From Acidobacteriota bacterium (GTDB taxonomy: Bacteria; Acidobacteriota; Terriglobia; UBA7540): a stretch of DNA of 64,000 nt. The translations under genes and the position numbers were made by a program. The notes below the pieces were generated by a model, which ran no database searches, was not told where the DNA came from, and saw only the letters and a program-made list of their open reading frames with translations. Shown one piece after another: positions 1-64,000 of this stretch (position 1 is its first letter; every line of letters starts with the position of its first letter). Where the stretch lies: contig CADDZE010000009.1 in NCBI GenBank assembly GCA_902812465.1, positions 1-64,000 on the forward strand, written 5' to 3'.

Positions 1-169
1 CCGGTTTCCTCAACGCATACCAGGCTCCGTCCCCTCTGCCCAGGGCTGCGCCTCCACGCCGTTTTCCCGCAACGCGCCCAGGTATCCAACAATCCAAGCC
101 TGCTATACTTGAAGCGATCTTGCTTGTGGGGAAGCTTCGACGCCGGAGTCAGTCCTTATTCCGCATCAA

Positions 170-1762
170 GTGGAGCCTCTGCAGGACGGCACACTGCCGC
201 GTCCGCAAAGTGCACCCCTGTTTTGTCTGGCAGCAGCCATCCTCAGCGGGGTGCTGATGTTTGCGTGTTTCGCGCCGGTGGGCTGGACGCCGCTGGTTTG
301 GGTGGCCTGCACACCGCTCGTGCTGGCAGCAGTGAGTGAACCACGCCTGCGCCGCGCGTACCTTTGGGGTGCGCTAGCCGGCGCCACATTCCTGGCGGGC
401 AGCCTGTATTGGTTTATCTACGTGATGGAAGTCTATGGACACCTGCGGCTGCCCATCGCCGTGGCGGTAATGATCCTGTTTCTGGCAGTGATGTCAGCTT
501 TCTTCGGCGCCTTCTCGGCGGGTACTGCTTGGATAGCCCGGCGTTCTCTCCGCGGCGCACTGGTTTTCGCCGCCTTCTTTTGGGTGGGGCTCGAGTTGCT
601 GCGAACTTACTTTCCTTTCGGGGGCTTCCCTTGGAACCTGCTGGGCTACGCCGTGGGGCCCAATGGCTTGCGGCAACTGGCGTCTTTCACGGGAGTGTAC
701 GGACTTTCTTTCATCGCCGTCGCTTCGAGCGCTTTGGTTGCAGGCCTCATCCTTTGGCCGAACCGGCCGGTGGCGTGGGCGCTGGCGCTGGCATGGTCGG
801 CCGTGCTGGCCGGAGCTAACGCGCGGTTGCGTCCCGCGCCTTTGCCTGCGGGGAACGAACCGGTGGTTCTGGTTCAGCCGAACGTCCCTTTAGACGACGC
901 TGCCGTCGAGGCCTGGGCTCCCTGGAGGGACCCGCAGCCGCTGGCCAACCTGGTCAGCCTGAGCGAGGCAGGGGCGGCGGAAGTCGCCAGCCCGGATCGC
1001 AACCCCTGGATCATCTGGGCAGAAAATCCTGCGCCGTTCTACTTCTTCCACGGCGACCAGTTTGCCGCCGCTATGCGCAACCTCGCCCAGAAGGCGCGAG
1101 CCTACCTGCTATTCAACACCAACATCTTCCCCGGAAGCGCCGAGCTCCAGCCCACTAACAGCGCGCTTCTGCTCGACCCGGGCGGCGAGGTCGTGCTGCG
1201 GTATGATAAAATTCACTTGGTACCGTTTGGTGAATACGTTCCGGACTGGCTTCCCCGCTGGGTGGGCAAGATCACCTCACAGGTGGGTAATTACGTACCG
1301 GGGAAGCACTTGGTGACGGCCCAGACCCCTCGCGGCTCCGTGGGCGTTTCCATCTGCTACGAGGACACCTTTCCCCAACTGGTGCGGAGGCTGACGCCGG
1401 CGGGGCCGGGCGTGTTGGTTAACATTTCGGATGACGCCTGGTACGGCAACTCGGCGGCCGCCCTGCAACACCTCCAGATTGCCCAGCTGCGAGCGGTGGA
1501 AAACCATCGGTATCTGCTGCGGGCGACCAACGACGGCATCACCGCGCTCATTGACCCTTATGGCCGTCTCATCAACACTCTGCCCCGCCACCGCATGATG
1601 GTGCTGACCGGGCACTTCAGTTTTCGGGCCGACCGCACGTTCTACAGCGCGCACGGCGATGTGTTTGCCTGGACGTGCGTCGGCATCGCCGCTCTGATGG
1701 CGGCGGTTGCAGTGGCGGGAAGGAGGCTTCCGGCGGTGCAGGGCGATACGCGCGGTGGCTAG
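170..1762 (+). CDS. lnt: Apolipoprotein N-acyltransferase
   Basis: Transfers the third acyl chain from a phospholipid to the N-terminal cysteine of lipoproteins in the inner membrane. The 530-residue product has about six hydrophobic segments in its first 210 residues, then a nitrilase-like periplasmic domain. The family's Glu-Lys-Cys triad is visible: E285 in IIWAENPAPF, K347 in YDKIHLVPFGEY and C396 in VSICYEDTFP. A last hydrophobic segment lies near residues 500-515. The start is a GTG without a clear ribosome binding site, chosen because the first membrane segment begins soon after it; a slightly different start is possible. prfB begins 39 bases downstream on the same strand, so the two may be co-transcribed. 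Confidence 0.95.
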   Translation: MEPLQDGTLPRPQSAPLFCLAAAILSGVLMFACFAPVGWTPLVWVACTPLVLAAVSEPRLRRAYLWGALAGATFLAGSLYWFIYVMEVYGHLRLPIAVAVMILFLAVMSAFFGAFSAGTAWIARRSLRGALVFAAFFWVGLELLRTYFPFGGFPWNLLGYAVGPNGLRQLASFTGVYGLSFIAVASSALVAGLILWPNRPVAWALALAWSAVLAGANARLRPAPLPAGNEPVVLVQPNVPLDDAAVEAWAPWRDPQPLANLVSLSEAGAAEVASPDRNPWIIWAENPAPFYFFHGDQFAAAMRNLAQKARAYLLFNTNIFPGSAELQPTNSALLLDPGGEVVLRYDKIHLVPFGEYVPDWLPRWVGKITSQVGNYVPGKHLVTAQTPRGSVGVSICYEDTFPQLVRRLTPAGPGVLVNISDDAWYGNSAAALQHLQIAQLRAVENHRYLLRATNDGITALIDPYGRLINTLPRHRMMVLTGHFSFRADRTFYSAHGDVFAWTCVGIAALMAAVAVAGRRLPAVQGDTRGG

Positions 1763-1801
1763 GCTTGGCCGCCACCGGCAAGGGCGAAGGGAGCAACCGA
1801 C

Positions 1802-2927
1802 ATGATTGAAGATTTGGAACGCGAATACGAGCAACTCAAGCGGCGCGCCGCCGAACTGCGGAGCTTTCTTTGACGCTCCGTCGCTTCGGCGCGAGCTGGC
1901 TGGCATCGAGGAGCAGATCGCGCAACCGGGCTTCTGGGCGAATCCGGAAAACTCGCAAAAGGTGCTGCCCGCCCGCCGCCGCCTGCAGGACCTGCTTGAG
2001 GCCGACGCGCGCCTGGCGCAGCGCCTCAGCGATCTGGACGCCTACTTCGAGCTGGCCCGCGAAGGCGAGAATGTAGCGGAAGAACTGAAGCTGGACCTGG
2101 GCAAGCTGCGCGAGGACCTGGACCGGCTCGAAACCTCCACCTTGCTGGCGGGCGAGAATGACCGCCTCAATGCCATCGTCACCCTGCACCCGGGTGCCGG
2201 GGGCGTGGAGTCGCAAGACTGGGCGGACATGCTGCTGCGCATGTACCGGCGCTGGACGGAGCGGCGCGGCTTTAAGTTCACCCTGCTCGAATACCAGCCG
2301 GGCGAAGAGGCGGGTCTGAAGTCGGCCACGTTCACTGTCACGGGTGATTACGCTTACGGGCTACTGAGCTCGGAGACGGGCGTGCACCGCCTGGTGCGCA
2401 TCTCCCCGTTCGATGCGGCCGCGCGGCGCCATACGTCCTTTGCCTCCGTGTTCGTCAGCCCGGAAATTGACGACAGCATTGAGATCGAGATCAAGCCGGA
2501 AGAGATCAAGGTGGAGACCTACCGCTCCACCGGCGCTGGCGGCCAGCACGTGAATACCACGGACTCCGCCGTGCGCATCACCCATCTGCCCACCGGCACT
2601 GTCGTCCAGTGCCAGAACGAACGCTCGCAACACCGCAATCGTGACATGGCGATGAAGATGCTCCGCTCGAAGCTCTATGAGCTGGAACTCCGCAAGCGGC
2701 GCGAAGAAGCGGAGAAGCTGGAGGAAGCCAAGGGCGAGATCGCCTTTGGCAACCAGATCCGCTCCTACGTGTTGCATCCCTACCGCCTGGTGAAAGACCA
2801 CCGGACCAAGCTCGAGGTGGGCGACGCCGACCGCGTGCTGGACGGCGATATCGACCCCTTCATTAAGGCCTACCTAACCGCCCGCCGTCCCGCCACGTCA
2901 GCGGCGTCCGCCACCCCGAGCCAATAA
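1802..2927 (+). CDS. prfB: Peptide chain release factor 2, with programmed +1 frameshift
   Basis: RF2 recognises UAA and UGA stop codons and triggers peptide release. The ATG at 1802 follows a GGGAG ribosome binding site and opens a 23-codon frame (MIEDLEREYEQL...) that ends at an in-frame TGA at 1871-1873. Reading CTT then slipping one base gives ...RSFL-DAPSLRRELAG, and the downstream frame runs to 2927, for 374 residues in total. The SPF anticodon-like tripeptide (VRISPFDAAARRH) and the GGQ catalytic loop (STGAGGQHVNTTDSA) are intact. A caller that ignores the shift would start this gene at a TTG in the wrong leader frame. RF2 autoregulation through this UGA is established for the family. 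Confidence 0.95.
1859..1874 (+). promoter_or_regulatory. prfB +1 programmed frameshift signal
   Basis: The site reads CGGAGC-TTT-CTT-TGA-C. It has the slippery CUU codon, the UGA stop and the following C of the classical prfB site. The purine-rich CGGAGC sits three bases before CUU, the same distance as the internal Shine-Dalgarno in Escherichia coli (AGGGGG-TAT-CTT-TGA-C). The Shine-Dalgarno-like part is weaker than in E. coli. Confidence 0.9.
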
Positions 2928-2938
2928 GACTGGCTTGA

Positions 2939-4257
2939 CACTTGCCGCCGCGCCGCGCTGCGCTACAAGGGGCCAAGGCCCGGCAAGCGGTCGACGCCGG
3001 GGTCCGCGATTTTCCTCAACCCACCTCCCTCGACGTTCCACCCGACTACGCAGCCAAGCTCCGCACGCTCGGCGCCTTCCTCGACATGCTCGGCTGGGCG
3101 ATGTTCAAGAAGGGACAGGTTGCGGAAAGCCAGCCCGATCTATCCGCCGCCTACCAGCTGGAACCGAATTCGGCTGTGGCCGAACACCTGGCGTGGATGC
3201 ATACCAAGCTGGGTCACGTGGAAGAGGCGATCCGCTATTACGCTTACTCACAAATGGAGCTGGGCTGGGAGGGGCGAATCCAACCAGAGCCTGGAGGAAA
3301 GCCTTGCACCGAAGGCAGGGGGACAGGCCGCGCTCCTGAGCCGCGTTCTTCAGGCTAAACAGGCCTTCGGCGAACAGTGCCGCTTGCAGCTCGCGAACCG
3401 GCCGTTTGCTTATCCGGCGGGAGCAACCACCACCCCGCCGACGGCCGTCGAGATCGCCGTGCTGGTCGATGAAAGTGGCAACGTGAAAGATGCGCGAGTG
3501 CTGGCCGGGGAAGAACCGTTCCGCAGCGCGGCGTTGCAGGATGCCCAACAGCTCCGGTTGCCGCCGCTCGCCTGGCCGGGGCAAGCGCTTAAAAGCGTGC
3601 GCACTGTCGCGTTCGTTTATGCACCCGCCAAGCGTCCTTCGGGCGAGGCCGTGAAGGTATTCTGGGGCATGGGCTTGCCGCTCCCGAACACCGTGCCCAT
3701 CGTGACGGCCGACGGCCAGCATGTGATCGACATTCCGGCGGAGTCCGCGGCGGGGAAGCCGAACGCCTCCGATAGTGCTGCCGCTTCCACCGGGCCGGGG
3801 CTTCCGGATTATGCCGTTTACCTGCAGCAAGGAGCATTGCTGCAGCTCAAGCGCAACCTGGATGCTGCCATCGAAAAGTACCGCCTTGCCATCCAGGCCG
3901 AGCCCGGCTACGGTATGCCATCGCGCCCTGGCCGATGCTCTCGCCCAAAAAGGTCTGCGTGCGGAGGCCATCACGGAATACCGGCAGGTTGTGAAGGCTG
4001 AACCGGACAATCCGGAATACCACTTTATGCTGGGTGCCCAGCTCGAAGCAGAAGCAGCGACTCGGACCTTGGTTAAATATCGCTTCGACGCCAAGACCCA
4101 CACCGCCCCACGTCCCAGCCACGTTCTCCCGAAGTCCGCGCGGGCCGAATACGAATTGGCCCTCGAGGGATCCCGGAAGGCCTGCGAATTAGCGCCGGTC
4201 AATACGATTTACAAGCAGGCCTACGAGCGTGTGAAAGGCGAGCTGCACCAGCCCTAA
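2939..4257 (+). pseudogene. Decayed TPR / TonB-like C-terminal protein remnant
   Basis: Three overlapping frames together spell one TPR-type protein with no intact reading frame. Frame 2 (2939-3280) gives TPR-like text (AKLRTLGAFLDMLGWAMFKK, then AVAEHLAWMHTKLGHVEEAI). The text continues in frame 3 (about 3280-3910) with a TonB-like segment (TAVEIAVLVDESGNVKDARV), then in frame 1 (about 3915-4257) with more TPR sequence (ALADALAQKGLRAEAITEYR). There is no start codon or signal peptide: an in-frame stop at 2936 directly precedes it, 9 bases after prfB ends. The order TPR, TonB-like, TPR resembles the C-terminus of DUF3857-type proteins common in Acidobacteriota (inference). The shifts near 3280 and 3912 could be true decay or assembly errors. 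Confidence 0.65.
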
Positions 4258-4378
4258 CCCCCCTTTTTACTGGTCGGCCCGCCGGGCCGCTCCAAGCCAG
4301 GCGGCGGGAGCGCCCCGAACACCGAAGTGTTTCCCTGCCGCTGGCCGGCTGTGGTACTTTTCCATGGCGAGGAACCTC

Positions 4379-7147
4379 ATGAGGATGACACGGCTTTTGG
4401 CCGCTTCGCTGGCGGCTTCCCTGGTGGCAAGCGGGCTCGTTCCTGTTGCTCGCGCCGTGCCGGCTAGAACCTTGTCGCTGGACGGTACGTGGAGCTTCGC
4501 CCTTGACCCCGGCGGCAGTCTGAAAGTAACCGACCTCGCGACGCTGCGCAGCGTCCGGCCGATCGTGGTGCCCGGGTCCTGGCAGGCACAGTTTGACGAC
4601 CTGCGCGACTACGCGGGCATTGCATGGTACTGGAGGCGGTTCAACCTGGGCGACGTTCCCTCGCCGGACGTCGTGCTGCTGCGCTTCGGTGCCGTAGATT
4701 ACCGCGCCGACGTCTACGTCAACGGCGAGAAGGTCGGGTCGCATGAGGGTGGCTACCTGCCCTTCGCCTGCGACATCACCCGCGTGGCGCGGGTGGGTGA
4801 GAACGAAGTGGCCGTGCGCGTGGCCGATCCCGGCGCCAAACCCGATGTGGTGGAGGGCATCCGCTACGCGGAGATTCCCCACGGCAAGCAGAGCTGGTAC
4901 GTCCAGACCAGCGGCCTGTGGCAGCCGGCCGAGGTTGAGATCCGGCCGCGTTTGCACGTGCAAAGCGCGCACGTCAGCGCTGGCGCCGACGGCGCCTTCG
5001 GGATTGAGCTCGCCCTGGCCAACGCTACGGTGACTGGCCAGGCGCGTGTTGAAATGTTTGACCCGGAGCAGCGGTCCGTGTGGCAAGGCGCGGTCAGCCT
5101 GCAGCCCGGGCAGGACCATTACTCGCTGGCGGGCAAGCTGGCGCATCCCGACCTGTGGAATCTCGAGCTGCCCCGTCTCTACACCCTCAGAGTCTCGCTT
5201 AGTTCCGGGGATACGTACGAGACGCGCTTCGGCTTCCGCACCTTTCAGGCGCGCGGCGGCAAGTTCTACTTGAACGGGCAGGTAGTGTACCTGCGCGGCG
5301 CCCTCGACCAGGCCTTCTACCCGGAGAGCGAATATACACCGCCGTCGGCCGATTATCTGCGCCAGGAGATGCGCCAGGCGAAAGCGCTGGGGTTGAATCT
5401 GCTGCGCTGCCACATCAAGGTGCCAGACCCGCGTTACCTCGACGCCGCCGATGAGACGGGGCTGCTGGTGTGGTATGAGATTCCCAACTGGGACCGGCTG
5501 ACGGCCGACTCGAAGCGTCGCGGCATGGAGACGCTGCGCGGCATGGCCGAGCGCGACTGGAATCACCCTTCCATCGTCATCGCGTCCATCATCAACGAGA
5601 GCTGGGGCATCGACCTCACGCAGGCGGATCAGCGCGCCTGGCTGAAGCAAGCCTATGCCGAGGCCAAGCGCGTCGTTCCCGGATGGCTGGTGGACGACAA
5701 TAGTGCCTGCTGCCAGAACTTCCACATGGCCACGGACATTGCCGACTTTCACCATTACAACGCGATCCCTGACTACGCCGGGGACTTCGACCGCTTCGTG
5801 GCTGACCTGGCCACGCGCCCACGCTGGCTCTTCAGTCCTGAAGGAGACGCCGCGCCGAAGGGCAGCGAGCCGCTGGTCCTTTCCGAGTTCGGCAACTGGG
5901 GTTTGCCGCACCTCCCCGCCACGCTCCCCTGGTGGTTCGGCCGCGATTTCGAAGGCCGCAAAATCACGCTGCCGGCGGGCGTCGGCGAGCGCTTTGCCGC
6001 TTATCACTACGGCTCGATCTTCAAGGATTTCGCTGAGCTAGCGGAGGCCACGCAACGGCATGAGTTCGATTCGCTGAAGTATGAAATTGAAGCGTTGCGC
6101 GCCCGCCCCGAAATCCAGGGCTATGTCATCACCGAGTTTACGGACGTCCACTGGGAGTCGAACGGACTGCTCGATATGTGGCGCCACCCCAAAGTGTTCG
6201 CTGGGGCGTTGAGCAAGCTGCAGCAGGACGACGCCGTCGTCCTGCGGTGCGACACGCGCAATCTGTACGCGGGAGGACAAGCGCAGGCGGAGGTCTATTT
6301 CTCTCACTACACAGCTGGGATGGAGGCAGCTCAACTCACCTGGCAACTGGAAGGAACTGCGCTTTCCGGTAGCTTCGACGTACCAGCCATGCCCCCGGGG
6401 ACGGTGGCAAAGGTCGGGCGCATCCGCTTTGCTGCGCCTGTCGTGACGGCGCCGGCGCGACGCGTTCTGCTGGCGCGGTTGGCACGCAAGGGAAAGACCG
6501 TCGCCGAAGACTCGCTTGATTTGTTCATCTATCCCGCCAAGAAGCCCGAGCTGGTGGCGGCGGTGGCCTTTCATGATCCGGCCGGCAAGCTGCGCCGCCT
6601 GGTGAACGAGATGCGCTCTCGCAATTACCTTCCCCCGTCCGGAACGGAAGCCTTGCCGGTAACGATGGCGTCGACACTCGACGGCACGGTGAGGCAAACG
6701 CTGCACGGCGGCGGCCGAGTTATCCTGCTGGCCCATAATCGGGAAGACTTGGCGCCCGGCCTGCGCGTGGTCCCACGTGCGGGGTCGAGTCTGGACGGCA
6801 ACTGGATCTCCAGTTTCCTCTGGGTGCGCAAGGATCAGGAGCCCTTCAAAGCCATCGGATTCGCGGCCTTGCCGGGCTTTGAAGCCCAGGTCGTAGCGCC
6901 GCCGGCCGTCGTCGAGGGCGTGCCGCCCGAGCACTTTGACGATGTGCTTTCCGGCGTGTTCTATGGCTGGATTCACTCCAACGTCGGAACGCTCGTGCAA
7001 GCCGCCGCGGGAAAAGGGTTGTTGCTGATCTGCACGTTTCGCCTAGCCGAAAGCTACGGCAGCGATCCCTATGCGACATACCTGCTCGACGCCCTGGTCG
7101 ACTACGCCAGGTCAGGTGTCGTACCGCGCTTTCAGATCCCGATTTAA
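4379..7147 (+). CDS. Secreted glycoside hydrolase family 2 (beta-galactosidase/glucuronidase type)
   Basis: Exported enzyme predicted to cleave beta-glycosides; the exact sugar cannot be read. ATG at 4379 has a GAGGA ribosome binding site; another ATG lies five codons upstream at 4364. Residues 1-27 form a signal peptide (MTRLLAASLAASLVASGL). A GH2 sugar-binding domain follows (SLDGTWSFALDPGG, VPGSWQAQ, AVDYRADVYVNGEKVGSHEGG), then an immunoglobulin-like domain and a TIM barrel. The probable acid/base is E407 in IINESWGI and the nucleophile E503 in LVLSEFGNWG. The last 250 residues are beta-rich accessory sequence. At 922 residues it fits large GH2 enzymes. It stands alone, convergent with TonB receptor 1, which may bring in oligosaccharides (inference). 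Confidence 0.88.
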   Translation: MRMTRLLAASLAASLVASGLVPVARAVPARTLSLDGTWSFALDPGGSLKVTDLATLRSVRPIVVPGSWQAQFDDLRDYAGIAWYWRRFNLGDVPSPDVVLLRFGAVDYRADVYVNGEKVGSHEGGYLPFACDITRVARVGENEVAVRVADPGAKPDVVEGIRYAEIPHGKQSWYVQTSGLWQPAEVEIRPRLHVQSAHVSAGADGAFGIELALANATVTGQARVEMFDPEQRSVWQGAVSLQPGQDHYSLAGKLAHPDLWNLELPRLYTLRVSLSSGDTYETRFGFRTFQARGGKFYLNGQVVYLRGALDQAFYPESEYTPPSADYLRQEMRQAKALGLNLLRCHIKVPDPRYLDAADETGLLVWYEIPNWDRLTADSKRRGMETLRGMAERDWNHPSIVIASIINESWGIDLTQADQRAWLKQAYAEAKRVVPGWLVDDNSACCQNFHMATDIADFHHYNAIPDYAGDFDRFVADLATRPRWLFSPEGDAAPKGSEPLVLSEFGNWGLPHLPATLPWWFGRDFEGRKITLPAGVGERFAAYHYGSIFKDFAELAEATQRHEFDSLKYEIEALRARPEIQGYVITEFTDVHWESNGLLDMWRHPKVFAGALSKLQQDDAVVLRCDTRNLYAGGQAQAEVYFSHYTAGMEAAQLTWQLEGTALSGSFDVPAMPPGTVAKVGRIRFAAPVVTAPARRVLLARLARKGKTVAEDSLDLFIYPAKKPELVAAVAFHDPAGKLRRLVNEMRSRNYLPPSGTEALPVTMASTLDGTVRQTLHGGGRVILLAHNREDLAPGLRVVPRAGSSLDGNWISSFLWVRKDQEPFKAIGFAALPGFEAQVVAPPAVVEGVPPEHFDDVLSGVFYGWIHSNVGTLVQAAAGKGLLLICTFRLAESYGSDPYATYLLDALVDYARSGVVPRFQIPI

Positions 7148-7282
7148 AACCGGCCGGGCTGGGTTCGTGGTGGGCAAGGCAGCTCGATCGGCCAGACGGG
7201 TTCTCGGATTGCCCCGCGCCTCGCAACGACCTGCTATTGTGCTTGCTTTACCGGCCTAGACCGTCTGCCCACCAAAGCAGCA

Positions 7283-10200
7283 CTACCAGATGAACTTCAA
7301 GGCGAACTGTACTTCCCTCGGATCGCCGGGACCACCGGAGGCTAGACCGGCAATGGGCTGTACGGTATTGAAGATCTGGCCGAAGCTCTGGGAAGCCACG
7401 TCACGCTGCGGAGTCTCAAAGTTGGGGCGGTTAAACATGTTGAACATCTCGGCCCGAAACTCGACCGCCTTCGACTCGGTCAAGCGGAAGCGGCGCAGCA
7501 GCGAGAAGTCCCAGTCCGCAAGGCCCGGCCCGCGCAGAATGTTGCGCCCGGCATTGCCAAAGGCGCACGGCAGCACCTGGGTTCCAGCGGCGTTAAAGCG
7601 CGGATCGCGGAACGCCGAAGCCAGCACCCACTGATTCGGAGTCTGGTGGGCAGGATAAGGATTGCCGATCAGGTCGGGCCGGTCAGAGGAGAGACCCAGC
7701 CCGGCACTAGTGGCCTCCGAGGTGCAGCTCACGTTTCCCCCGATTTGCGCTGTGAACGGCGGGCCGCTCTGCGCGGTGGCGATGCCCGCAAGCTGCCAGT
7801 CGCGAACCAGGTAGTTCACGCTGCGGTTCGATGACTTCCAAAGCGTGCTGCCGAACGGCAGGTCATAAACGTAGGCGACCGAGAGGCGATGGCGAAAGTC
7901 AAAATCGGAGGGCGCCTTCTCTGCTGCGAGGTCCAGGGAATTCTGGGGAAAGTTTTCGTTCCGGTCGTCATCCAGAAACGTGGAATTCGTATCGATGGCC
8001 TTGGACCAGGTATAGGCTCCCAAGAAGGCCAGTCCGGCCGAGAAGTGGCGCTCGAACTTCACCTGCGCCGCGTGGTAAGCCGACTTACCCGAGGACTCGG
8101 TATAGACGAAGTTCTGGTCGAACGAGGGGAAGCGCCGCGCCTGGGGTTCAGGCAGCCCGGTGGTAGGATTGATGAGGCCTTCGGCGATGGCGAGCGCAAT
8201 GTTCGCCTGGTTGGGATCCACGATGCGCGGCAGCCGCAGTCCCCGCGTGCCGACATAGCCTAGGTCGATCAGCCAAGAGCCTGGCAGTTCACGCTGAAAG
8301 TCCAGCGACCACTGCTGCACCATGCCGTCCTGAAAGTCGACTTGGAAGGGCGAGATTCGGGGAAAGTTGGGCACGGCTGCTAGGACGAAGGCGTCCTTCA
8401 GCAGCGCACCAGAAAGCAGGGGGAGCTGGCCGCTTTCAATCAGTGGCAGGAGCGCCGGCAGCGCCTGGTCAATCCTGCCCGCGGTCACGCGCACGAAGGG
8501 CGGGTTCTGCGCCCGCTGGAAGTAAACGTCGCCGAACGTTTGATCGTAGTAGACGCCGTAGCCGCCGCGAACCACGGTGCGGGCCTTGCGAAAGGGCTGC
8601 CAGGCAAATCCGAAGCGCGGCGCGAAGTTGTCCCGGTCCGGATACTGCAGGGCGCGATTTTCCGCGGTGCTGCCGAAGTTCTCGACCCCGGCGGGAACGT
8701 AAAGGCCTGTCAACGGATCGAAGCGGAGGAGCGAAGCCTGCCCGCGCCCAGCGGTCACGATCAGGCCCCTGGAAAAGTCGAAGTTGGCGAAGTGGTCGTT
8801 CTTGTCGGTCACCAGGCTGTTGAATTCGTAGCGCAAGCCAAGGTTGAGGGTCAGGTTCGGGCGCAGCTTCCAGGTGTCTTGGGCGAAGTAGTCCCACTCC
8901 GTGCCGGTACCGGAAACGTACGCCTCAAACCCATTGATCCAGTCCTGCGGTACGCCTAGTAGGGCATCAGCCACTCCATTGCCGAACGAACAACTCGAGG
9001 GCGGACAGGCAGCAAAGAGCTGCGCGGCAATCTGCTGGAATTGGGCGGGCGGCAGCGTCTTCTGCAGGGCACTCAGCACCAGCCCGCCTGTCACGACACC
9101 TGTGAAATCGTACTGGCCGCGAATGGTGATGTCGCGCCGGAAGTTGCCGCGCTTAATGGGGCGGATGTCGAAGCCGTACGCGAGCGTATGGTTGCCGTGC
9201 ACCTGCGTCAGAGTATCAGCGAACTGAAAGGTATTCACGGCGCCACCCTGGGGATTATTAATTTGCGAGCCGATGGTCGCGTAACCGGTGAAGTTGATGC
9301 GGGGAATGCCACTCAGGCGCCCGGAAGTAGGCAGCCCGATGAGGCCCAGGGTGGCGGCGAAGGGATTCCCCTGATCCTCGTTGTTGAAGTGCTCGGTCCA
9401 GCGGTTGTAGCCAAGCTTGAATTCGTTCAGCAGTTGGGGACTGAAGACGTGGGTCCAGTCAAAACCCGCCGAGTGGTTCACGTTGTGAACCTTCACGCCG
9501 TAGCCGGTGAGGTTGGTGTCCTCATTGAAGGGGCGGAATTCGCGGTCGCTGGTGAGGTTGTAGCGCGCGAAGAGGGAATCCTGCGTACCCCAGCGATGGT
9601 CCACACGAGAGACGTAGGAGTCCGTATCGATGCGTCGTGTGGATTCGACGATGTAGTTGGCCGCGCCGCAGGAGGCGCCGGGAATGTTAGGTGCGGGGTA
9701 CAGATTGACGAAGGCACTGCCAATGGGGTCCAGGCCCTGCGCATTCAGCAAAGGCAACAGGCTGTTGAGATTGTTGTTCGGAACAGTCAGGGGCGCGCTC
9801 GGGTCCACCAGCACGAGGGGGTCCAACAGCAGGGTCTGGGTGGGGCAGGTGGGAGCGAGGTCGGCCTGGAAGTCACCGGCGCGCTCAGCTAGGGTAGGCA
9901 CGTGTGACCTTTCGAAGAATGCACGCCGCTCTCGCAAGCCCTCATAGGCGAAGAAGAAAAAGCTGCGGTCGTGGCCATCATAGCCCGGCAGGAGCACGGG
10001 GCCGCCCACCGTGCCCCCGAATTGGTTGCGCTTGAAGGGAGGCACGGTAGGCTCGAAGAAGTTGCGGGCGTCCAGGGCGCTGTTGCGCAGGAAGTCGTAG
10101 AACGTGCCATGGAACTGATTCGTTCCGGAACGAGTCACCACGTTTACCTGGGCGCCGGCGTTCGTGCCGAACTTCGCCTCGTAGACGCCGGTCTCCATGC

Positions 10201-10855
10201 GGAACTCCTGCACCGAGTCCACGGGCGGGGTTACCGCATACGTGCCTACCGCCACCGAAGTGTTGGTGATGCCGTCGAGGAGGAAGGAATTCATCGACTC
10301 GCGCAGCCCGTTGACGTTGATCGCGCCGCCGCGCGAGCTGTTCTCCGACCCCGACGTGCCCGGCACCACGCCGGGGGTGAACAACGTCAGCTGGAGGAAG
10401 TTTCGGCCGTTGAGGGGAAGCTGCCTGACTTTCTGCGACTCGATCGTCGTGCCGACCGAAGATGTCTGGGTATCGACCACCGGCGGCGTCGCCGCCACGG
10501 TAATAGAGGTAGTGGGGGCGCCGACGCGCAGGCGGATATCGAGCTTCAGATGCTGGTCCACCAACAACTCGATGGGGCCCTCGACGGAACGCTCGAAGCC
10601 GGCCTTCTCGGCCGTGACCTTATAGGTCCCCGGGGGCAGCAACGGAAGCGTATAAGAACCGTCAGGCTGGGTTACGGCACTACGGGTGAAGCCAATCCCT
10701 TGCGCCACGGCCGTCACGGTGACGCCAGGAACCACCGCGCCAGAGGGGTCCGTCACGATACCGGTCAGGCTCCCTTGGGCCTGCTGTCCCCAGACGACGG
10801 CTGCGCCCAACCCCAACGCGATGCACGCGGCGGAGAACCGCAAAAGGAAGCCCAT
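7283..10855 (-). CDS. Oar-like TonB-dependent receptor 1
   Basis: Large outer-membrane protein of 1190 residues. ATG at 10855 has a GGGGGAGGTGG ribosome binding region; the frame stays open to 11140 but that extension has no such signal. Residues 1-25 are a signal peptide. A carboxypeptidase-regulatory-like domain follows (GSLTGIVTDPSGAVVPGVTV, then LPLLPPGTYKVTAEKAGFER), then a plug domain (QLPLNGRNFLQLTLFTPGVV, GSENSSRGGAINVNGLRESM, VNVVTRSGTNQFHGTFYDFL) and a long barrel ending in VQFALKFIW with a terminal aromatic residue. This architecture is greatly expanded in Acidobacteriota, where substrates are mostly unknown. A strong sigma-70-like promoter lies about 80 bases upstream. Confidence 0.9.
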   Translation of the reverse strand: MGFLLRFSAACIALGLGAAVVWGQQAQGSLTGIVTDPSGAVVPGVTVTAVAQGIGFTRSAVTQPDGSYTLPLLPPGTYKVTAEKAGFERSVEGPIELLVDQHLKLDIRLRVGAPTTSITVAATPPVVDTQTSSVGTTIESQKVRQLPLNGRNFLQLTLFTPGVVPGTSGSENSSRGGAINVNGLRESMNSFLLDGITNTSVAVGTYAVTPPVDSVQEFRMETGVYEAKFGTNAGAQVNVVTRSGTNQFHGTFYDFLRNSALDARNFFEPTVPPFKRNQFGGTVGGPVLLPGYDGHDRSFFFFAYEGLRERRAFFERSHVPTLAERAGDFQADLAPTCPTQTLLLDPLVLVDPSAPLTVPNNNLNSLLPLLNAQGLDPIGSAFVNLYPAPNIPGASCGAANYIVESTRRIDTDSYVSRVDHRWGTQDSLFARYNLTSDREFRPFNEDTNLTGYGVKVHNVNHSAGFDWTHVFSPQLLNEFKLGYNRWTEHFNNEDQGNPFAATLGLIGLPTSGRLSGIPRINFTGYATIGSQINNPQGGAVNTFQFADTLTQVHGNHTLAYGFDIRPIKRGNFRRDITIRGQYDFTGVVTGGLVLSALQKTLPPAQFQQIAAQLFAACPPSSCSFGNGVADALLGVPQDWINGFEAYVSGTGTEWDYFAQDTWKLRPNLTLNLGLRYEFNSLVTDKNDHFANFDFSRGLIVTAGRGQASLLRFDPLTGLYVPAGVENFGSTAENRALQYPDRDNFAPRFGFAWQPFRKARTVVRGGYGVYYDQTFGDVYFQRAQNPPFVRVTAGRIDQALPALLPLIESGQLPLLSGALLKDAFVLAAVPNFPRISPFQVDFQDGMVQQWSLDFQRELPGSWLIDLGYVGTRGLRLPRIVDPNQANIALAIAEGLINPTTGLPEPQARRFPSFDQNFVYTESSGKSAYHAAQVKFERHFSAGLAFLGAYTWSKAIDTNSTFLDDDRNENFPQNSLDLAAEKAPSDFDFRHRLSVAYVYDLPFGSTLWKSSNRSVNYLVRDWQLAGIATAQSGPPFTAQIGGNVSCTSEATSAGLGLSSDRPDLIGNPYPAHQTPNQWVLASAFRDPRFNAAGTQVLPCAFGNAGRNILRGPGLADWDFSLLRRFRLTESKAVEFRAEMFNMFNRPNFETPQRDVASQSFGQIFNTVQPIAGLASGGPGDPREVQFALKFIW

Positions 10856-11179
10856 CGCACCCCACCTCCCCCAGGAAGGAAAGTCCAAACCCCAACGCGG
10901 TATCGCTCCGAAGAGCGGAGTCTCAGTGAAAAAGAGTATAGAAATGAATAACTTCGAAGTCAAGGAGAGCCGCTCCCAGCGCGCCGCTCCCGCTGCAACT
11001 CTGTGCGAAACATAGGAGTGAGCAAAATGAGCGGCGAAAGACATGTTATTGAAAATAATGAAGATAGTCGAGTTTGTCGCCACTGCCTCGAGCAACCATT
11101 CGGCTGAGCCTCTCGTCATCACCAGTTCGAAGGCCAGCACCTTGTGGTTGGGGAATGCGCTATCCTAGGCGGCGTGCTC
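10856..11179. other. Divergent intergenic region between TonB receptor 1 and the UnbV gene
   Basis: This 324-base region holds the receptor promoter (10935-10963) on the minus strand. Around 11030-11060 it is unusually AT-rich. I see no convincing promoter for the plus-strand UnbV gene, no RNA fold and no supported small gene; open frames crossing it have no ribosome binding site. Confidence 0.5.
10935..10963 (-). promoter_or_regulatory. Sigma-70-type promoter of TonB receptor 1
   Basis: On the minus strand the sequence reads TTGACT, a 17-base spacer, then TATACT, close to consensus with optimal spacing. It would start transcription near 10928, about 70 bases before the ATG. The leader contains a small hairpin, CTCCG-CTCTT-CGGAG. 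Confidence 0.7.
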
Positions 11180-12880
11180 ATGACGCGGCGTACCTTTCTG
11201 CTGACGAGTCTTCTCAATTGGGAGGGGCTGCATGCCCTAGTACCACCCGCGTACCCTAAGGTCAAGGAAGCCACACCCATCTTCGAGGCCGTGCCTCCTG
11301 AAGGCAGTGGGATCACTTGGGTGCACGACAACGCGCGGCGGGGAGGCCATTACGCTCCGGAAGTGGTAGGGCCGGGGTGCGCATTTTTAGATTATGATCA
11401 TGACGGCTGGATGGATATTTATCTAGTCAACAGCGGAGCCTGCGACTTCTTCCACCCCCGGAACCCGCCACGCCATGCCCTCTACAAGAACAATCGCGAT
11501 GGAACCTTCACCGACGTCACCCTGACGGCCGGCGTGGCCTGCGGAAACTTTGGCATGGGCGTCGCCGCCGCCGATTACGACAATGACGGCTTTACGGACC
11601 TGCTCGTAACGGGATACGGCCGCAATATCCTCTATCACAACAATGGGAACGGCACCTTCACTGACGTAACGCGCCAGGCTGGATTAGAGGATAGCCGTTG
11701 GTCCGCGTCCGCAGCGTGGTTTGACTACGACAACGACGGCCGGCTAGACCTCTTCGTCTGCCACTATGTCGACTACAGCGCCGACCCGCGTTTTCAGTGC
11801 TTCGACGCCCGTGGCCAAAGCTTCTACTGCCTTGAGACCCAGCTGAAGCCCCTCACCTGCGCGTTGTACCACAACAACGGCGACGGAAGCTTCACCGAGG
11901 TTGGCCACGCTTCTGCGATCGGTCAGGTAAAGGGTAAGGCCCTGGCGGTCGTAGCGGCGGACATCAACCAGGACGGCTGGCTCGACCTCTTTGTCGCTAA
12001 CGACACGCTGCCCAACTGGCTGTTTGCCAATCGCGGCGGCGGGCGATGGGAAGAGATCGGTCTGAAGGCCGGGGTGGCGGATAGTGAGGACGGCCAGCCA
12101 CGCGGAGGTATGGGGGTAGACGCGGCTGATTTCGATCAGGACGGTAAGCTGGACCTAGCGCTGACCAATTTTGTAGGCGAAGAGTTCTCTCTTTACCACA
12201 ACGATGGCCACGAACTGTTCTCCGACTGGGCCCAGCAGACACCCATCGGAGAGGCGACCCGGATGCTCAGCGGATGGGGCGTGAGGTTCTTGGACTACGA
12301 TAACGACGGCAGCCTCGACTTAATTTTCTGCAGCGGCCATCCGGACCCCGACGTCGGCCGGACGTCGCGCTATTCCTACCTCGAGCCCCTGCTGCTCTTT
12401 CAAAACACGGGCCAAGGTTTCGTCAACGTGAGCCGCCAGGCGGGAGCCGCCTTCCAGCAGCTCTGGGCCGCCCGCGGCCTGGCCACCGGCGACTTCGATA
12501 ACGACGGCGCTCTGGATGTGCTCATCGGCATCAACGGCGGTGCTCCCTTGCTCCTCAGAAATAGGGTGGGGGCGAAGAACCATTGGCTGGGGCTGCACCT
12601 GGTAGGCCGCAACTGTAACCGCGACGCGGTCGGCGCCAGCGTGCGCTGGTGCTGCGCTGGCGTCGTGCGGTCACGCTACAAAGCGGGCGGCGGCAGCTTT
12701 TGCTCCTCCCACGACCCGCGCCTACTGCTCGGATTGGGCCAGGCAGAGTCGGTCGATTGGCTGGAGATTGCCTGGCCACCGCCCTCCAAGAGAATCGAAC
12801 GCTTCACGCGACTGCCACTGAATACATATGTTACGGTAGTGGAAGGCGAAGGCACGCCGGTGGCTTCAACGCGATGCTGA
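11180..12880 (+). CDS. FG-GAP repeat protein with ASPIC/UnbV C-terminal domain
   Basis: Exported 566-residue beta-propeller-like protein. ATG at 11180 begins MTRRTFLLTSLL, a short twin-arginine-like or Sec signal. At least seven calcium-loop FG-GAP repeats are visible, for example DYDHDGWMDIYLV, DYDNDGFTDLLVT, DYDNDGRLDLFVC, DINQDGWLDLFVA, DFDQDGKLDLALT, DYDNDGSLDLIFC and DFDNDGALDVLIG. The C-terminus (CNRDAVGASVRW to SVDWLEIAWPPP) is the ASPIC/UnbV domain. No enzymatic role is established for this family. It overlaps the next gene by 7 bases, so the two are probably translated together. Confidence 0.9.
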   Translation: MTRRTFLLTSLLNWEGLHALVPPAYPKVKEATPIFEAVPPEGSGITWVHDNARRGGHYAPEVVGPGCAFLDYDHDGWMDIYLVNSGACDFFHPRNPPRHALYKNNRDGTFTDVTLTAGVACGNFGMGVAAADYDNDGFTDLLVTGYGRNILYHNNGNGTFTDVTRQAGLEDSRWSASAAWFDYDNDGRLDLFVCHYVDYSADPRFQCFDARGQSFYCLETQLKPLTCALYHNNGDGSFTEVGHASAIGQVKGKALAVVAADINQDGWLDLFVANDTLPNWLFANRGGGRWEEIGLKAGVADSEDGQPRGGMGVDAADFDQDGKLDLALTNFVGEEFSLYHNDGHELFSDWAQQTPIGEATRMLSGWGVRFLDYDNDGSLDLIFCSGHPDPDVGRTSRYSYLEPLLLFQNTGQGFVNVSRQAGAAFQQLWAARGLATGDFDNDGALDVLIGINGGAPLLLRNRVGAKNHWLGLHLVGRNCNRDAVGASVRWCCAGVVRSRYKAGGGSFCSSHDPRLLLGLGQAESVDWLEIAWPPPSKRIERFTRLPLNTYVTVVEGEGTPVASTRC

Positions 12881-14076
12881 GAATCTGGCTGGCCATAGTC
12901 GCGATCACCTTCATTCTTGGCAGCCCCCTCGCGATCCGCAGACTGGACGGAGCGCAAGCCGCATTAGCGGGAGTCAACGAGCTGGCCCGCCAGGCCCAGG
13001 ATGCACTCCAACAAGGGAATAATGAGGCGGCGGTCCGCGACTACGAGAAACTCATCCAACTGAAGCCGACGGTGGCCGAGTATCACCTAGGCCTGGGTGT
13101 CGCCTATTACGCCTCGGACCGGCCTTTCGATGCTATAGCCGCACTGCAGCGCGCTCTTAGGCTCAAGCCCAGTCTTGCCCAGGCTCGCTATTACTTGGCC
13201 ACAAGCTTGGCGGAAAGCGGCCGCTGCCAGGAGTCCATGCCACTTCTGCGAAAGGATGCACCGCACATCGCCGATCCGCAACTGAAGCGGACGGCAGAGG
13301 CCGACGGGCTGAAATGCGCCATGGCGCTCGATGAGGAAGACCGCGCCCTGGATTTTCTCCGTCTGCTGCAGCACGATTTTCCCAAAGACCCTGAGGTTCT
13401 CTACCTCACCGTCCACGTTTATTCGGATCTCTCGACGCGCGCTTCGCAGAGGCTCTTAGTCACGGCCCCGTCGTCGTATCAGGTCCACTTGCTGAGCGCC
13501 GAGGCCCTCGAAACGCAAGAGAAGTGGGACGAAGCGGAGGCGGAATACCGCCGCGTGCTGGCCCTTGATCCGCACCTTCCTGGCATTCACTTCCGGATCG
13601 GCCGGCTGATCCTGACGCGCCCAAAGACCGCAACCACAATGGCGGACGCTCAGCGGGAGTTCGAAGAGGAGCTGAAGGTAGATCCGGCCAATGCCGGCGC
13701 CGAGTACGTGCTGGGGGAACTGGCCAGGCAGAGTCGAGACTTCTCCCGGGCCATCGACCACTTTTCCCGGGCGGCAAAACTCGACCCCAGCTTTGCTGAT
13801 GCCTTCATCGGCTTGGGGAAATCCCTGGTCTCGGCGGGCCGCCCGGTGGATGCCGTACCACCACTCGAGCAGGCGGTCAAGCTTCAACCCGAGAATCCCG
13901 TGACGCACTATCAGCTGGCCTTTGCTTACCGCCGGGCGGGCCGTGCGCAGGATGCGGACCGCGAACTCGAGGCTTACCAGCGAGCAAACGAGAAGGCCCG
14001 GAAGAATCTCCTGAATATTCGTTCCGCTGTGACCGGCCAGCTGGTGCCGTCGCAGACCGCTGATCCGCCTGAGTAA
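12874..14076 (+). CDS. TPR-repeat protein coupled to the UnbV gene
   Basis: 400-residue protein with an N-terminal signal or anchor (MLRIWLAIVAITFILGSPLA) followed by TPR motifs from about residue 35 to 390, such as AQDALQQGNNEAAVRDYEKL, AEYHLGLGVAYYASDRPFDA and AFIGLGKSLVSAGRPVDAVP. Its ATG lies inside the end of the UnbV gene (shared ATGCTGA), indicating translational coupling. UnbV-TPR pairs recur in Acidobacteriota; a scaffold or partner role is inference. No enzyme domain is seen. Confidence 0.85.
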   Translation: MLRIWLAIVAITFILGSPLAIRRLDGAQAALAGVNELARQAQDALQQGNNEAAVRDYEKLIQLKPTVAEYHLGLGVAYYASDRPFDAIAALQRALRLKPSLAQARYYLATSLAESGRCQESMPLLRKDAPHIADPQLKRTAEADGLKCAMALDEEDRALDFLRLLQHDFPKDPEVLYLTVHVYSDLSTRASQRLLVTAPSSYQVHLLSAEALETQEKWDEAEAEYRRVLALDPHLPGIHFRIGRLILTRPKTATTMADAQREFEEELKVDPANAGAEYVLGELARQSRDFSRAIDHFSRAAKLDPSFADAFIGLGKSLVSAGRPVDAVPPLEQAVKLQPENPVTHYQLAFAYRRAGRAQDADRELEAYQRANEKARKNLLNIRSAVTGQLVPSQTADPPE

Positions 14077-14140
14077 GCCAGGTCGGCATCTGGCCGATAT
14101 AACAGGGTGGACGGCCCACTCAACCAAGGAGGCGGTTACC

Positions 14141-14650
14141 ATGAGCATGAGAAGGCAGCCTAGTTCTGGTCTAGCACTCGCGGCTGGATCATTCCTTTAC
14201 CTGTACTTAGTGCTGGGAAGCAACGCGGCGCCTGTCTCCGGGCAGGGGCGGCACCTGGGCCAGGAGAAGAAGGCGCACGGCGAGCAGGCTGAACACGAAG
14301 AGGGCGAGCACCATGAACGCGACAAACCTCGCCACGCGTACCGGTTTGGGGCTCACGAGCGCGAGGTGATCTCGGGGTATTACGCTGGTCAGAGCAGTGG
14401 ACTGCCGCCTGGGCTGGCCAAGCGGGGCGGCAATTTGCCGCCCGGCCTGGAAAAGCACCTCGAACGCTACGGCACGCTGCCCCCAGGCCTCCAGAAGCGC
14501 CTGGAGCCCCTGCCGGTTGAGCTGGAGCGGCAGTTACCGCCCTTGCCCCCAGGCTGCGGTTGCCAGCGAGGGATTATCGGCACCAGTGTGCTATTGGTGC
14601 GTGCGCGGGATGGTTTCATTCTGGACGTATTCCACCTCGGAGGACGATAG
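14141..14650 (+). CDS. Small secreted CigR/RcnB-like protein with LPPGL repeats
   Basis: 169-residue protein with an AAGGAGG ribosome binding site before ATG 14141. Residues 1-34 form a signal peptide. Next is a charged His/Glu-rich stretch (EQAEHEEGEHHERDKPRHAY), then three LPPGL motifs near residues 88, 99 and 113 and an LPPLPPG motif near 134. The end, IIGTSVLLVRARDGFILDVF, is typical of small periplasmic proteins related to CigR/RcnB. Function is unclear; the His/Glu stretch could bind metal (inference). Convergent with glmU. Confidence 0.7.
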   Translation: MSMRRQPSSGLALAAGSFLYLYLVLGSNAAPVSGQGRHLGQEKKAHGEQAEHEEGEHHERDKPRHAYRFGAHEREVISGYYAGQSSGLPPGLAKRGGNLPPGLEKHLERYGTLPPGLQKRLEPLPVELERQLPPLPPGCGCQRGIIGTSVLLVRARDGFILDVFHLGGR

Positions 14651-14752
14651 AGCCTGAGGGAGGGAGCGGGGAGGTTTGGGTGGTGCAGGGAGTGAAAGAC
14701 TCCGGTGCCGCCAAGCTGCTGTGCCGGGCAGGAAGCACGCTGCCGAAACCTT

Positions 14753-16201
14753 TCAGACGTCGCGCTGCTTCTCGGATTTGCTGGACTTCTTCGCTGCGCG
14801 CTCCCGCACCCAGCCTTCCTTGTTAACCTGCGGCGCCCGGCCCAAGCCCAGCGATTCCGGCGGCACATCCTGAGTGATCGTGGAGCCCGCTGCCACGTAC
14901 GACCCTCTGCCGACACGGACCGGCGCCACTAGCATCGTCCCACTGCCGATGAATGCGCCGTCTTCGATAACCGTAGGATTCTTCTTTTCGCCGTCGTAGT
15001 TGCAGGTGACCGTGCCCGCGCCTATGTTGACCTTCTGGCCCAGCGTTGCATCGCCCAGATAGGTTAGGTGCCAGGCCTTGCTGTCCCTACCGATGCGGGA
15101 CTTCTTCACCTCCACAAAGTTGCCCACGCGGGCTCCGGGCTCCAGGACGGCGCCGTCGCGAATGTGCGCAAACGGCCCCACTATGACGTCCGAGGCGATT
15201 TCGGAGGCAGAAATGACGCAGCAGGGCCGCACGTACACGCGATCGCCCAAAACGGCGTCGGTGAGGGTCGAGTAAGGACGGAGCGTGCAAGCCCGACCCA
15301 CCCGCGTTTGCCCCAGCAGACTCACCCCAGGCTCGATCACCGTGTCCGCGCCCACTTCGACGTCAGCGTCGATGTAGGTGGCGTCGGGATTCACGATAGT
15401 TACACCGGCCCGCATCAAGGCTTCGGCTTTGCGAACGCGCAGCAGCTTCTCCACGGCCGCCAGTTCGACACGATCATTCACCCCCAAAACCTCGCGTGCG
15501 TCAGCGACTGGGAACGCCTGCACGCGCTCGCGGCGGCGATGAAGGATAGCAATGAGGTCAGTCAGTAAGTACTCCTTCTGCGGGTTATCGGCGGAGAGCT
15601 GACCGATTGCAGCCAGCATCTTGGTGCGGTCAAAACAGAGAATGCCGGAGCTGACTTCGCGGATCTTACGCTGCGCCGGCGTGCAGAGCTTCTCCTCGAC
15701 GATCGCCCGGAGGCGCCGGCTGCCCGGGCTGGCGCGGAGGACACGGCCGTAGCCTTCCGGGTGGTCGAGACGCGTCGTCAAAACGGTGGCCGCAGCGCGA
15801 GCGCTGGTGTGCGCTTCCACTAAGCCGCGCAGCGTTTCCGCGCGCAGCAGCGGGGCATCGCCGACCAGCACGGCCAGCACCGGACTAGGGCAGGCCTCGA
15901 GCTCGCGCCGTGACACCATCAACGCGTGTCCCGTACCCAACTGTTCCCTTTGCTCGATAAAACTGAGCCGGTCCTGGCATCCGACGGCGGCGGCGGCCGA
16001 AGTCAAAGCGGCGCGAACGGCATCCCCATCGTGCCCGATCACGACGTAGACACGCTCCGGGTCAGCCGCCAGCACGGCTCGCAGCAGGTATTCTCCCAAG
16101 GGGCGTCCGGCCAGCACATGGACTAGCTTCGACCGCTCGGACTTGAAACGGGTCGCCTTGCCGGCGGCCAGCAGCAGGACCGAAAAACCAGAGGTGGACA
16201 T
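14753..16201 (-). CDS. glmU: Bifunctional GlcNAc-1-P uridylyltransferase / GlcN-1-P acetyltransferase
   Basis: Cytosolic enzyme making UDP-GlcNAc for peptidoglycan and LPS. Start at 16201 (MSTSGFSVLLLAAGKATRFK) with AGGG upstream; an upstream extension would run into the tRNA. The N-terminal nucleotidyltransferase shows LLLAAGKATRFKSERSKLVH, a slightly divergent form of the LAAGxGTRM...PKxLH signature, plus the EQLGTGHAL loop. From about residue 250 the left-handed beta-helix hexapeptides begin and run to the acetyltransferase signature NYDGEKKNPTVIEDGAFIGS. Length of 482 matches the family. tRNA-Met lies 35 bases upstream on the same strand. Confidence 0.95.
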   Translation of the reverse strand: MSTSGFSVLLLAAGKATRFKSERSKLVHVLAGRPLGEYLLRAVLAADPERVYVVIGHDGDAVRAALTSAAAAVGCQDRLSFIEQREQLGTGHALMVSRRELEACPSPVLAVLVGDAPLLRAETLRGLVEAHTSARAAATVLTTRLDHPEGYGRVLRASPGSRRLRAIVEEKLCTPAQRKIREVSSGILCFDRTKMLAAIGQLSADNPQKEYLLTDLIAILHRRRERVQAFPVADAREVLGVNDRVELAAVEKLLRVRKAEALMRAGVTIVNPDATYIDADVEVGADTVIEPGVSLLGQTRVGRACTLRPYSTLTDAVLGDRVYVRPCCVISASEIASDVIVGPFAHIRDGAVLEPGARVGNFVEVKKSRIGRDSKAWHLTYLGDATLGQKVNIGAGTVTCNYDGEKKNPTVIEDGAFIGSGTMLVAPVRVGRGSYVAAGSTITQDVPPESLGLGRAPQVNKEGWVRERAAKKSSKSEKQRDV

Positions 16202-16236
16202 CGCGACCCTTGATGTTTGAGCTCGAAAACAGCGGG

Positions 16237-16308
16237 TAGCGGGGGTGGGAATCGAACCCACGACCTAGGGATTATGAGACCCTCGCTCTACCACTGAGCT
16301 ACCCCGCC
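16237..16308 (-). tRNA. tRNA-Met (anticodon CAT)
   Basis: The minus strand folds into a cloverleaf of 72 bases. The acceptor GGCGGGG pairs with CCCCGCT (G-U at the end), followed by discriminator A. The D arm is GCTC-AGTGGTA-GAGC, the anticodon loop CTCATAA, and the T arm GTGGG-TTCGATT-CCCAC. CCA is not encoded. The loop CTCATAA matches elongator Met tRNAs; an Ile2 (lysidine) identity cannot be fully excluded. The last base pair of the anticodon stem is a T-T mismatch. Confidence 0.93.
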
Positions 16309-16354
16309 CTGCATCCTATGCGGGAACTGCCTTCGCTGTGGATGCTCTCGGGGA

Positions 16355-16384
16355 ATGGTAGACTCCCCTCGTGCAGCTCGTCAA
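16355..16384 (-). promoter_or_regulatory. Promoter for tRNA-Met (and possibly glmU)
   Basis: The minus strand reads TTGACG, an 18-base spacer, then TACCAT, placing the start about 40 bases before the mature tRNA. No other promoter is seen between the tRNA and glmU, so glmU may be read through from here. Confidence 0.5.
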
Positions 16385-16385
16385 C

Positions 16386-16402
16386 TGCAAGCGCTGCTTG
16401 CA
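16386..16402. repeat. Perfect dyad TGCAAGC-GCT-GCTTGCA
   Basis: A 7-bp perfect inverted repeat with a 3-base centre lies between the -35 of the tRNA-Met promoter and the start of the HEAT/haem gene. It is followed by a direct repeat of TTGCATTAAA. The form (central GC, ends TGCA) resembles operators of LacI-type regulators, but no such regulator is in the window. Confidence 0.45.
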
Positions 16403-16433
16403 TTAAATTTGCATTAAAATAGAGCGCCCGGTA

Positions 16434-18083
16434 ATGATCACCACCGTGAGAGCGCGCTTCACAGCATGGCTTCTACCGACGGCTCTATTCGCCATCGCTT
16501 CGGGCATTCAGACCCCGGAGCAGCGCACCGTAGCCGGTTCACTCCGCCCCGTCAGCTCCCCCGGCGGTGGGCAGCACCAAGCGGAGGCTTCGCCACTGGA
16601 CGCTGAGGTTGCGGCCGTGTTGGGAGGCGATCTCGCCAGCCCCCACGCCGACGTCCGGCGGGCAGCGCTCGAATGGATGGCGCGTGATCCCCGCACCCAC
16701 GATGACCGGTTGATCCCCGCGATCTTCCATGCCCTTGAAGATCCCGACAGCGGCGTCCGCAACCAGGCGCTGGCGAACATGGGCTGGATCTTCGAGCGGC
16801 ACCCACGAACCCCGGAAGGCCAGCGGGCGCTGGCGGCCATCGAGCGCGGGCTCGCCCAGGATTCTGACCGGGCGGCGCAACTGGTGGTGGTGGAGCTCCT
16901 TCGCGGTCCCGATGAGGAGGTGTACCCAGACCCGGTGAAGCGGCGGGCCAGCAAGGCGCCTTTGAACGATCCGGGTATTCAATCCCTAATTGTGACCAAG
17001 CTGGCGGAGCGGCAGAGCACGCTGCGCCCGGAGCTGCTACGGGTGGTCGAATCCTCTCCGGCCTTGCAGGCGCTGCCGGCAGTGGTCAAGGCCGTGGGCG
17101 AGGCGTTGCAGGACGACAGCCTAACCGTGCGCAGCAGTGCCGCAGACCTGCTGATTGCCATGGAACGGCAGGGTGGCCGGGAGGTGCGGAAGCAAGTCCA
17201 TCCGTTACTGCTACGCGCCCTCCAGGAAGGTGACCCCAACGTGCAGCTCCGAGTGTCGCGCGCCCTGGGCTTGCCAATTCCTCCCCGTAAACCGGCTCCG
17301 CGCCTGGTTTCGTTGACGGGCGAGAGTGTGGCCACGGCAGATATTCCCTTCGACTTCAACTATTACACGGCGTTTGTCCAGCCTCTGTTCGTCAAGAAAT
17401 ACGGGAACGAGTCTTGCGTGGACTGTCACACGCCGGAGGCCAACGCCTCGGGATCGTTCCGCGTGCGCCCCCCGGGGCCCGAGGGGCGCTACACGCTGCA
17501 GCAATCCAAGGTGAATTTTGCTTCGCTCCTGCCGGTGATCGACCGCCAGCATCCCGAGCGCAGCAAGCTGCTCCTGAAGCCTTTGAACCCTCTTACGCAG
17601 GAGGGGCAGATCAAGGGCTTGAATCACGACGGTGGCGCCTTCTGGGCGGACCAATATGACCCGGATTTCCAGATAGTTGCGAACTGGCTGAGAGGCGCCA
17701 AGCTGGAAACTCCCCCCGAGAAGCAACTCGACTTCGCTTACTTTGTGAAGCACATCGAACCCATTTTCTCTACGCCCGGCCCCGACGGCTTCGCCTGCAT
17801 CAACTGCCACTCGACGCACGCCATTCTGCATCTGGAATCGCCGGAGACCCGCGAAGGCAGGTTTTCACTCGAACAGATCGAGAACAACTACCAGTCCGCG
17901 CACCGCGTGGTCGACGAGGCGGCGCCCACCAACAGCTTTCTTGTCCGCAAGCCCACCAGCCCGCGTGAGGGTGAGCCCGGCGGGCTTTCACACGCCGGCG
18001 GTATTCGTTGGCCGGAGAAGAAGGAATCGTGGCAGTACAAGGCACTGATCGCCTGGATGGGTATGCGGAACCTCGCGCCCTGA
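16434..18083 (+). CDS. Secreted HEAT-repeat protein with two CxxCH haem-binding motifs
   Basis: 549 residues with a signal peptide (MITTVRARFTAWLLPTALFA). Residues 60-290 contain HEAT-like repeats (PHADVRRAALEWMARDPRTH, PDSGVRNQALANMGWIFERH, DDSLTVRSSAADLLIAMERQ). The C-terminal half carries two c-type haem signatures: CVDCH at residue 328 and CINCH at residue 455. Each is followed by a similar module with HDGGAFW or HAGGIRW. A periplasmic electron-transfer role is likely from the haem motifs, but the redox partner is unknown. The upstream dyad may regulate it. Confidence 0.8.
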   Translation: MITTVRARFTAWLLPTALFAIASGIQTPEQRTVAGSLRPVSSPGGGQHQAEASPLDAEVAAVLGGDLASPHADVRRAALEWMARDPRTHDDRLIPAIFHALEDPDSGVRNQALANMGWIFERHPRTPEGQRALAAIERGLAQDSDRAAQLVVVELLRGPDEEVYPDPVKRRASKAPLNDPGIQSLIVTKLAERQSTLRPELLRVVESSPALQALPAVVKAVGEALQDDSLTVRSSAADLLIAMERQGGREVRKQVHPLLLRALQEGDPNVQLRVSRALGLPIPPRKPAPRLVSLTGESVATADIPFDFNYYTAFVQPLFVKKYGNESCVDCHTPEANASGSFRVRPPGPEGRYTLQQSKVNFASLLPVIDRQHPERSKLLLKPLNPLTQEGQIKGLNHDGGAFWADQYDPDFQIVANWLRGAKLETPPEKQLDFAYFVKHIEPIFSTPGPDGFACINCHSTHAILHLESPETREGRFSLEQIENNYQSAHRVVDEAAPTNSFLVRKPTSPREGEPGGLSHAGGIRWPEKKESWQYKALIAWMGMRNLAP

Positions 18084-18107
18084 GAGTTGGACCCCGGTGT
18101 GTTTGCC

Positions 18108-19121
18108 ATGAAAGCCTGCTTACTGCACCGACCGGGACCGGTTGAAAGCAAGCCCCTCGCCTTTGTGGAGGTCCCGGACCCCGAACCGCAGGACGACCAA
18201 GTGCTGCTGCGGGTCAGCGCGTGCGGCGTCTGCCGGACCGACCTGCACGTGGTCGAGGGCGAGCTACCGCCACGCCTCTCCCCAGTGATTCCGGGCCACC
18301 AGGTGGTGGGTGAGGTCATCCAGCTGGGGGTCAAGGCCCGGCGGCTGGCCATGGGCGCACGCGTCGGCGTCCCCTGGTTGCATCGCACCTGCGGCGCGTG
18401 CGAGTACTGCCGCTCCGGCCGCGAAAACCTGTGCGATCAGGCGACTTTCACCGGGTACGTGGTCCACGGCGGCTATGCGGAATACATGGTCGCCCCCGAG
18501 GCATTTGTCTATCCCATTCCCCCGAGCTTCCCCGACCTGCAGGCGGCACCGCTGTTGTGCGCGGGCATCATCGGCTTCCGCTCCTTGCGTCTTTCCGGCA
18601 TCCAGCCCGGCGGAGCGCTGGGCTTCTATGGCTTCGGAAACGCGGCGCACGTCGCCATTCAGGTGGCGCGGCACTGGGACGTCCGCGTTTATGCCTGCAC
18701 ACGCGATGCAGCCCACCAAAGGCTGGCACTCGAGCTGGGTGCCGCGTGGGCCGGCGGCACCGACGCTGAGCCGCCCGTGAAACTGGACAGCGCCATCATC
18801 TTCGCGCCGGCCGGTGAACTGGTGCCCGTCGCCCTGCGGGCGCTCAAGAAGGGTGGAGCCTTGGTTTTAGCCGGCATCCACATGAGCCCTACGCCGCCGC
18901 TTGAATACTCGCTGCTCTACCACGAGCGCGTCATTCGCAGCGTGGCTAACAACACCCGCCAGGATGGCGAGGACTTTCTGCGCCTGGCGGCGGAGATCCC
19001 CATCCGTACGGAAATCGAGGTGTACCCGCTTCCAGAGGCCAACCGCGCCCTGATCGCCCTTAAGCACGACGCGGTACGCGGCGGAGCCGCGGTGCTCGAT
19101 TGCCGCGTCGTACGCCGCTGA
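18108..19121 (+). CDS. Zinc-dependent alcohol dehydrogenase
   Basis: Medium-chain NAD(P)-dependent dehydrogenase of 337 residues. Start ATG 18108 ([13 protein letters not shown]). Catalytic zinc ligands are visible in [14 protein letters not shown] and GHQVVGEV. The structural zinc cluster is [15 protein letters not shown]. The nucleotide-binding glycine motif is [14 protein letters not shown], which departs somewhat from GxGxxG. Substrate cannot be deduced. It starts 24 bases after the haem/HEAT gene, so the two may share a transcript. Confidence 0.92.
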
Positions 19122-19471
19122 GGGCGGTTCCGCGTTGGGCGGAAGGCTCTGCAGCTGAGGGTGAGTGAGGGCTAGCCCCCGGAGCGGAAGTCCTTCGGCC
19201 AACTCGCCATCGACGCTCGACCGATCCAGCTCATTAACGCTGGCCCAGCCGCACTTTGGGACCCGTGTCCAGGCGAATTCCTGTGAACCAACCGTATGCG
19301 TGCGGCCCTAGTTTGCGGTCCGACGCCCGGCGTAAGGTACCGGCTGAGTTACTCTCTGCCTGGTGCAAATCTTCATTCAGTCGTCAACGCCTCATAACCT
19401 ATCCCTAACACGGTCGCGACAAGCTGATCCTGCCTTTCTGAGGCAAGCCCAATTCACCAAGGAGGATCAGC
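19122..19471. other. Intergenic region upstream of the phosphoesterase gene
   Basis: 350 bases without a supported gene. It contains the AAGGAGG ribosome binding site of the next gene. I found no promoter close to consensus and no clear RNA structure. A partial match to the Pho box around 19371 was too weak to call. Confidence 0.4.
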
Positions 19472-21409
19472 ATGAGAAAGTTGCAGTCGCTACTGGCCAT
19501 AGCGCTCACCTTGTCGTTTCCTTTGGAACAAGGAGTGATGCCAGCAGCGATCCAGAGCTCTAAGGCCCAAGCGCGGGCAGGAACGCAGACTCCTATCCAA
19601 CACGTCATCGTGATAATCGGCGAGAATCGCAGCTTCGATCACGTGTTCGGGGCGTATAAGCCACGGGGAAAGCAGACCGTTCTCAACCTGCTCTCTCGCG
19701 GCATCATCAACGAGGACGGCTCGCCGGGCATCAACTTCGCGGTTGCGGGCCAGAACAAGGCCATCGACACAGTCACCTATTCGGTGAGCCCCAGGCAGAC
19801 CGGCCCCTACATCACCCTGCCGGCGGTCAACACCGACGGCGCGCCGACCGCCCCCAGCGACACTAATCCGCCCCCTTTTCTCACTCTCGATGCGGCGAAG
19901 GCGGCCGAGCCCGGCCTGCCGTCCTACGATTACGTACTGCTCACGACGGGCGCCACGGGCTTGCCCCACCGCGTGATTGACAAGCGCTTCCCGACCAGCT
20001 TTCCCAACGGGCCTTACCAAATCACTCACTACATCCCCTACGACGCTTATGCCGGCAGTCCGGTGCATCGCTTCTACCAGATGTGGCAACAGTCGGACTG
20101 CAATGTGGCCTACGCGACGCCGGAAAATCCTTCCGGATGCCTCAGTGACCTTTACCCCTGGGTGGAGGACACGGTCGGCGCCGGCAGCAACGGCCATCCG
20201 CGGCCGAAGCCTTTCAACGATCAGACCACCGGCGAGGGGTCCATCGCCATGGGGTTCTACAACGTCCAAGCGGGGGACATGCCTTACTTCAATGCCCTCG
20301 CACGAAACTATACCATCAGCGACAACTATCACCAGGCGGTGATGGGCGGCACCGGGGCGAACCACATCATGATGGGCACCGGTGACGCCCTGTGGTTTAG
20401 CGACGGGCAGGGCCATCCGGCGACACCCCCCAGCAACGAAATTGAAAATCCCAATCCTCAGCCCGGAACCAACAACTGGTACACGCAGGACGGCTATTCC
20501 GGTGGAAGCTACAGCAACTGTTCCGATCGCAGCCAGCCCGGGGTGGGCCCGCTTCGCGCCTACCTCGATTCGCTACCCTACCAGGTCTTCAATAACGGCA
20601 ACTGTGCGCCAGACACCTACTATCTGCTGAACAATTACGCCCCGGGGTATTTTGGCGATGGCACAGTCAACACGGGGGCCTTTGTTCTGCCCCCATCTTC
20701 CGTACGCACCATTGGCGACGCCTTGCTGGAACGCAACATCAGCTGGCGCTACTACGGCGAGGGTTGGAATCTCTATTTGCAAGATCCCCACTACAACAAT
20801 CCGCTCAATCAGTATTGCGACATCTGCAACTTCGAACAGTATGTGACCTCGGTCATGACCCACGAGCAGGTCCGCAGCGAGCATTTGAAGGACGTCACTG
20901 ACTTGTATGCGGACATCAAGAACGGCACGTTGCCGGCGGTTTCGTTCGTCAAGCCGGATGGTTTTGTCGATGGGCACCCCGCATCCTCGAAGTTCGACTT
21001 GTTCGAGGGCTTCACCCAGAAGATCGTCGGCATGGTCCAGGCAAACCCGAGGCTGTGGGCCAGCACGGCCATCTTCATCACGGTGGACGAAAGCGGCGGA
21101 TACTATGACTCTGGCTATATCCAACCCATCGACTTCTTCGGTGACGGCCCGCGCATTCCGCTGATTGTGGTCTCGCCTTTCTCGCGGGGTGGCCGCATTG
21201 TTCACTCCTATGCCGATCATGTCTCGATTCTGAAGTTCATCGAAAAGAACTGGAACCTGCCTCCCCTGACGGAGCGCAGCCGCGACAACTTGCCCAACCC
21301 CATCGCCACAGCCGACAACCCCTACGTCCCCACCAACCCTCCGGCTATCAGCGACCTGATGGATATGTTTGTCTTCCACCCCAACGGGGACGCCGGCGGC
21401 GAACCGTGA
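19472..21409 (+). CDS. Secreted phospholipase C / acid phosphatase-type phosphoesterase (PF04185)
   Basis: 645 residues with a signal peptide and an AAGGAGG ribosome binding site. The alkaline-phosphatase-superfamily signature VIVIIGENRSFDHVFG is near residue 45. Further family features are YHQAVMGGTGANHIMMGTGD, FITVDESGGYYDSGY and PLIVVSPFSRGG, the last two probably carrying metal ligands. Members hydrolyse phospholipids or phosphomonoesters outside the cytoplasm; which applies here is unknown. It is followed by a terminator-like hairpin at 21437. Confidence 0.88.
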   Translation: MRKLQSLLAIALTLSFPLEQGVMPAAIQSSKAQARAGTQTPIQHVIVIIGENRSFDHVFGAYKPRGKQTVLNLLSRGIINEDGSPGINFAVAGQNKAIDTVTYSVSPRQTGPYITLPAVNTDGAPTAPSDTNPPPFLTLDAAKAAEPGLPSYDYVLLTTGATGLPHRVIDKRFPTSFPNGPYQITHYIPYDAYAGSPVHRFYQMWQQSDCNVAYATPENPSGCLSDLYPWVEDTVGAGSNGHPRPKPFNDQTTGEGSIAMGFYNVQAGDMPYFNALARNYTISDNYHQAVMGGTGANHIMMGTGDALWFSDGQGHPATPPSNEIENPNPQPGTNNWYTQDGYSGGSYSNCSDRSQPGVGPLRAYLDSLPYQVFNNGNCAPDTYYLLNNYAPGYFGDGTVNTGAFVLPPSSVRTIGDALLERNISWRYYGEGWNLYLQDPHYNNPLNQYCDICNFEQYVTSVMTHEQVRSEHLKDVTDLYADIKNGTLPAVSFVKPDGFVDGHPASSKFDLFEGFTQKIVGMVQANPRLWASTAIFITVDESGGYYDSGYIQPIDFFGDGPRIPLIVVSPFSRGGRIVHSYADHVSILKFIEKNWNLPPLTERSRDNLPNPIATADNPYVPTNPPAISDLMDMFVFHPNGDAGGEP

Positions 21410-21436
21410 CCGGCTAACCCGGAAAATCCACCCGCA

Positions 21437-21467
21437 GGCCGGGGCAGCCCCTCGGACCGCCCCGGCC
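21437..21467 (+). terminator. Hairpin after the phosphoesterase gene
   Basis: Perfect 9-bp stem GGCCGGGGC / GCCCCGGCC with a 13-base loop, followed by GCTTTCT, 28 bases after the stop codon. The T tract is short, so efficiency is uncertain. Confidence 0.5.
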
Positions 21468-21626
21468 GCTTTCTGAAGGCCATCCCGTGCTTGCCCGTCG
21501 GGGAAACTGGCCCAGAGCGCAATCGCTAGTGTGGCAGGAATTCTCAGCCGGGCCCGATTATGATATGGTGATGCTTGCGGAACTGACCGACCGTTCAGAC
21601 GGCCGGAGCTTAGCCGGAGGGGCATC

Positions 21627-22163
21627 ATGCGGGAGCAACTGTACCGGGCGCTCAGCGTCTTAGCTCCGCTGCTCGGGGCCATTTTCCTGGTCCAGCCAGT
21701 GCAGGCGGGGCCGAAAAAACACGCCACCGATCCCAACGACGTCACTTCGCGCCTCTTTGAGCTGCTGGATTCCTCCCATGACGGTAAGCTGGACGAGCTC
21801 TACTTGCTGGCGGATACGTACACCGATCCCAAGTCCAACGAGACCTTCCGCCATGTGCTTAAGGTGGAGTACGACAAGAACCGGGCGTTTGGCCGCCTGC
21901 GGCTGTACGTCCGCAGTGTGGGCAAGATGACCCCTGAGCAGCTCTCCACCTACACGCCGAAACAGATCTTCGATTTCGGCGAAGAAGACCAGGAGAAATA
22001 CGTGAAGACGGATCCCGGCCCCTTTGGTCAGACCGGCGATCTCTATCTGCGTTCCGCTCCGGACAGCCCGCTGGCAAGCGCCCCTATTACGGGCGAGGTG
22101 CGGAAGGCGTTCGAGACTTACCTGACGGAGTACATTCTGCCTGCCCTGCAGAAGAAGAACTAG
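21627..22163 (+). CDS. Secreted protein of unknown function
   Basis: 178 residues with a signal peptide (ALSVLAPLLGAIFLVQPVQA). The mature part is mixed and charged, with SRLFELLDSSHDGKLDELYL, EDQEKYVKTDPGPFGQTGDL and a C-terminal helix. Upstream is CCGGAGGGGC before ATG. I do not recognise a domain. Coding bias and the signal peptide support a real gene. Confidence 0.65.
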   Translation: MREQLYRALSVLAPLLGAIFLVQPVQAGPKKHATDPNDVTSRLFELLDSSHDGKLDELYLLADTYTDPKSNETFRHVLKVEYDKNRAFGRLRLYVRSVGKMTPEQLSTYTPKQIFDFGEEDQEKYVKTDPGPFGQTGDLYLRSAPDSPLASAPITGEVRKAFETYLTEYILPALQKKN

Positions 22164-22282
22164 CGCCTCTCTCCAGCGCACTCGAAGCTTGCAGATCAGC
22201 GAGGAGCGAAGGCGCCCGTCCCACGCTGGTTACCGCGTATCGCTCGAGGCGGGCTCGCCGGCCAGCGGCAGAATATTCGGAG

Positions 22283-23932
22283 ATGCCTAACCCAATCCTT
22301 CGCCTCGATGCAGCTGACAACGTGCTGATTGCCCTTGCGGACCTGCACGCGGGCCAGCAGGTGGAGTTCGCGGGGGAGCATTACACCCTCGTGACCGATG
22401 TGCCCGCCAAGCACAAGTTCGCTCTTCAGGATCTCGCGCCCGGCGACCCGGTGCGGATGTACGGAGTGAAGGTGGGCACCGCCACCGTGCCCATCCGCCG
22501 GGGGGAATGGATCAACACACGCAACGTCCGCCATGACGCTGAGACTTATCAATTCCGCTCCCGCGTGCCGTGCTGGCAGCCGCCCGACGTGTCCAAGTGG
22601 AAGGACCGGACATTCCTGGGCTACCACCGGGAGGACGGGCAAGTGGGCACCCGGAACTACTGGGTAGTCATCCCGCTGGTGTTCTGTGAGAACCGGAACC
22701 TGGCTCTGCTCAAGCAGGCGTTCGAGGAGGAGCTGGGCTTCGCGGCGCCGCCCGTCTATCGGCGGCACGTCGCCGAGCTGGTGCGGCTATATCGCGCCGG
22801 CCAAATGGATGCCATTGGGAAGCTGAACTTCGAGTCCGGAGAGGGGCCGCCAGAGCAGCCGAGGGTCTTTCCCCAGGTGGACGGTATCCGGTTTCTGGCT
22901 CACCAAGGGGGATGCGGAGGCACGCGCGAGGATTCCAACAATCTCTGCGGCCTGCTAGCCGGCTACCTCCATCACCCGAACGTGGCCGGCGCCACCATTC
23001 TCAGCCTGGGCTGCCAGCACGCTCAGGTTGCGATCCTCCGGGAAGAGCTTCGCAAGCGGGCCCCACAGTTTGACAAGCCGCTGCTGATCTTTGAGCAGCA
23101 GCGGTGGGGGTCCGAATCCGCGATGCTCGCGGCCGCAATCAAGGAGACGTTTCTCGGCCTTGCGGAGGCCAACAAGGCCGAGCGCCGCCCTGCACCCTTG
23201 TCGCAGCTCTGCGTCGGGCTGAAGTGCGGCGGGTCGGACGGCTTTTCCGGCATTTCCGCTAACCCGGCCATCGGTCACACGGCGGACTTACTGGTCGCTC
23301 TGGGCGGCCGAGGAATCTTGTCCGAGTTTCCCGAACTCTGCGGCGTGGAGCAGGAGCTAGTGGACCGTTGCGTCACCCGGGAAGTCGCAGAGCGCTTCAT
23401 CACCCTGATGCAGGACTATGTCGCGCGCGCCAGGGCGGTCCGGTCCGGCTTCGACATGAATCCCTCGCCCGGCAATATTCGCGACGGACTGGTGACGGAC
23501 GCCATGAAGTCAGCGGGAGCCGCCAAGAAAGGCGGCACTTCCCCGGTGACGGCGGTGCTCGACTATCCCGAGTATTCCAGCGTTCCCGGGCTGAACCTGC
23601 TGTGCACGCCCGGCAACGACGTCGAGTGCGTGACGGCTCAGGTGGCCGCAGGGGCCAACGTGGTGCTGTTCACCACCGGGCTCGGCACTCCGACCGGCAA
23701 TCCCGTGGCGCCGGTCATCAAGATCTCCTCCAATTCCTCCTTGGCCCAGCGCATGGCCGACATCATCGACCTCGACACGGGCGGCATCATTTCGGGAGAC
23801 ATATCCATCAAGGAAGCCGGCGAGTCGATTCTTGATTTCACCATTCGAGTAGCCAGCGGGGAAATCCGCACCAAGGCGGAGCTCACCGGCCACGAGGACT
23901 TCATTCCCTGGAAACGAGGCGTTTCCCTCTGA
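22283..23932 (+). CDS. UxaA-family altronate/galactarate dehydratase
   Basis: 549 residues, the full-length two-part form. The N-terminal SAF-like domain (VLIALADLHAGQQVEFAGEH) is followed by the catalytic UxaA domain: GYHREDGQVGTRNYWVV, HQGGCGGTREDSNN, LGLKCGGSDGFSGI and DVECVTAQVAAGANVV. Members dehydrate aldonic or aldaric acids such as altronate or galactarate. No other uronate-pathway gene is in the window, so the substrate is open. Confidence 0.88.
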   Translation: MPNPILRLDAADNVLIALADLHAGQQVEFAGEHYTLVTDVPAKHKFALQDLAPGDPVRMYGVKVGTATVPIRRGEWINTRNVRHDAETYQFRSRVPCWQPPDVSKWKDRTFLGYHREDGQVGTRNYWVVIPLVFCENRNLALLKQAFEEELGFAAPPVYRRHVAELVRLYRAGQMDAIGKLNFESGEGPPEQPRVFPQVDGIRFLAHQGGCGGTREDSNNLCGLLAGYLHHPNVAGATILSLGCQHAQVAILREELRKRAPQFDKPLLIFEQQRWGSESAMLAAAIKETFLGLAEANKAERRPAPLSQLCVGLKCGGSDGFSGISANPAIGHTADLLVALGGRGILSEFPELCGVEQELVDRCVTREVAERFITLMQDYVARARAVRSGFDMNPSPGNIRDGLVTDAMKSAGAAKKGGTSPVTAVLDYPEYSSVPGLNLLCTPGNDVECVTAQVAAGANVVLFTTGLGTPTGNPVAPVIKISSNSSLAQRMADIIDLDTGGIISGDISIKEAGESILDFTIRVASGEIRTKAELTGHEDFIPWKRGVSL

Positions 23933-24085
23933 AGGCGCCCGCCAGCGCCTCCAGCTGAAGGCTGACCCTGAGTATCCAAACCACGGGCCGCGTCATCTCA
24001 TTAAAACGGCGGGTTTGGCCACCGAGTGGATGACCCAACGGCGAGGCTGGCTCAGCCAAACAGACATCGTAGGGTGGAGGATTTC

Positions 24086-24946
24086 ATGAAGCGCACGGCA
24101 GGTGTTCTCCTCTTGTTGGCGGGAATCGCTTTGGTATTCATCCCGCGAATGCAAGCTTTTCCGCTCCGGGTGACTCTGGCCCCATGGCCTGGCCAGGCCA
24201 ACGACCAGACCATCAAGTCAGATATCGAGGCGAAGCTCTTCCAGGACTCGGTCCTCAAGCAGCGTGACATCCGCGTGGAAGTGCAGAACGGCGTGGTAAC
24301 GCTGACGGGAACGGTCAACACGGAACTCGAGAGGAGCGGCGCCGGCCGGATCGCCCAGCAGGAAGCGGGCGTGACCCAGGTGGTGAATAACCTGACGGTG
24401 GGAGCGTCCTCGAGTCCGCTGGCGGCGCCAACAAGCAGCGTGACGATTCCGGCTGGAACGGTGGTGACCGTGCGGATGATTGATTCCATCGACTCCTCCC
24501 GAAACCATCCCGGCGAAGAGTTCCACGCCAGCCTGGACTCTCCCGTCGTGGTGGGGGACCGCGTTATTTTTCCCAAAGGGTCGGAGGCCACAATTCGCCT
24601 GGTGAATGCCGGCCAGGCAGGGACTGTCCGCGGAAGTTCATCGCTTCAGCTTCAGTTAGTCTCCGTAACCGCTAACGGGAAGGTCTATCCGGTGGAAAGC
24701 GCGGACTACGAACTGCACGGTGGTTCGAAGGGCAAGCGCACCGCTGAAGCCACCGGAGCTGGCGCAATCGTGGGAGGCCTGATCGGAGCCATTGCCGGAG
24801 GCCGCAAGGGCGCGGCGATCGGGGCAGGCGCGGGAGCCGGTACTGGAGCGGCGGCGTCGGCCATCACCAAGGGTCAAGTGGTGAGAGTGCCTTCCGAGAC
24901 AAAGCTCGACTTCCGGCTGCGCTCGGCGGTCAGCGTGGGGTCCTAG
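24086..24946 (+). CDS. BON-domain secreted protein with glycine-rich C-terminal segment
   Basis: 286 residues. ATG 24086 follows GGAGG; an upstream extension to 24026 lacks this signal. It has a signal peptide (KRTAGVLLLLAGIALVFIPR), a BON domain (residues 35-105; IRVEVQNGVVTLTGTVNTEL, VTQVVNNLTV) and a beta-rich region. A glycine/alanine zipper (GAGAIVGGLIGAIAGGRKGA) could enter a membrane. BON domains bind phospholipid or outer-membrane partners; the exact job is unknown. A hairpin follows at 24954. Confidence 0.82.
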   Translation: MKRTAGVLLLLAGIALVFIPRMQAFPLRVTLAPWPGQANDQTIKSDIEAKLFQDSVLKQRDIRVEVQNGVVTLTGTVNTELERSGAGRIAQQEAGVTQVVNNLTVGASSSPLAAPTSSVTIPAGTVVTVRMIDSIDSSRNHPGEEFHASLDSPVVVGDRVIFPKGSEATIRLVNAGQAGTVRGSSSLQLQLVSVTANGKVYPVESADYELHGGSKGKRTAEATGAGAIVGGLIGAIAGGRKGAAIGAGAGAGTGAAASAITKGQVVRVPSETKLDFRLRSAVSVGS

Positions 24947-24953
24947 GACGCAT

Positions 24954-24976
24954 GGGCGCGGACCAGCTCCGCGCCC
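24954..24976. terminator. Hairpin between convergent BON and TonB receptor 2 genes
   Basis: Perfect 9-bp stem GGGCGCGGA / TCCGCGCCC with loop CCAGC, seven bases after the BON gene stop. It has no real T tract on the plus strand and lies about 100 bases past the end of the minus-strand receptor gene. Confidence 0.5.
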
Positions 24977-25076
24977 TTCCTACTGAGAGCTGGCAGCGTC
25001 TTCGCCGGTGACGGCGGCCGCGGGGGTTCACACCGCCCACGATCTCCCCCTTATTCTTCCGCGTCAGCAGAGCGCG

Positions 25077-27602
25077 TCAATAGGCTACATCCAGGTACAC
25101 GTCGAAGGACCGGTGTTGCAGTCCGACGAAGCTGCCGAAGAAGGGTGAGGCCATGTTGTTGTAGACGTCGCGGGGATTCAGGTGATTGGTGAGGTTGAAA
25201 ACCGAGAATGCGCCACGGAATTTGTGGCTGCGCAACAGGGGCAGAAAGGGAATGCGAAAGTCCTTGGTGAACTTCAGGTCCAGTGAGGTAAATGCTGGGA
25301 AACGGAAGCTGTTGGGCACTCCGACGTAATTCTGGAGCACGTCGACGGCGGAGTAAGGAAAGCCGGAGTGAACATCCAGCACGGGAGTGACGGTGGCATC
25401 CCACAGCAGGCGGAACTTGCCCCACGTCACAAAGCGATTGGGCACGTTGCTCGGCAGATTACCGAAGGCGTTAGGGCGGATGACGGGCGCCTGGAAAGGA
25501 ACAAAGAGGGCGCCGAGCGTGTTCAAGTCTCCGCGGGCAAGGCTTCGCACGTAAGAGAAGTTGATGTCCGCATTTTCGCGGGGGCGAAGGCGGAGCGTGG
25601 ATTCAAATTCGTGGTAACGCGAGTTTCCTGTGTTGGAGAGGAGCAGCGTGGGTCCGGTGGAGAGCAGCACCGGGTTCACGACGAACTGTTCGTACGTGCG
25701 GCTGGAAAGGTAGCTGAGGCGCACCAACACGCCGGGCCGCAGCTCGCGGTCGGCTTCCAGATTCCAGGTCAGGTTGTGCGGGGTGCTGTCCAGCCGGTTC
25801 TGAGACGGCACGATCTGCTGCCCGTTTTCTTGCGTCTTGATATACGCATTCTGAAACAGCAGGGGCGGACCGAGGGGAATTCCCCGCGCATCGAAGAGGG
25901 TCACTTGGCGCGCGGGGTTTTGCACCCAATCGCCTGCCAGCAAGGGCACTCGGTCGTAGAAGACGCCGAAGCCACCGCGCAGGATGGTCTTGCCTTCGGC
26001 GTCGGGCGAATAAACAAGACCCACGCGCGGAGCAAAACTGGTAGGTTCGCCTAGCGTCTGGCCGGAATAGCGCACGCCCGCGTCGGCGGCTAAGTGCTCG
26101 GTGAAAGCCCAGTGATCCTGGGCAAAGACGGCTAGCTCCGTGTCCTTCACCGAGAGCTTGCCGGGGCCGACGAAATCGATGCGCTCCGCCGTAGTGCCAT
26201 CCGGGCGTGTCAGGAGCACGGTGTGGGACTGACTCGTTCCGGTGTAGCCACGCCGCACCAGTTCCCATCCCACCTTGAGCTCGTGCTTGCCCTTGAGGTC
26301 GAAACGCGGAAACAGGTAGTTCTGCCGCAACTCTTCCTGGTCACTGGCGCGGGTAAACCGATTGAAGAAATTGCCCTGCCAACCGTTAGGAGTCACCAGC
26401 ATATCTTCCGGTCCCTGGCCGTGCCCGTAGCTGTCAAAGCGGGTGTACTGAAAAAGGGTGGTCAGGACGCCGCCGGAGGAGAGCATGTAACGGTCGGTGA
26501 GACCGCTCGAGAAGCCGCGCTGCCCGTAGTCGGAGGAAGCGCTCTGCGGCACCAGGGAGTTGATGTTAGCGAACTGCTGACGCCTGGGGAAGACGTCCAG
26601 ATTCATCGTCATGAGGTGTTGCGAGGAAAGGACGTACTGGAGGCTGGTGAAGGAGTTGACGCCCTGCGTCTTGATCTCGTTGTGCGGATAAGCGAGGCCG
26701 CGCACCGGTTGCTTATTCAGCTCGTACTCGGCTGCTTCGGAGAAGCTGAGCTTGCCGTCCACCAACGGTCCGGTGAGGTAGACGCGGGGCTCGTCATCGG
26801 CGATGCCGATAATGTGTCCGCCCTTGATGCGGGGCGTGGGCAGGAAGTCGTTGATCTCGAAATGGAACTGGTCCGAGGGGGGCTTAGTCTCAACGCTGGT
26901 CAGGCCGCCCGAGAAGCGCCCGTACTCGGCGCGATAGGCACTTTTAAAGACATCGAGGGATTGCACGGCGTCGAGCGGTATCTCGATGGCAAAGCTACCG
27001 GTAACCGGGTCGACCATCTCCGCCGAATCAACCAGCAGCAGTCCCTGCATTTCGCCAATGCCCTTGATGTTGATCCTGCCATCGGGGGTGCGGATCACTC
27101 CCGGGAGGAGGGGCAGAGCCGCCTTGAACTTTTGTTCCACCAGCGGCAGGGTGGTCAACTGCGGCGCGGTGACGGTAGCAGGGGGAGCCGTAGCCTGTTG
27201 AGCCAGCCCGGATACCTGGCCTTTCACCTCCACCTGCTGTTTCAGCACTTGCTCGAATACCATCACCACTTGGACAAAGGGTGCGCCGCTCGCCGTCACC
27301 TCCAGCCCTTGCTTAACTACCGGCTGATAACCCAAGCCAGCGCAGACCAGGTTATAGGTTCCCGGGGCGAGGCCCGGAAAGGTAAACTCGCCGTGTTCAC
27401 CCGTGGTCACGGAAAGCCCGTTCTCAGGCAGCAAGACGCCGCCGGTGAGGGTGCAGGTAACGCCGGGGACGGGCTCATTCTTCTCTGTCACCGCCTCACC
27501 TTTAAGGTCCTGCATCTGTGGCAGGCCGGCAAGCTTAAGCGGCGCCATGGCAGCCAGAAGAGTGAGAGACACAAGTCTCCCAGCCTTGTTCTTGCAAGTC
27601 AT
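25077..27602 (-). CDS. TonB-dependent receptor 2 with carboxypeptidase-regulatory domain
   Basis: 841-residue outer-membrane receptor. ATG 27602 (MTCKNKAGRLVSLTLLAAMA) opens a signal peptide; the frame extends to 27728 but that part overlaps the promoter. Next are a carboxypeptidase-regulatory-like domain (PVPGVTCTLTGGVLLPENGL, FTFPGLAPGTYNLVCAGLGY), a plug (IKGIGEMQGLLLVDSAEMVD, RAEYGRFSGGLTSVETKPPS) and a barrel ending in FDVYLDVAY. It is shorter than receptor 1 and has a different plug. Substrate unknown. A promoter is seen upstream. Confidence 0.87.
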   Translation of the reverse strand: MTCKNKAGRLVSLTLLAAMAPLKLAGLPQMQDLKGEAVTEKNEPVPGVTCTLTGGVLLPENGLSVTTGEHGEFTFPGLAPGTYNLVCAGLGYQPVVKQGLEVTASGAPFVQVVMVFEQVLKQQVEVKGQVSGLAQQATAPPATVTAPQLTTLPLVEQKFKAALPLLPGVIRTPDGRINIKGIGEMQGLLLVDSAEMVDPVTGSFAIEIPLDAVQSLDVFKSAYRAEYGRFSGGLTSVETKPPSDQFHFEINDFLPTPRIKGGHIIGIADDEPRVYLTGPLVDGKLSFSEAAEYELNKQPVRGLAYPHNEIKTQGVNSFTSLQYVLSSQHLMTMNLDVFPRRQQFANINSLVPQSASSDYGQRGFSSGLTDRYMLSSGGVLTTLFQYTRFDSYGHGQGPEDMLVTPNGWQGNFFNRFTRASDQEELRQNYLFPRFDLKGKHELKVGWELVRRGYTGTSQSHTVLLTRPDGTTAERIDFVGPGKLSVKDTELAVFAQDHWAFTEHLAADAGVRYSGQTLGEPTSFAPRVGLVYSPDAEGKTILRGGFGVFYDRVPLLAGDWVQNPARQVTLFDARGIPLGPPLLFQNAYIKTQENGQQIVPSQNRLDSTPHNLTWNLEADRELRPGVLVRLSYLSSRTYEQFVVNPVLLSTGPTLLLSNTGNSRYHEFESTLRLRPRENADINFSYVRSLARGDLNTLGALFVPFQAPVIRPNAFGNLPSNVPNRFVTWGKFRLLWDATVTPVLDVHSGFPYSAVDVLQNYVGVPNSFRFPAFTSLDLKFTKDFRIPFLPLLRSHKFRGAFSVFNLTNHLNPRDVYNNMASPFFGSFVGLQHRSFDVYLDVAY

Positions 27603-27641
27603 AGTTGTTTGGATGCCCTGGGAGAATCCAGCGGACGACGG

Positions 27642-27671
27642 ATTGTACGTAGTTTGTCTCGAGAACGTCAA
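27642..27671 (-). promoter_or_regulatory. Sigma-70-type promoter of TonB receptor 2
   Basis: The minus strand reads TTGACG, an 18-base spacer, then TACAAT, with a run of seven T leading into the -35 box. It predicts a start about 30 bases before the ATG at 27602. Confidence 0.6.
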
Positions 27672-27734
27672 AAAAAGGTTTATGGACTTTGCCTTCCCCC
27701 AAGCCAGCCAACCTTCCCCCGCCGCCACCGGGTG

Positions 27735-28403
27735 CTAATGATCCACCCTGCTTTCCTGGCTCGCTCGCGCCGGGGCCGCTTGGGGACCAGGCCGGCTCCG
27801 GAGATTCATCAAGTAATGCATAGCTGAAGCGACCGTCAGAGCCGCCGTTACGTCGATGACGGCGGTGAGCAGACTGGAGTTTCCTAGGGGAAGGCCAGCA
27901 ACCCCCGCCAGCGCCACCAGGACAGTTGCCAGCTGGGAGGCGGTCGAGCACTTCCCCAGAATGGTCGGGGGAAAGGGACGATAACCAGCCACGAGAATGA
28001 TGATGAGGGCGACAGCCAGAAACGCGATGTCGCGGCTGATAACCAGAATGGTGATCCACCCGGGGAGCACATGGCGGAAGGCCAGAGCCAGATAAGCGGT
28101 GGTCATAAGGATTTTGTCGGCGATGGGATCGAGGGCAATGCCCAAAGCGCTTTGCTGATGAAGCGCGCGTGCCACCAAACCGTCGATCCCATCGGAAGCA
28201 GCCGCAGCCGCGAAGGTCGCCAGCGCCAGTCGGTAATGCCGCCCCACCACCAGGATAGCAAACACCGGGACAAACACCAGCCGCAGAATGGTGACCTGGT
28301 TGGCTACGGTGAGGGTGCGCGAAAACGCGCCCGGCATCCCGTGGGCATACCAGGGCCGCGCCGCCTCCTTGTCCCTTCCCGGGTCATGAGCAGTGAGTCC
28401 CAT
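27735..28403 (-). CDS. CDP-alcohol phosphatidyltransferase (PgsA-like)
   Basis: Integral membrane enzyme of 222 residues joining a CDP-lipid to an alcohol, probably glycerol-3-phosphate. The family signature D-x2-DG-x2-AR-x8-G-x3-D-x3-D is complete in SDGIDGLVARALHQQSALGI followed by ALDPIADK. About five to six membrane segments follow. The first ATG is 6 bases after the thiolase stop; MPGAFSRTLTVANQVTILRL at 28340 is an alternative start nearer the usual family N-terminus. Last gene of the acetoacetyl-CoA cluster, though its function is phospholipid synthesis. Confidence 0.85.
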   Translation of the reverse strand: MGLTAHDPGRDKEAARPWYAHGMPGAFSRTLTVANQVTILRLVFVPVFAILVVGRHYRLALATFAAAAASDGIDGLVARALHQQSALGIALDPIADKILMTTAYLALAFRHVLPGWITILVISRDIAFLAVALIIILVAGYRPFPPTILGKCSTASQLATVLVALAGVAGLPLGNSSLLTAVIDVTAALTVASAMHYLMNLRSRPGPQAAPARASQESRVDH

Positions 28404-28409
28404 GGGCGA

Positions 28410-29591
28410 TCAGCGCTCCACCACCATGGCGATCCCTTGTCCGCCGCCGATGCAGAGCGCCGCGAGGCCCAGATGGGCGTTGCGCCGCCGCATCTCGTAG
28501 AGCAGCGTGACGAGGATGCGAGCGCCGCTCGCGCCAATCGGATGGCCCAGGGCGATCGCACCCCCATTGACATTGGTGATGGCTGGATCGAGTCCCAGTT
28601 CGCGCATGACGGCCAGCGACTGGGCGGCGAAGGCTTCGTTCAGCTCGACCAACTCGATCTCTTGAAGCCGCAGCCCGGCCTTCGCCAGCACCCTTTGGAT
28701 CGCGGGCACTGGCCCCATACCCATCAGGCGCGGGTCCACACCCGCCACGGCATAGGCGCGGATCGCCGCCAGCGGCTCGATCCCGCGCGCTTCGGCCTGC
28801 CCTTCGGACATCACCACCAGCGCGGCGGCACCGTCATTGATGCCGCTGGCATTGCCCGCCGTCACCGTGCCGTCCTTCTTGAACGCCGGCTTGAGCCGGG
28901 CCAGCAGCTCGTAGGTGGTCCCGAAACGCGGGAATTCATCGCGCGCGAACACCGCTGGCTCCCCCTTCGTAGCTGGCAGGGGAACCGGCACGATCTCCTC
29001 GCCGAAGCGGCAGGCCTCCATAGCGGCTTGCGCGCGGCGCTGGCTTTCCAGGGCGAAATTGTCCTGATCCTCGCGGCTGATGCCGTAACGCTCGACAATA
29101 TTCTCGGCCGTGACGCCCATGTGGACGCCGTCGCTGAGCGCACAGGTGAGGCCGTCGGACAGCATCGCGTCCAGGATCTCAGCGTTCCCCAGCCGGTGAC
29201 CCCACCGCGCGCTCTTCAGCAGGAACGGCGCCTGGCTCATCGATTCGGTTCCTCCGGCAACGACCACCTCGGCGTCGCCGCAGGCGATGGCCTGCGCGGC
29301 CAGCGCAACCGCCTTCAGACCCGAGCCACATACCTGGTTCACCGTATAAGCGGGAACTGAACTGGGTATGCCCGCACGCACGGCCGCTTGCCGCGCCGGG
29401 TTCTGGCCCAAGCCTGCTTGGAGCACATTACCGAAAATGACTTCCTCAATCTGGTCTTTGGCCAGGCCCGCGCGGCGTACCGCCTCCTCCATCACATGCC
29501 GGGCGAGTTCGACAGCCGACACTTCCCGCAGCGAGCCGCCGAAGCTGCCGATGGCGGTACGCGTTCCACTGACGATGACCGCCCTTTCCAT
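28410..29591 (-). CDS. Acetyl-CoA C-acetyltransferase (thiolase)
   Basis: Condenses two acetyl-CoA to acetoacetyl-CoA or the reverse. 393 residues, the normal length. The nucleophilic cysteine is C88 in [12 protein letters not shown]. Other family motifs are [30 protein letters not shown] and the second catalytic cysteine in ALCIGGGQG. It lies 17 bases after the probable selenoprotein gene and downstream of the CoA-transferase genes, which fits acetoacetate activation and cleavage. Confidence 0.95.
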
Positions 29592-29608
29592 AGCCGTCGC
29601 TCCTGTCG

Positions 29609-30199
29609 CTATAGCGAAGCCGCCGCGGGCGCTCGCGGACCTTCAGTCAGAGCACAGAACGCGCCCTCGGAAAATCCTTGCGCCCCGATCCCCAGCGCGT
29701 GGTTGAAGCGCGCGCGGTAGTTCTCCCAGGCTATCGCGGCCGTCAGCTCGACTAACTCTGCCTCATCGAAGTCTTCGCGCAGCCGCGCCACCAGTTCGTC
29801 CGGAACGTCAACGGGGGTGCGCGTCATACGTTCAGAGTATTCGAGAACTCGCTTTTCCAGGTCCGAGAATGCCTGGCTCTCCTGGTACGACGCCAGGTCG
29901 CGCAGCTGCTGGTCCGTGATTCCCAGGCCTCTGCCGACGGCAGAGCCGATGTCCATTCAAAACGGGCAGCCCACTAGCGTCGCAGCCTTCAAGCCCGCCA
30001 GGGCCTTCAGGCGCGGGTCGATGCGGCGCGAGCGGTCCAGCGCGAATTCATAGGCCACCAATCCCCGCATGATCCACGGGTGATGCGCACTGACGGCTAG
30101 CGGCTCAGCCACTTTGCCAAGGCGCTTGCGGCTGAAACGGTACGCCAGCCAGCTCAGCCAACCTCCCCGGTCTTCGGGAACACCTGCGATGCGTGCCAC
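29609..30199 (-). CDS. Carboxymuconolactone-decarboxylase/AhpD-like family protein, probable selenoprotein (UGA at codon 81)
   Basis: 196-residue protein read from GTG 30199, which has AAGGAGA placed well upstream. The frame is interrupted once, by TGA at 29957-29959, exactly at the second cysteine position of the family's CxxC redox motif: LVGCPF-[UGA][12 protein letters not shown], where cysteine homologues read CPFC-(I/M)DIGSA. The frame continues intact to 29609, with the conserved [18 protein letters not shown]. The UGA is followed at SECIS distance by a hairpin, so C78-P-F-U81 is the likely active site of a thiol/selenol redox protein. CxxU members of the AhpD/CMD superfamily are known. 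A caller without recoding would report a 115-residue fragment from ATG 29956. It sits between DUF1684 and the thiolase gene. Confidence 0.85.
29926..29947 (-). promoter_or_regulatory. Bacterial SECIS-like hairpin
   Basis: Directly after the UGA come 11 bases, then the perfect 7-bp stem CTCTGCC / GGCAGAG closing the loop GTC. Two more G-C pairs extend the base across one bulged G. The loop begins 19 bases after UGA and has G first, as in the Escherichia coli fdhF SECIS (loop GGUC at the same distance). The hairpin is also coding sequence. Confidence 0.75.
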
Positions 30200-30222
30200 C
30201 TCGTTCTCCTTGCCTTGAAGCT

Positions 30223-31110
30223 CTAATGACCATAGCGCAATTCCCCTGCCTCGATACGAACGGAGAGCACATTCTGTTGCGGCGGCAGCGGGCACGTGGC
30301 GTAGGGAGTGAACGCACAGGGGGGATTGTAGGCCTTGTTGAAATCCAGGATCACTTCGTCTTGACCCGGCCGGGGCATCTCCGCCGATAAAAAGCGGCCC
30401 GTGGGGTAGGTCTCGCGGCCAGCCGTGAGGTCCTTGAAAATAATGAACAGCCGACCGTCCTCGACGAGAGGATCCAGCCGGCAAGCATGGCCCTGGAGAC
30501 TGAATTCCAGGTACCCGGGCGAGAGTTCTTCCTCAATCTCGCCCAGGATATTCGGCACTGGGATCTTCTGGGGCGGCGAGTAGGGCACCCACTTGGCTTT
30601 GACGCGGTAGTGCTCATCCACCGGAAAATAGCGGAGCCCCGCGAACTGCTGGCGCTGCGGCGCCAGCTTGTCGCGTAGCCGAAGGGCGTAGCGGTTGCCC
30701 CGCTGGATGACGAAAAGGCTGAGAGGGCCCCAGGTCAGCACGTCTGGCTCGCCTGAACTGTCAGGCTTCAGCACGGCATCGGTCACCGGTTGTCCGTTCA
30801 GCATGACGCCGACGCCCGGCGCCGCATGGAAGGCGGTGGTGCCCTGGTGAAATTCGAAAGTTCCCAGGCGCGCTGGAGCACTGGCCGGCAAAAGAATGCG
30901 GTTCCCCTTGTCAGAACCGGCGGTATTTGAGCCCTCCTTCAGCCAGAAGAGACCCGCCACCGTCAGCCAGCCGTCGTCGGCCGTCAGAGCAGCAAGCCTG
31001 GCGGCGTGCCACTGGTTGATCTCGGCTAGGTAAGCCGATTCGGCAGTTGGCCTGGCAGGTTGACTGCCCACAAGTCCAGATGCGCTTAGCGCGATAACGG
31101 CGGCCAGCAT
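30223..31110 (-). CDS. DUF1684 secreted protein
   Basis: 295 residues, with an N-terminal hydrophobic signal (MLAAVIALSASGLVGS). It matches the DUF1684 pattern: INQWHAARLAALTADDGWLT, VAGLFWLKEGSNTAGSD, RLRDKLAPQRQQFAG, FPVDEHYRVKAKWVPY and the end FNKAYNPPCAFTPYATCPLP. No biochemical function is established that I know of. It ends 23 bases before the GTG of the probable selenoprotein gene, so the two are likely co-transcribed. Confidence 0.85.
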   Translation of the reverse strand: MLAAVIALSASGLVGSQPARPTAESAYLAEINQWHAARLAALTADDGWLTVAGLFWLKEGSNTAGSDKGNRILLPASAPARLGTFEFHQGTTAFHAAPGVGVMLNGQPVTDAVLKPDSSGEPDVLTWGPLSLFVIQRGNRYALRLRDKLAPQRQQFAGLRYFPVDEHYRVKAKWVPYSPPQKIPVPNILGEIEEELSPGYLEFSLQGHACRLDPLVEDGRLFIIFKDLTAGRETYPTGRFLSAEMPRPGQDEVILDFNKAYNPPCAFTPYATCPLPPQQNVLSVRIEAGELRYGH

Positions 31111-31132
31111 AAACCTATCGTTTAGATTCTGC

Positions 31133-31786
31133 TCACACCGTAATGGTTTTCAGGCCAGAAGCCACCTGCAGCGGCGCTTCCGTCAGGCTCTGCACGGCTT
31201 CCGGCGTAGTGCCGGGCGCAATTTCTTTTAGCACCAACCCCTGTGGCGTCACCTCGATGACGGCCAGCTCGGTGACGATCATGTCCACCACGCCGGCGCC
31301 CGTCAGGGGTAAGGTGCACTGCTTGAGAATCTTGGGTCGGCCGTCTTTCGTCGTGTGTTCCATGGCGACGATAACCCGGTTGGCGCCAGCCACCAGGTCC
31401 ATACTGCCGCCCATGCCCTTCACCATCTTACCGGGGATCATCCAGCTGGCCAGATTTCCGTGCTGGTCGACCTCCATAGCTCCCAAGACCGTCAGGTCAA
31501 CGTGCCCACCCCGGATCATGGCAAACGAATCGGCACTTGAAAAGTAAGAGGTACCAGGAATTTCGGTGACGGTCTCCTTGCCAGCGTTGATCAGGTCGGG
31601 ATCCTCTTCGCCCTCGAAGGGAAATGGTCCCACGCCCAGCATGCCATTCTCCGACTGCAGGATGACTTCGATGCCCGGAGGAACATAATTGGCCACCAAG
31701 GTAGGAATCCCAATGCCCAGGTTGACGTAGTAGCCATCGCGGAGCTCCTGAGCAATGCGCCGGGCGATGAATTCGCGTTTGTCCAT
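31133..31786 (-). CDS. scoB: 3-oxoacid CoA-transferase, subunit B
   Basis: 217 residues. Transfers CoA between succinyl-CoA (or acetyl-CoA) and acetoacetate, together with subunit A. The catalytic glutamate motif is [15 protein letters not shown]. Also visible are [20 protein letters not shown] and [19 protein letters not shown]. It starts 18 bases after the carbonic anhydrase gene. Subunit A lies 1.3 kb further upstream, whereas the two are normally adjacent. An AtoA-type specificity is equally possible. Confidence 0.92.
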
Positions 31787-31804
31787 GCAGCCGAGGTCTT
31801 CCTT

Positions 31805-32536
31805 TTACGCCTGCTCTTCGACCAGGGTAACCGCGCCGGTCTTCAGATCGTAGACCGCCCCGGCCACCCGGAGCTTGGCCTGCCTGATGCGCGGTGCGAG
31901 GATCGGCTCGAGAGTCCGCAGGTGCTCGACGCCAAGTTCGACGTTCTTGCGCACGGCCTGCTCGACTGGATCCCCTGGCATCTCCTTACTCGCGGTCACA
32001 GCGGGCTCGACAAGTTCTACCAGGCCATCGATGGCACCCGGCAACACCTGCTTCGCATCCAGACGCTGCAAGGTCGCCCTCACCGCTCCACACCCGCTGT
32101 GTCCCAGAACCAGAATCAATGGCACCTTCAGCTCCGCCACAGCGTATTCAATGCTGCCCTTCACCGCCGCACCCGCCCCGCTGATCACGTTGCCCGCGAC
32201 GCGAACCACGAACAGGTCGCCTAGGCCGGTGTCGAAGATAATTTCCGGCGGCACCCGTGAATCGGCACAGCCGACCACCACCGCCTCTGGGTACTGTGCC
32301 GCCGCCAGGGCTCGGAAATCACCGGGGCTGCGTCGCGGACTCAAGGACTGGCCCTTCACAAAGCGAGCGTTGCCGTCAAGAAGGTGTTGCAAGGCTTCGT
32401 CCGGGGTGACCGCCCGGGACCGGCGGCCTTCTGCCGCAAAGTCCGTTACACCCAACCGGGTGCCAGCCGACCAGAGGCCAGCAGCACTGCCCAGCACAAG
32501 AAAATCTCGCCGCGTGCTGTCCGATGCATCGCTCAT
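31805..32536 (-). CDS. Tat-exported beta-class carbonic anhydrase
   Basis: Interconverts CO2 and bicarbonate. ATG 32536 follows GAGGA; the frame is open upstream to 32611. Residues 1-33 are a twin-arginine signal (STRRDFLVLGSAAGLWSAGT). Zinc ligands are in VVGCADSRVPPE (Cys, Asp and the Asp-Arg dyad) and LVLGHSGCGAVRA (His, Cys). 243 residues. The Tat signal places it in the periplasm or membrane. It lies between the two CoA-transferase subunit genes. Confidence 0.93.
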   Translation of the reverse strand: MSDASDSTRRDFLVLGSAAGLWSAGTRLGVTDFAAEGRRSRAVTPDEALQHLLDGNARFVKGQSLSPRRSPGDFRALAAAQYPEAVVVGCADSRVPPEIIFDTGLGDLFVVRVAGNVISGAGAAVKGSIEYAVAELKVPLILVLGHSGCGAVRATLQRLDAKQVLPGAIDGLVELVEPAVTASKEMPGDPVEQAVRKNVELGVEHLRTLEPILAPRIRQAKLRVAGAVYDLKTGAVTLVEEQA

Positions 32537-32664
32537 GTAGCCATCCTCGTGCTCATACGCCAAGACCTGAGTCAGTCCAGGCACTGACTCTCCATAGTCG
32601 GTCCCGCTCATCAGGTCCGGTCTATCAACTTCTGGCTTGGTAAGCTTTACTTGCCGGGCCTGTC

Positions 32665-32714
32665 TTCCAAAGAATGTAATCTACTGATTCTAGGAAACAT
32701 TACGGCTTTGTTCG
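32665..32714. repeat. 50-bp repeat, copy 1
   Basis: First of three equal-length copies. Starts TTCCAAAGAATGTAATC, carries central TGATT and ends AACATTACGGCTTTGTTCG. It differs from copies 2 and 3 mostly in the middle. AATGT and ACATT form a 5-bp inverted pair 19 bases apart. Confidence 0.85.
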
Positions 32715-32794
32715 CTGAAGAAACAGGTTGCTGGCTCAGGCGAACTGCCGCCGTGCCCTGCTCTGAATCAGGGCCGCTCGTCCAGATGGATACC

Positions 32795-32844
32795 TTCCAT
32801 AAAATGTAACCATCTGATTACATTCAACATTACGGCTTTGTTTG
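32795..32844. repeat. 50-bp repeat, copy 2
   Basis: Second copy, beginning TTCCATAAAATGTAACC and ending AACATTACGGCTTTGTTTG. Across the three copies, 37 of 50 columns are identical, and a 17-base block near the 3' end is invariant. Confidence 0.85.
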
Positions 32845-32951
32845 TTCAACGCCCCGCCACCCATGCTCTGGCAGCAGGAGCTCCATTGCCCTTCTAAGTC
32901 CCGAGTGTCTCCGTCCCGTGGCGCCAAGCACCACGATCTGCACCTGGATTT

Positions 32952-33001
32952 TTCCATAAAATGTATCCTATTGATTGCAGGTAACATTACGGCTTTGTTT
33001 G
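32952..33001. repeat. 50-bp repeat, copy 3
   Basis: Third copy, beginning TTCCATAAAATGTATCC and ending AACATTACGGCTTTGTTTG. Same AATGT-19-ACATT dyad. It lies 107 bases before the 3' end of scoA. Confidence 0.85.
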
Positions 33002-33108
33002 TCGAAAAACGCCTGAATCGCGACCCTTGGGCCTTCGGTGCCGGACGGCGAACCCACGCGAACCTGAAGGCCGAAGCCTGGTCTGGGCCTTGACCGCACT
33101 GCAATCCC

Positions 33109-33819
33109 TCAGTTGGTGCTGGGAGCGCGAGGCCGCACGGTTCGCTTTTCGATACGCTTTTCATAGTTGGATCCCTGGAATATTCGTTTGACGTAGATGC
33201 CCGGCGTCACCACACAATTCGGATCCAGTTCTCCTAACTCGACGAGCTGTTCCACCTCAGCAATGGTGATGCGGGCAGCCGTCGCCATGATGGGATTGAA
33301 GTTGCGCGCTGTCTTGCGATAGATCAGGTTACCCCACCGGTCGCCTTTCCAGGCCTTGACGAAGGCAAAGTCCGCTCGCAGAGCCCGTTCCAGCACGTAC
33401 GGCCGCCCCTCGAACTCCCGCACCTCTTTACCTTCTGCTACCACAGTACCCACGCCGGTCGGCGTGTAGAAGGCAGGAATGCCTGCCCCGCCGGCGCGAA
33501 TCCGCTCCGCGAAGGTGCCCTGAGGGATCAGTTCAAGCTCAATCTCACCCTTCAGTGCTTGCTCCTCGAGCAGCTTATTCTCGCCCACGTACGTGCCAAT
33601 CACCTTGCGGATCTGGCGCGTCTCGAGCAACCTGCCTAGGCCGAAGTGGTTAACGCCAGCGTTGTTGCTGATGACCGTAAGGTTCTGGACGCCCTTGCGG
33701 CGGATGGCCTCGATCAGATTTTCAGGGATGCCGCAAAGGCCGAAGCCTCCAACCATGATGGTGGCACCGTCCGTGATGTCCTGCACGGCAGCGTCCGCGT
33801 TGGCGAAGACCTTGTTCAT
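33109..33819 (-). CDS. scoA: 3-oxoacid CoA-transferase, subunit A
   Basis: 236 residues from ATG 33819 with GGAG upstream; the longer frame to 33879 has no such signal. Family features are DGATIMVGGFGLCGIPENLI, LTVISNNAGVNHFGLG, LELIPQGTFAERIRAGGAGI and FVKAWKGDRWGNLIYRKTAR. It should pair with subunit B at 31133, from which it is separated by the repeat region and the carbonic anhydrase gene. Confidence 0.92.
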   Translation of the reverse strand: MNKVFANADAAVQDITDGATIMVGGFGLCGIPENLIEAIRRKGVQNLTVISNNAGVNHFGLGRLLETRQIRKVIGTYVGENKLLEEQALKGEIELELIPQGTFAERIRAGGAGIPAFYTPTGVGTVVAEGKEVREFEGRPYVLERALRADFAFVKAWKGDRWGNLIYRKTARNFNPIMATAARITIAEVEQLVELGELDPNCVVTPGIYVKRIFQGSNYEKRIEKRTVRPRAPSTN

Positions 33820-33951
33820 GGGTGAACTCCGCGGCCTCTCATCCCCCTTCCAGCCGCCAAGCTCGAGCCGCCAGTGCAACCCAAAGGCAGAGGGCCTTTC
33901 GCTCGGCCCTGGGAACCCGGGTGGGGCGAGAAGCGGCAGCTGAGGGCCTGG

Positions 33952-34461
33952 CTACTGGCCGAACTGGTAGAACTTCTGGTTGTTGCCCATATAAGGATAA
34001 AGCCAATAGCGCTTCACTTCCATGATCTGCCGCAGGTGTCCGAGGTCATGAAACGCCCACTCATAGAGGAAGTCGCCGGCACTCACTTCGCCCACCCGCT
34101 CATGAACGCCTTTGCGACGCAGCTGCGCCGGACGCAGCTTTCTCAGCCACCTCAGGTTGGCGCGACGCTGCCGGATGAGCGATGCCAGTGAATCCCAAGG
34201 ATCGATGCGGTCATACCGCCTGTCGATGGCCCGTTGGTCCTAATCGAAGGATTCAAAATGGGGCATATCCTGAGTGCGGATCGCTTCTACCCGGCCGCGC
34301 ATCAACTGCTCGACGTCCGCGAGGTGAGCCAGGATTTCCTGAATCGACCACTTACCGGGCGCGGGCCGGGCCCGCAGCTGCTTCGCGCCAAGCCCAGCGA
34401 GCTCCCGCCGCAGCTTGGCCGGGGTGGATTCAAGGATCGCAAACACATCTTTGAGCGCCAT
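33952..34461 (-). pseudogene. DinB-family protein interrupted by one amber codon
   Basis: The frame from ATG 34461 encodes a DinB-like four-helix-bundle protein: LRRELAGLGAKQLRARPAPG, KWSIQEILAHLADVEQ. It stops at TAG 34240-34242 after residue 73 (MPHFESFD). The same frame then continues to 33952 with the rest of the fold, including EWAFHDLGHLRQIMEVKRYW. Metal-ligand histidines occur on both sides of the stop. The family usually has a full-length domain of about 165 residues, so one base change (for example CAG to TAG) explains the break. It may be a real mutation or a sequence error. Confidence 0.8.
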
Positions 34462-34524
34462 GCCATGTTCTCCTTCTGGGCCGATTTGCCACCCGTGCGG
34501 CTGGAGGGGCGTGAGTGAGCACCC

Positions 34525-35391
34525 TCATAGTGTACCCGGCAATCGCTTGCGCAGCGCCAAGGCCTGGCGAAACTCGACCTCGAGTTCGCGATCAGTCAAG
34601 TGATCGCGAATGTGTTCGAGTTTTTCGATCAACGTGTTCAGCGCCGCTTGGACGTTCTCCGCATTCGTCAGGCAGATGTCCCTCCACAGCGTGTAAGGGC
34701 TTTCAGCCAGCCGGGATACGTCGCGAAATCCCGTGCCGGCCAATTCCAAGGGGGCAAAGTTCGAATCGCCCTGCTCGAAGACAAGGCTGGCCAGGCCGGT
34801 GGAGACCAGTTGGGGCAGGTGGCTCAAATAAGCCACGGCGCGGTCATGCGCCACCGGGTCGGTGGGAAACGGGCGGGCGCCGATGGTACTCACCAGCTCG
34901 CAGAAGGCACGGACGCGAGGTTCGCGCAGGTGGTCAGGCGTGAGCGGCGTCAGCACATAGCAAGCGCCCTCGAAGAGGCGGGCATCAGCGTTTTCAATGC
35001 CGGAACGCTCCTTGCCAGCCAGGGGATGTCCGCCCAGGAAAAGAGGGTCGCCGGGGAAAGTTTCCGCGGCCCGCTGGCAAATCAGGCGCTTGGTGCTGCC
35101 AACGTCCGTGACCAGGGCGCGCGGGGAAACGGCGCGGCCAACCTGCACCAGGAGGTCGACGATCACCCCGACGGGCGCTGCCAGAATTACCAGGTCAGCC
35201 TCCGCCGCGGCGTCCGCTGCGCTGTCGCAAGCTTCATCGATAGCGCCGAGCTCGAGAGCGCGGCCAAGTACCTCCGGCTGATCATAACCAAGCCTTACGC
35301 CCGCGAAGCCGTGGTCCTCCAGAGCGAGTCCCCAGGAGCCGCCAATCAGACCCAGCCCGATGATGGAGACGCGGTGGAAAAAGTCTGTCAT
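34525..35391 (-). CDS. tyrA: Prephenate dehydrogenase
   Basis: Oxidative decarboxylation of prephenate toward tyrosine. 288 residues. The NAD-binding motif is VSIIGLGLIGGSWGLAL. Catalytic-region motifs include VTDVGSTKRLICQRA, LFLGGHPLAGKERSGIENAD and VAYLSHLPQLVSTGLA. Last gene of the aromatic block, 94 bases after aroF. No ACT domain is present. Confidence 0.93.
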   Translation of the reverse strand: MTDFFHRVSIIGLGLIGGSWGLALEDHGFAGVRLGYDQPEVLGRALELGAIDEACDSAADAAAEADLVILAAPVGVIVDLLVQVGRAVSPRALVTDVGSTKRLICQRAAETFPGDPLFLGGHPLAGKERSGIENADARLFEGACYVLTPLTPDHLREPRVRAFCELVSTIGARPFPTDPVAHDRAVAYLSHLPQLVSTGLASLVFEQGDSNFAPLELAGTGFRDVSRLAESPYTLWRDICLTNAENVQAALNTLIEKLEHIRDHLTDRELEVEFRQALALRKRLPGTL

Positions 35392-35485
35392 GCAAAAGGC
35401 TAGCTGCCGGTAGCCAGCTCTCCCCTCTTAAGCCGGCCGCCAGGCGCTTGAGCTTGGCCAGCCAGCCGTTGAAACGCATGGTCCA

Positions 35486-36502
35486 TCACATGGTGCGGCC
35501 CACGGCAGCCGCAATCATGCGCAGTTCGCGCATCAGTTGCTCGAACTGGGGAAAGTCCAGGGCCTGGGCGCCGTCGCTCAAGGCCTTCTCCGGATGGCCG
35601 TGCACTTCCACCAGAAGGCCGTCGGCGCCGGCGGCGACCGCCGCGCGCGCCATCGGCGCGACCTTGTCACGCCGGCCGGTGGCATGCGAAGGATCCGCAA
35701 TGATGGGAAGGTGCGAAAGCTTGTGCACCACCGGAATCGCCGAGACGTCCAGCGTGTTGCGCGTCGCGTTCTCGAAGGTACGGATGCCGCGCTCGCAGAG
35801 GATCACCTGGTAGTTACCGCCGGCCATGATGTATTCGGCCGAAAGCAGCAGTTCCTCAATGGTGGCCGAAATGCCCCGCTTCAAGAGCACCGGTTTGGAT
35901 ACCTTGCCCAGTTCCTTGAGCAGATTGTAGTTCTGCATATTGCGGGCCCCCACCTGGAAGATATCCACGTAATCCATCATGGCGGGGATCTGAGTTTGGT
36001 CCATCACTTCGGAGACTACCAGCAGTCCGTACTTGTCCGCAGCGCGCCGCATCAGCTCGAGGCCAGGCACACCCAGGCCCTGAAAGGTGTAAGGGGAGGT
36101 GCGGGGCTTAAAGGCGCCGCCGCGCAGGACGCGGATGCCCTGGCCGGCGACGCAGTGAGCGATTTCGTCAATCTGGTCAGCGCTTTCCACGCTGCAAGGG
36201 CCAGCCATCATCACCACCTGCTGGCCACCCACCGCCGTATCCTTGCCCAGCGTCACAATGCTGCCCTGGGGCCGAAAGTGGCGGCTGGCAAGCTTGTAAG
36301 GACTGGAGATGCGGTGCACCTCTTGCACGCCGTCGAGCAGTTCAATGTCGCGATGGTCAAAGTCCGGCTTCACGCCCACCGCCCCGAGCACCGTCTGGAC
36401 GACACCGGTGGAGCGGTGAATGTCAAAGCCCAGCTCCATCAGCTTGCTGATAACGCGTTGGATCTGCTCCTCCGTGGCGCCCTCTTGCATCACCACAACC
36501 AT
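35486..36502 (-). CDS. aroF: 3-deoxy-7-phosphoheptulonate synthase (AroF, type I-beta)
   Basis: First step of the shikimate pathway. 338 residues. The N-terminal ferredoxin-like regulatory extension (MVVVMQEGATEEQIQRVISK) is typical of the beta form. The catalytic barrel follows: MMAGPCSVESADQIDEIAHC, LRGGAFKPRTSPYTFQGLG, QVGARNMQNYNLLKELGK, PVLLKRG, and IADPSHATGRRDKV with a metal-binding Asp and His. It starts 6 bases after aroQ, so operon membership is nearly certain. Confidence 0.95.
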   Translation of the reverse strand: MVVVMQEGATEEQIQRVISKLMELGFDIHRSTGVVQTVLGAVGVKPDFDHRDIELLDGVQEVHRISSPYKLASRHFRPQGSIVTLGKDTAVGGQQVVMMAGPCSVESADQIDEIAHCVAGQGIRVLRGGAFKPRTSPYTFQGLGVPGLELMRRAADKYGLLVVSEVMDQTQIPAMMDYVDIFQVGARNMQNYNLLKELGKVSKPVLLKRGISATIEELLLSAEYIMAGGNYQVILCERGIRTFENATRNTLDVSAIPVVHKLSHLPIIADPSHATGRRDKVAPMARAAVAAGADGLLVEVHGHPEKALSDGAQALDFPQFEQLMRELRMIAAAVGRTM

Positions 36503-36508
36503 TCCACG

Positions 36509-36829
36509 CTACTCCTGGCTGTCATGCTGCGGGTTGGGAGGTGCGGCTGCGCCCTCCCAGCCTTCCGCCGCGTGGCGTTCGAGCGACCGGGCCTCGTCGA
36601 TAATCCGCTCGAAGAGGCGGCGGATGGCCGCGTCATCCAGCGGCCCCGGATTGGCCCGGACAACGTTACGCAAGATTTCGGCCTCGCGCTCCGGTTGCCA
36701 GGCGGCCTGGTTGAGAGCCTTCTTGAGGTGCCCGATTTCGAGCGCGCACTGCGAACGCTCGTTGAGCAGCTCCACCAACTGGCGGTCAATTTCGTCAATG
36801 CGGCGGCGCCAATATTCGATGTCACGCAT
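36509..36829 (-). CDS. aroQ: Chorismate mutase, AroQ class
   Basis: Converts chorismate to prephenate. 106 residues, all-helical AroQ fold: WRRRIDEIDRQLVELLNERS, GHLKKALNQAAWQPEREAEI and RLFERIIDEARSLE, with the active-site arginines and lysine of the family. It is a free-standing domain, not fused to prephenate dehydratase or AroF. It sits 5 bases after trpA and 6 before aroF. Confidence 0.92.
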   Translation of the reverse strand: MRDIEYWRRRIDEIDRQLVELLNERSQCALEIGHLKKALNQAAWQPEREAEILRNVVRANPGPLDDAAIRRLFERIIDEARSLERHAAEGWEGAAAPPNPQHDSQE

Positions 36830-36834
36830 AGCGC

Positions 36835-37635
36835 TTAATCCCCCCGCAGCCAGCGGACGAACCGCTCGACGCCTTGCACTCCTTCCGTGGCGTATCGGTC
36901 CTCAATGGCGCGGACCAGCGCACTGCCCACCACCGCGGCATCCGCCAGCGATTGCACCTGACGAACTTGTGCCGGGTTGGAAACGCCAAAGCCAACCGCC
37001 AGCGGCAGCGGCGTCCAGCGGCGGACGCGGCTGACTAACGCTGCGACCGTGGCGGCAAGCTCCTGCCGCTCCCCCGTAACCCCCAGCCGCGAGATAAGAT
37101 AAACAAAGCCAGTCGAGAGGTCCGCCAGGCGCTCCAGGCGGTCATCCGGCGAAGTGGGCGAGGCCAGAAAAATCGTGTCCAGCCCCCGGCTGCGCATCGC
37201 GGCCACATAGCCATCCGCCTCTTCCGGCGTCAGGTCCACCACCAATGCACCGTCCAAACCGACGGTGCTGGCATCCTGCGCGAAGCGCTCGATGCCATAC
37301 TGAAGTACCGGATTGTAATAGGTAAAGAGAATCAGCGGAACCTCGACCGCCTGGCGCCACTGGGGAAGCCGCTCGAAAATCTTCCGCAAGGTCGTGCCGG
37401 AGCGTAGAGCTCGCTCGGAAGCGCGCTGGATGACCGGACCATCCGCCAGAGGGTCCGAAAAGGGCACGCCCAACTCGATCAAGTCCGCCCCGCCGCGTTC
37501 AAGCGTCACCAGGAGCTTGCCGGTGTCGTCCAGCGAAGGGTCACCAGCTGTCAGGTAAACCACCAGCCCCTTCGCACCCCGCTGGCGAAGTGCTCGGAAG
37601 CGGCCTTCAATGCGGTTTGTGGCTGTAACGGACAT
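36835..37635 (-). CDS. trpA: Tryptophan synthase alpha chain
   Basis: Cleaves indole-3-glycerol phosphate to indole. 266 residues. The catalytic glutamate is in DLIELGVPFSDPLADGPVIQ and the catalytic aspartate in DGALVVDLTPEEADGY. The phosphate-binding loop is LAVGFGVSNPAQVRQ. Preceded by trpB with a 39-base gap. Confidence 0.96.
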   Translation of the reverse strand: MSVTATNRIEGRFRALRQRGAKGLVVYLTAGDPSLDDTGKLLVTLERGGADLIELGVPFSDPLADGPVIQRASERALRSGTTLRKIFERLPQWRQAVEVPLILFTYYNPVLQYGIERFAQDASTVGLDGALVVDLTPEEADGYVAAMRSRGLDTIFLASPTSPDDRLERLADLSTGFVYLISRLGVTGERQELAATVAALVSRVRRWTPLPLAVGFGVSNPAQVRQVQSLADAAVVGSALVRAIEDRYATEGVQGVERFVRWLRGD

Positions 37636-37674
37636 GTGAAATCACGCGTTGTCCCCAGCGCAAGCGGCTAAGAC

Positions 37675-38898
37675 TCACAAGATACCCGCAGCCTGAAAAA
37701 TGGCCAGGTCCTTGTCGCCCCTGCCAGAGAGATTGGCCACGATGATCGCCTCGGGTGGCATCTTGGGCGCGCGCTTCATCACCTCGGCGATGGCGTGCGC
37801 CGATTCCAAGGCGGATATGATCCCCTCGAGGCGGGCGAGCAGCCTCGCCGCTTCAAGGGCTTCTTCATCAGTGGCGTGGGTGTACAGCACGCGTCCGGCG
37901 CGATACAGCGCCGCATGCTCGGGCCCCACCGCCGGGTAGTCGAGCCCGGCCGAGACCGAGTGGGTACTGGCGATCAGGCCATCCTCGGTTTGCAAGACAT
38001 AGGTGTAGGCGCCATGCAGGACACCAGGACTTCCAGCCGCGAAGCGCGCCGCGTGGTCGCCCAGGCGCAGGGACCGCCCGCCGGCCTCGACGCCTACCAT
38101 CCCGACGTTGCGATCAGCGAGAAAGTCGTAGAAGAGCCCGATGGCGTTGCTGCCTCCGCCCACGCAGGCCACGAGCAAGTCCGGCAGGCGTCCGGTGGCC
38201 GCCAGAACCTGCCGCCTCGTCTCCTGGCCGATGACCCGGTGGAATTCGCGCACCATAAGCGGATAAGGATGTGGACCCAGCACCGAACCCAGAAGGTAGT
38301 GCGTGCTGGCGACGTTGGTCACCCAGTCGCGCATGGCCTCATTGATGGCGTCCTTCAGCGTCCGGCTGCCAGAAGCAACGCCCACCACTTGGGCGCCCAG
38401 CAGCCGCATGCGGAAGACGTTCGGCGCCTGCCGCGCCATGTCTTCCTCGCCCATGTAAATACAGCACTCGAGTCCTAGCAGGGCGGCGACGGTGGCAGTT
38501 GCCACGCCGTGCTGCCCGGCTCCCGTCTCGGCGATCAGGCGGGTCTTGCCCATGCGCAGGGCCAGCAAACCCTGGCCGAGGCAATTGTTGATCTTGTGGG
38601 CGCCGGTGTGCAGCAGGTCCTCCCGCTTCAGGAAGACCTGCGCTCCCCCTAAATGCTCGCTCAGGCGGCGGGCGTGGAACAGCGGTGTGGGGCGTCCGGC
38701 GAAATCCGCCAACAAACGGTTCAGCTCGTCACGGAAACCTTCATCGTGACGTGCCGCTTCGAACGCTCGCTCCAGCTCTTCGACGGGATGAACAAGCGTT
38801 TCCGGAACAAAGCGCCCGCCAAACTCGCCAAAGCGGCCGCCGGCCAGGGCTGGTAAGTCACTGGCGGGTGAACGGGTTAGAGGGTCAGCATTCGACAT
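37675..38898 (-). CDS. trpB: Tryptophan synthase beta chain
   Basis: PLP enzyme joining indole and serine. 407 residues. The PLP lysine is in [15 protein letters not shown], the phosphate-binding loop is [12 protein letters not shown], and the substrate carboxylate site is [13 protein letters not shown]. Its ATG directly follows the trpF stop codon with no gap, indicating translational coupling. Confidence 0.97.
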
Positions 38899-39564
38899 TT
38901 AGCACTCGGCAGAGGCGACCGGGCGCTCTTGCCTCAGCGCCCGGTCGGCGTCCTCGACAGCTTCAAAAAAGGCGCGCAGTTTGGCCAGATCCTTGATCCC
39001 AGGCGCAGACTCGACACCGCTGGCCACGTCGACGGCGAAGGGCCGCACGGCGCGGACCGCTTGCGCCACATTGTCGGGCGTCAGCCCTCCTGCCAAGATA
39101 ATGCGGCCGAACGGCTTTGCCAGGTCCGCCAGCTCCCACGCAAACTGACGGCCGGTCCCTCCGGGCAGATGGGGATCGTAACTGTCAAGCAGAAGAGCGT
39201 CCACCTTATAACGCGCAAGTTCCGCCAGATCAAGCCTCGCACCCACGGAGACCGCGCGAATGATCGCCAAGCCGGCTAACGGTGCCAGGGAAGAGGGGAG
39301 CGGCAGGCCGTGCAGCTGCACGGCTCGGACACCGGCCTGCCGGGCCGTCGCAGCGATGCTTTCCGCATCGCCCTCGTTGGCGAAGACTCCGACGGGCGTG
39401 ACGAAGGGCGGAAGCCTCTTGATCACGCTCCGGGCGGCAGCGGGATCGATATAGCGCGGTGAAGGCGGGAAAAAGTTAAAGCCCAGGGCCTCCGCACCGA
39501 GCTCCACCGCGCATTCGGCATCTTCGAGTCTCGTGATGCCGCAGATCTTGACTCTTGTCCGCAT
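38899..39564 (-). CDS. trpF: Phosphoribosylanthranilate isomerase
   Basis: 221 residues. General base cysteine in VKICGITRLEDAE and the general-acid aspartate in DALLLDSYDPHLPGGTGRQF. The phosphate site is ILAGGLTPDNVAQAV, followed by AVDVASGVESAPGIKD. 10 bases after trpC. The end abuts trpB. Confidence 0.95.
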   Translation of the reverse strand: MRTRVKICGITRLEDAECAVELGAEALGFNFFPPSPRYIDPAAARSVIKRLPPFVTPVGVFANEGDAESIAATARQAGVRAVQLHGLPLPSSLAPLAGLAIIRAVSVGARLDLAELARYKVDALLLDSYDPHLPGGTGRQFAWELADLAKPFGRIILAGGLTPDNVAQAVRAVRPFAVDVASGVESAPGIKDLAKLRAFFEAVEDADRALRQERPVASAEC

Positions 39565-39574
39565 CGAAAACCGC

Positions 39575-40378
39575 CTACCGCCTGCCTGTTGTCTGCAGCA
39601 ATACCTCCAGCTCTTGCCCTGGGTCCTCGGCTCGCATCAAATGTTCGCCGATCAGGGCTGCGTGGTACCCTGCCTCTTCCAGCCGGGCCAGGTCGGCTGA
39701 GGTCTTGATGCCGCTTTCGCTCACGGCGATGCAATGCGAGGGAATCTTAGAGCGCAAGCGCAACGAGGTCTCGAGGTTCACTTCCAGAGTCCTCAGATTG
39801 CGATTGTTGACGCCGATCAGGCGTGCCCCCGCTTCCAGGGCCCGCGCCAGCTCGTCTTCGTCGTGAACCTCGGTGAGCGCGGCAATGGAAAGGCGCTCCG
39901 AAAGCGCGACGAGCTCGCGCAAGCTATTGTTGGACAGGGTGGCGACGATCAACAACAAGGCGTCCGCACCAGCTGCCACCGATTCATACACCTGGTAGGC
40001 ATCGACAATGAAGTCCTTGCGCAACACCGGCAGTCCGACCGCATCGCGCGCGTCGATGAGGTCAGTCAGGGAACCCTGAAAAAAGTCCACCTCCGTCAGA
40101 ACGGAAAGAGCCACTGCGCCCGCGGCCTCGTAGGCTTGGGCGATCTCGCGGGGCCGATAGGGGGTGCGCAGCGTACCGGCGGACGGAGAAGCCTGCTTCA
40201 TTTCCGCAATGACGCCGAGCCGCCCGCCGCAAAGCGCAGCAGCAAAATCCCTCCGGCCCACCCGCCTGGCGGCTGCCTGCTGTTGAACCTCGAGGGGTAC
40301 GCGCGCGCGTTCCTTCTTGAGCGCTTGTCGGCGAGCAGCAACAATTTCCTCCAGGACATTGCCCGTAGGGGGCGGCAT
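39575..40378 (-). CDS. trpC: Indole-3-glycerol phosphate synthase
   Basis: 267 residues from ATG 40378 (MPPPTGNVLEEIVAARRQAL); the longer frame to 40417 is not needed. Catalytic motifs are VIAEMKQASPSAGTL, LTEVDFFQGSL, VLRKDFIVDAYQVYES, TEVHDEDELARAL and ISVSESGIKTSADL-like (IAVSESGIKTSADLARLEEA). First Trp gene of the block; trpE, trpG and trpD are not in the window. The fumarase gene ends 69 bases upstream. Confidence 0.95.
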   Translation of the reverse strand: MPPPTGNVLEEIVAARRQALKKERARVPLEVQQQAAARRVGRRDFAAALCGGRLGVIAEMKQASPSAGTLRTPYRPREIAQAYEAAGAVALSVLTEVDFFQGSLTDLIDARDAVGLPVLRKDFIVDAYQVYESVAAGADALLLIVATLSNNSLRELVALSERLSIAALTEVHDEDELARALEAGARLIGVNNRNLRTLEVNLETSLRLRSKIPSHCIAVSESGIKTSADLARLEEAGYHAALIGEHLMRAEDPGQELEVLLQTTGRR

Positions 40379-40447
40379 GCAGAAACCTCGCGCCTGGCGA
40401 TCACTGGGCCAGACCACCCAGTATATCCGGAAGCTGGTTTCGACCGG

Positions 40448-41989
40448 CTATCCCCCGCCCACGCCGACCGCAGCCAGGTGGGCGGCGGTTTCCTCCTCGA
40501 CCACGCGGTGCAGCGAGTGACCGTGGGAGTCCATCGTAACAATGGCCAAGAAATCGCGCGCTTCGAGCCGCCACATAGCCTCGGGAATGCCGAGCTCCTC
40601 CAACAGTTCCACCCCCAGGACTTTGGGGAGGCAGCGCGCGTAGTATTGTGCTGCCCCGCCGATGGCGTGCAGGTAGACAGCCCCGCACTCCTGAAGAGCC
40701 GCCAAGGTCTTGCTGCCCATCCCGCCCTTGCCCATCACCCCCCGCAGGCCGTACTTCCGGATGACGTCGGCTTCATAGGGCTCTTCGCGCATACTGGTAG
40801 TAGGGCCAGCAGCCGCCACCCGCCACCGGACGCCTGACGCTGTCTCTTCTTTGATCATCACCGGTCCGCAGTGGTAGAGGATTTGACCGCGCAGGTCGAC
40901 GGGGGGCTCATGATGCAGCAGGTAATGATGCAAGGCATCGCGCCCCGTAACCAGCGGTCCGTTGATCAGGACCACGTCGCCTACCCTCAGGGCGCGAGCC
41001 TGGGCCTCGCTCAAAGGCGTCTCGAGGCGAATCTCCCGCCCGCTCAACTGGAAGCCGGCGCCTTCACCCACCAGACGCTCGACGGGACGGTTCGGGTCGC
41101 GGTAGAGCCAGCGCTTGATCGCGCCCGTCTCCGTGTCAATCAGAACACCCAAGCGGCGAAAAGCCCAGCAGTCGTAGGCCACCGAGACGAAGAAGCTGGC
41201 TGGCAGGCGGTTGGCCGCAGTGATCTTGCAGCCGATGAGGGATACCCTGCCCCCGAACCCCATCGTCCCGACACCGATCTTGTTCGCCTCCTCCATAATC
41301 TCGGCTTCAAGCCTGGCCAGGCGCGGGTCCGGGTTCACATCGTCCAGCGGGCGAAAGAGCTGTTGCTTGGCAAGCACGTAACCCTGGGCGCGATCGCTGC
41401 CGATGCAAACTCCAATGGCGCCGGGCGCACAACCCTGGCCTTGAGCCTGCCAAACGGCGTGCAGGATGCATTTGCGCACGCCCTCCAAGTCGCGATCCGC
41501 CCGGCCCAAGTGATCCAGGTTGGCCGGCAACGAGTACTGGATGTTTTTGTTTTCGCACCCGCCCCCCTTCAAAATCAGCCGGACCTCGACGTCCGGCTCA
41601 GCCCACTGCTCGAAGTGGATCACGGGCATACCGGGACCGAGGTTATTTCCCGTATTCTTACCTGTGAGGGGGTCTACCGAATTGGGCCGCAGCTTCCCAC
41701 GCCGAGTCGCTTCAGCTATCGCCTCTTCGATCTGGCGTCGCAGGATCATTTGGTTGACTCCGACCGGCGTCCTGACTTCGAAGGTGGCAAAGCCTGTGTC
41801 CTGGCAAATGGGCCCCTCGTTTTCGTAGGCCATGTCGATGTTCTGTCCAATGATCGCCAGAGCTTGACCGGCCTGGGTGTTCGGGTCTTCAGCTCGGAGG
41901 GCCCGACTCATGGCCTGCCGGACGTCCGGCGGTAAGTTGGTGCTGGTCTGGATGATCAGTTCCAACATGCTCTCGCGAAAGAACTGCAT
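40448..41989 (-). CDS. Class I fumarate hydratase (iron-sulfur)
   Basis: Interconverts fumarate and malate using a [4Fe-4S] cluster. 513 residues from ATG 41989, which has AGGAGG seven bases upstream. Family features are NEGPICQDTGFATFEVRTPV, the cluster region LILKGGGCENKNIQYSLPA, APGAIGVCIGSDRAQGY and GPTTSMREEPYEADVIRKYG. The C-terminal beta-domain ends with AMWRLEARDFLAIVTMDSHG. It carries both domains in one chain. It could head the trp/aro transcript. Confidence 0.93.
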   Translation of the reverse strand: MQFFRESMLELIIQTSTNLPPDVRQAMSRALRAEDPNTQAGQALAIIGQNIDMAYENEGPICQDTGFATFEVRTPVGVNQMILRRQIEEAIAEATRRGKLRPNSVDPLTGKNTGNNLGPGMPVIHFEQWAEPDVEVRLILKGGGCENKNIQYSLPANLDHLGRADRDLEGVRKCILHAVWQAQGQGCAPGAIGVCIGSDRAQGYVLAKQQLFRPLDDVNPDPRLARLEAEIMEEANKIGVGTMGFGGRVSLIGCKITAANRLPASFFVSVAYDCWAFRRLGVLIDTETGAIKRWLYRDPNRPVERLVGEGAGFQLSGREIRLETPLSEAQARALRVGDVVLINGPLVTGRDALHHYLLHHEPPVDLRGQILYHCGPVMIKEETASGVRWRVAAAGPTTSMREEPYEADVIRKYGLRGVMGKGGMGSKTLAALQECGAVYLHAIGGAAQYYARCLPKVLGVELLEELGIPEAMWRLEARDFLAIVTMDSHGHSLHRVVEEETAAHLAAVGVGGG

Positions 41990-42176
41990 CACAACCTCCT
42001 GAAGGCCCGGTGCAGGCCGCCTACAGGGAGTCCCCGAGGGCCACCCGCGCACTCTTTTCAGTGTAGCCCGAACCTTCTCGAGTTACATCTGGTGGTGTGA
42101 TCGCAAAGCGGTGCGCTCGCTGCGGTGAGCTCGGGCGAATCCAGCGCCGTACCGGAGCAGGCAGAGGAAGGGCACG

Positions 42177-43148
42177 CTACGGTGCCAGAAGAGCCCTTCC
42201 GATCCACGCGGCTCCATACAAAGGTGAATCCTCCCCGAGCTCAGCCAGGACGACAGGAGTCCGGGCAGGAAAGCTTGCGGTGTCGAACTGACTCAGCGAG
42301 CCCCGCACCAGAGACAGGAAGGGTTCGCCCGCTTGGGCCACGCCGCCACCCAGAACGATCCTATCGGGGCTGAGGAGACGGATGACGGCAACGAGACCAC
42401 GGGAGAGTGCGGCGGCAGCGATCTGAGCAATCGAGACACCGGCCTCATCACCTTGTGCCATAGCCTGAAGGACCGCTTTGGCGGTGATGTTCTCCACCTG
42501 GCCCCCAGCGAGCTCGATAATTCGGTCCATCGCGCCAGGGCCCGACACCCGCCCGGCCGCCCTTTCTTGGGCGAAGCGACCAATGGCCGTGCCGGAAGCG
42601 ATGCTTTCCAGGCAGCCGGTCACGCCACAGCAACACGCCAGCGGCCAAGTTTCCAACACGGGAACGTGGCCAATCTCTCCCGCCAGTCCATCAGCGCCGT
42701 GGAAGACGGCACCATTCAGGATCAACCCGCCTCCGATGCCCGTGCTCAGGGTCACGTAGAAGAGAGAGTGCGTTCCGCGCCCGGCGCCGAAGTGATACTC
42801 GCCCAGCGCGCCGGCGTTGGCATCGTTTTCGACCGAGCACGGCAAGCCCAGTTCACGCTCCACCCACTGGCCCAAGGGAAAACGCTGCCAGCCCGGCACA
42901 TGCACCGACGTCACGCACCCTTCGCTAGCATCTGTTGGCCCTCCGAAGCTGATACCGCAGGCTCGCACTTCGCTCGAATAAGGGGCCAGGAGGGTGCGGC
43001 TGCTGCGCCGAAGCTCCTCCAGCATCCACTCGCGCCCCCCTGCACGCGACGTCTGCCCCTCAAAGAAGGATAGCTTCTTACCTTGTGGAGCAAAGATGCC
43101 CAGGCGGAATCGCGTGCCGCCAATGTCAATGGCCAAAACGAGAGACAT
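42177..43148 (-). CDS. ROK-family glucokinase
   Basis: Phosphorylates glucose or a related hexose with ATP. 323 residues from ATG 43148 (MSLVLAIDIGGTRFRLGIFA); the ribosome binding site is weak, and a start 11 codons upstream is possible. Visible are the phosphate-binding DIGGT, SVENDANAGALGEYHFG with the catalytic aspartate, STGIGGGLILNG and the ROK zinc motif CCCGVTGCLE. It has no helix-turn-helix, so it is a kinase, not a repressor. Confidence 0.9.
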   Translation of the reverse strand: MSLVLAIDIGGTRFRLGIFAPQGKKLSFFEGQTSRAGGREWMLEELRRSSRTLLAPYSSEVRACGISFGGPTDASEGCVTSVHVPGWQRFPLGQWVERELGLPCSVENDANAGALGEYHFGAGRGTHSLFYVTLSTGIGGGLILNGAVFHGADGLAGEIGHVPVLETWPLACCCGVTGCLESIASGTAIGRFAQERAAGRVSGPGAMDRIIELAGGQVENITAKAVLQAMAQGDEAGVSIAQIAAAALSRGLVAVIRLLSPDRIVLGGGVAQAGEPFLSLVRGSLSQFDTASFPARTPVVLAELGEDSPLYGAAWIGRALLAP

Positions 43149-43539
43149 GAGTTTGACGAGGTTGAAACGCGCATCTCCCATTTTACAGTCGAATGGCGAA
43201 TTGTAGGATCGTCGCTTGCATCAGTATTCATGCGGATGTGATGGCGGTGAAGATAGTCCGGAGGTCGATCTTCGGTGGGTGGAACAGAAGATCAGCCATG
43301 GAAGTTCCCTCTCAGCGTCTCGATGCGTTTTGCGGCGGACACGAACTTCACTGATCGGTGCGGGCATGCAGGGCGGCGTGCCCCACGGGAGGCGTGATCA
43401 TCGCTAGGAATCAGCGGCCTTAGTAAGTTTTTTGGCCGCAGGGGACAAACTGCTTTCGCCTTGGGGGCGTGCCGCGCGGCCGGAGTTTCTTTCCTACGAA
43501 CCCAGTTTGGGGTTACGCGATTTCCTTGTCGCGCCCGGC
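43149..43539. other. Intergenic region between rapZ and the ROK kinase gene
   Basis: 391 bases with no supported gene or RNA. It contains a 6-bp inverted repeat GCGGCC / GGCCGC (43414-43439) around an AT-rich centre with TTTTTT. It lies about 100 bases past the rapZ stop and is not a convincing terminator for either gene. Confidence 0.4.
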
Positions 43540-44433
43540 TCAGGCGGCGGCCCGTCCGATGTCACGATGGGTAACGCGCACCTTGTACCCCTCGTGAGCG
43601 AGCTCCTGGCCGAGGCGTTCGGCCAAAGCGACGGAGCGATGGCGGCCCCCCGTGCAGCCTAGCGCCACCGTGAGATAGGTCTTACCCTCGCGAATATAGT
43701 GGGGCAAGAGGTAGAGCAACAGGTCCGTGATCCGGCGAGTGAATTCGCGGGTCTGCGGATAGCCATCCATGAATGTTTGCACCGCACGGTCCCGTCCGGT
43801 CTTGCCCTTCAAGCGGCGGACGTAGTTGGGATTGGGCAGAAAGCGGACGTCAAACACTAAATCGGCGTCTGCGGGCACGCCAAAGCGAAAACCGAAAGAT
43901 ACAACGGAAACAAGGATCGACTTGCGGTTCTTGGCTTCCCCGAAGCGCGCCTGGATGAAGTCGCGCAATTCGTGGACGGTCATCCGGGTGGTAGGAATGA
44001 TGAGGTCCGCCAGGCGGCGCATGGGCTTGAGCAGTTCGCGTTCCAGGCGAATCCCCTCACGGACGGGCAGATGAGGACCCAAGGGGTGCGGCCTTCGGGT
44101 CTCCTCGAAGCGGCGGATCAACGCCTGGTCCGAGGCCTCGAGAAAGACGAGTATCGGCTTGGGCTCGCGCTCGGCTAGCTTGGCGTAGACGGCCGGCAAC
44201 TCACTGAGCGCCTCCCCCTCGCGAATGTCAGCCACGACGGCCGCTCGGGTCACGTGGCCCCCCGGCTGATCCATAAGCTCGGCAAACTTCAGGAGGAGGT
44301 TCACCGGGAGGTTGTCCACGCAGTAGTATCCGAGGTCCTCAAAGGCTTTCAACACCGAGCCCTTTCCAGACCCACTCAGGCCGGTAATAAGAACGAATTG
44401 CCGTCCAGATTTACCGGAAGATGCGCGCGCCAT
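43540..44433 (-). CDS. rapZ: RNase adapter protein / nucleotide-binding protein RapZ
   Basis: 297 residues. Walker A motif LITGLSGSGKGSVLKAFEDL and family-specific text DNLPVNLLLKFAEL, FLEASDQALIRRFEETRRPH, SFGFRFGVPADADLVFDVRF, LPNPNYVRRLKGKTG and VALGCTGGRHRSVALAERL. In enterobacteria RapZ targets small RNAs that control glmS; here only the family assignment is supported. The block lacks a ptsN gene between hpf and rapZ. Confidence 0.94.
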   Translation of the reverse strand: MARASSGKSGRQFVLITGLSGSGKGSVLKAFEDLGYYCVDNLPVNLLLKFAELMDQPGGHVTRAAVVADIREGEALSELPAVYAKLAEREPKPILVFLEASDQALIRRFEETRRPHPLGPHLPVREGIRLERELLKPMRRLADLIIPTTRMTVHELRDFIQARFGEAKNRKSILVSVVSFGFRFGVPADADLVFDVRFLPNPNYVRRLKGKTGRDRAVQTFMDGYPQTREFTRRITDLLLYLLPHYIREGKTYLTVALGCTGGRHRSVALAERLGQELAHEGYKVRVTHRDIGRAAA

Positions 44434-44542
44434 GGGCCCTCACGAGGACCAGCAAGTCCTGCCATCCCGGAGTGCTGCAAGCTTCTTAGAAGGGGGTGAC
44501 GCCTGCCCGTCCTGACTTCCGTCTCGCCGTCCAGAATGCCGG

Positions 44543-45079
44543 TCACGATTCAGGTTCAATGAGGGCCAGATTGCCGTCCGGGCGACGGTAGAGAATGTTC
44601 ACCTGTTCGGTTCGGCTGTTTCGAAAGACCACCAAACCGCTCTTGCTCCCGTTGAGCTCTTCGATGGCCTCCTCCATGGCCAGCGGCTTAATGGGAATCC
44701 TCTCGGTCTCAAGAATGGCGCGCTCCTCGTGATCCACCGGGCTGGGCCCCAGCACGTTCAGCAGAATGGCCGACATGGGTTTGGGGTGACGCTTGCGTCT
44801 GCGGCGCCGCTCGAGTAAGCGCACCACTTGCCGTTCGAGTTTGTCCAAGGCACCGTTGATCGATGTGCGGGGGTCGGTTGTCTCCTCCAGCCCGACCAGC
44901 GTGTGTTCCCGGAATTTGAGGGTAATCTCAGCAATACGGCGGTGCTTTTCCGCCGTCAGGATCACGTGGGCGGAATACCGGTCGCGCAGCAACCGGCTGA
45001 GTTTGTGGAGGCGCTGTTCGGTGTATTGCCGCAGGCTCGGGGCAATGTCCATCTGTCTTCCCGTGAAGTCGATGCGCAT
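44543..45079 (-). CDS. hpf: Ribosome hibernation-promoting factor, long form
   Basis: 178 residues. The N-terminal ribosome-binding domain (MRIDFTGRQMDIAPSLRQYT, HVILTAEKHRRIAEITLKFR) is followed by a basic linker (LLERRRRRKRHPKP) and the C-terminal dimerisation domain (KSGLVVFRNSRTEQVNILYR). The long form produces 100S ribosome dimers directly. It follows rpoN by 54 bases, as in many Gram-negative bacteria. Confidence 0.94.
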   Translation of the reverse strand: MRIDFTGRQMDIAPSLRQYTEQRLHKLSRLLRDRYSAHVILTAEKHRRIAEITLKFREHTLVGLEETTDPRTSINGALDKLERQVVRLLERRRRRKRHPKPMSAILLNVLGPSPVDHEERAILETERIPIKPLAMEEAIEELNGSKSGLVVFRNSRTEQVNILYRRPDGNLALIEPES

Positions 45080-45133
45080 GCGCAGACCTCCTGCCTGTTG
45101 CGGTGAGAGGAGGGGTAGAGGGCAGGGAAAGCT

Positions 45134-46585
45134 TCAATTCTTTTTCCTCCGCTGATGGGTGCTGGGAATCCGCATATCCTCCCGATACTTGGCCACCGTG
45201 CGGCGTGTCACGTCAATCCCCTTCTCGCGCAGGCGCAGCATCAGCTGCTCATCGGTGAGCGGGTGCGCAGGGTCCTCTTCCTCGATCATCTTCATCACCA
45301 ACCGCTTCAAATTGACGAGCGGGATAAAAGCACCCGAAGGTCCCTGCACCGCCTCAGAGAAGAAGAACCGCAATTCATACACCCCCTGTGGTGTGTGCGC
45401 ATACTTGTTGGCGACGGCGCGGCTCACCGTTGAAGGGTGAACGCCCACTTCCTCCGCTACCTCCTTGATCATCATCGGCCGCAAGTAATCCAGACCTTTA
45501 TCCAGGAACTCCGTCTGCCGGCGGATGATAGCCTCGCACACTCGAATAATGGTCTGCTTCCGTTGCTCAATGTTCTTGATGAGCTGCAGCGCCGAATTGA
45601 AACGCTCCCTGACGTAGCTGCGAACGTCGCGACTGGTGCTGTCCTGCTGCAGCAACCGGCGGTACTGGCGGCTCAGTCGCAGCTGGGGAAGCCCCTCTTC
45701 GTTCATCAGCACCTGGTAGCGGTCGTCGATCTTGACGAACACCACGTCCGGCTCGATTAAACGGGGCTCGGTGGCGTTATAACGCTGGCCCGGCCGAGGA
45801 TCGAGATGGCGGATCAGATCAACAGCGCGCTCCACCAACTCCACTGGGCGGTCCAATGCCCGCGCAATCTCCTTGTAGCGCTTTCCTTCGAGTTCGGCGA
45901 GGTGATCGGAGACAATCTGAGCTGCCAAATGGTTGTTAGGAGCTAAGGAACGAAGCTGGATAAGGAGGCATTCCCGAAGGTCGCGTGCTGCCACCCCGAG
46001 AGGGTCGAATTCCTGCACCAATTCGAGCGCCTTGGTCACGTCCTCCACCGAATGGCCGCCGCTCTGGGCGATCTCCTCGAGTGTCGCTGTCAGGTACCCG
46101 TCCTCGTTCAGATTGCCGATAATCGAGTAAGCTGCGGCCCGTACCTCCTCTGGACAGATGGAAAGGCTCAGCTGCCACTGCAGGTGGTCAGCGAGGGAAG
46201 TTGGCTTGGAAAGGAAGTTCTCAAAGGAAGGCTTCTCAATCACTTCCGAAGCCGGTGACTTGAAGCCAGGATCCAGATAATCATCGAAAAAGGAACCGTA
46301 GTCAACCTCTTGGAAGGCATCGTGGCCGTTAGCAGCCAAAGCGTCTTGACCGTTGGCGCCAACCAGGGGCTTGTCGGCCTCTTGCTTTTGGACATCGTCG
46401 AGCGAGGGCACCCCCTCGGGGAGCTCCTCGAGCACGGGATTGGCAATCATCTCCTGGTTAATCATCTCGCGCAATTCGAGCTTGTTCAGCGCCAGGACCG
46501 TCACCATCTGAACGAGTCCGGGCGTCAGAATCTGCTTCTGCGCCACACGCAGATTTAGCCCGATTTTGGCTTGCTGTTCACTCAT
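45134..46585 (-). CDS. rpoN: RNA polymerase sigma-54 factor
   Basis: 483 residues from ATG 46585 (MSEQQAKIGLNLRVAQKQIL); a GTG eight codons upstream is possible. Region I is Gln/Leu-rich (LNLRVAQKQILTPGLVQMVT). An acidic region II follows, then the core-binding and DNA-binding domains (EVAEEVGVHPSTVSRAVANK). The RpoN box is TRRTVAKYREDMRIPS near the C-terminus. No sigma-54 activator or clear -24/-12 promoter was recognised in the window. Confidence 0.96.
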   Translation of the reverse strand: MSEQQAKIGLNLRVAQKQILTPGLVQMVTVLALNKLELREMINQEMIANPVLEELPEGVPSLDDVQKQEADKPLVGANGQDALAANGHDAFQEVDYGSFFDDYLDPGFKSPASEVIEKPSFENFLSKPTSLADHLQWQLSLSICPEEVRAAAYSIIGNLNEDGYLTATLEEIAQSGGHSVEDVTKALELVQEFDPLGVAARDLRECLLIQLRSLAPNNHLAAQIVSDHLAELEGKRYKEIARALDRPVELVERAVDLIRHLDPRPGQRYNATEPRLIEPDVVFVKIDDRYQVLMNEEGLPQLRLSRQYRRLLQQDSTSRDVRSYVRERFNSALQLIKNIEQRKQTIIRVCEAIIRRQTEFLDKGLDYLRPMMIKEVAEEVGVHPSTVSRAVANKYAHTPQGVYELRFFFSEAVQGPSGAFIPLVNLKRLVMKMIEEEDPAHPLTDEQLMLRLREKGIDVTRRTVAKYREDMRIPSTHQRRKKN

Positions 46586-46651
46586 GGACTCATTGCTTGG
46601 GGCTGCCACACCGCTCAGTTCCTTGCTAATTATCCGTCATGCTGCCTAACG

Positions 46652-47380
46652 TTAAATCGCCAGCCGGAAATTCTCCCCCAGGTAAATCTTCTTTACCTCG
46701 GCGTCGTTACCCAGCTCTTCCGGCGTCCCGGAGCGGAAAATTCTCCCCGTACTGATGATATACGCGCGGTCAGTCACTTGCAAAGTTTCGCGCACATTAT
46801 GGTCAGTCAGGAGAACGCCAATGCCGGATGCCTTCAGTTGGAGAATGATCTTCTGAATGTCTTGCACGGCCAGAGGATCGATGCCGGAGAACGGCTCGTC
46901 CAGCAGTACAAACGACGGGGAGATCACTAGGGACCTAGCCACTTCCACCCGCCTCCGCTCGCCTCCTGAAAGCATGTAGCCCTGGCTGCGCCGTACGTGC
47001 TGCAGACCAAATTCCTCAATCAGCTCCTCCAGCCGCTCGCGTTGCTGATGGGGACTGAGGGGTAGAGTCTCGAGCACCGCAAGCAGATTCTGCTCGACGG
47101 TGAGCTTGCGGAATACAGAGGGCTCCTGGGGCAAGTAGCTGATACCGTTCCGTGCCCGCAGGTACATAGGGAAGTCGGAAATGTCCACACCGTCCAGCAG
47201 CACCTGGCCGGCGTCGGCCGACGTCAGGCCGACGATGATGTAAAAGGTGGTCGTCTTGCCTGCCCCATTGGGACCGAGCAGACCTACCACCTCACCCTGG
47301 CTAACCCGAATGCTGATACCGTCGACGACCTTGCGCCCTTTGTAAGACTTGGTGAGATCGACGGTCGACAGAATCTGCAT
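46652..47380 (-). CDS. lptB: LPS export ABC transporter ATP-binding protein
   Basis: 242 residues. Powers LPS extraction from the inner membrane. Walker A is [19 protein letters not shown], signature motif [16 protein letters not shown], Walker [20 protein letters not shown], and the switch histidine is in [14 protein letters not shown]. It begins 6 bases after the LptC/LptA-like gene. The membrane partners LptF/LptG are not in the window. Confidence 0.95.
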
Positions 47381-47386
47381 GGTCTT

Positions 47387-49888
47387 TCAACGTGCGATGC
47401 GGCGCTTGGACACGGCAGGAGACTGGTCACCTCCGTCGACGAGCAGGCTATCATCGCGAGTCAGGAATGTCAAACAATGCCCGGTCGTAAAGCCCTTCTC
47501 TGCGTCGTAAAGAACAGGAGGCCCCCCACTCAAAACCACCTTACCCTCGGCACTCCAGTATTCTGCCTGATCAGCCGTGGCGCGTCTCAAAGAGTCCGTA
47601 GCCACGACATGGCCGCGCGCGACCAGCCGCTCGATGAGCGGGGTGGCGTCTCCGTCTTTCATGGATGCGGACGGCCCGGCCGCGGGTGCAGAGAAGTAGG
47701 CGACCAGTCCGTCAGCCGTCAGGGTCATATCGCCTGCATCGGCGCGGACATGACCATCGAATTGCGCCTGCCGCTGGTCATCCAGATAGATGAGGTGCTC
47801 GCCGCGGATGACCACCGGGGGAGCACCGGGGGGCCTGAGGCGTCGCCCTGAAGGCACGGTGGTTCCATTTCCCGAGACCGCGGTACTAGGTTGCAAAAGC
47901 GATGCCACCACTCCGCCCCCGGCGACAAGACGGCGCTGGCCTCGATACAGATCAAGCCAAGGTGATTCCAGCACGTCGAAGCCGCGCCAGGCCCTGACGT
48001 GGCCTTCATAGTGCGCGAGCTGCCGACCGCGGTCGGCGGCGACTCTGTCCGCGATGATGTTCAGAGTATCGACTGGCTGGGCAGGTCCCCTCGCACGCGG
48101 CGGCGCGTATGTGGATTCTACTTTACCTAGCCCCTCGGCCAGGCCAGTTCCCACATGAAGCATCACTTGTTCTGCTCGAAGCCGCGATTCCGAGTCCCAA
48201 AGCAAGGGAGAGCCCGCCAGGGTGAGTTCCTGGTCTGGGGCTGAATAGTATGCCCGGTCCGCCTTCGCCCGACGGTCTCCCTGATGGAATTCGAAGCCGC
48301 GGTTCTGCTTAGCTTCAACCAGCTGTTGCGTGGAAGAGTCGATGCGTGCTTCGAGCTCCTCCGAAAAGGTCTCCTGGGGCAGGGCCTTGAATGGCCCTGG
48401 CGGAGGATCGAACACCAGGTGACACCGCCCGCTGCCCTGTAGACTCTCCGGTCGGCTGTGACGGTCGAACGTGATCGAGAGATGATCGGCAGTGATGGTG
48501 CGCTTTCCGGCTTCGCCCGATGCCAGCACCAGGCTCCCAGTGCCGTTGGTTGAGACGCGCCATAGACTCACTGGCTGGGAACGAAAGATCAATAGAACCT
48601 CCGGGGCCATAAGTTCGCGCCGAACACGATCGGGCTGCGGCCGCATTCCAGCTGACGTCATAGCAATGGATTCCAGGGCCATGTGCACATCACCCCTGGC
48701 ACGAGCTTTCTGAGGGACCACAGGTCTAAAAGAGCTACCTCCGCTCGCAGGCACGTTGCTCCGGCTGTCAGCGATGAAGTCAACCTCTACCTGCCCCGCC
48801 GCCAGCCGGATCGCGGCTTGATCGCGATCATTAACTCCGGCGCTCCGTCGGCGGCTTTCGCCCATAACGTTGCCCTTTAGAGTAAGGGTTTTAAGCTGTT
48901 CGCTGGCCGGGTCAAAGGTGCCCAGCGCGCAGTCTGCGGCTGCCTCTAGCGGGTTTACGGGTGATGTATCACGTGCCCGGACGCCTCCTTCGAGGGCCGC
49001 CGAGACGACACGCCTCTGGCGATCCAGGAAGACAGTTCCTGCTGCTGCTGTAAGGTGCCTTGTTGCTTCGGTGACTTCGAGCGGTCCGGTGAGGTGCACT
49101 TGCCCACTTGACTGCTCATAGCGCAGACGGGAGGCTTTTACGACCAGCCGATCGCCGACGCCTGAAGGCGGCAAGCGGACTGGTCCGCTAGCAGCTGACT
49201 TGTTACGACTGGCTACCTCAGAACTGCCGGACGCAGTGCCAAGAGGCCACTCCAAGCTAACATTGTTCTTCAACTCTAACCAGCCATCCCGCGTGGCGTA
49301 AACGACGCCAACGGCCGCCGCTTGAGCCGGGCCAAAGGTCAGTTGAACGGTTTCTGGGGTGGCAACCTGTGACTTAGACGGATCGAAAGCCAGTTTCGAA
49401 GTCCTGAGACGAAGCGGCCCCGATTGGGCGACTCCACTTCCTTGACCGGCAGCGGCCAGCGGGCCGTCCGGCGAGGCATCCAACTCGATGGTCACCGTTC
49501 CTGGGCAGGCAAAGGCACCCGAGGAAGGATAATATAGGCATTTGTCGGCCCGTAGGACATCGCACCTATTCCCGGTCTTATCAAACAACTCCGCGGTAAC
49601 ATCCTCCAGCATCGTCACCTCGGCTTTGCCAAAGGCGACCGTGCGAGATGCATAAATGCTGAAGATACGCTTGCCACCCTCGGATCGTGTGAACGTGTAG
49701 CCAGACAGCTGCTGATTTACGTTCGCTGGAAGCGGCGGCAGCGGTGCAGACCTTGGCTCCCGGCGGTGAAATCGCCGTACCCAGACTCCGGCGAGGACCC
49801 CCGCAGCGACTATGAGCACAGAGCCAACGATCCGCAGCCACCGTCGGTACGAGCGCAGGGCCACATGTGGACGAGCGGAATCATTCAT
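47387..49888 (-). CDS. LptC / LptA-like fusion protein of LPS transport
   Basis: 833 residues from ATG 49888, overlapping the recJ stop by 8 bases. One membrane segment at residues 18-37 (IVGSVLIVAAGVLAGVWV) is followed by an LptC-like domain (YTFTRSEGGKRIFSIYASRT, VTAELFDKTGNRCDVLRADK). After it come repeated beta-jellyroll OstA/LptA-like modules with patterns such as AHYEGHVRAWRGFDVLESPW, RQAQFDGHVRADAGDMTLTA and VARGHVVATDSLRRATADQA. LptC and LptA are normally separate proteins of about 190 residues each. The position just before lptB supports a role as the periplasmic LPS bridge (inference). Confidence 0.8.
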   Translation of the reverse strand: MNDSARPHVALRSYRRWLRIVGSVLIVAAGVLAGVWVRRFHRREPRSAPLPPLPANVNQQLSGYTFTRSEGGKRIFSIYASRTVAFGKAEVTMLEDVTAELFDKTGNRCDVLRADKCLYYPSSGAFACPGTVTIELDASPDGPLAAAGQGSGVAQSGPLRLRTSKLAFDPSKSQVATPETVQLTFGPAQAAAVGVVYATRDGWLELKNNVSLEWPLGTASGSSEVASRNKSAASGPVRLPPSGVGDRLVVKASRLRYEQSSGQVHLTGPLEVTEATRHLTAAAGTVFLDRQRRVVSAALEGGVRARDTSPVNPLEAAADCALGTFDPASEQLKTLTLKGNVMGESRRRSAGVNDRDQAAIRLAAGQVEVDFIADSRSNVPASGGSSFRPVVPQKARARGDVHMALESIAMTSAGMRPQPDRVRRELMAPEVLLIFRSQPVSLWRVSTNGTGSLVLASGEAGKRTITADHLSITFDRHSRPESLQGSGRCHLVFDPPPGPFKALPQETFSEELEARIDSSTQQLVEAKQNRGFEFHQGDRRAKADRAYYSAPDQELTLAGSPLLWDSESRLRAEQVMLHVGTGLAEGLGKVESTYAPPRARGPAQPVDTLNIIADRVAADRGRQLAHYEGHVRAWRGFDVLESPWLDLYRGQRRLVAGGGVVASLLQPSTAVSGNGTTVPSGRRLRPPGAPPVVIRGEHLIYLDDQRQAQFDGHVRADAGDMTLTADGLVAYFSAPAAGPSASMKDGDATPLIERLVARGHVVATDSLRRATADQAEYWSAEGKVVLSGGPPVLYDAEKGFTTGHCLTFLTRDDSLLVDGGDQSPAVSKRRIAR

Positions 49889-51668
49889 CGGACCGGAGAG
49901 GTTCTTCGGTAGCAAGGAAAGCCTCACGCTCGGCCATCCTGCAGGCGGGAGCGGTCCGCGGGTGGATATCCCGAACCACCAACTGCAAGCTGCACAAATC
50001 TTCGTGCACGCTCTCCTCAAGCTCAAACGCTAAGTCGATCTCCTGACCCGCCGCCAGTTCCATCCCCCGGTCACGCCATCGCCACGCTAAGGCATCCATG
50101 CGATCACGCCCGCCAGGGTCCTGCACCACCCTTAGTTTTAGATGCTTCTCCTTGAGCAGCCGCGGGGCTTCTAAGAGCCTGAGTCCACGAGCAGCAAACA
50201 CCGGGGTCGGATTACCGATCCCGTGCGGCGCGAGCCGGCACAGACCTTGGTACAGGTCGCGGTTGAGGTCACGTAGGCGAACCTCCGCATCCACGCGCAG
50301 GACCGGTTCCAGGTCGGCCGGGGTTAGGACGGTGCGCGCATAAGCCTCGAAGCGGCCTTCGAGCTCTGGCACGCGGTCAGCCGCAATGGTGAAGCCAGCC
50401 GCCTGGGCGTGGCCGCCGTAGCGCTCGAAGAGCTCGCCGCTCGCCGCGAGCGCCTTGAGCAAATGAAAGCCGGGAATCGATCGCCCGGAGCCGTATCCCA
50501 CGCCGTTTTCCAGCGTGATCACGAGGGTCGGGCGATGATACCGCTCGGCGATCCGCTGCGTCGCGATCCCAATCACGCCGCGATGCCAGCCCTCCCTCGC
50601 GCAGACCAAGGTATATCTCGATTCGTCTCGCAGGCGCTGATCAAGGGTCTGAGCGACGTCGGCCACGATACGTTCTTCGATATCCTGGCGCTCGCGATTG
50701 AGCTCGTCCAGCCGCTGGGCGATTTCCCTCGCCCGCGCAGGCTCGACGGCCGTGAAGAGCTCAATCACCTCCTTCGCGCTGTGCATGCGGCCGGCAGCGT
50801 TGATCCGGGGTGCCAGGCGGAACCCGACCGCTCCAGCTGTCACCGCCCCGCCTGTCAGGCCTGACACTTCCAACAGCGATGCCAGCCCCCCGCGTGCCGG
50901 AAGGCTAAGCCCCTCGAGCCCGAAGCGTACTATCACCCGGTTCTCGCCACGCAGTGGGACTACATCGGCAACCGTGCCGATCGTGACCACCTTCAGATAG
51001 GAGCGCAGGACCTTTTCCGACATCCGGGCGCCAAGCAGCGCCTGCACGAGCTTGAATGCGACACCAGCCCCGCAGAGGTTTTTCTCCGGGTAGGGGCAAT
51101 CCGGCCGATGCGGGTTAAGAACGGCAACGGCCGGCGGCAACCGGTCCTCGGGCAAGTGGTGGTCCGTAACAATTGTCTCAATTCCAAGTTCGCGAGCCCG
51201 GGTGATGACGTCATGCTCGCGGATGCCGGTGTCCACGCTAATGACGAGGCGAACGCCTTCGGCAGCAGCCTGCTGCACGACGGCCGCACGCATGCCGTAG
51301 CCGTCCGTGAGGCGGTGCGGAATGTACACCGATGGGTTGGCACCTAGCGACTTGAGGGCTGTGAGAAGGATCACCACAGCCATTGTGCCGTCCACATCGT
51401 AATCACCGTAAATCAGAATCTTTTCGCGCCGAGCGATGGCCTTGTGGATGCGCTCCACGGCATCGCGCATGCCCGCCATTAGGAAAGGGTTGTGCAAATG
51501 AGCGAGGCTGGGATGCAGAAACCGGTGGGCCTGTTCAGACTGCCCGATCCCCCGCTGAACCAGGAGCTGCGCTACCAGAGGTGGTATACCCAAGTCGGCC
51601 GCCAGTCTCGACGTCTCTTGTGAATCGGCCGGCTTGATCATCCAACGCATACTTGCGAAGGTTGCCAT
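49881..51668 (-). CDS. recJ: Single-stranded-DNA exonuclease RecJ
   Basis: 595 residues. 5'-3' ssDNA exonuclease of recombination and mismatch repair. DHH-superfamily motifs: ILIYGDYDVDGTMAVVI, SVDTGIREHDVI, TIVTDHHLPEDRLPPAVAVL and NLCGAGVAFKLVQALL. The DHHA1 domain shows GYGSGRSIPGFHLLKALAAS and RYGGHAQAAGFTI. A C-terminal OB-like part ends the chain. Start ATG 51668; ATG 51650 is an alternative. Probably first gene of the lpt-rpoN unit. Confidence 0.95.
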   Translation of the reverse strand: MATFASMRWMIKPADSQETSRLAADLGIPPLVAQLLVQRGIGQSEQAHRFLHPSLAHLHNPFLMAGMRDAVERIHKAIARREKILIYGDYDVDGTMAVVILLTALKSLGANPSVYIPHRLTDGYGMRAAVVQQAAAEGVRLVISVDTGIREHDVITRARELGIETIVTDHHLPEDRLPPAVAVLNPHRPDCPYPEKNLCGAGVAFKLVQALLGARMSEKVLRSYLKVVTIGTVADVVPLRGENRVIVRFGLEGLSLPARGGLASLLEVSGLTGGAVTAGAVGFRLAPRINAAGRMHSAKEVIELFTAVEPARAREIAQRLDELNRERQDIEERIVADVAQTLDQRLRDESRYTLVCAREGWHRGVIGIATQRIAERYHRPTLVITLENGVGYGSGRSIPGFHLLKALAASGELFERYGGHAQAAGFTIAADRVPELEGRFEAYARTVLTPADLEPVLRVDAEVRLRDLNRDLYQGLCRLAPHGIGNPTPVFAARGLRLLEAPRLLKEKHLKLRVVQDPGGRDRMDALAWRWRDRGMELAAGQEIDLAFELEESVHEDLCSLQLVVRDIHPRTAPACRMAEREAFLATEEPLRSDE

Positions 51669-51798
51669 TTCTGTTCCGAGTATAGTCCAAATCTCAACGC
51701 GCCATGCGTGAGGACATTAGATGACCGGGGGCAATCCCGGCAAAGATGATCACTCGGAGGCGGCGGCAGGGTTCCCTTATCGACCGTCGTGGACTTTA

Positions 51799-51826
51799 TT
51801 GACATAAATCCCAGAGTGGGTATAGC
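51799..51826 (+). promoter_or_regulatory. Sigma-70-type promoter of the exopolysaccharide-type operon
   Basis: Perfect TTGACA at 51799-51804, a 16-base spacer, and TATAGC at 51821-51826. The predicted start is near 51833, only about 9 bases before the first ATG (51842), so the transcript would be almost leaderless unless translation begins at the ATG 14 codons downstream. Confidence 0.7.
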
Positions 51827-51839
51827 GTTCAGCTATACC
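51819..51839. promoter_or_regulatory. Operator-like dyad over the -10 box
   Basis: Perfect 8-bp inverted repeat GGTATAGC-GTTCA-GCTATACC. The left arm contains the -10 hexamer and the right arm covers the predicted transcription start. A dimeric regulator bound here would block the polymerase; this is inference. Confidence 0.6.
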
Positions 51840-51841
51840 AA

Positions 51842-53149
51842 ATGCTCTGGGCCGGCCAGCACATTGTGGGTGCTGCGGTAGGTATGGCGCTCGCTGTGCT
51901 CCTAGTCACGGCGGCGTTCGTTTTCCTCACCCTCCAGCGCCGGGCGAAGCAATCCCGTTATCTCCAAGAGCTGGACGACATCCGAAACCGCTACGCTCCG
52001 CTTCTGCGAGCCTTGCTGAACGGAGAGGTCGATTGCCGCACTGGTGCCGATCAACTCCGGCGGGCGTGGCCGCCTGAGGCCTTCCACGCCCTGGAGAGGC
52101 TGTTCCCGGCCGCTTTGGAAAACAGCGGGCAAGTGGCACGCGCCGCCGATGTGGCGGAAGCCCTGGGACTGGTCTCGCGCTGGCAGCGCCAGCTGCGCGG
52201 CGAGGCGCCTCGAATGCGCGTTCGCGACGAATCGACTCAGCCGGAGCATTGGCTTGAAGAGCGGAAGGCCTTACAGTTCATCGTTCGTGCGCGAGCGGCC
52301 GAAAATCTCCGCCGGGTCGGTCACCGCAGGAGCTGGCCCCTGCTGGCCGAAGCTCTCTCGGACCCTCACCCTGAAGTTCAATCGGTAGTGATCCGCGCTT
52401 TAGGCGCGCTTGGCGAACCGGACAGCTTCCCACTTCTCGTCCAGCGGTTGCACGAAGTTGTGCTGAATTCCAACCAGACGCTGGTCTCCGTCCGGACATT
52501 GAAGGCCGCTTTAGCCCGGTTTCCGCTAGAGCTAACGGCAGGCCTTCTGCCATCCCTCAACCATCGGAATCCGCGGATTCGATTTTTGGCAGTGAGCATC
52601 ATTTGCGACATGGCCCAGCGGGATGTTAATTCCCAGGAGTCACAGCGGCCCAACTTGCCACCCCAGGTTGCGGAAGCTCTGCTCGACCTCACCCGGGATG
52701 ACAACCCCGACGTACGAGCCCGGGCGGCTGAAGCGATTAGTTACTTGGAGGATTCGCGCGTCCTGCCGGCGTTGAAGAGGCTGGCGGAAGACTCAACCTG
52801 GTTTGTCCGCCTACGTGCCGTGCGCGCCGCGGCAGGGCGCCGCGAGGCAGGAGCCGAAGAAATCCTAGTTGAACACCTTACCGACTCACACTGGCGGGTT
52901 CGCGAAGCTGCCGTTAAAGGGTGCGTGCGCCTGGGCCAACGGGGCCTACAGAAGCTCGTCAATCACTTTCGGGTGACGCAAGATCGCTATAGCCGGGAAC
53001 AAATCGCCGAAGAAATAGAACGGTGCAGTCTTAAAGCGCCCGCGGCGACTGAGTCGGCCAAGGGAAATCCGACGTTAGTCCTTCGGATGCTGCTTGAAGG
53101 CGTTCGCCAGCATACGGATCGAGACTCGCCCCCTGGGCCTTATGCTTAG
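51842..53149 (+). CDS. Membrane-anchored HEAT-repeat protein of exopolysaccharide-type operon
   Basis: 435 residues. One membrane segment at residues 9-31 (VGMALAVLLVTAAFVFLTLQ), then a basic cytoplasmic side. HEAT/armadillo repeats run from about residue 145 to 400 (RSWPLLAEALSDPHPEVQSV, DDNPDVRARAAEAISYLEDS, DSHWRVREAAVKGCVRLGQR). No catalytic motif. It lies 48 bases before the GT2 gene. A scaffold or regulatory role for the synthase is inferred from context. The start at 51842 has no ribosome binding site; ATG 51884 is the alternative. Confidence 0.8.
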   Translation: MLWAGQHIVGAAVGMALAVLLVTAAFVFLTLQRRAKQSRYLQELDDIRNRYAPLLRALLNGEVDCRTGADQLRRAWPPEAFHALERLFPAALENSGQVARAADVAEALGLVSRWQRQLRGEAPRMRVRDESTQPEHWLEERKALQFIVRARAAENLRRVGHRRSWPLLAEALSDPHPEVQSVVIRALGALGEPDSFPLLVQRLHEVVLNSNQTLVSVRTLKAALARFPLELTAGLLPSLNHRNPRIRFLAVSIICDMAQRDVNSQESQRPNLPPQVAEALLDLTRDDNPDVRARAAEAISYLEDSRVLPALKRLAEDSTWFVRLRAVRAAAGRREAGAEEILVEHLTDSHWRVREAAVKGCVRLGQRGLQKLVNHFRVTQDRYSREQIAEEIERCSLKAPAATESAKGNPTLVLRMLLEGVRQHTDRDSPPGPYA

Positions 53150-53197
53150 AACCATGCAGCTTGAGTCTCGCGCTTCCAGACGGGGGAGGGAATCCTC

Positions 53198-54655
53198 ATG
53201 GAAATGTTCCACCAGGTCCTGTACCACACCGCCAACACTCTCAATCTCCTGATCGTAGCGTATTTCTTCCTTGGCAACGGTATCTACACGCTTTTAATGT
53301 CCATCTCCCTCGCCGCCGTGTGGATCCACAACCGCTGCCCGATGTCCCAGAACCTGGATGACATCCGGCATTCTCCCACCACTCCCCCGGTTACGATCAT
53401 CATGCCGGCATTCAATGAGCAGGAGATCATCGTCAGCTCCGTGCGGTCCGCGCTGCAGGTGGATTATCCGGGGATGCAGCTGGTGGTGGTCGACGATGGC
53501 TCGACGGATGCTACGCTGGAGCGCCTTATCGGAGCCTTTGGTCTAGCGCGCGTCAATCTTATCTATCGCGCTGCCCTGCCCACCGCTTGCGTGGAGGGCT
53601 GCTACCTCAGCGCCGACTATCCCAACCTGCTCGTCGTTCGCAAGCAGCATGGCGGCAAGCCTGATGCGCTCAATGCTGGCATTAACTGTTGCCGCTCACC
53701 CTACTTCTGCTCGCTGGATGCCGATTGCATCATGGAGCGCGATGCGCTCCTCCGCTTGATGCGGCCCGTCTTGGGGTCGCCCGTTAATACCGTGGTAAGC
53801 GGTGGTATTGTGAGGATTCTGAACGGCTGCCATCTCGAGGATGGGCGCGTGGTCGAAGTCAGGCTTCCCCACCGTCACCTCGAGCGCTTCCAGGTAGTCG
53901 AGTACCTGCGAGCCTTTCTATTTGGGCGAACGGGCTGGAACCTCCTGGGCGGCACCCTCATCGTCTCGGGAGCCCTCGCTCTCTATCACCGCGAAACAGT
54001 GACGGAAGCAGGAGGGTTCAAAGCCGATACTGTGACGGAAGATATGGAACTCATTGCCCGTCTTTATCATTGGGCCGCGAAGCATCGGCGTCGAATCAGG
54101 ATTTCCTTCACCTCTGACCCGATCTGCTGGACGCTGGGCCCCTCGTCCTTCGCGATGCTGGCCCGGCAGAGGCGTCGTTGGCAGCTTGGTTTGTGTCAGA
54201 CTCTTTGGAAATACTCCGAGATGCTCTTCAACCCGCGCTATGGCACAGTAGGCCTGCTGAGCTATCCGTTCCACGTCTTGGTCGAAGGGCTTGGCGCACC
54301 GGTCGAGGTCGCCGGCTACTTGATGGCGCCGCTGGCACTACTGTTTGGCCTGGCACCGCCTAGGTTATATCTGGCATTCATTTTTCTAAGCCTGTGCTAC
54401 GCTGCGCTCTTAAGTGCGGGCGCCGTGCTGCTCGAGGAGTTCACCTACAGGCGCTATCCAGCGCCCGATGACCTGAGAAAACTCTTGTGGTACGCCTTGT
54501 GGGAGAACTTTGGCTATCGCCAGGTCGTCGTGTGGTACCGGCTGCAGGGCGTCCTGCGGTTTATTGCTGGACTTCACAAGTGGGAGAGGGTTGTTCACGG
54601 TGCGGACCACATTGTCGAGCGAGGCGCTGAAGGCAAGCTTCCCGTTAAGGCATGA
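53198..54655 (+). CDS. Processive family 2 glycosyltransferase (exopolysaccharide synthase-like)
   Basis: 485 residues; inner-membrane polymerase resembling PgaC, BcsA or hyaluronan synthase. N-terminal membrane segment at residues 15-43. GT2 domain motifs in order: TIIMPAFNEQE, VVVDDGSTDATLE (residues 96-108), GGKPDALNAG, SLDADCIMERDALL, ADTVTEDMELIARL (TED) and QRRRWQLG (QxxRW), the last marking processive enzymes. Three to four membrane segments follow (GYLMAPLALLFGLAPPRLYL, FLSLCYAALLSAGAVLL). The sugar cannot be read, and no c-di-GMP PilZ domain is present. GGGAGGGAATCCTC precedes ATG 53198. Confidence 0.9.
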   Translation: MEMFHQVLYHTANTLNLLIVAYFFLGNGIYTLLMSISLAAVWIHNRCPMSQNLDDIRHSPTTPPVTIIMPAFNEQEIIVSSVRSALQVDYPGMQLVVVDDGSTDATLERLIGAFGLARVNLIYRAALPTACVEGCYLSADYPNLLVVRKQHGGKPDALNAGINCCRSPYFCSLDADCIMERDALLRLMRPVLGSPVNTVVSGGIVRILNGCHLEDGRVVEVRLPHRHLERFQVVEYLRAFLFGRTGWNLLGGTLIVSGALALYHRETVTEAGGFKADTVTEDMELIARLYHWAAKHRRRIRISFTSDPICWTLGPSSFAMLARQRRRWQLGLCQTLWKYSEMLFNPRYGTVGLLSYPFHVLVEGLGAPVEVAGYLMAPLALLFGLAPPRLYLAFIFLSLCYAALLSAGAVLLEEFTYRRYPAPDDLRKLLWYALWENFGYRQVVVWYRLQGVLRFIAGLHKWERVVHGADHIVERGAEGKLPVKA

Positions 54656-54890
54656 GGGATACCATTTGAATTGTGAAGACCCTTCGTCTTCTCTCGCTCG
54701 GCCCCTAAAACTCGGCTGGACGTAAATGATCGGAGGCTGCGCGCGCCGGCAAGTTATACAGGAACTTCGGAGGAATCTCCAACTCCGCTCCCCTGGGTAT
54801 CCGGGCAACCAGTTCTGGCCAGGACGCTACAGGCTCCGGCGCGTTGCGAGCGCGCCTCAGAAAAATCGCGGCCCGGCCTGCTCTGCGGTT

Positions 54891-56579
54891 ATGGTTGGTT
54901 CAAGGCAGACGACACGTTGTCGCGGGGCTGTGATCACGGCCTGCCTGGCTCTGGCCTCGCTCGGTTCGCTGTTCGCTTCCCTAGACCATCCCGACGATGT
55001 TGCCGCGGAGCTCGAGCGGGCCCGCCACGACTTCCACCTCCAGCGTTACCGCGAGGCGCGGGAGCTGCTGCTTTCGATTCTCTCTGTAGAACCGGCGAAT
55101 CGTGAGGCTCACGTGTTGCTAGCTCAGATCGACGTCCGTCACCGCCGTTTCCGCCAGGCCCGCCGGCACTACGAGTTGGTGCTCAAGAACCGCCCCGCAG
55201 ACTTTGAAGCCCGCTTCGGCTGCGCCCAGCTGGACTACTACCAGGGGCGGCTGGGTCTGGCATTCGACGAAGCGAATTCCCTCGTGAAGGAGCAACCCGC
55301 CAATTTCGACGTCCTTCTGCTTCTTGCCAGCGTCGAGCACGCCCGGGGGCACAAGCACACCGCGCTCGCGTGGCTGGACCGCGCCGACCGCGTTAGTCCG
55401 GACAATCCCGAGGCCCAGCAGCTGCGGGAGCGCATCAATGCCGAAGCGCCTTTGAAGCTCCACACTGTGTCGTCCTACGCTCGAGAAATCGGACTCGGCA
55501 ATCCTCACTCAGCCACCGCTGCCGAAGACCTGCGCGCCGCGGCCTTTAGCACGACTTGGAGCTTTACGCTGCTGCCGAGAAGCGATTCCTTTCTGGTTCT
55601 GGGCTATTTTCCTATCAACAGCCCGTTCGGAGCGATCGGAGGCGCCGCAGCTCCCTCCGCATTCATGTATCGGCAGAGTACGCACGCCGCGCCGTGGCTG
55701 ACGGTACGAGGCGGTCTTGGCCTCACCCGTCTCGGTCCCCGCGCGCCGCTAGACCTGGTTTCGGTCCACACCCTCAACCTCGACGGCACGCAGACTACCG
55801 CACTGGAGCGGCTGGACTGGCAAGCACCCCAGATTCCTGTCAACGCACCCAGTCCCCTTCCGGCTGCTGCCCGGACCACCCCCGTGGCGTACGCCGGGTT
55901 CAGCCTTTTTCAGGAGCAGCGCGTGAGCCTTGATTTCTCGCTTTCGCGATCGGCGCTAACCTATACTCCCGCCACCATTAAACTAGGCGTAGTCGAAACA
56001 CGGGAGGAATGCGGGCTGAACTGGCGGCCAGTAGCGGGTACTGATCTACACCTTGCCTATTTCAACAGCAACCTGGGAACGCAGCCCTACCTTCATGTTA
56101 CTCTGAACACCATCCGCAACGGTCAGTCCTCAGAGGAACTCGTAATCGGCACGAACACTCACGCTGATCGCGATCACGCACGCGGCGGGTCGATCGTTTT
56201 CAACTACCAAGTCATCCAGCGCCGTCGCCTGTCTCTCAGTGCCGGCTACTCAGGCCTGGCCTACGGCTTCCGTAGCCACAAGCGCGGCATCTTCCTGGGG
56301 TATTTCAACCCTGGCGTCTATCAGCGACACCTGGCTACTGTGCAAGTGCACTTGAAGTCGTGGGGACCGCTGACCTACCAGTTCGAGGGCGGTGTGGGTA
56401 TCCAGCAGGTCGAGCGCCGCCAGGCCCTCACCCGCGCGGCAATCCTCAGCCCCGCCCTTTCGCTGCGCAAGAGTTCTCGCCTTTCGTTCGCCATCGGATA
56501 TACCTACTACAATTCCGCACAGACGCTCGGCACGGTCCGCGGCAACGCCGTGCGGCTGGAGACGGACTGGAAGTTTTGA
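54891..56579 (+). CDS. TPR plus outer-membrane beta-barrel protein (YaiO-like) of exopolysaccharide-type operon
   Basis: 562 residues from ATG 54891; the open frame starts at 54726 but the signal peptide (ITACLALASLGSLFASL) lies after 54891. TPR repeats cover residues 35-185 (FHLQRYREARELLLSILSVE, RRFRQARRHYELVLKNRPAD). The remainder is amphipathic beta-strand sequence ending in RLETDWKF, with a terminal phenylalanine typical of outer-membrane barrels. TPR followed by barrel is the plan of PgaA/BcsC-type export pores and YaiO proteins. 235 bases separate it from the GT2 gene, and no promoter was seen in that gap. Confidence 0.8.
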   Translation: MVGSRQTTRCRGAVITACLALASLGSLFASLDHPDDVAAELERARHDFHLQRYREARELLLSILSVEPANREAHVLLAQIDVRHRRFRQARRHYELVLKNRPADFEARFGCAQLDYYQGRLGLAFDEANSLVKEQPANFDVLLLLASVEHARGHKHTALAWLDRADRVSPDNPEAQQLRERINAEAPLKLHTVSSYAREIGLGNPHSATAAEDLRAAAFSTTWSFTLLPRSDSFLVLGYFPINSPFGAIGGAAAPSAFMYRQSTHAAPWLTVRGGLGLTRLGPRAPLDLVSVHTLNLDGTQTTALERLDWQAPQIPVNAPSPLPAAARTTPVAYAGFSLFQEQRVSLDFSLSRSALTYTPATIKLGVVETREECGLNWRPVAGTDLHLAYFNSNLGTQPYLHVTLNTIRNGQSSEELVIGTNTHADRDHARGGSIVFNYQVIQRRRLSLSAGYSGLAYGFRSHKRGIFLGYFNPGVYQRHLATVQVHLKSWGPLTYQFEGGVGIQQVERRQALTRAAILSPALSLRKSSRLSFAIGYTYYNSAQTLGTVRGNAVRLETDWKF

Positions 56580-56590
56580 TGGCCTGCCCG

Positions 56591-59407
56591 TCAGTCCCCC
56601 TGGATCACCCGGTGCTGAGGGGTGGGCAAAAGCACATGGCCCTTGCGATCCCGCCACAGGATGGCGTTCAACTCAGCGGAATCAGCGGCGTCAGCGCGGG
56701 AGAAATCCATTCGGGCTGATTCACGTGATCCGGGAGCGTTCGGCGGATTGACCTGGTAGATCAGGCCGTTGTCGCGGTTGCGGTAGTCGGCGTTGTAGGG
56801 AGGCTGGGTACCAGGTCCGGAGAACATTTCGGTCATTACGTCCGCCTGAGCGTCGTTATTATTCATGGGCGGAAGGTCGAGGAGCTCCTCAACGGTGCGG
56901 ACCATGTTGACGGTGGTATAGAAGCGGCTGTGGATGGCGGGATGCTCTCGAGAGCCCGGCGCATACTTGCTGATGACAAACGCGATGCTGCGGTGAGCAT
57001 CGACATGATCCGGGCCGTCCTGGGCGTCGTCCTCGACGATCAGAATGGCCGTATCGTCCCAGTAGGGAGTATGGGATACAGCTTCCACCACCCGGCCCAC
57101 GGCTAGGTCGTTATCCGCCACGGAGGCTGCGGGCCGCGGCGCGCCCAGGCGCGTCCCAGCGGTGTGGTCATTGGGAAGGCGGAGGATGATGAATTGAGGC
57201 AGTTCCTGGCTGGTTCCACGGGCGCGGACGAACTCGGCGAACTCGTTCAGGAATTCGTCGACGCGTAACTGGTCGGGATACATCACGTTAAAGTCAGGGA
57301 AACGCGGGTCGAAGTGGCCGCGCAGCTCCGGCTTGGTGGCGACGTTCTCGGCCAGAACGGGTACAGGCCAGGGCCAGGGACTGCGAGAACCATGTGGCTG
57401 TCCGACGTTGGCGGGTAGCGGCTGGCCCGGCAGTATTGCAGTCTGGGTGCAAGACGCTCCCGGCGGGTGCGGCGTCCCCAGCAGGGGCGATTCCGGGGCG
57501 TCAACGTCGTTGCACCATCGCGATGCAATGAATTCGCCATAGTTGCGGTGGCTGAGATGATGCTGGGCCACGCTGGCCCAGATGTAGCCCGTCCCCGGCT
57601 CATCGACATCCGGCTGGCCTTCCTCAAGCGGAATGCCATTCGAGACTTCCCCTTCATAGTCGTAAAGGCGCTCGGAGCTCCGGTAGCCGATCGGCCATGT
57701 CTTTTCCGTGTAGTCGCTGGTAATGGCGGCGGTTGACCAGACGTGGCCGTTGCCGGAAACCTCGCCGCTGCAATAGAAGTTGTCCAAAATGCCGAACTGG
57801 CGGGCCAGCTGGTGCTGGTTGGGCGTGATATCTTCGCCGTAGAGAGTCAGCGAGGGATCGCCGTTGCCAGGGTTGAGGTCGCCCAGGATCTGGTCGTAGG
57901 TGCGGTTCTCCTTGATGATGTAGATCACGTGCCGGATAGGCCGGGGCCGCGCGGTGGGTGCCTTCATCTGCACGAGCGCCGCGTTTCGATTCATCAGGGT
58001 GACCTCCCGCGTCCAGGCGGCCAACTCCTCTTGCATGGCGCTGAGCTTCACCCGCGCGATCGAACCGTGAAGTAGCGTCGCGATGTATGGGTGATGGTCC
58101 CGCTGGGGAGCACTAGCGCTCGTCCCGCTGGAAGGGGCCCTTGCAGAATTGGGCCCCGTGCCTTCGCCCTTGCCGGTCGCGATGAGGAGTTCGTCCTCGT
58201 GAACGGCAAGAGCACTGGGATACCACTCAGTCGGAATAAACCCCGCGGCCGGCTGCGGAAGATCAGGTGGTGGAGAGGCCGCGTCGAGGTGCGTGATGTC
58301 GAAGACGGCCACCGCATTGGCGGCCGCGTCCGCAGCAAAGAGGCGCGTGCCGTCACGGTTTTGGGCGAGCGCATTGGGATACGTTCCGCCGTATCGCTCA
58401 CCCGGAAGCTCGGTGGAGAGGAAACGCGGCGGTTGCAGCCCCAGAAGATCGACCATGGCCACGCGATCGCGGTTCGCCAGCGCGACATATAAGCGCTTTT
58501 CGTCTGGACTCAGCAGCAGCGCTGACGGGTGGGATCCGGCAGCGGTAGGGGAGTCCGGGGGGAGCAACTGGAGCATACGCGATGTCTCGCCCGTCACCAA
58601 GTTCAGCTCAGCCACGCGCGAGGCGTTCCACAAGCTGCAGTAGCCGCGCTTGCCGTCGCGGGTTGCTACGACGCCGTAAGGGTAAGAGCCGGGCACATCC
58701 TTTTCCGTCGCCAGGTCGAAGCGGTGGATGATCTCGCCGCTGGCTGCGTCCAGCAAGAGCGCATCGTCCGAAAGGTTGTCCGCCACCAGCAGAAGCTCCC
58801 GCCCTCCCTGCTCGACCACCGCCAGACCCGCTGGGTAAGGAAGAGCCTTCCCGGGCGACAGGGCATGGGAAACCTTCAGAGCCCGGTGACCCGGTCCCAG
58901 GGTCTGAAGCGGTATTCGCAAGAATCGCTGCGGCGTCACGCGGCCTTCATGGAAGGCGTAGACTGCAATGCCGTTCCCCGTGTCCCCAGGCTGCTGGCCC
59001 CCAGGATCGGTCAAAGAAGCCATCGAAGCGTAGAGGCGCTTTCCATCGGCGCTAAAGGCCAAGCCGAGAAAATAAGTCTGGCGGGCGTGCAGACCGAGGC
59101 GAGCGTCGGGAAAATCCGAGAGGTGGCTGGTAGCCAAGTCAAGCACGGCGATCGATTGCTGAAACCCCGACTCCTCGGTGCCGTAGCCGTTGTTGAGCAG
59201 CGCCGCGTAGCGGCCGTCCGGGCTCAGCGCGATGGCCGCCGGAAAACCGTTGGTTGGTTGTGGTTCGCCGGGCACAGGTAGCAGAAGCTGTTTGCTGGTG
59301 GGCAGCGGAATCACGGTGCGGCCCGCTTGGCCTTGTGTGTGGCTCAGGCAAAGGGCAGCGAGAGCAACCAGCCCGGCAAGGCTGGTCAGAAACAGTCGTA
59401 ATCTCAT
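56591..59407 (-). CDS. Beta-propeller (YncE-like) / phosphoesterase fusion protein
   Basis: 938 residues with a signal peptide and GGGAG before ATG 59407. Residues 40-420 contain YncE-like propeller repeats (AAIALSPDGRYAALLNNGYG, LGLAFSADGKRLYASMASLT, LLLSPDEKRLYVALANRDRV, NALAQNRDGTRLFAADAAAN). From about residue 480 a PF04185-type phosphoesterase follows: RHVIYIIKENRTYDQILGDL, ILDNFYCSGEVSGNGHVWST, YWDDTAILIVEDDAQDGPDH and VDAHRSIAFVISKYAPGS. The substrate is unknown. It converges with the YaiO-like gene with only 11 bases between stops. Confidence 0.88.
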   Translation of the reverse strand: MRLRLFLTSLAGLVALAALCLSHTQGQAGRTVIPLPTSKQLLLPVPGEPQPTNGFPAAIALSPDGRYAALLNNGYGTEESGFQQSIAVLDLATSHLSDFPDARLGLHARQTYFLGLAFSADGKRLYASMASLTDPGGQQPGDTGNGIAVYAFHEGRVTPQRFLRIPLQTLGPGHRALKVSHALSPGKALPYPAGLAVVEQGGRELLLVADNLSDDALLLDAASGEIIHRFDLATEKDVPGSYPYGVVATRDGKRGYCSLWNASRVAELNLVTGETSRMLQLLPPDSPTAAGSHPSALLLSPDEKRLYVALANRDRVAMVDLLGLQPPRFLSTELPGERYGGTYPNALAQNRDGTRLFAADAAANAVAVFDITHLDAASPPPDLPQPAAGFIPTEWYPSALAVHEDELLIATGKGEGTGPNSARAPSSGTSASAPQRDHHPYIATLLHGSIARVKLSAMQEELAAWTREVTLMNRNAALVQMKAPTARPRPIRHVIYIIKENRTYDQILGDLNPGNGDPSLTLYGEDITPNQHQLARQFGILDNFYCSGEVSGNGHVWSTAAITSDYTEKTWPIGYRSSERLYDYEGEVSNGIPLEEGQPDVDEPGTGYIWASVAQHHLSHRNYGEFIASRWCNDVDAPESPLLGTPHPPGASCTQTAILPGQPLPANVGQPHGSRSPWPWPVPVLAENVATKPELRGHFDPRFPDFNVMYPDQLRVDEFLNEFAEFVRARGTSQELPQFIILRLPNDHTAGTRLGAPRPAASVADNDLAVGRVVEAVSHTPYWDDTAILIVEDDAQDGPDHVDAHRSIAFVISKYAPGSREHPAIHSRFYTTVNMVRTVEELLDLPPMNNNDAQADVMTEMFSGPGTQPPYNADYRNRDNGLIYQVNPPNAPGSRESARMDFSRADAADSAELNAILWRDRKGHVLLPTPQHRVIQGD

Positions 59408-59463
59408 TTCTCCCTCGCATGGCGCCGTGTCACCGAATCGCCAGGCGGCTTCCGAAGGCCCGC

Positions 59464-60921
59464 TTAGACGTTGACGGCAGCCAGGTGTTCGGCGGCGCGC
59501 CGCAAACGCTCGAGGACGCGCTCGCGTCCCAGAACGGCCATCACGTCGAAGAGTCCGGGGGCAACCGCTTGGCCAGTCAGAGCAACACGCGTCGCATTGA
59601 TCAGTAACGCCGCCTTAACCCCGCGCTCCTCGGCCAGCGCGCGCAGCTGGCGCTCGGTCTGCACGGCGTCGAACGGCTCAGCGTGTGCCAAGCGCTGGCG
59701 CAAGGCTTCGAGCAGCTCTGCCAGCCCGGGCTCCTTCCAGAATCTCTTGATGGCTTCGGGATCGTATGCGAAATCATCGGAGAAGAAGGCGCGGCCCGCC
59801 CCGGAAAAATCCTTCAGGGTTCGCGCTCGGCTTTGCAGCAGCACGGCCGCCCGCGCAATGTAGTCCCGGTCCAAAGCGCTGGAGGCGCCCAGCACTCCGG
59901 CCGATCTCAGCTCTTCCTCGACGAGGGGAACCAGCCTTTCGCGCGGCAAACGCCGCAGGTATTCGGCGTTCATCCAGGCGAGCTTCTCCGGATCGAACAC
60001 CGCATTCGAGCGGGAAACGCTCTGCAGGTCGAACATCCGGATCATCTCGTCCAGGGAGACGATCTCCTGCTGGCCGGGCGGCGTCCAACCCAGGAGCGCC
60101 AGAAAGTTACGCAGCGCCTCGGGTAGGATGCCCAGATCGCGGTACGCGCTCACGGCGATCGCCCCGTGGCGCTTGCTGAGCCGCTGCCTGTCCGGGCCTA
60201 AGATGAGGGGCAGGTGAGCGAAGGCGGGCACCGGGGCGCCGAGCGCCTGATACATCAGAATTTGCTTCGGCGTGTTCGAGAGGTGATCGGCGCCGCGGAT
60301 TACATGCGTGATGCGCATGTCCAGGTCGTCCACGACCACGCCGACGTGGTAAGTAGGGTTTCCGTCCGAACGCAACAGTACAAAATCCTCCAGCTCACGA
60401 TGGTCATAGCTGATGTCGCCGAAAACGAGGTCGTGGAAGGTGGTCACGCCTGCTTCCGGCGCCCGAAAGCGGATGGCGAATGGCTTGTTTTCGGAACGCC
60501 GCTGCTGCCGTTCTGACTCCGGCAGCCGGCGGCAAGTCCCATCGTACTTGGCTGGCCGCCGCTCGGCCTCGGCTTGGGTGCGCTTGGCTTGCAATTCCTC
60601 CGCGGTGCAGAAGCAAGGGTAGGCATAGCCGCGCTGCTCGAGCTGCGCGGCCACCTCACGATAGCGCTCCAGGCGCTGCGACTGCAGAAACGGACCCTCA
60701 TCCCAAGTCAAGCCTAGCCACTCGAGGCTCTCCAGGATGGCGCTGGTCAGCTCAGGCTTGGAGCGGTCGGCATCCGTATCCTCGATGCGCAAGATAAAGG
60801 TGCCGCCGTGATGCCGAGCGAATAGCCAGTTGAAAAGGGCGGTGCGCGCGCCGCCTACGTGCAGGTAGCCGGTGGGCGACGGGGCGAAACGCACTCGAAC
60901 CTGGCCAACGGCAGCGCTCAT
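59464..60921 (-). CDS. gltX: Glutamyl-tRNA synthetase
   Basis: 485 residues. Class I aminoacyl-tRNA synthetase. HIGH-type motif RFAPSPTGYLHVGGARTALF; KMSKS-type motif PDRQRLSKRHGAIAV. Also EDTDADRSKPELTSAILESL and the CFCTAEEL zinc-like region. The helical anticodon domain ends the chain. It could be discriminating or non-discriminating; no gatCAB is in the window to decide. Confidence 0.97.
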   Translation of the reverse strand: MSAAVGQVRVRFAPSPTGYLHVGGARTALFNWLFARHHGGTFILRIEDTDADRSKPELTSAILESLEWLGLTWDEGPFLQSQRLERYREVAAQLEQRGYAYPCFCTAEELQAKRTQAEAERRPAKYDGTCRRLPESERQQRRSENKPFAIRFRAPEAGVTTFHDLVFGDISYDHRELEDFVLLRSDGNPTYHVGVVVDDLDMRITHVIRGADHLSNTPKQILMYQALGAPVPAFAHLPLILGPDRQRLSKRHGAIAVSAYRDLGILPEALRNFLALLGWTPPGQQEIVSLDEMIRMFDLQSVSRSNAVFDPEKLAWMNAEYLRRLPRERLVPLVEEELRSAGVLGASSALDRDYIARAAVLLQSRARTLKDFSGAGRAFFSDDFAYDPEAIKRFWKEPGLAELLEALRQRLAHAEPFDAVQTERQLRALAEERGVKAALLINATRVALTGQAVAPGLFDVMAVLGRERVLERLRRAAEHLAAVNV

Positions 60922-60974
60922 GCGAGTTCCAAGCCTTCAGACTGGCATGGCAGGCGAAATTCAAGGTTGCGCAA

Positions 60975-62645
60975 TCACACTTCCAGCACGACGGGCAGCA
61001 CCATGGGACGCTTGCCGGTCTCTTCGTCGAAGTGGCGGCGCAGGGCGCTGCGAATCTTGTCTTTGATCACGCCCCAGTCAGTCACTTCCTCCGGGTTGGA
61101 TTTCTCGATGGTGCGCAGGATGACCTCGCGGGCCGTTTGGACCAAGTCTGTAGCCTCCTCCAGGGCCACGAAGCCGCGCGAGACGATTTCCGGGGGCGCC
61201 TCGAGCTGACCGGTGCGTTTGTTGATTGCCAGGATGGGCACGACAATGCCATCCTCGGAGATGCGGCGGCGCTCCTTGAGGATCACGTCACCCACCTCGT
61301 CGAGTGTCCCCACATCGATGCAGACGCGGCCGACAGGCACCCGGTTGGCCTTGCGCGCACCCTGCGAATCAAACTCCAGCACATCACCGCTCTCCAGCAG
61401 GAAGGTCTCGCCCCTCACCGCGGCCAGCTCGCGCGCCAGCTCCTGGTGACGGCAGAGCTGCCGGTACTCGCCGTGGATGGGGACGAAGTAGCGGGGGCGC
61501 ACGAGGTTAAGCATCAGGCGGAGCTCCTCGGCGCTGGCATGACCGGAGACGTGCACCGGCGGCTGGCTGCCGTCGTCGTAATGGACGTGGGCGCCGCGGC
61601 GGTAGAGGTGGTCCATCATGCGGAAGATGGCTTTCTCATTGCCAGGAATCAGCCGCGCGGACACCACCACGTCGTCACCCGGCTCCACGGAGACCCAGCG
61701 ATGGCTATCCACGGCCACCCGCGCCAGGGCGGACATCGGCTCGCCCTGGCTGCCCGCGATCACCAGCGCCACCTGGCGCGGCGGCAGCTTGCGAATGTCC
61801 TGGGGAGGCACCAGCAGTCCCTCGGGGATCTGGAGCCGGCCCATTTGCAAGGCAATCTCCGAATTCTGGTACATGCTGCGCCCCACAAAGCAGAGGCGCC
61901 GCCCATGCTCGCGCGCCAGGTCGGCCACGATCTGCATGCGGTGCAGCGAGGTGGAGAAGCACGAAATCAGCACCCGCCCCCGGCTCTCGGCCATAATTTC
62001 GGCGAAGCGCTCGCGCACCGCACGCTCCGAGGGTGTCATGCCTGGGCGCTCGGCATTAGTGGAGTCCGAGAAGAGAGCCAACACCCCGTGGCGGCCGTAG
62101 TCGGCCAAGGTATGGAGGTCGCTCACGCGCTGATCCGTCGGTGTCGGGTCCAGCTTGAAGTCGCCGGTGTGAATGATTACGCCCAACGGCGTGGTAATGG
62201 CCAGTGCACCCGAGTCGATGATGCTGTGGGTCAGATGAATGAACTCAATATGGAAGGGGCCGAGGTCGAAGGGCTTGCCAGGCTCCATCTCGGTCAGCGT
62301 GGTCTGCTCCGCTAGGCCGTGCTCCTGCAACTTGGCGCGCGCCAGGGCCAGGGTGAACGGCGTGCCGTACACTGGCACGTCGATCTCGTCCAGAACGTAG
62401 GGCAAGGCACCGATGTGGTCCTCGTGGCCGTGGGTCAGCAAGATGGCTCGCAGGCGCGCGCGGTTCTCCCGCAGGTAAGCGATGTCGGGGATGACCACGT
62501 CCACCCCGAGCAGCTCGACGTCTGGAAAGATGACGCCGCAGTCCACTACAATCAGGTCCTCGCCGTACTCGAAGACCATCATGTTCATGCCGAACTCGCC
62601 TAACCCTCCCAGAGGAATGGCGCGCAGTTTAGGGGTGGCGGGAAT
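60975..62645 (-). CDS. rnj: Ribonuclease J, apparent ATT start
   Basis: Metallo-beta-lactamase/beta-CASP RNase with endo- and 5'-3' exonuclease activity in RNA decay. Metal motif ILLTHGHEDHIGALPYVLD. beta-CASP features include DFKLDPTPTDQRVSDLHTLA, FSDSTNAERPGMTPSE, SCFSTSLHRMQIVADLA and FVPIHGEYRQL. The first ATG in frame (62588) lies inside the conserved N-terminal strand. Starting at ATT 62645, six bases after a perfect AGGAGG, restores IPATPKLRAIPLGGLGEFG before MNMMVFEYG and gives 556 residues. An in-frame TAG lies 21 bases upstream and no ATG, GTG or TTG lies between. Confidence 0.9.
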   Translation of the reverse strand: MPATPKLRAIPLGGLGEFGMNMMVFEYGEDLIVVDCGVIFPDVELLGVDVVIPDIAYLRENRARLRAILLTHGHEDHIGALPYVLDEIDVPVYGTPFTLALARAKLQEHGLAEQTTLTEMEPGKPFDLGPFHIEFIHLTHSIIDSGALAITTPLGVIIHTGDFKLDPTPTDQRVSDLHTLADYGRHGVLALFSDSTNAERPGMTPSERAVRERFAEIMAESRGRVLISCFSTSLHRMQIVADLAREHGRRLCFVGRSMYQNSEIALQMGRLQIPEGLLVPPQDIRKLPPRQVALVIAGSQGEPMSALARVAVDSHRWVSVEPGDDVVVSARLIPGNEKAIFRMMDHLYRRGAHVHYDDGSQPPVHVSGHASAEELRLMLNLVRPRYFVPIHGEYRQLCRHQELARELAAVRGETFLLESGDVLEFDSQGARKANRVPVGRVCIDVGTLDEVGDVILKERRRISEDGIVVPILAINKRTGQLEAPPEIVSRGFVALEEATDLVQTAREVILRTIEKSNPEEVTDWGVIKDKIRSALRRHFDEETGKRPMVLPVVLEV

Positions 62646-62764
62646 GAGTAACCTCCTGTGGAGCTAACCATCCTAACATAGCCGCACAACGCTTCCGGAG
62701 TGCCGCAGGCCACTTCACCACAAACCTCCACAGAGAACCCAGTGTGGCGGCGCTTTGGCTCAGC

Positions 62765-62770
62765 TATAAT
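62765..62770 (+). promoter_or_regulatory. Perfect -10 box TATAAT upstream of the 62831 gene
   Basis: TATAAT lies about 60 bases before ATG 62831, in the divergent region with RNase J. No good -35 hexamer stands at the proper distance, so the call is tentative. Confidence 0.4.
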
Positions 62771-62830
62771 GGTGCTTTGAGAGTCGCCATTCCTCGGTGC
62801 GGAGTTCCAATCCCCGGCGCATTATCTTCT

Positions 62831-63463
62831 ATGCCAGCAAAGACCGCCGTCGGCTGGAGTCGGCAAAAACGTTTTTCCGGCTCGCGCCCCTGGATCGCCG
62901 CGAGCCTTGCCGCCTGGGCGCTACTGGACGGAACCACGCCCCGGTCGACTGCTGCCTCGCAACAGAGTAAGACGCCGGCACCCGCCACCTACTCGATTCC
63001 CCTGCCTCCCAAGCCGGATTTCAGCTCCATCAGCTGGCTGATCGGCGACTGGACCGGGACAACGGCCGGACAGGGCCGAGCGGGAACGATTCATCTCCAC
63101 GCCGCCTTGGATCTGGGCAATCGCTATATCGTGTTGCGTCAAGAGCTGTCCCTGCCCGCTACCAAAACCGCTCCCGCCACCCGCGAGAGCTGGATGGGCA
63201 TTCTCAGTCCGGGCGACCCGGATTTCATCCTGAACACCTTTTCGAGTACTGGCTTCATGACGCGCTATCGCGTCACCGTCAACGGCACGCAGATTTACTT
63301 CATCCCCGAGGGTGGCGAACAGCCGCCGCCCGGCTGGCTCTTCCGCAGTGCTTTCGAACACACAGGACCATCCGGGATGACGATCACCGTGCAGGCGTCC
63401 CCCCCGAACCGGCCGTTCTTCGTCTACTATACGGCCAAGCTCGCGCGCGAGGCATCCAAGTAG
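62831..63463 (+). CDS. Secreted protein of unknown function
   Basis: 210 residues from ATG 62831; the frame is open upstream to 62744. The N-terminus has an Arg/Lys region and a hydrophobic run (PWIAASLAAWALL) that could be a signal or anchor. The mature part (SSISWLIGDWTGTTAGQGRA, RESWMGILSPGDPDFILNTF, GMTITVQASPPNRPFFVYYT) is beta-rich and vaguely resembles small lipocalin-like or DUF1579-type proteins. I cannot assign a family securely. There is no clear ribosome binding site. Confidence 0.6.
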   Translation: MPAKTAVGWSRQKRFSGSRPWIAASLAAWALLDGTTPRSTAASQQSKTPAPATYSIPLPPKPDFSSISWLIGDWTGTTAGQGRAGTIHLHAALDLGNRYIVLRQELSLPATKTAPATRESWMGILSPGDPDFILNTFSSTGFMTRYRVTVNGTQIYFIPEGGEQPPPGWLFRSAFEHTGPSGMTITVQASPPNRPFFVYYTAKLAREASK

Positions 63464-63510
63464 GGAGGTCGTCCGCGATCATCGCTAACTCGTATTCGCT
63501 GCCTTGCCTC

Positions 63511-64000
63511 ATGTCATCCGGCCGCAAGTTTCTCTACGCGCTGCTTCTTCTGCTGATCATCCTGCTGTTGGCGGCCGCTGTGGTGATTCCGAGGCTGGTC
63601 GACGTTGACCGTTACCGCCCGGAAGTCATCAGCGGGATTGAGCAAGCGACGGGCAAGCACGCCAGCATCGGCCACCTGGCACTCACTCTGCTGCCGAAGG
63701 TCGCCCTGCGCGCCGACGGCTTGGCGCTGGCCAACCCGCCAGGTTTTCCCGCCGGCGACTTCCTGACCGCTCAGCGCATCGACATCCAGCCCGACGTCCT
63801 CGCCTTGTGGAACCGCCAGGTGGTCATTCGGGCGCTCAGTCTAGATCATGCGGTCGTCCATCTGCTGTCCGATGCCCGCGGCCGGCGCAATTTCGCCCTC
63901 CGCGCAACGCCCCCCGCCAGACGCCCCCTCAAGAGCGTGGCCTGGACCCCTAGCTCCTGGACGCTTGAGACGATCGGGCGGATCCAGTTCAGCCGCGGCC
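63511..64000 (+). CDS. AsmA-family protein, 5' part (cut by window end)
   Basis: ATG 63511 opens a frame that runs off the window. It has a membrane anchor at residues 6-26 (FLYALLLLLIILLLAAAVVI), then VDVDRYRPEVISGIEQATGK and LALTLLPKVALRADGLAL, the N-terminal pattern of AsmA-type proteins linked to outer-membrane lipid transport. Only 163 codons are visible. Confidence 0.8.
   Translation, partial: MSSGRKFLYALLLLLIILLLAAAVVIPRLVDVDRYRPEVISGIEQATGKHASIGHLALTLLPKVALRADGLALANPPGFPAGDFLTAQRIDIQPDVLALWNRQVVIRALSLDHAVVHLLSDARGRRNFALRATPPARRPLKSVAWTPSSWTLETIGRIQFSRG

Follow-up and report, generated by a model that had tools for sequence, protein, structure and literature searches.

The reverse strand at positions 29609-30199 of the window (the whole 64,000-nucleotide stretch of acidobacterial DNA that was analysed) very probably, at about 96% in our estimation, codes for a selenoprotein belonging to the CMD/AhpD superfamily, in which an in-frame UGA would be read as selenocysteine (Sec). 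This reading had been put forward in a preliminary description, and it is now supported by the Sec machinery of the host, by UGA/Cys exchange among homologues, by a covarying hairpin and by the recurrence of the arrangement in many genomes. The gene is a well-supported further example among known CxxU selenoproteins and not a new phenomenon, since such members of the superfamily, whose existence the preliminary description had noted, have been described since 2005: they were reported in that year from the Sargasso Sea (PMC1088965), AhpD-like 1 and 2 selenoproteins followed from the GOS in 2008 (PMC2398784), and CxxU selenoproteins of the superfamily are listed in a 2026 review table (PMC13188914). 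Four selenoproteins had already been counted in Acidobacteria in 2006 (PMC1794560).

The gene shares with the CMD-like and AhpD-like CxxU selenoproteins the CMD/AhpD family assignment (PF02627 or COG2128), the CxxU motif and a bacterial SECIS hairpin after the UGA. It differs from them in its acidobacterial origin, the earlier reports being mainly marine metagenomic, and in the subfamily sequence features of its acidobacterial lineage, with a GFSEGAFC-type tail in close relatives. Knowledge of selenocysteine insertion itself is unchanged by this gene. The Sec-containing CMD subfamily is widespread in the host's acidobacterial class, plain ORF callers would cut its genes in two at the UGA, and its well-supported SECIS hairpins, which have natural counterparts in Cys forms, are material for testing what selenium contributes.

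The gene and its in-frame UGA

Read-through of a single TGA, the sole internal stop of the frame, gives one protein of 196 residues, and this TGA takes the place of the second Cys of a CPFC motif. Direct reading of the DNA bore out the coordinates, the frame and the position of the TGA given in the preliminary description, as well as its GTG start with a good ribosome-binding site; in homologues, too, the start (MARI..) falls at this GTG in the alignment. The features are the following, all on the reverse strand:

29609-30199, reverse strand: coding sequence of the predicted CMD/AhpD-fold selenoprotein, 196 residues, GTG start, TAG stop, UGA at codon 81 predicted to be Sec
30206-30211, reverse strand: ribosome-binding site AAGGAG, 6 nt upstream of the GTG, read directly from the sequence
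30199-30197, reverse strand: GTG start codon
29957-29968, reverse strand: redox motif Cys78-Pro-Phe-Sec81 (TGC CCG TTT TGA), both positions Cys or UGA in 43/43 alignment rows
29957-29959, reverse strand: in-frame TGA, codon 81, predicted Sec; UGA at the equivalent codon in 43 loci, a sense codon in 17
29929-29945, reverse strand: bacterial SECIS-type hairpin CTCTGCC-GTC-GGCAGAG with a 7-bp stem, supported by conservation and covariation in homologues
29611-29609, reverse strand: TAG stop codon

Homologues were collected by a phylum search (396 genomes), a class search (399 genomes) and from genome contigs, and 60 loci were read codon by codon (L010 and L076 are apparently one contig, which makes the distinct loci one fewer). 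The codon for residue 81 is UGA in 43 of the 60 and TGC or TGT in the other 17, so that the Cys/UGA exchange suggested as a check in the preliminary description is seen among the aligned sequences; the UGA stands opposite the catalytic Cys of the homologues and the frame is kept on either side. A UGA form from the same family shows 65% identity, one from a deltaproteobacterial MAG 49%, and others are more distant still; the genera are many, at least two phyla are represented, and the sequence on each side of the UGA is conserved. A TGA is one base away from TGC or TGT, and a sequencing error or a recent nonsense mutation, in a Cys gene or a pseudogene, could have produced it here; this is extremely improbable, given the equivalent UGA in these 43 loci, their conserved halves and a hairpin linked to the codon. 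As a general explanation, sequencing error is refuted by the presence of UGA at the equivalent codon in dozens of independent genomes.

When the Sec label is mapped on a 58-row tree, 5 changes suffice, where shuffled labels require 14.8; Sec and Cys interchange occasionally. The closest Cys forms (L095 and L096, of genomes G707 and G549; about 44% identity) lie inside the Sec clade and lack the hairpin, while selA is kept; a replacement of Sec by Cys is probable in these two genomes. In a distant Cys/TxxC branch, two UGA forms (L033 and L035, of G023 and G210) carry a differing hairpin with loop GGC at +21, which suggests that Sec was separately gained or retained there.

Hairpin and selenocysteine machinery

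The hairpin begins 11 bases after the UGA and carries the loop GTC at 29938-29936. The hairpin, at 29945-29929, agrees with the preliminary description in stem length, loop and distance from the UGA, and its loop G at +19 lies within the 16-37 nt from the UGA at which bacterial SECIS elements have a G early in the loop. A single hairpin is weak evidence when taken alone: an equally good stem with a loop G arises in 15% of synonymous recodings of this one sequence (P about 0.15), and the argument therefore rests on the conservation of the hairpin. At the fixed register, 41/43 UGA loci have a stem of 5 bp or more vs 1/17 sense-codon loci (Fisher 1.7e-11); synonymous shuffles of the 43 UGA loci give on average 4.5 loci with such a stem, and at most 11. 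Among 38 aligned UGA sequences, 92.1% of the cells are paired (80.0% in shuffles), 30 cells are changed on both sides (6.9 in shuffles, with nothing comparable in slid controls) and such changes affect 5 of the 7 stem pairs. The covariation score is 0.358 (0.127 in shuffles, at most 0.123 in slid controls) and lies above every one of the 500 shuffles and every slid control. Moreover, RNAalifold recovered 6 of the 7 stem pairs unprompted. We take this conservation across homologues as the decisive comparative evidence. An Rfam scan of 29000-31000 gave chance matches only and did not find a SECIS family. A scan of the whole window for UGA codons flanked by coding-like sequence and accompanied by a stem of 7 bp or more gave, besides this gene, one candidate, at 24220 on the reverse strand; it was rejected as antisense to the ORF 24026-24946.

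These data also bear on the possibility that the UGA is a real stop and that the parts before and after it are two genes coupled in translation, with restart at UGAAUG. This sequence is present here, and a plain ORF caller does give two ORFs, 29957-30484 and 29609-29956. An ATG follows the UGA in only 4 of the 43 UGA loci, however, the others having ATC, ATT, CAG, CTG, CTC, ACG or GTG; the UGA falls inside both the CMD domain and the redox motif, other homologues have Cys at this codon, and coupled genes would not account for the covarying hairpin. We consider coupled genes very improbable, and the reading of the UGA as Sec is retained.

All the genes that the preliminary description proposed to search for were found above their family cut-offs in the host assembly, which is 98.6% complete: selA (576 bits vs 268), selB (370 vs 242), selD (383 vs 125) and selC, the tRNA-Sec (73 vs 47), with anticodon TCA according to ARAGORN. 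UGA is also the ordinary stop of many neighbouring genes in the window (thiolase, both CoA-transferase genes, tyrA, aroF and trpB), and a global change of the code is thus not at work. Across genomes, selA exceeds its cut-off in 37 of 40 with a UGA form and in 7 of 17 where the homologue analysed carries a sense codon (Fisher 8e-5); in the three exceptions, G723 and G104 (660-750 contigs) and G654 (65% complete), its absence probably reflects missing sequence.

The host selD (G000:C42:3121-4047) has an in-frame TGA of its own (KAAGU) early in the matched stretch, close to the N-terminus, with a strong hairpin behind it. This is a second, independent sign of UGA recoding in this genome, and SelD itself is probably a selenoprotein.

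Insertion of Sec at residue 81 would proceed as follows: Sec-tRNA(Sec), charged by SelA, would be delivered by SelB, which would bind the hairpin that closely follows the UGA and lead the ribosome to insert Sec. This predicted route through SelB and the hairpin is supported by comparative genomics.

Fold, family and putative activity

The AhpD/CMD fold of the predicted product is secure, because three lines converge on it: the read-through protein matches PF02627, the Pfam CMD family (35 bits, gathering cut-off 23); its AlphaFold2 model is all-helical with a mean pLDDT of 95.4; and Foldseek assigns a probability of 1.00 to Pseudomonas PA0269/AhpD, Bmp8, D. radiodurans AhpD and other CMD-fold proteins. 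The nearest NCBIfam model is NF053654 (GroundWater_YciW, 'YciW-related (seleno)protein'), which all 43 alignment members match at E <= 0.001 and which covers residues 24-175 here. With 126.3 bits against a cut-off of 310, the gene product is, by its sequence score, best placed in a sister subfamily of NF053654 and not as an equivalog. The peroxidase-related model TIGR01926 reaches 24.3 bits, below its cut-off of 81.8, and a plasmid search returned only relatives with less than 60% identity, for example E. coli YnjA.

The AhpD proteins of Pseudomonas (PA0269), D. radiodurans and M. tuberculosis share with our protein the all-helical CMD fold and a pair of redox residues. The match to PA0269 has a TM-score of 0.89 on the target, whereas M. 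tuberculosis AhpD is a poor fold match. The acidobacterial protein differs from AhpD in having Sec for the second Cys and Gly85, not His, four residues later, and so departs from the canonical CxxCxxxH pattern. Since the relay His is replaced by Gly85, the classical AhpD peroxidase relay is not conserved. Of the 43 rows, 17 have Gly, 13 Asn and 12 His at this position, and a C-terminal Cys, C182, is common to close relatives, as read in their sequences; with such variation and this extra Cys, the reaction catalysed may be one other than alkyl hydroperoxide reduction.

In the model, Sec81 would lie in a helix that starts at residue 79 and pair with Cys78 as a CxxU redox couple. By analogy with the AhpD/CMD family, its selenolate would attack a substrate in oxidised form, with a hydroperoxide or a disulfide the likeliest candidates, an Se-S bond would then form with Cys78, and a cellular thiol system would reduce that bond. 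The same analogy leads us to favour, with some reserve, peroxide or disulfide reduction as the activity, that is, a selenol-thiol peroxidase or disulfide oxidoreductase.

The same selenoprotein might instead carry out reductive dehalogenation or the reduction of another electrophile. Bmp8, which has CxxC and not CxxU and debrominates by these cysteines, ranks with the best matches both by profile and by fold (PDB 6ohi and 6ohj; TM 0.78-0.82, 175 aligned columns), the human deiodinases, whose chemistry is comparable, are selenoenzymes, and the relay His is absent here. However, the identity of Bmp8 to our protein across the aligned fold is only 15%, plain AhpD-like proteins match the fold equally well, and dehalogenation genes were not recognised among the neighbours tested. 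We therefore hold this chemistry to be unlikely. It is also rather doubtful, though conceivable, that the gene represents a separate subfamily of CMD-fold selenoenzymes, acidobacterial for the most part and defined by the lack of the relay His, by the extra C-terminal Cys and by a selenium chemistry other than that on alkyl hydroperoxides, such as reductive dehalogenation or the reduction of lipid- or CoA-linked electrophiles.

Gene neighbourhood

A thiolase gene lies directly downstream in the window, and DUF1684, CoA-transferase B, carbonic anhydrase and CoA-transferase A genes lie upstream. The preliminary description had remarked on this ketone-body/acetoacetyl-CoA setting, and a role of the protein in that cluster could be imagined, since the gene stands between the thiolase and CoA-transferase genes and CoA-transferase genes are near it also in two members of the same family, f1: G423, where CoA-transferases, tyrA, aroF and pgsA are kept around the gene, and G497, where CoA-transferases and pgsA are. 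The meaning given to this context did not find support, because the synteny is confined to that one family. In these relatives the thiolase is not adjacent, and a protein of about 105 residues, unrelated to it, stands there instead, separating the gene from pgsA. By tblastn of the other approximately 30 loci (some on short contigs), linkage to CoA-transferase, pgsA or thiolase genes was not found outside f1, save for a thiolase in G395, in the reversed order. A function in ketone-body metabolism is thus quite improbable. As the linkage to CoA-transferase and pgsA genes is restricted to one family and the adjacent thiolase is not shared by relatives, we read it as inherited gene order and not as a functional signature; the neighbours give no pointer to the substrate of the selenoprotein.

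The protein of about 105 residues is conserved and lies between the selenoprotein gene and pgsA in G497, G423 and L010/L104 (L103 8409-8738, L106 6446-6760, L010 943-1251). The copy from G497 (L103) had no Pfam match, and the protein was not found in the window. A gene for a DUF4345-like membrane protein, seen beside the selenoprotein gene in two distant lineages only, lies directly upstream of it in G599 and in a deltaproteobacterial MAG (L011 5576-5992; L105 7347-7760).
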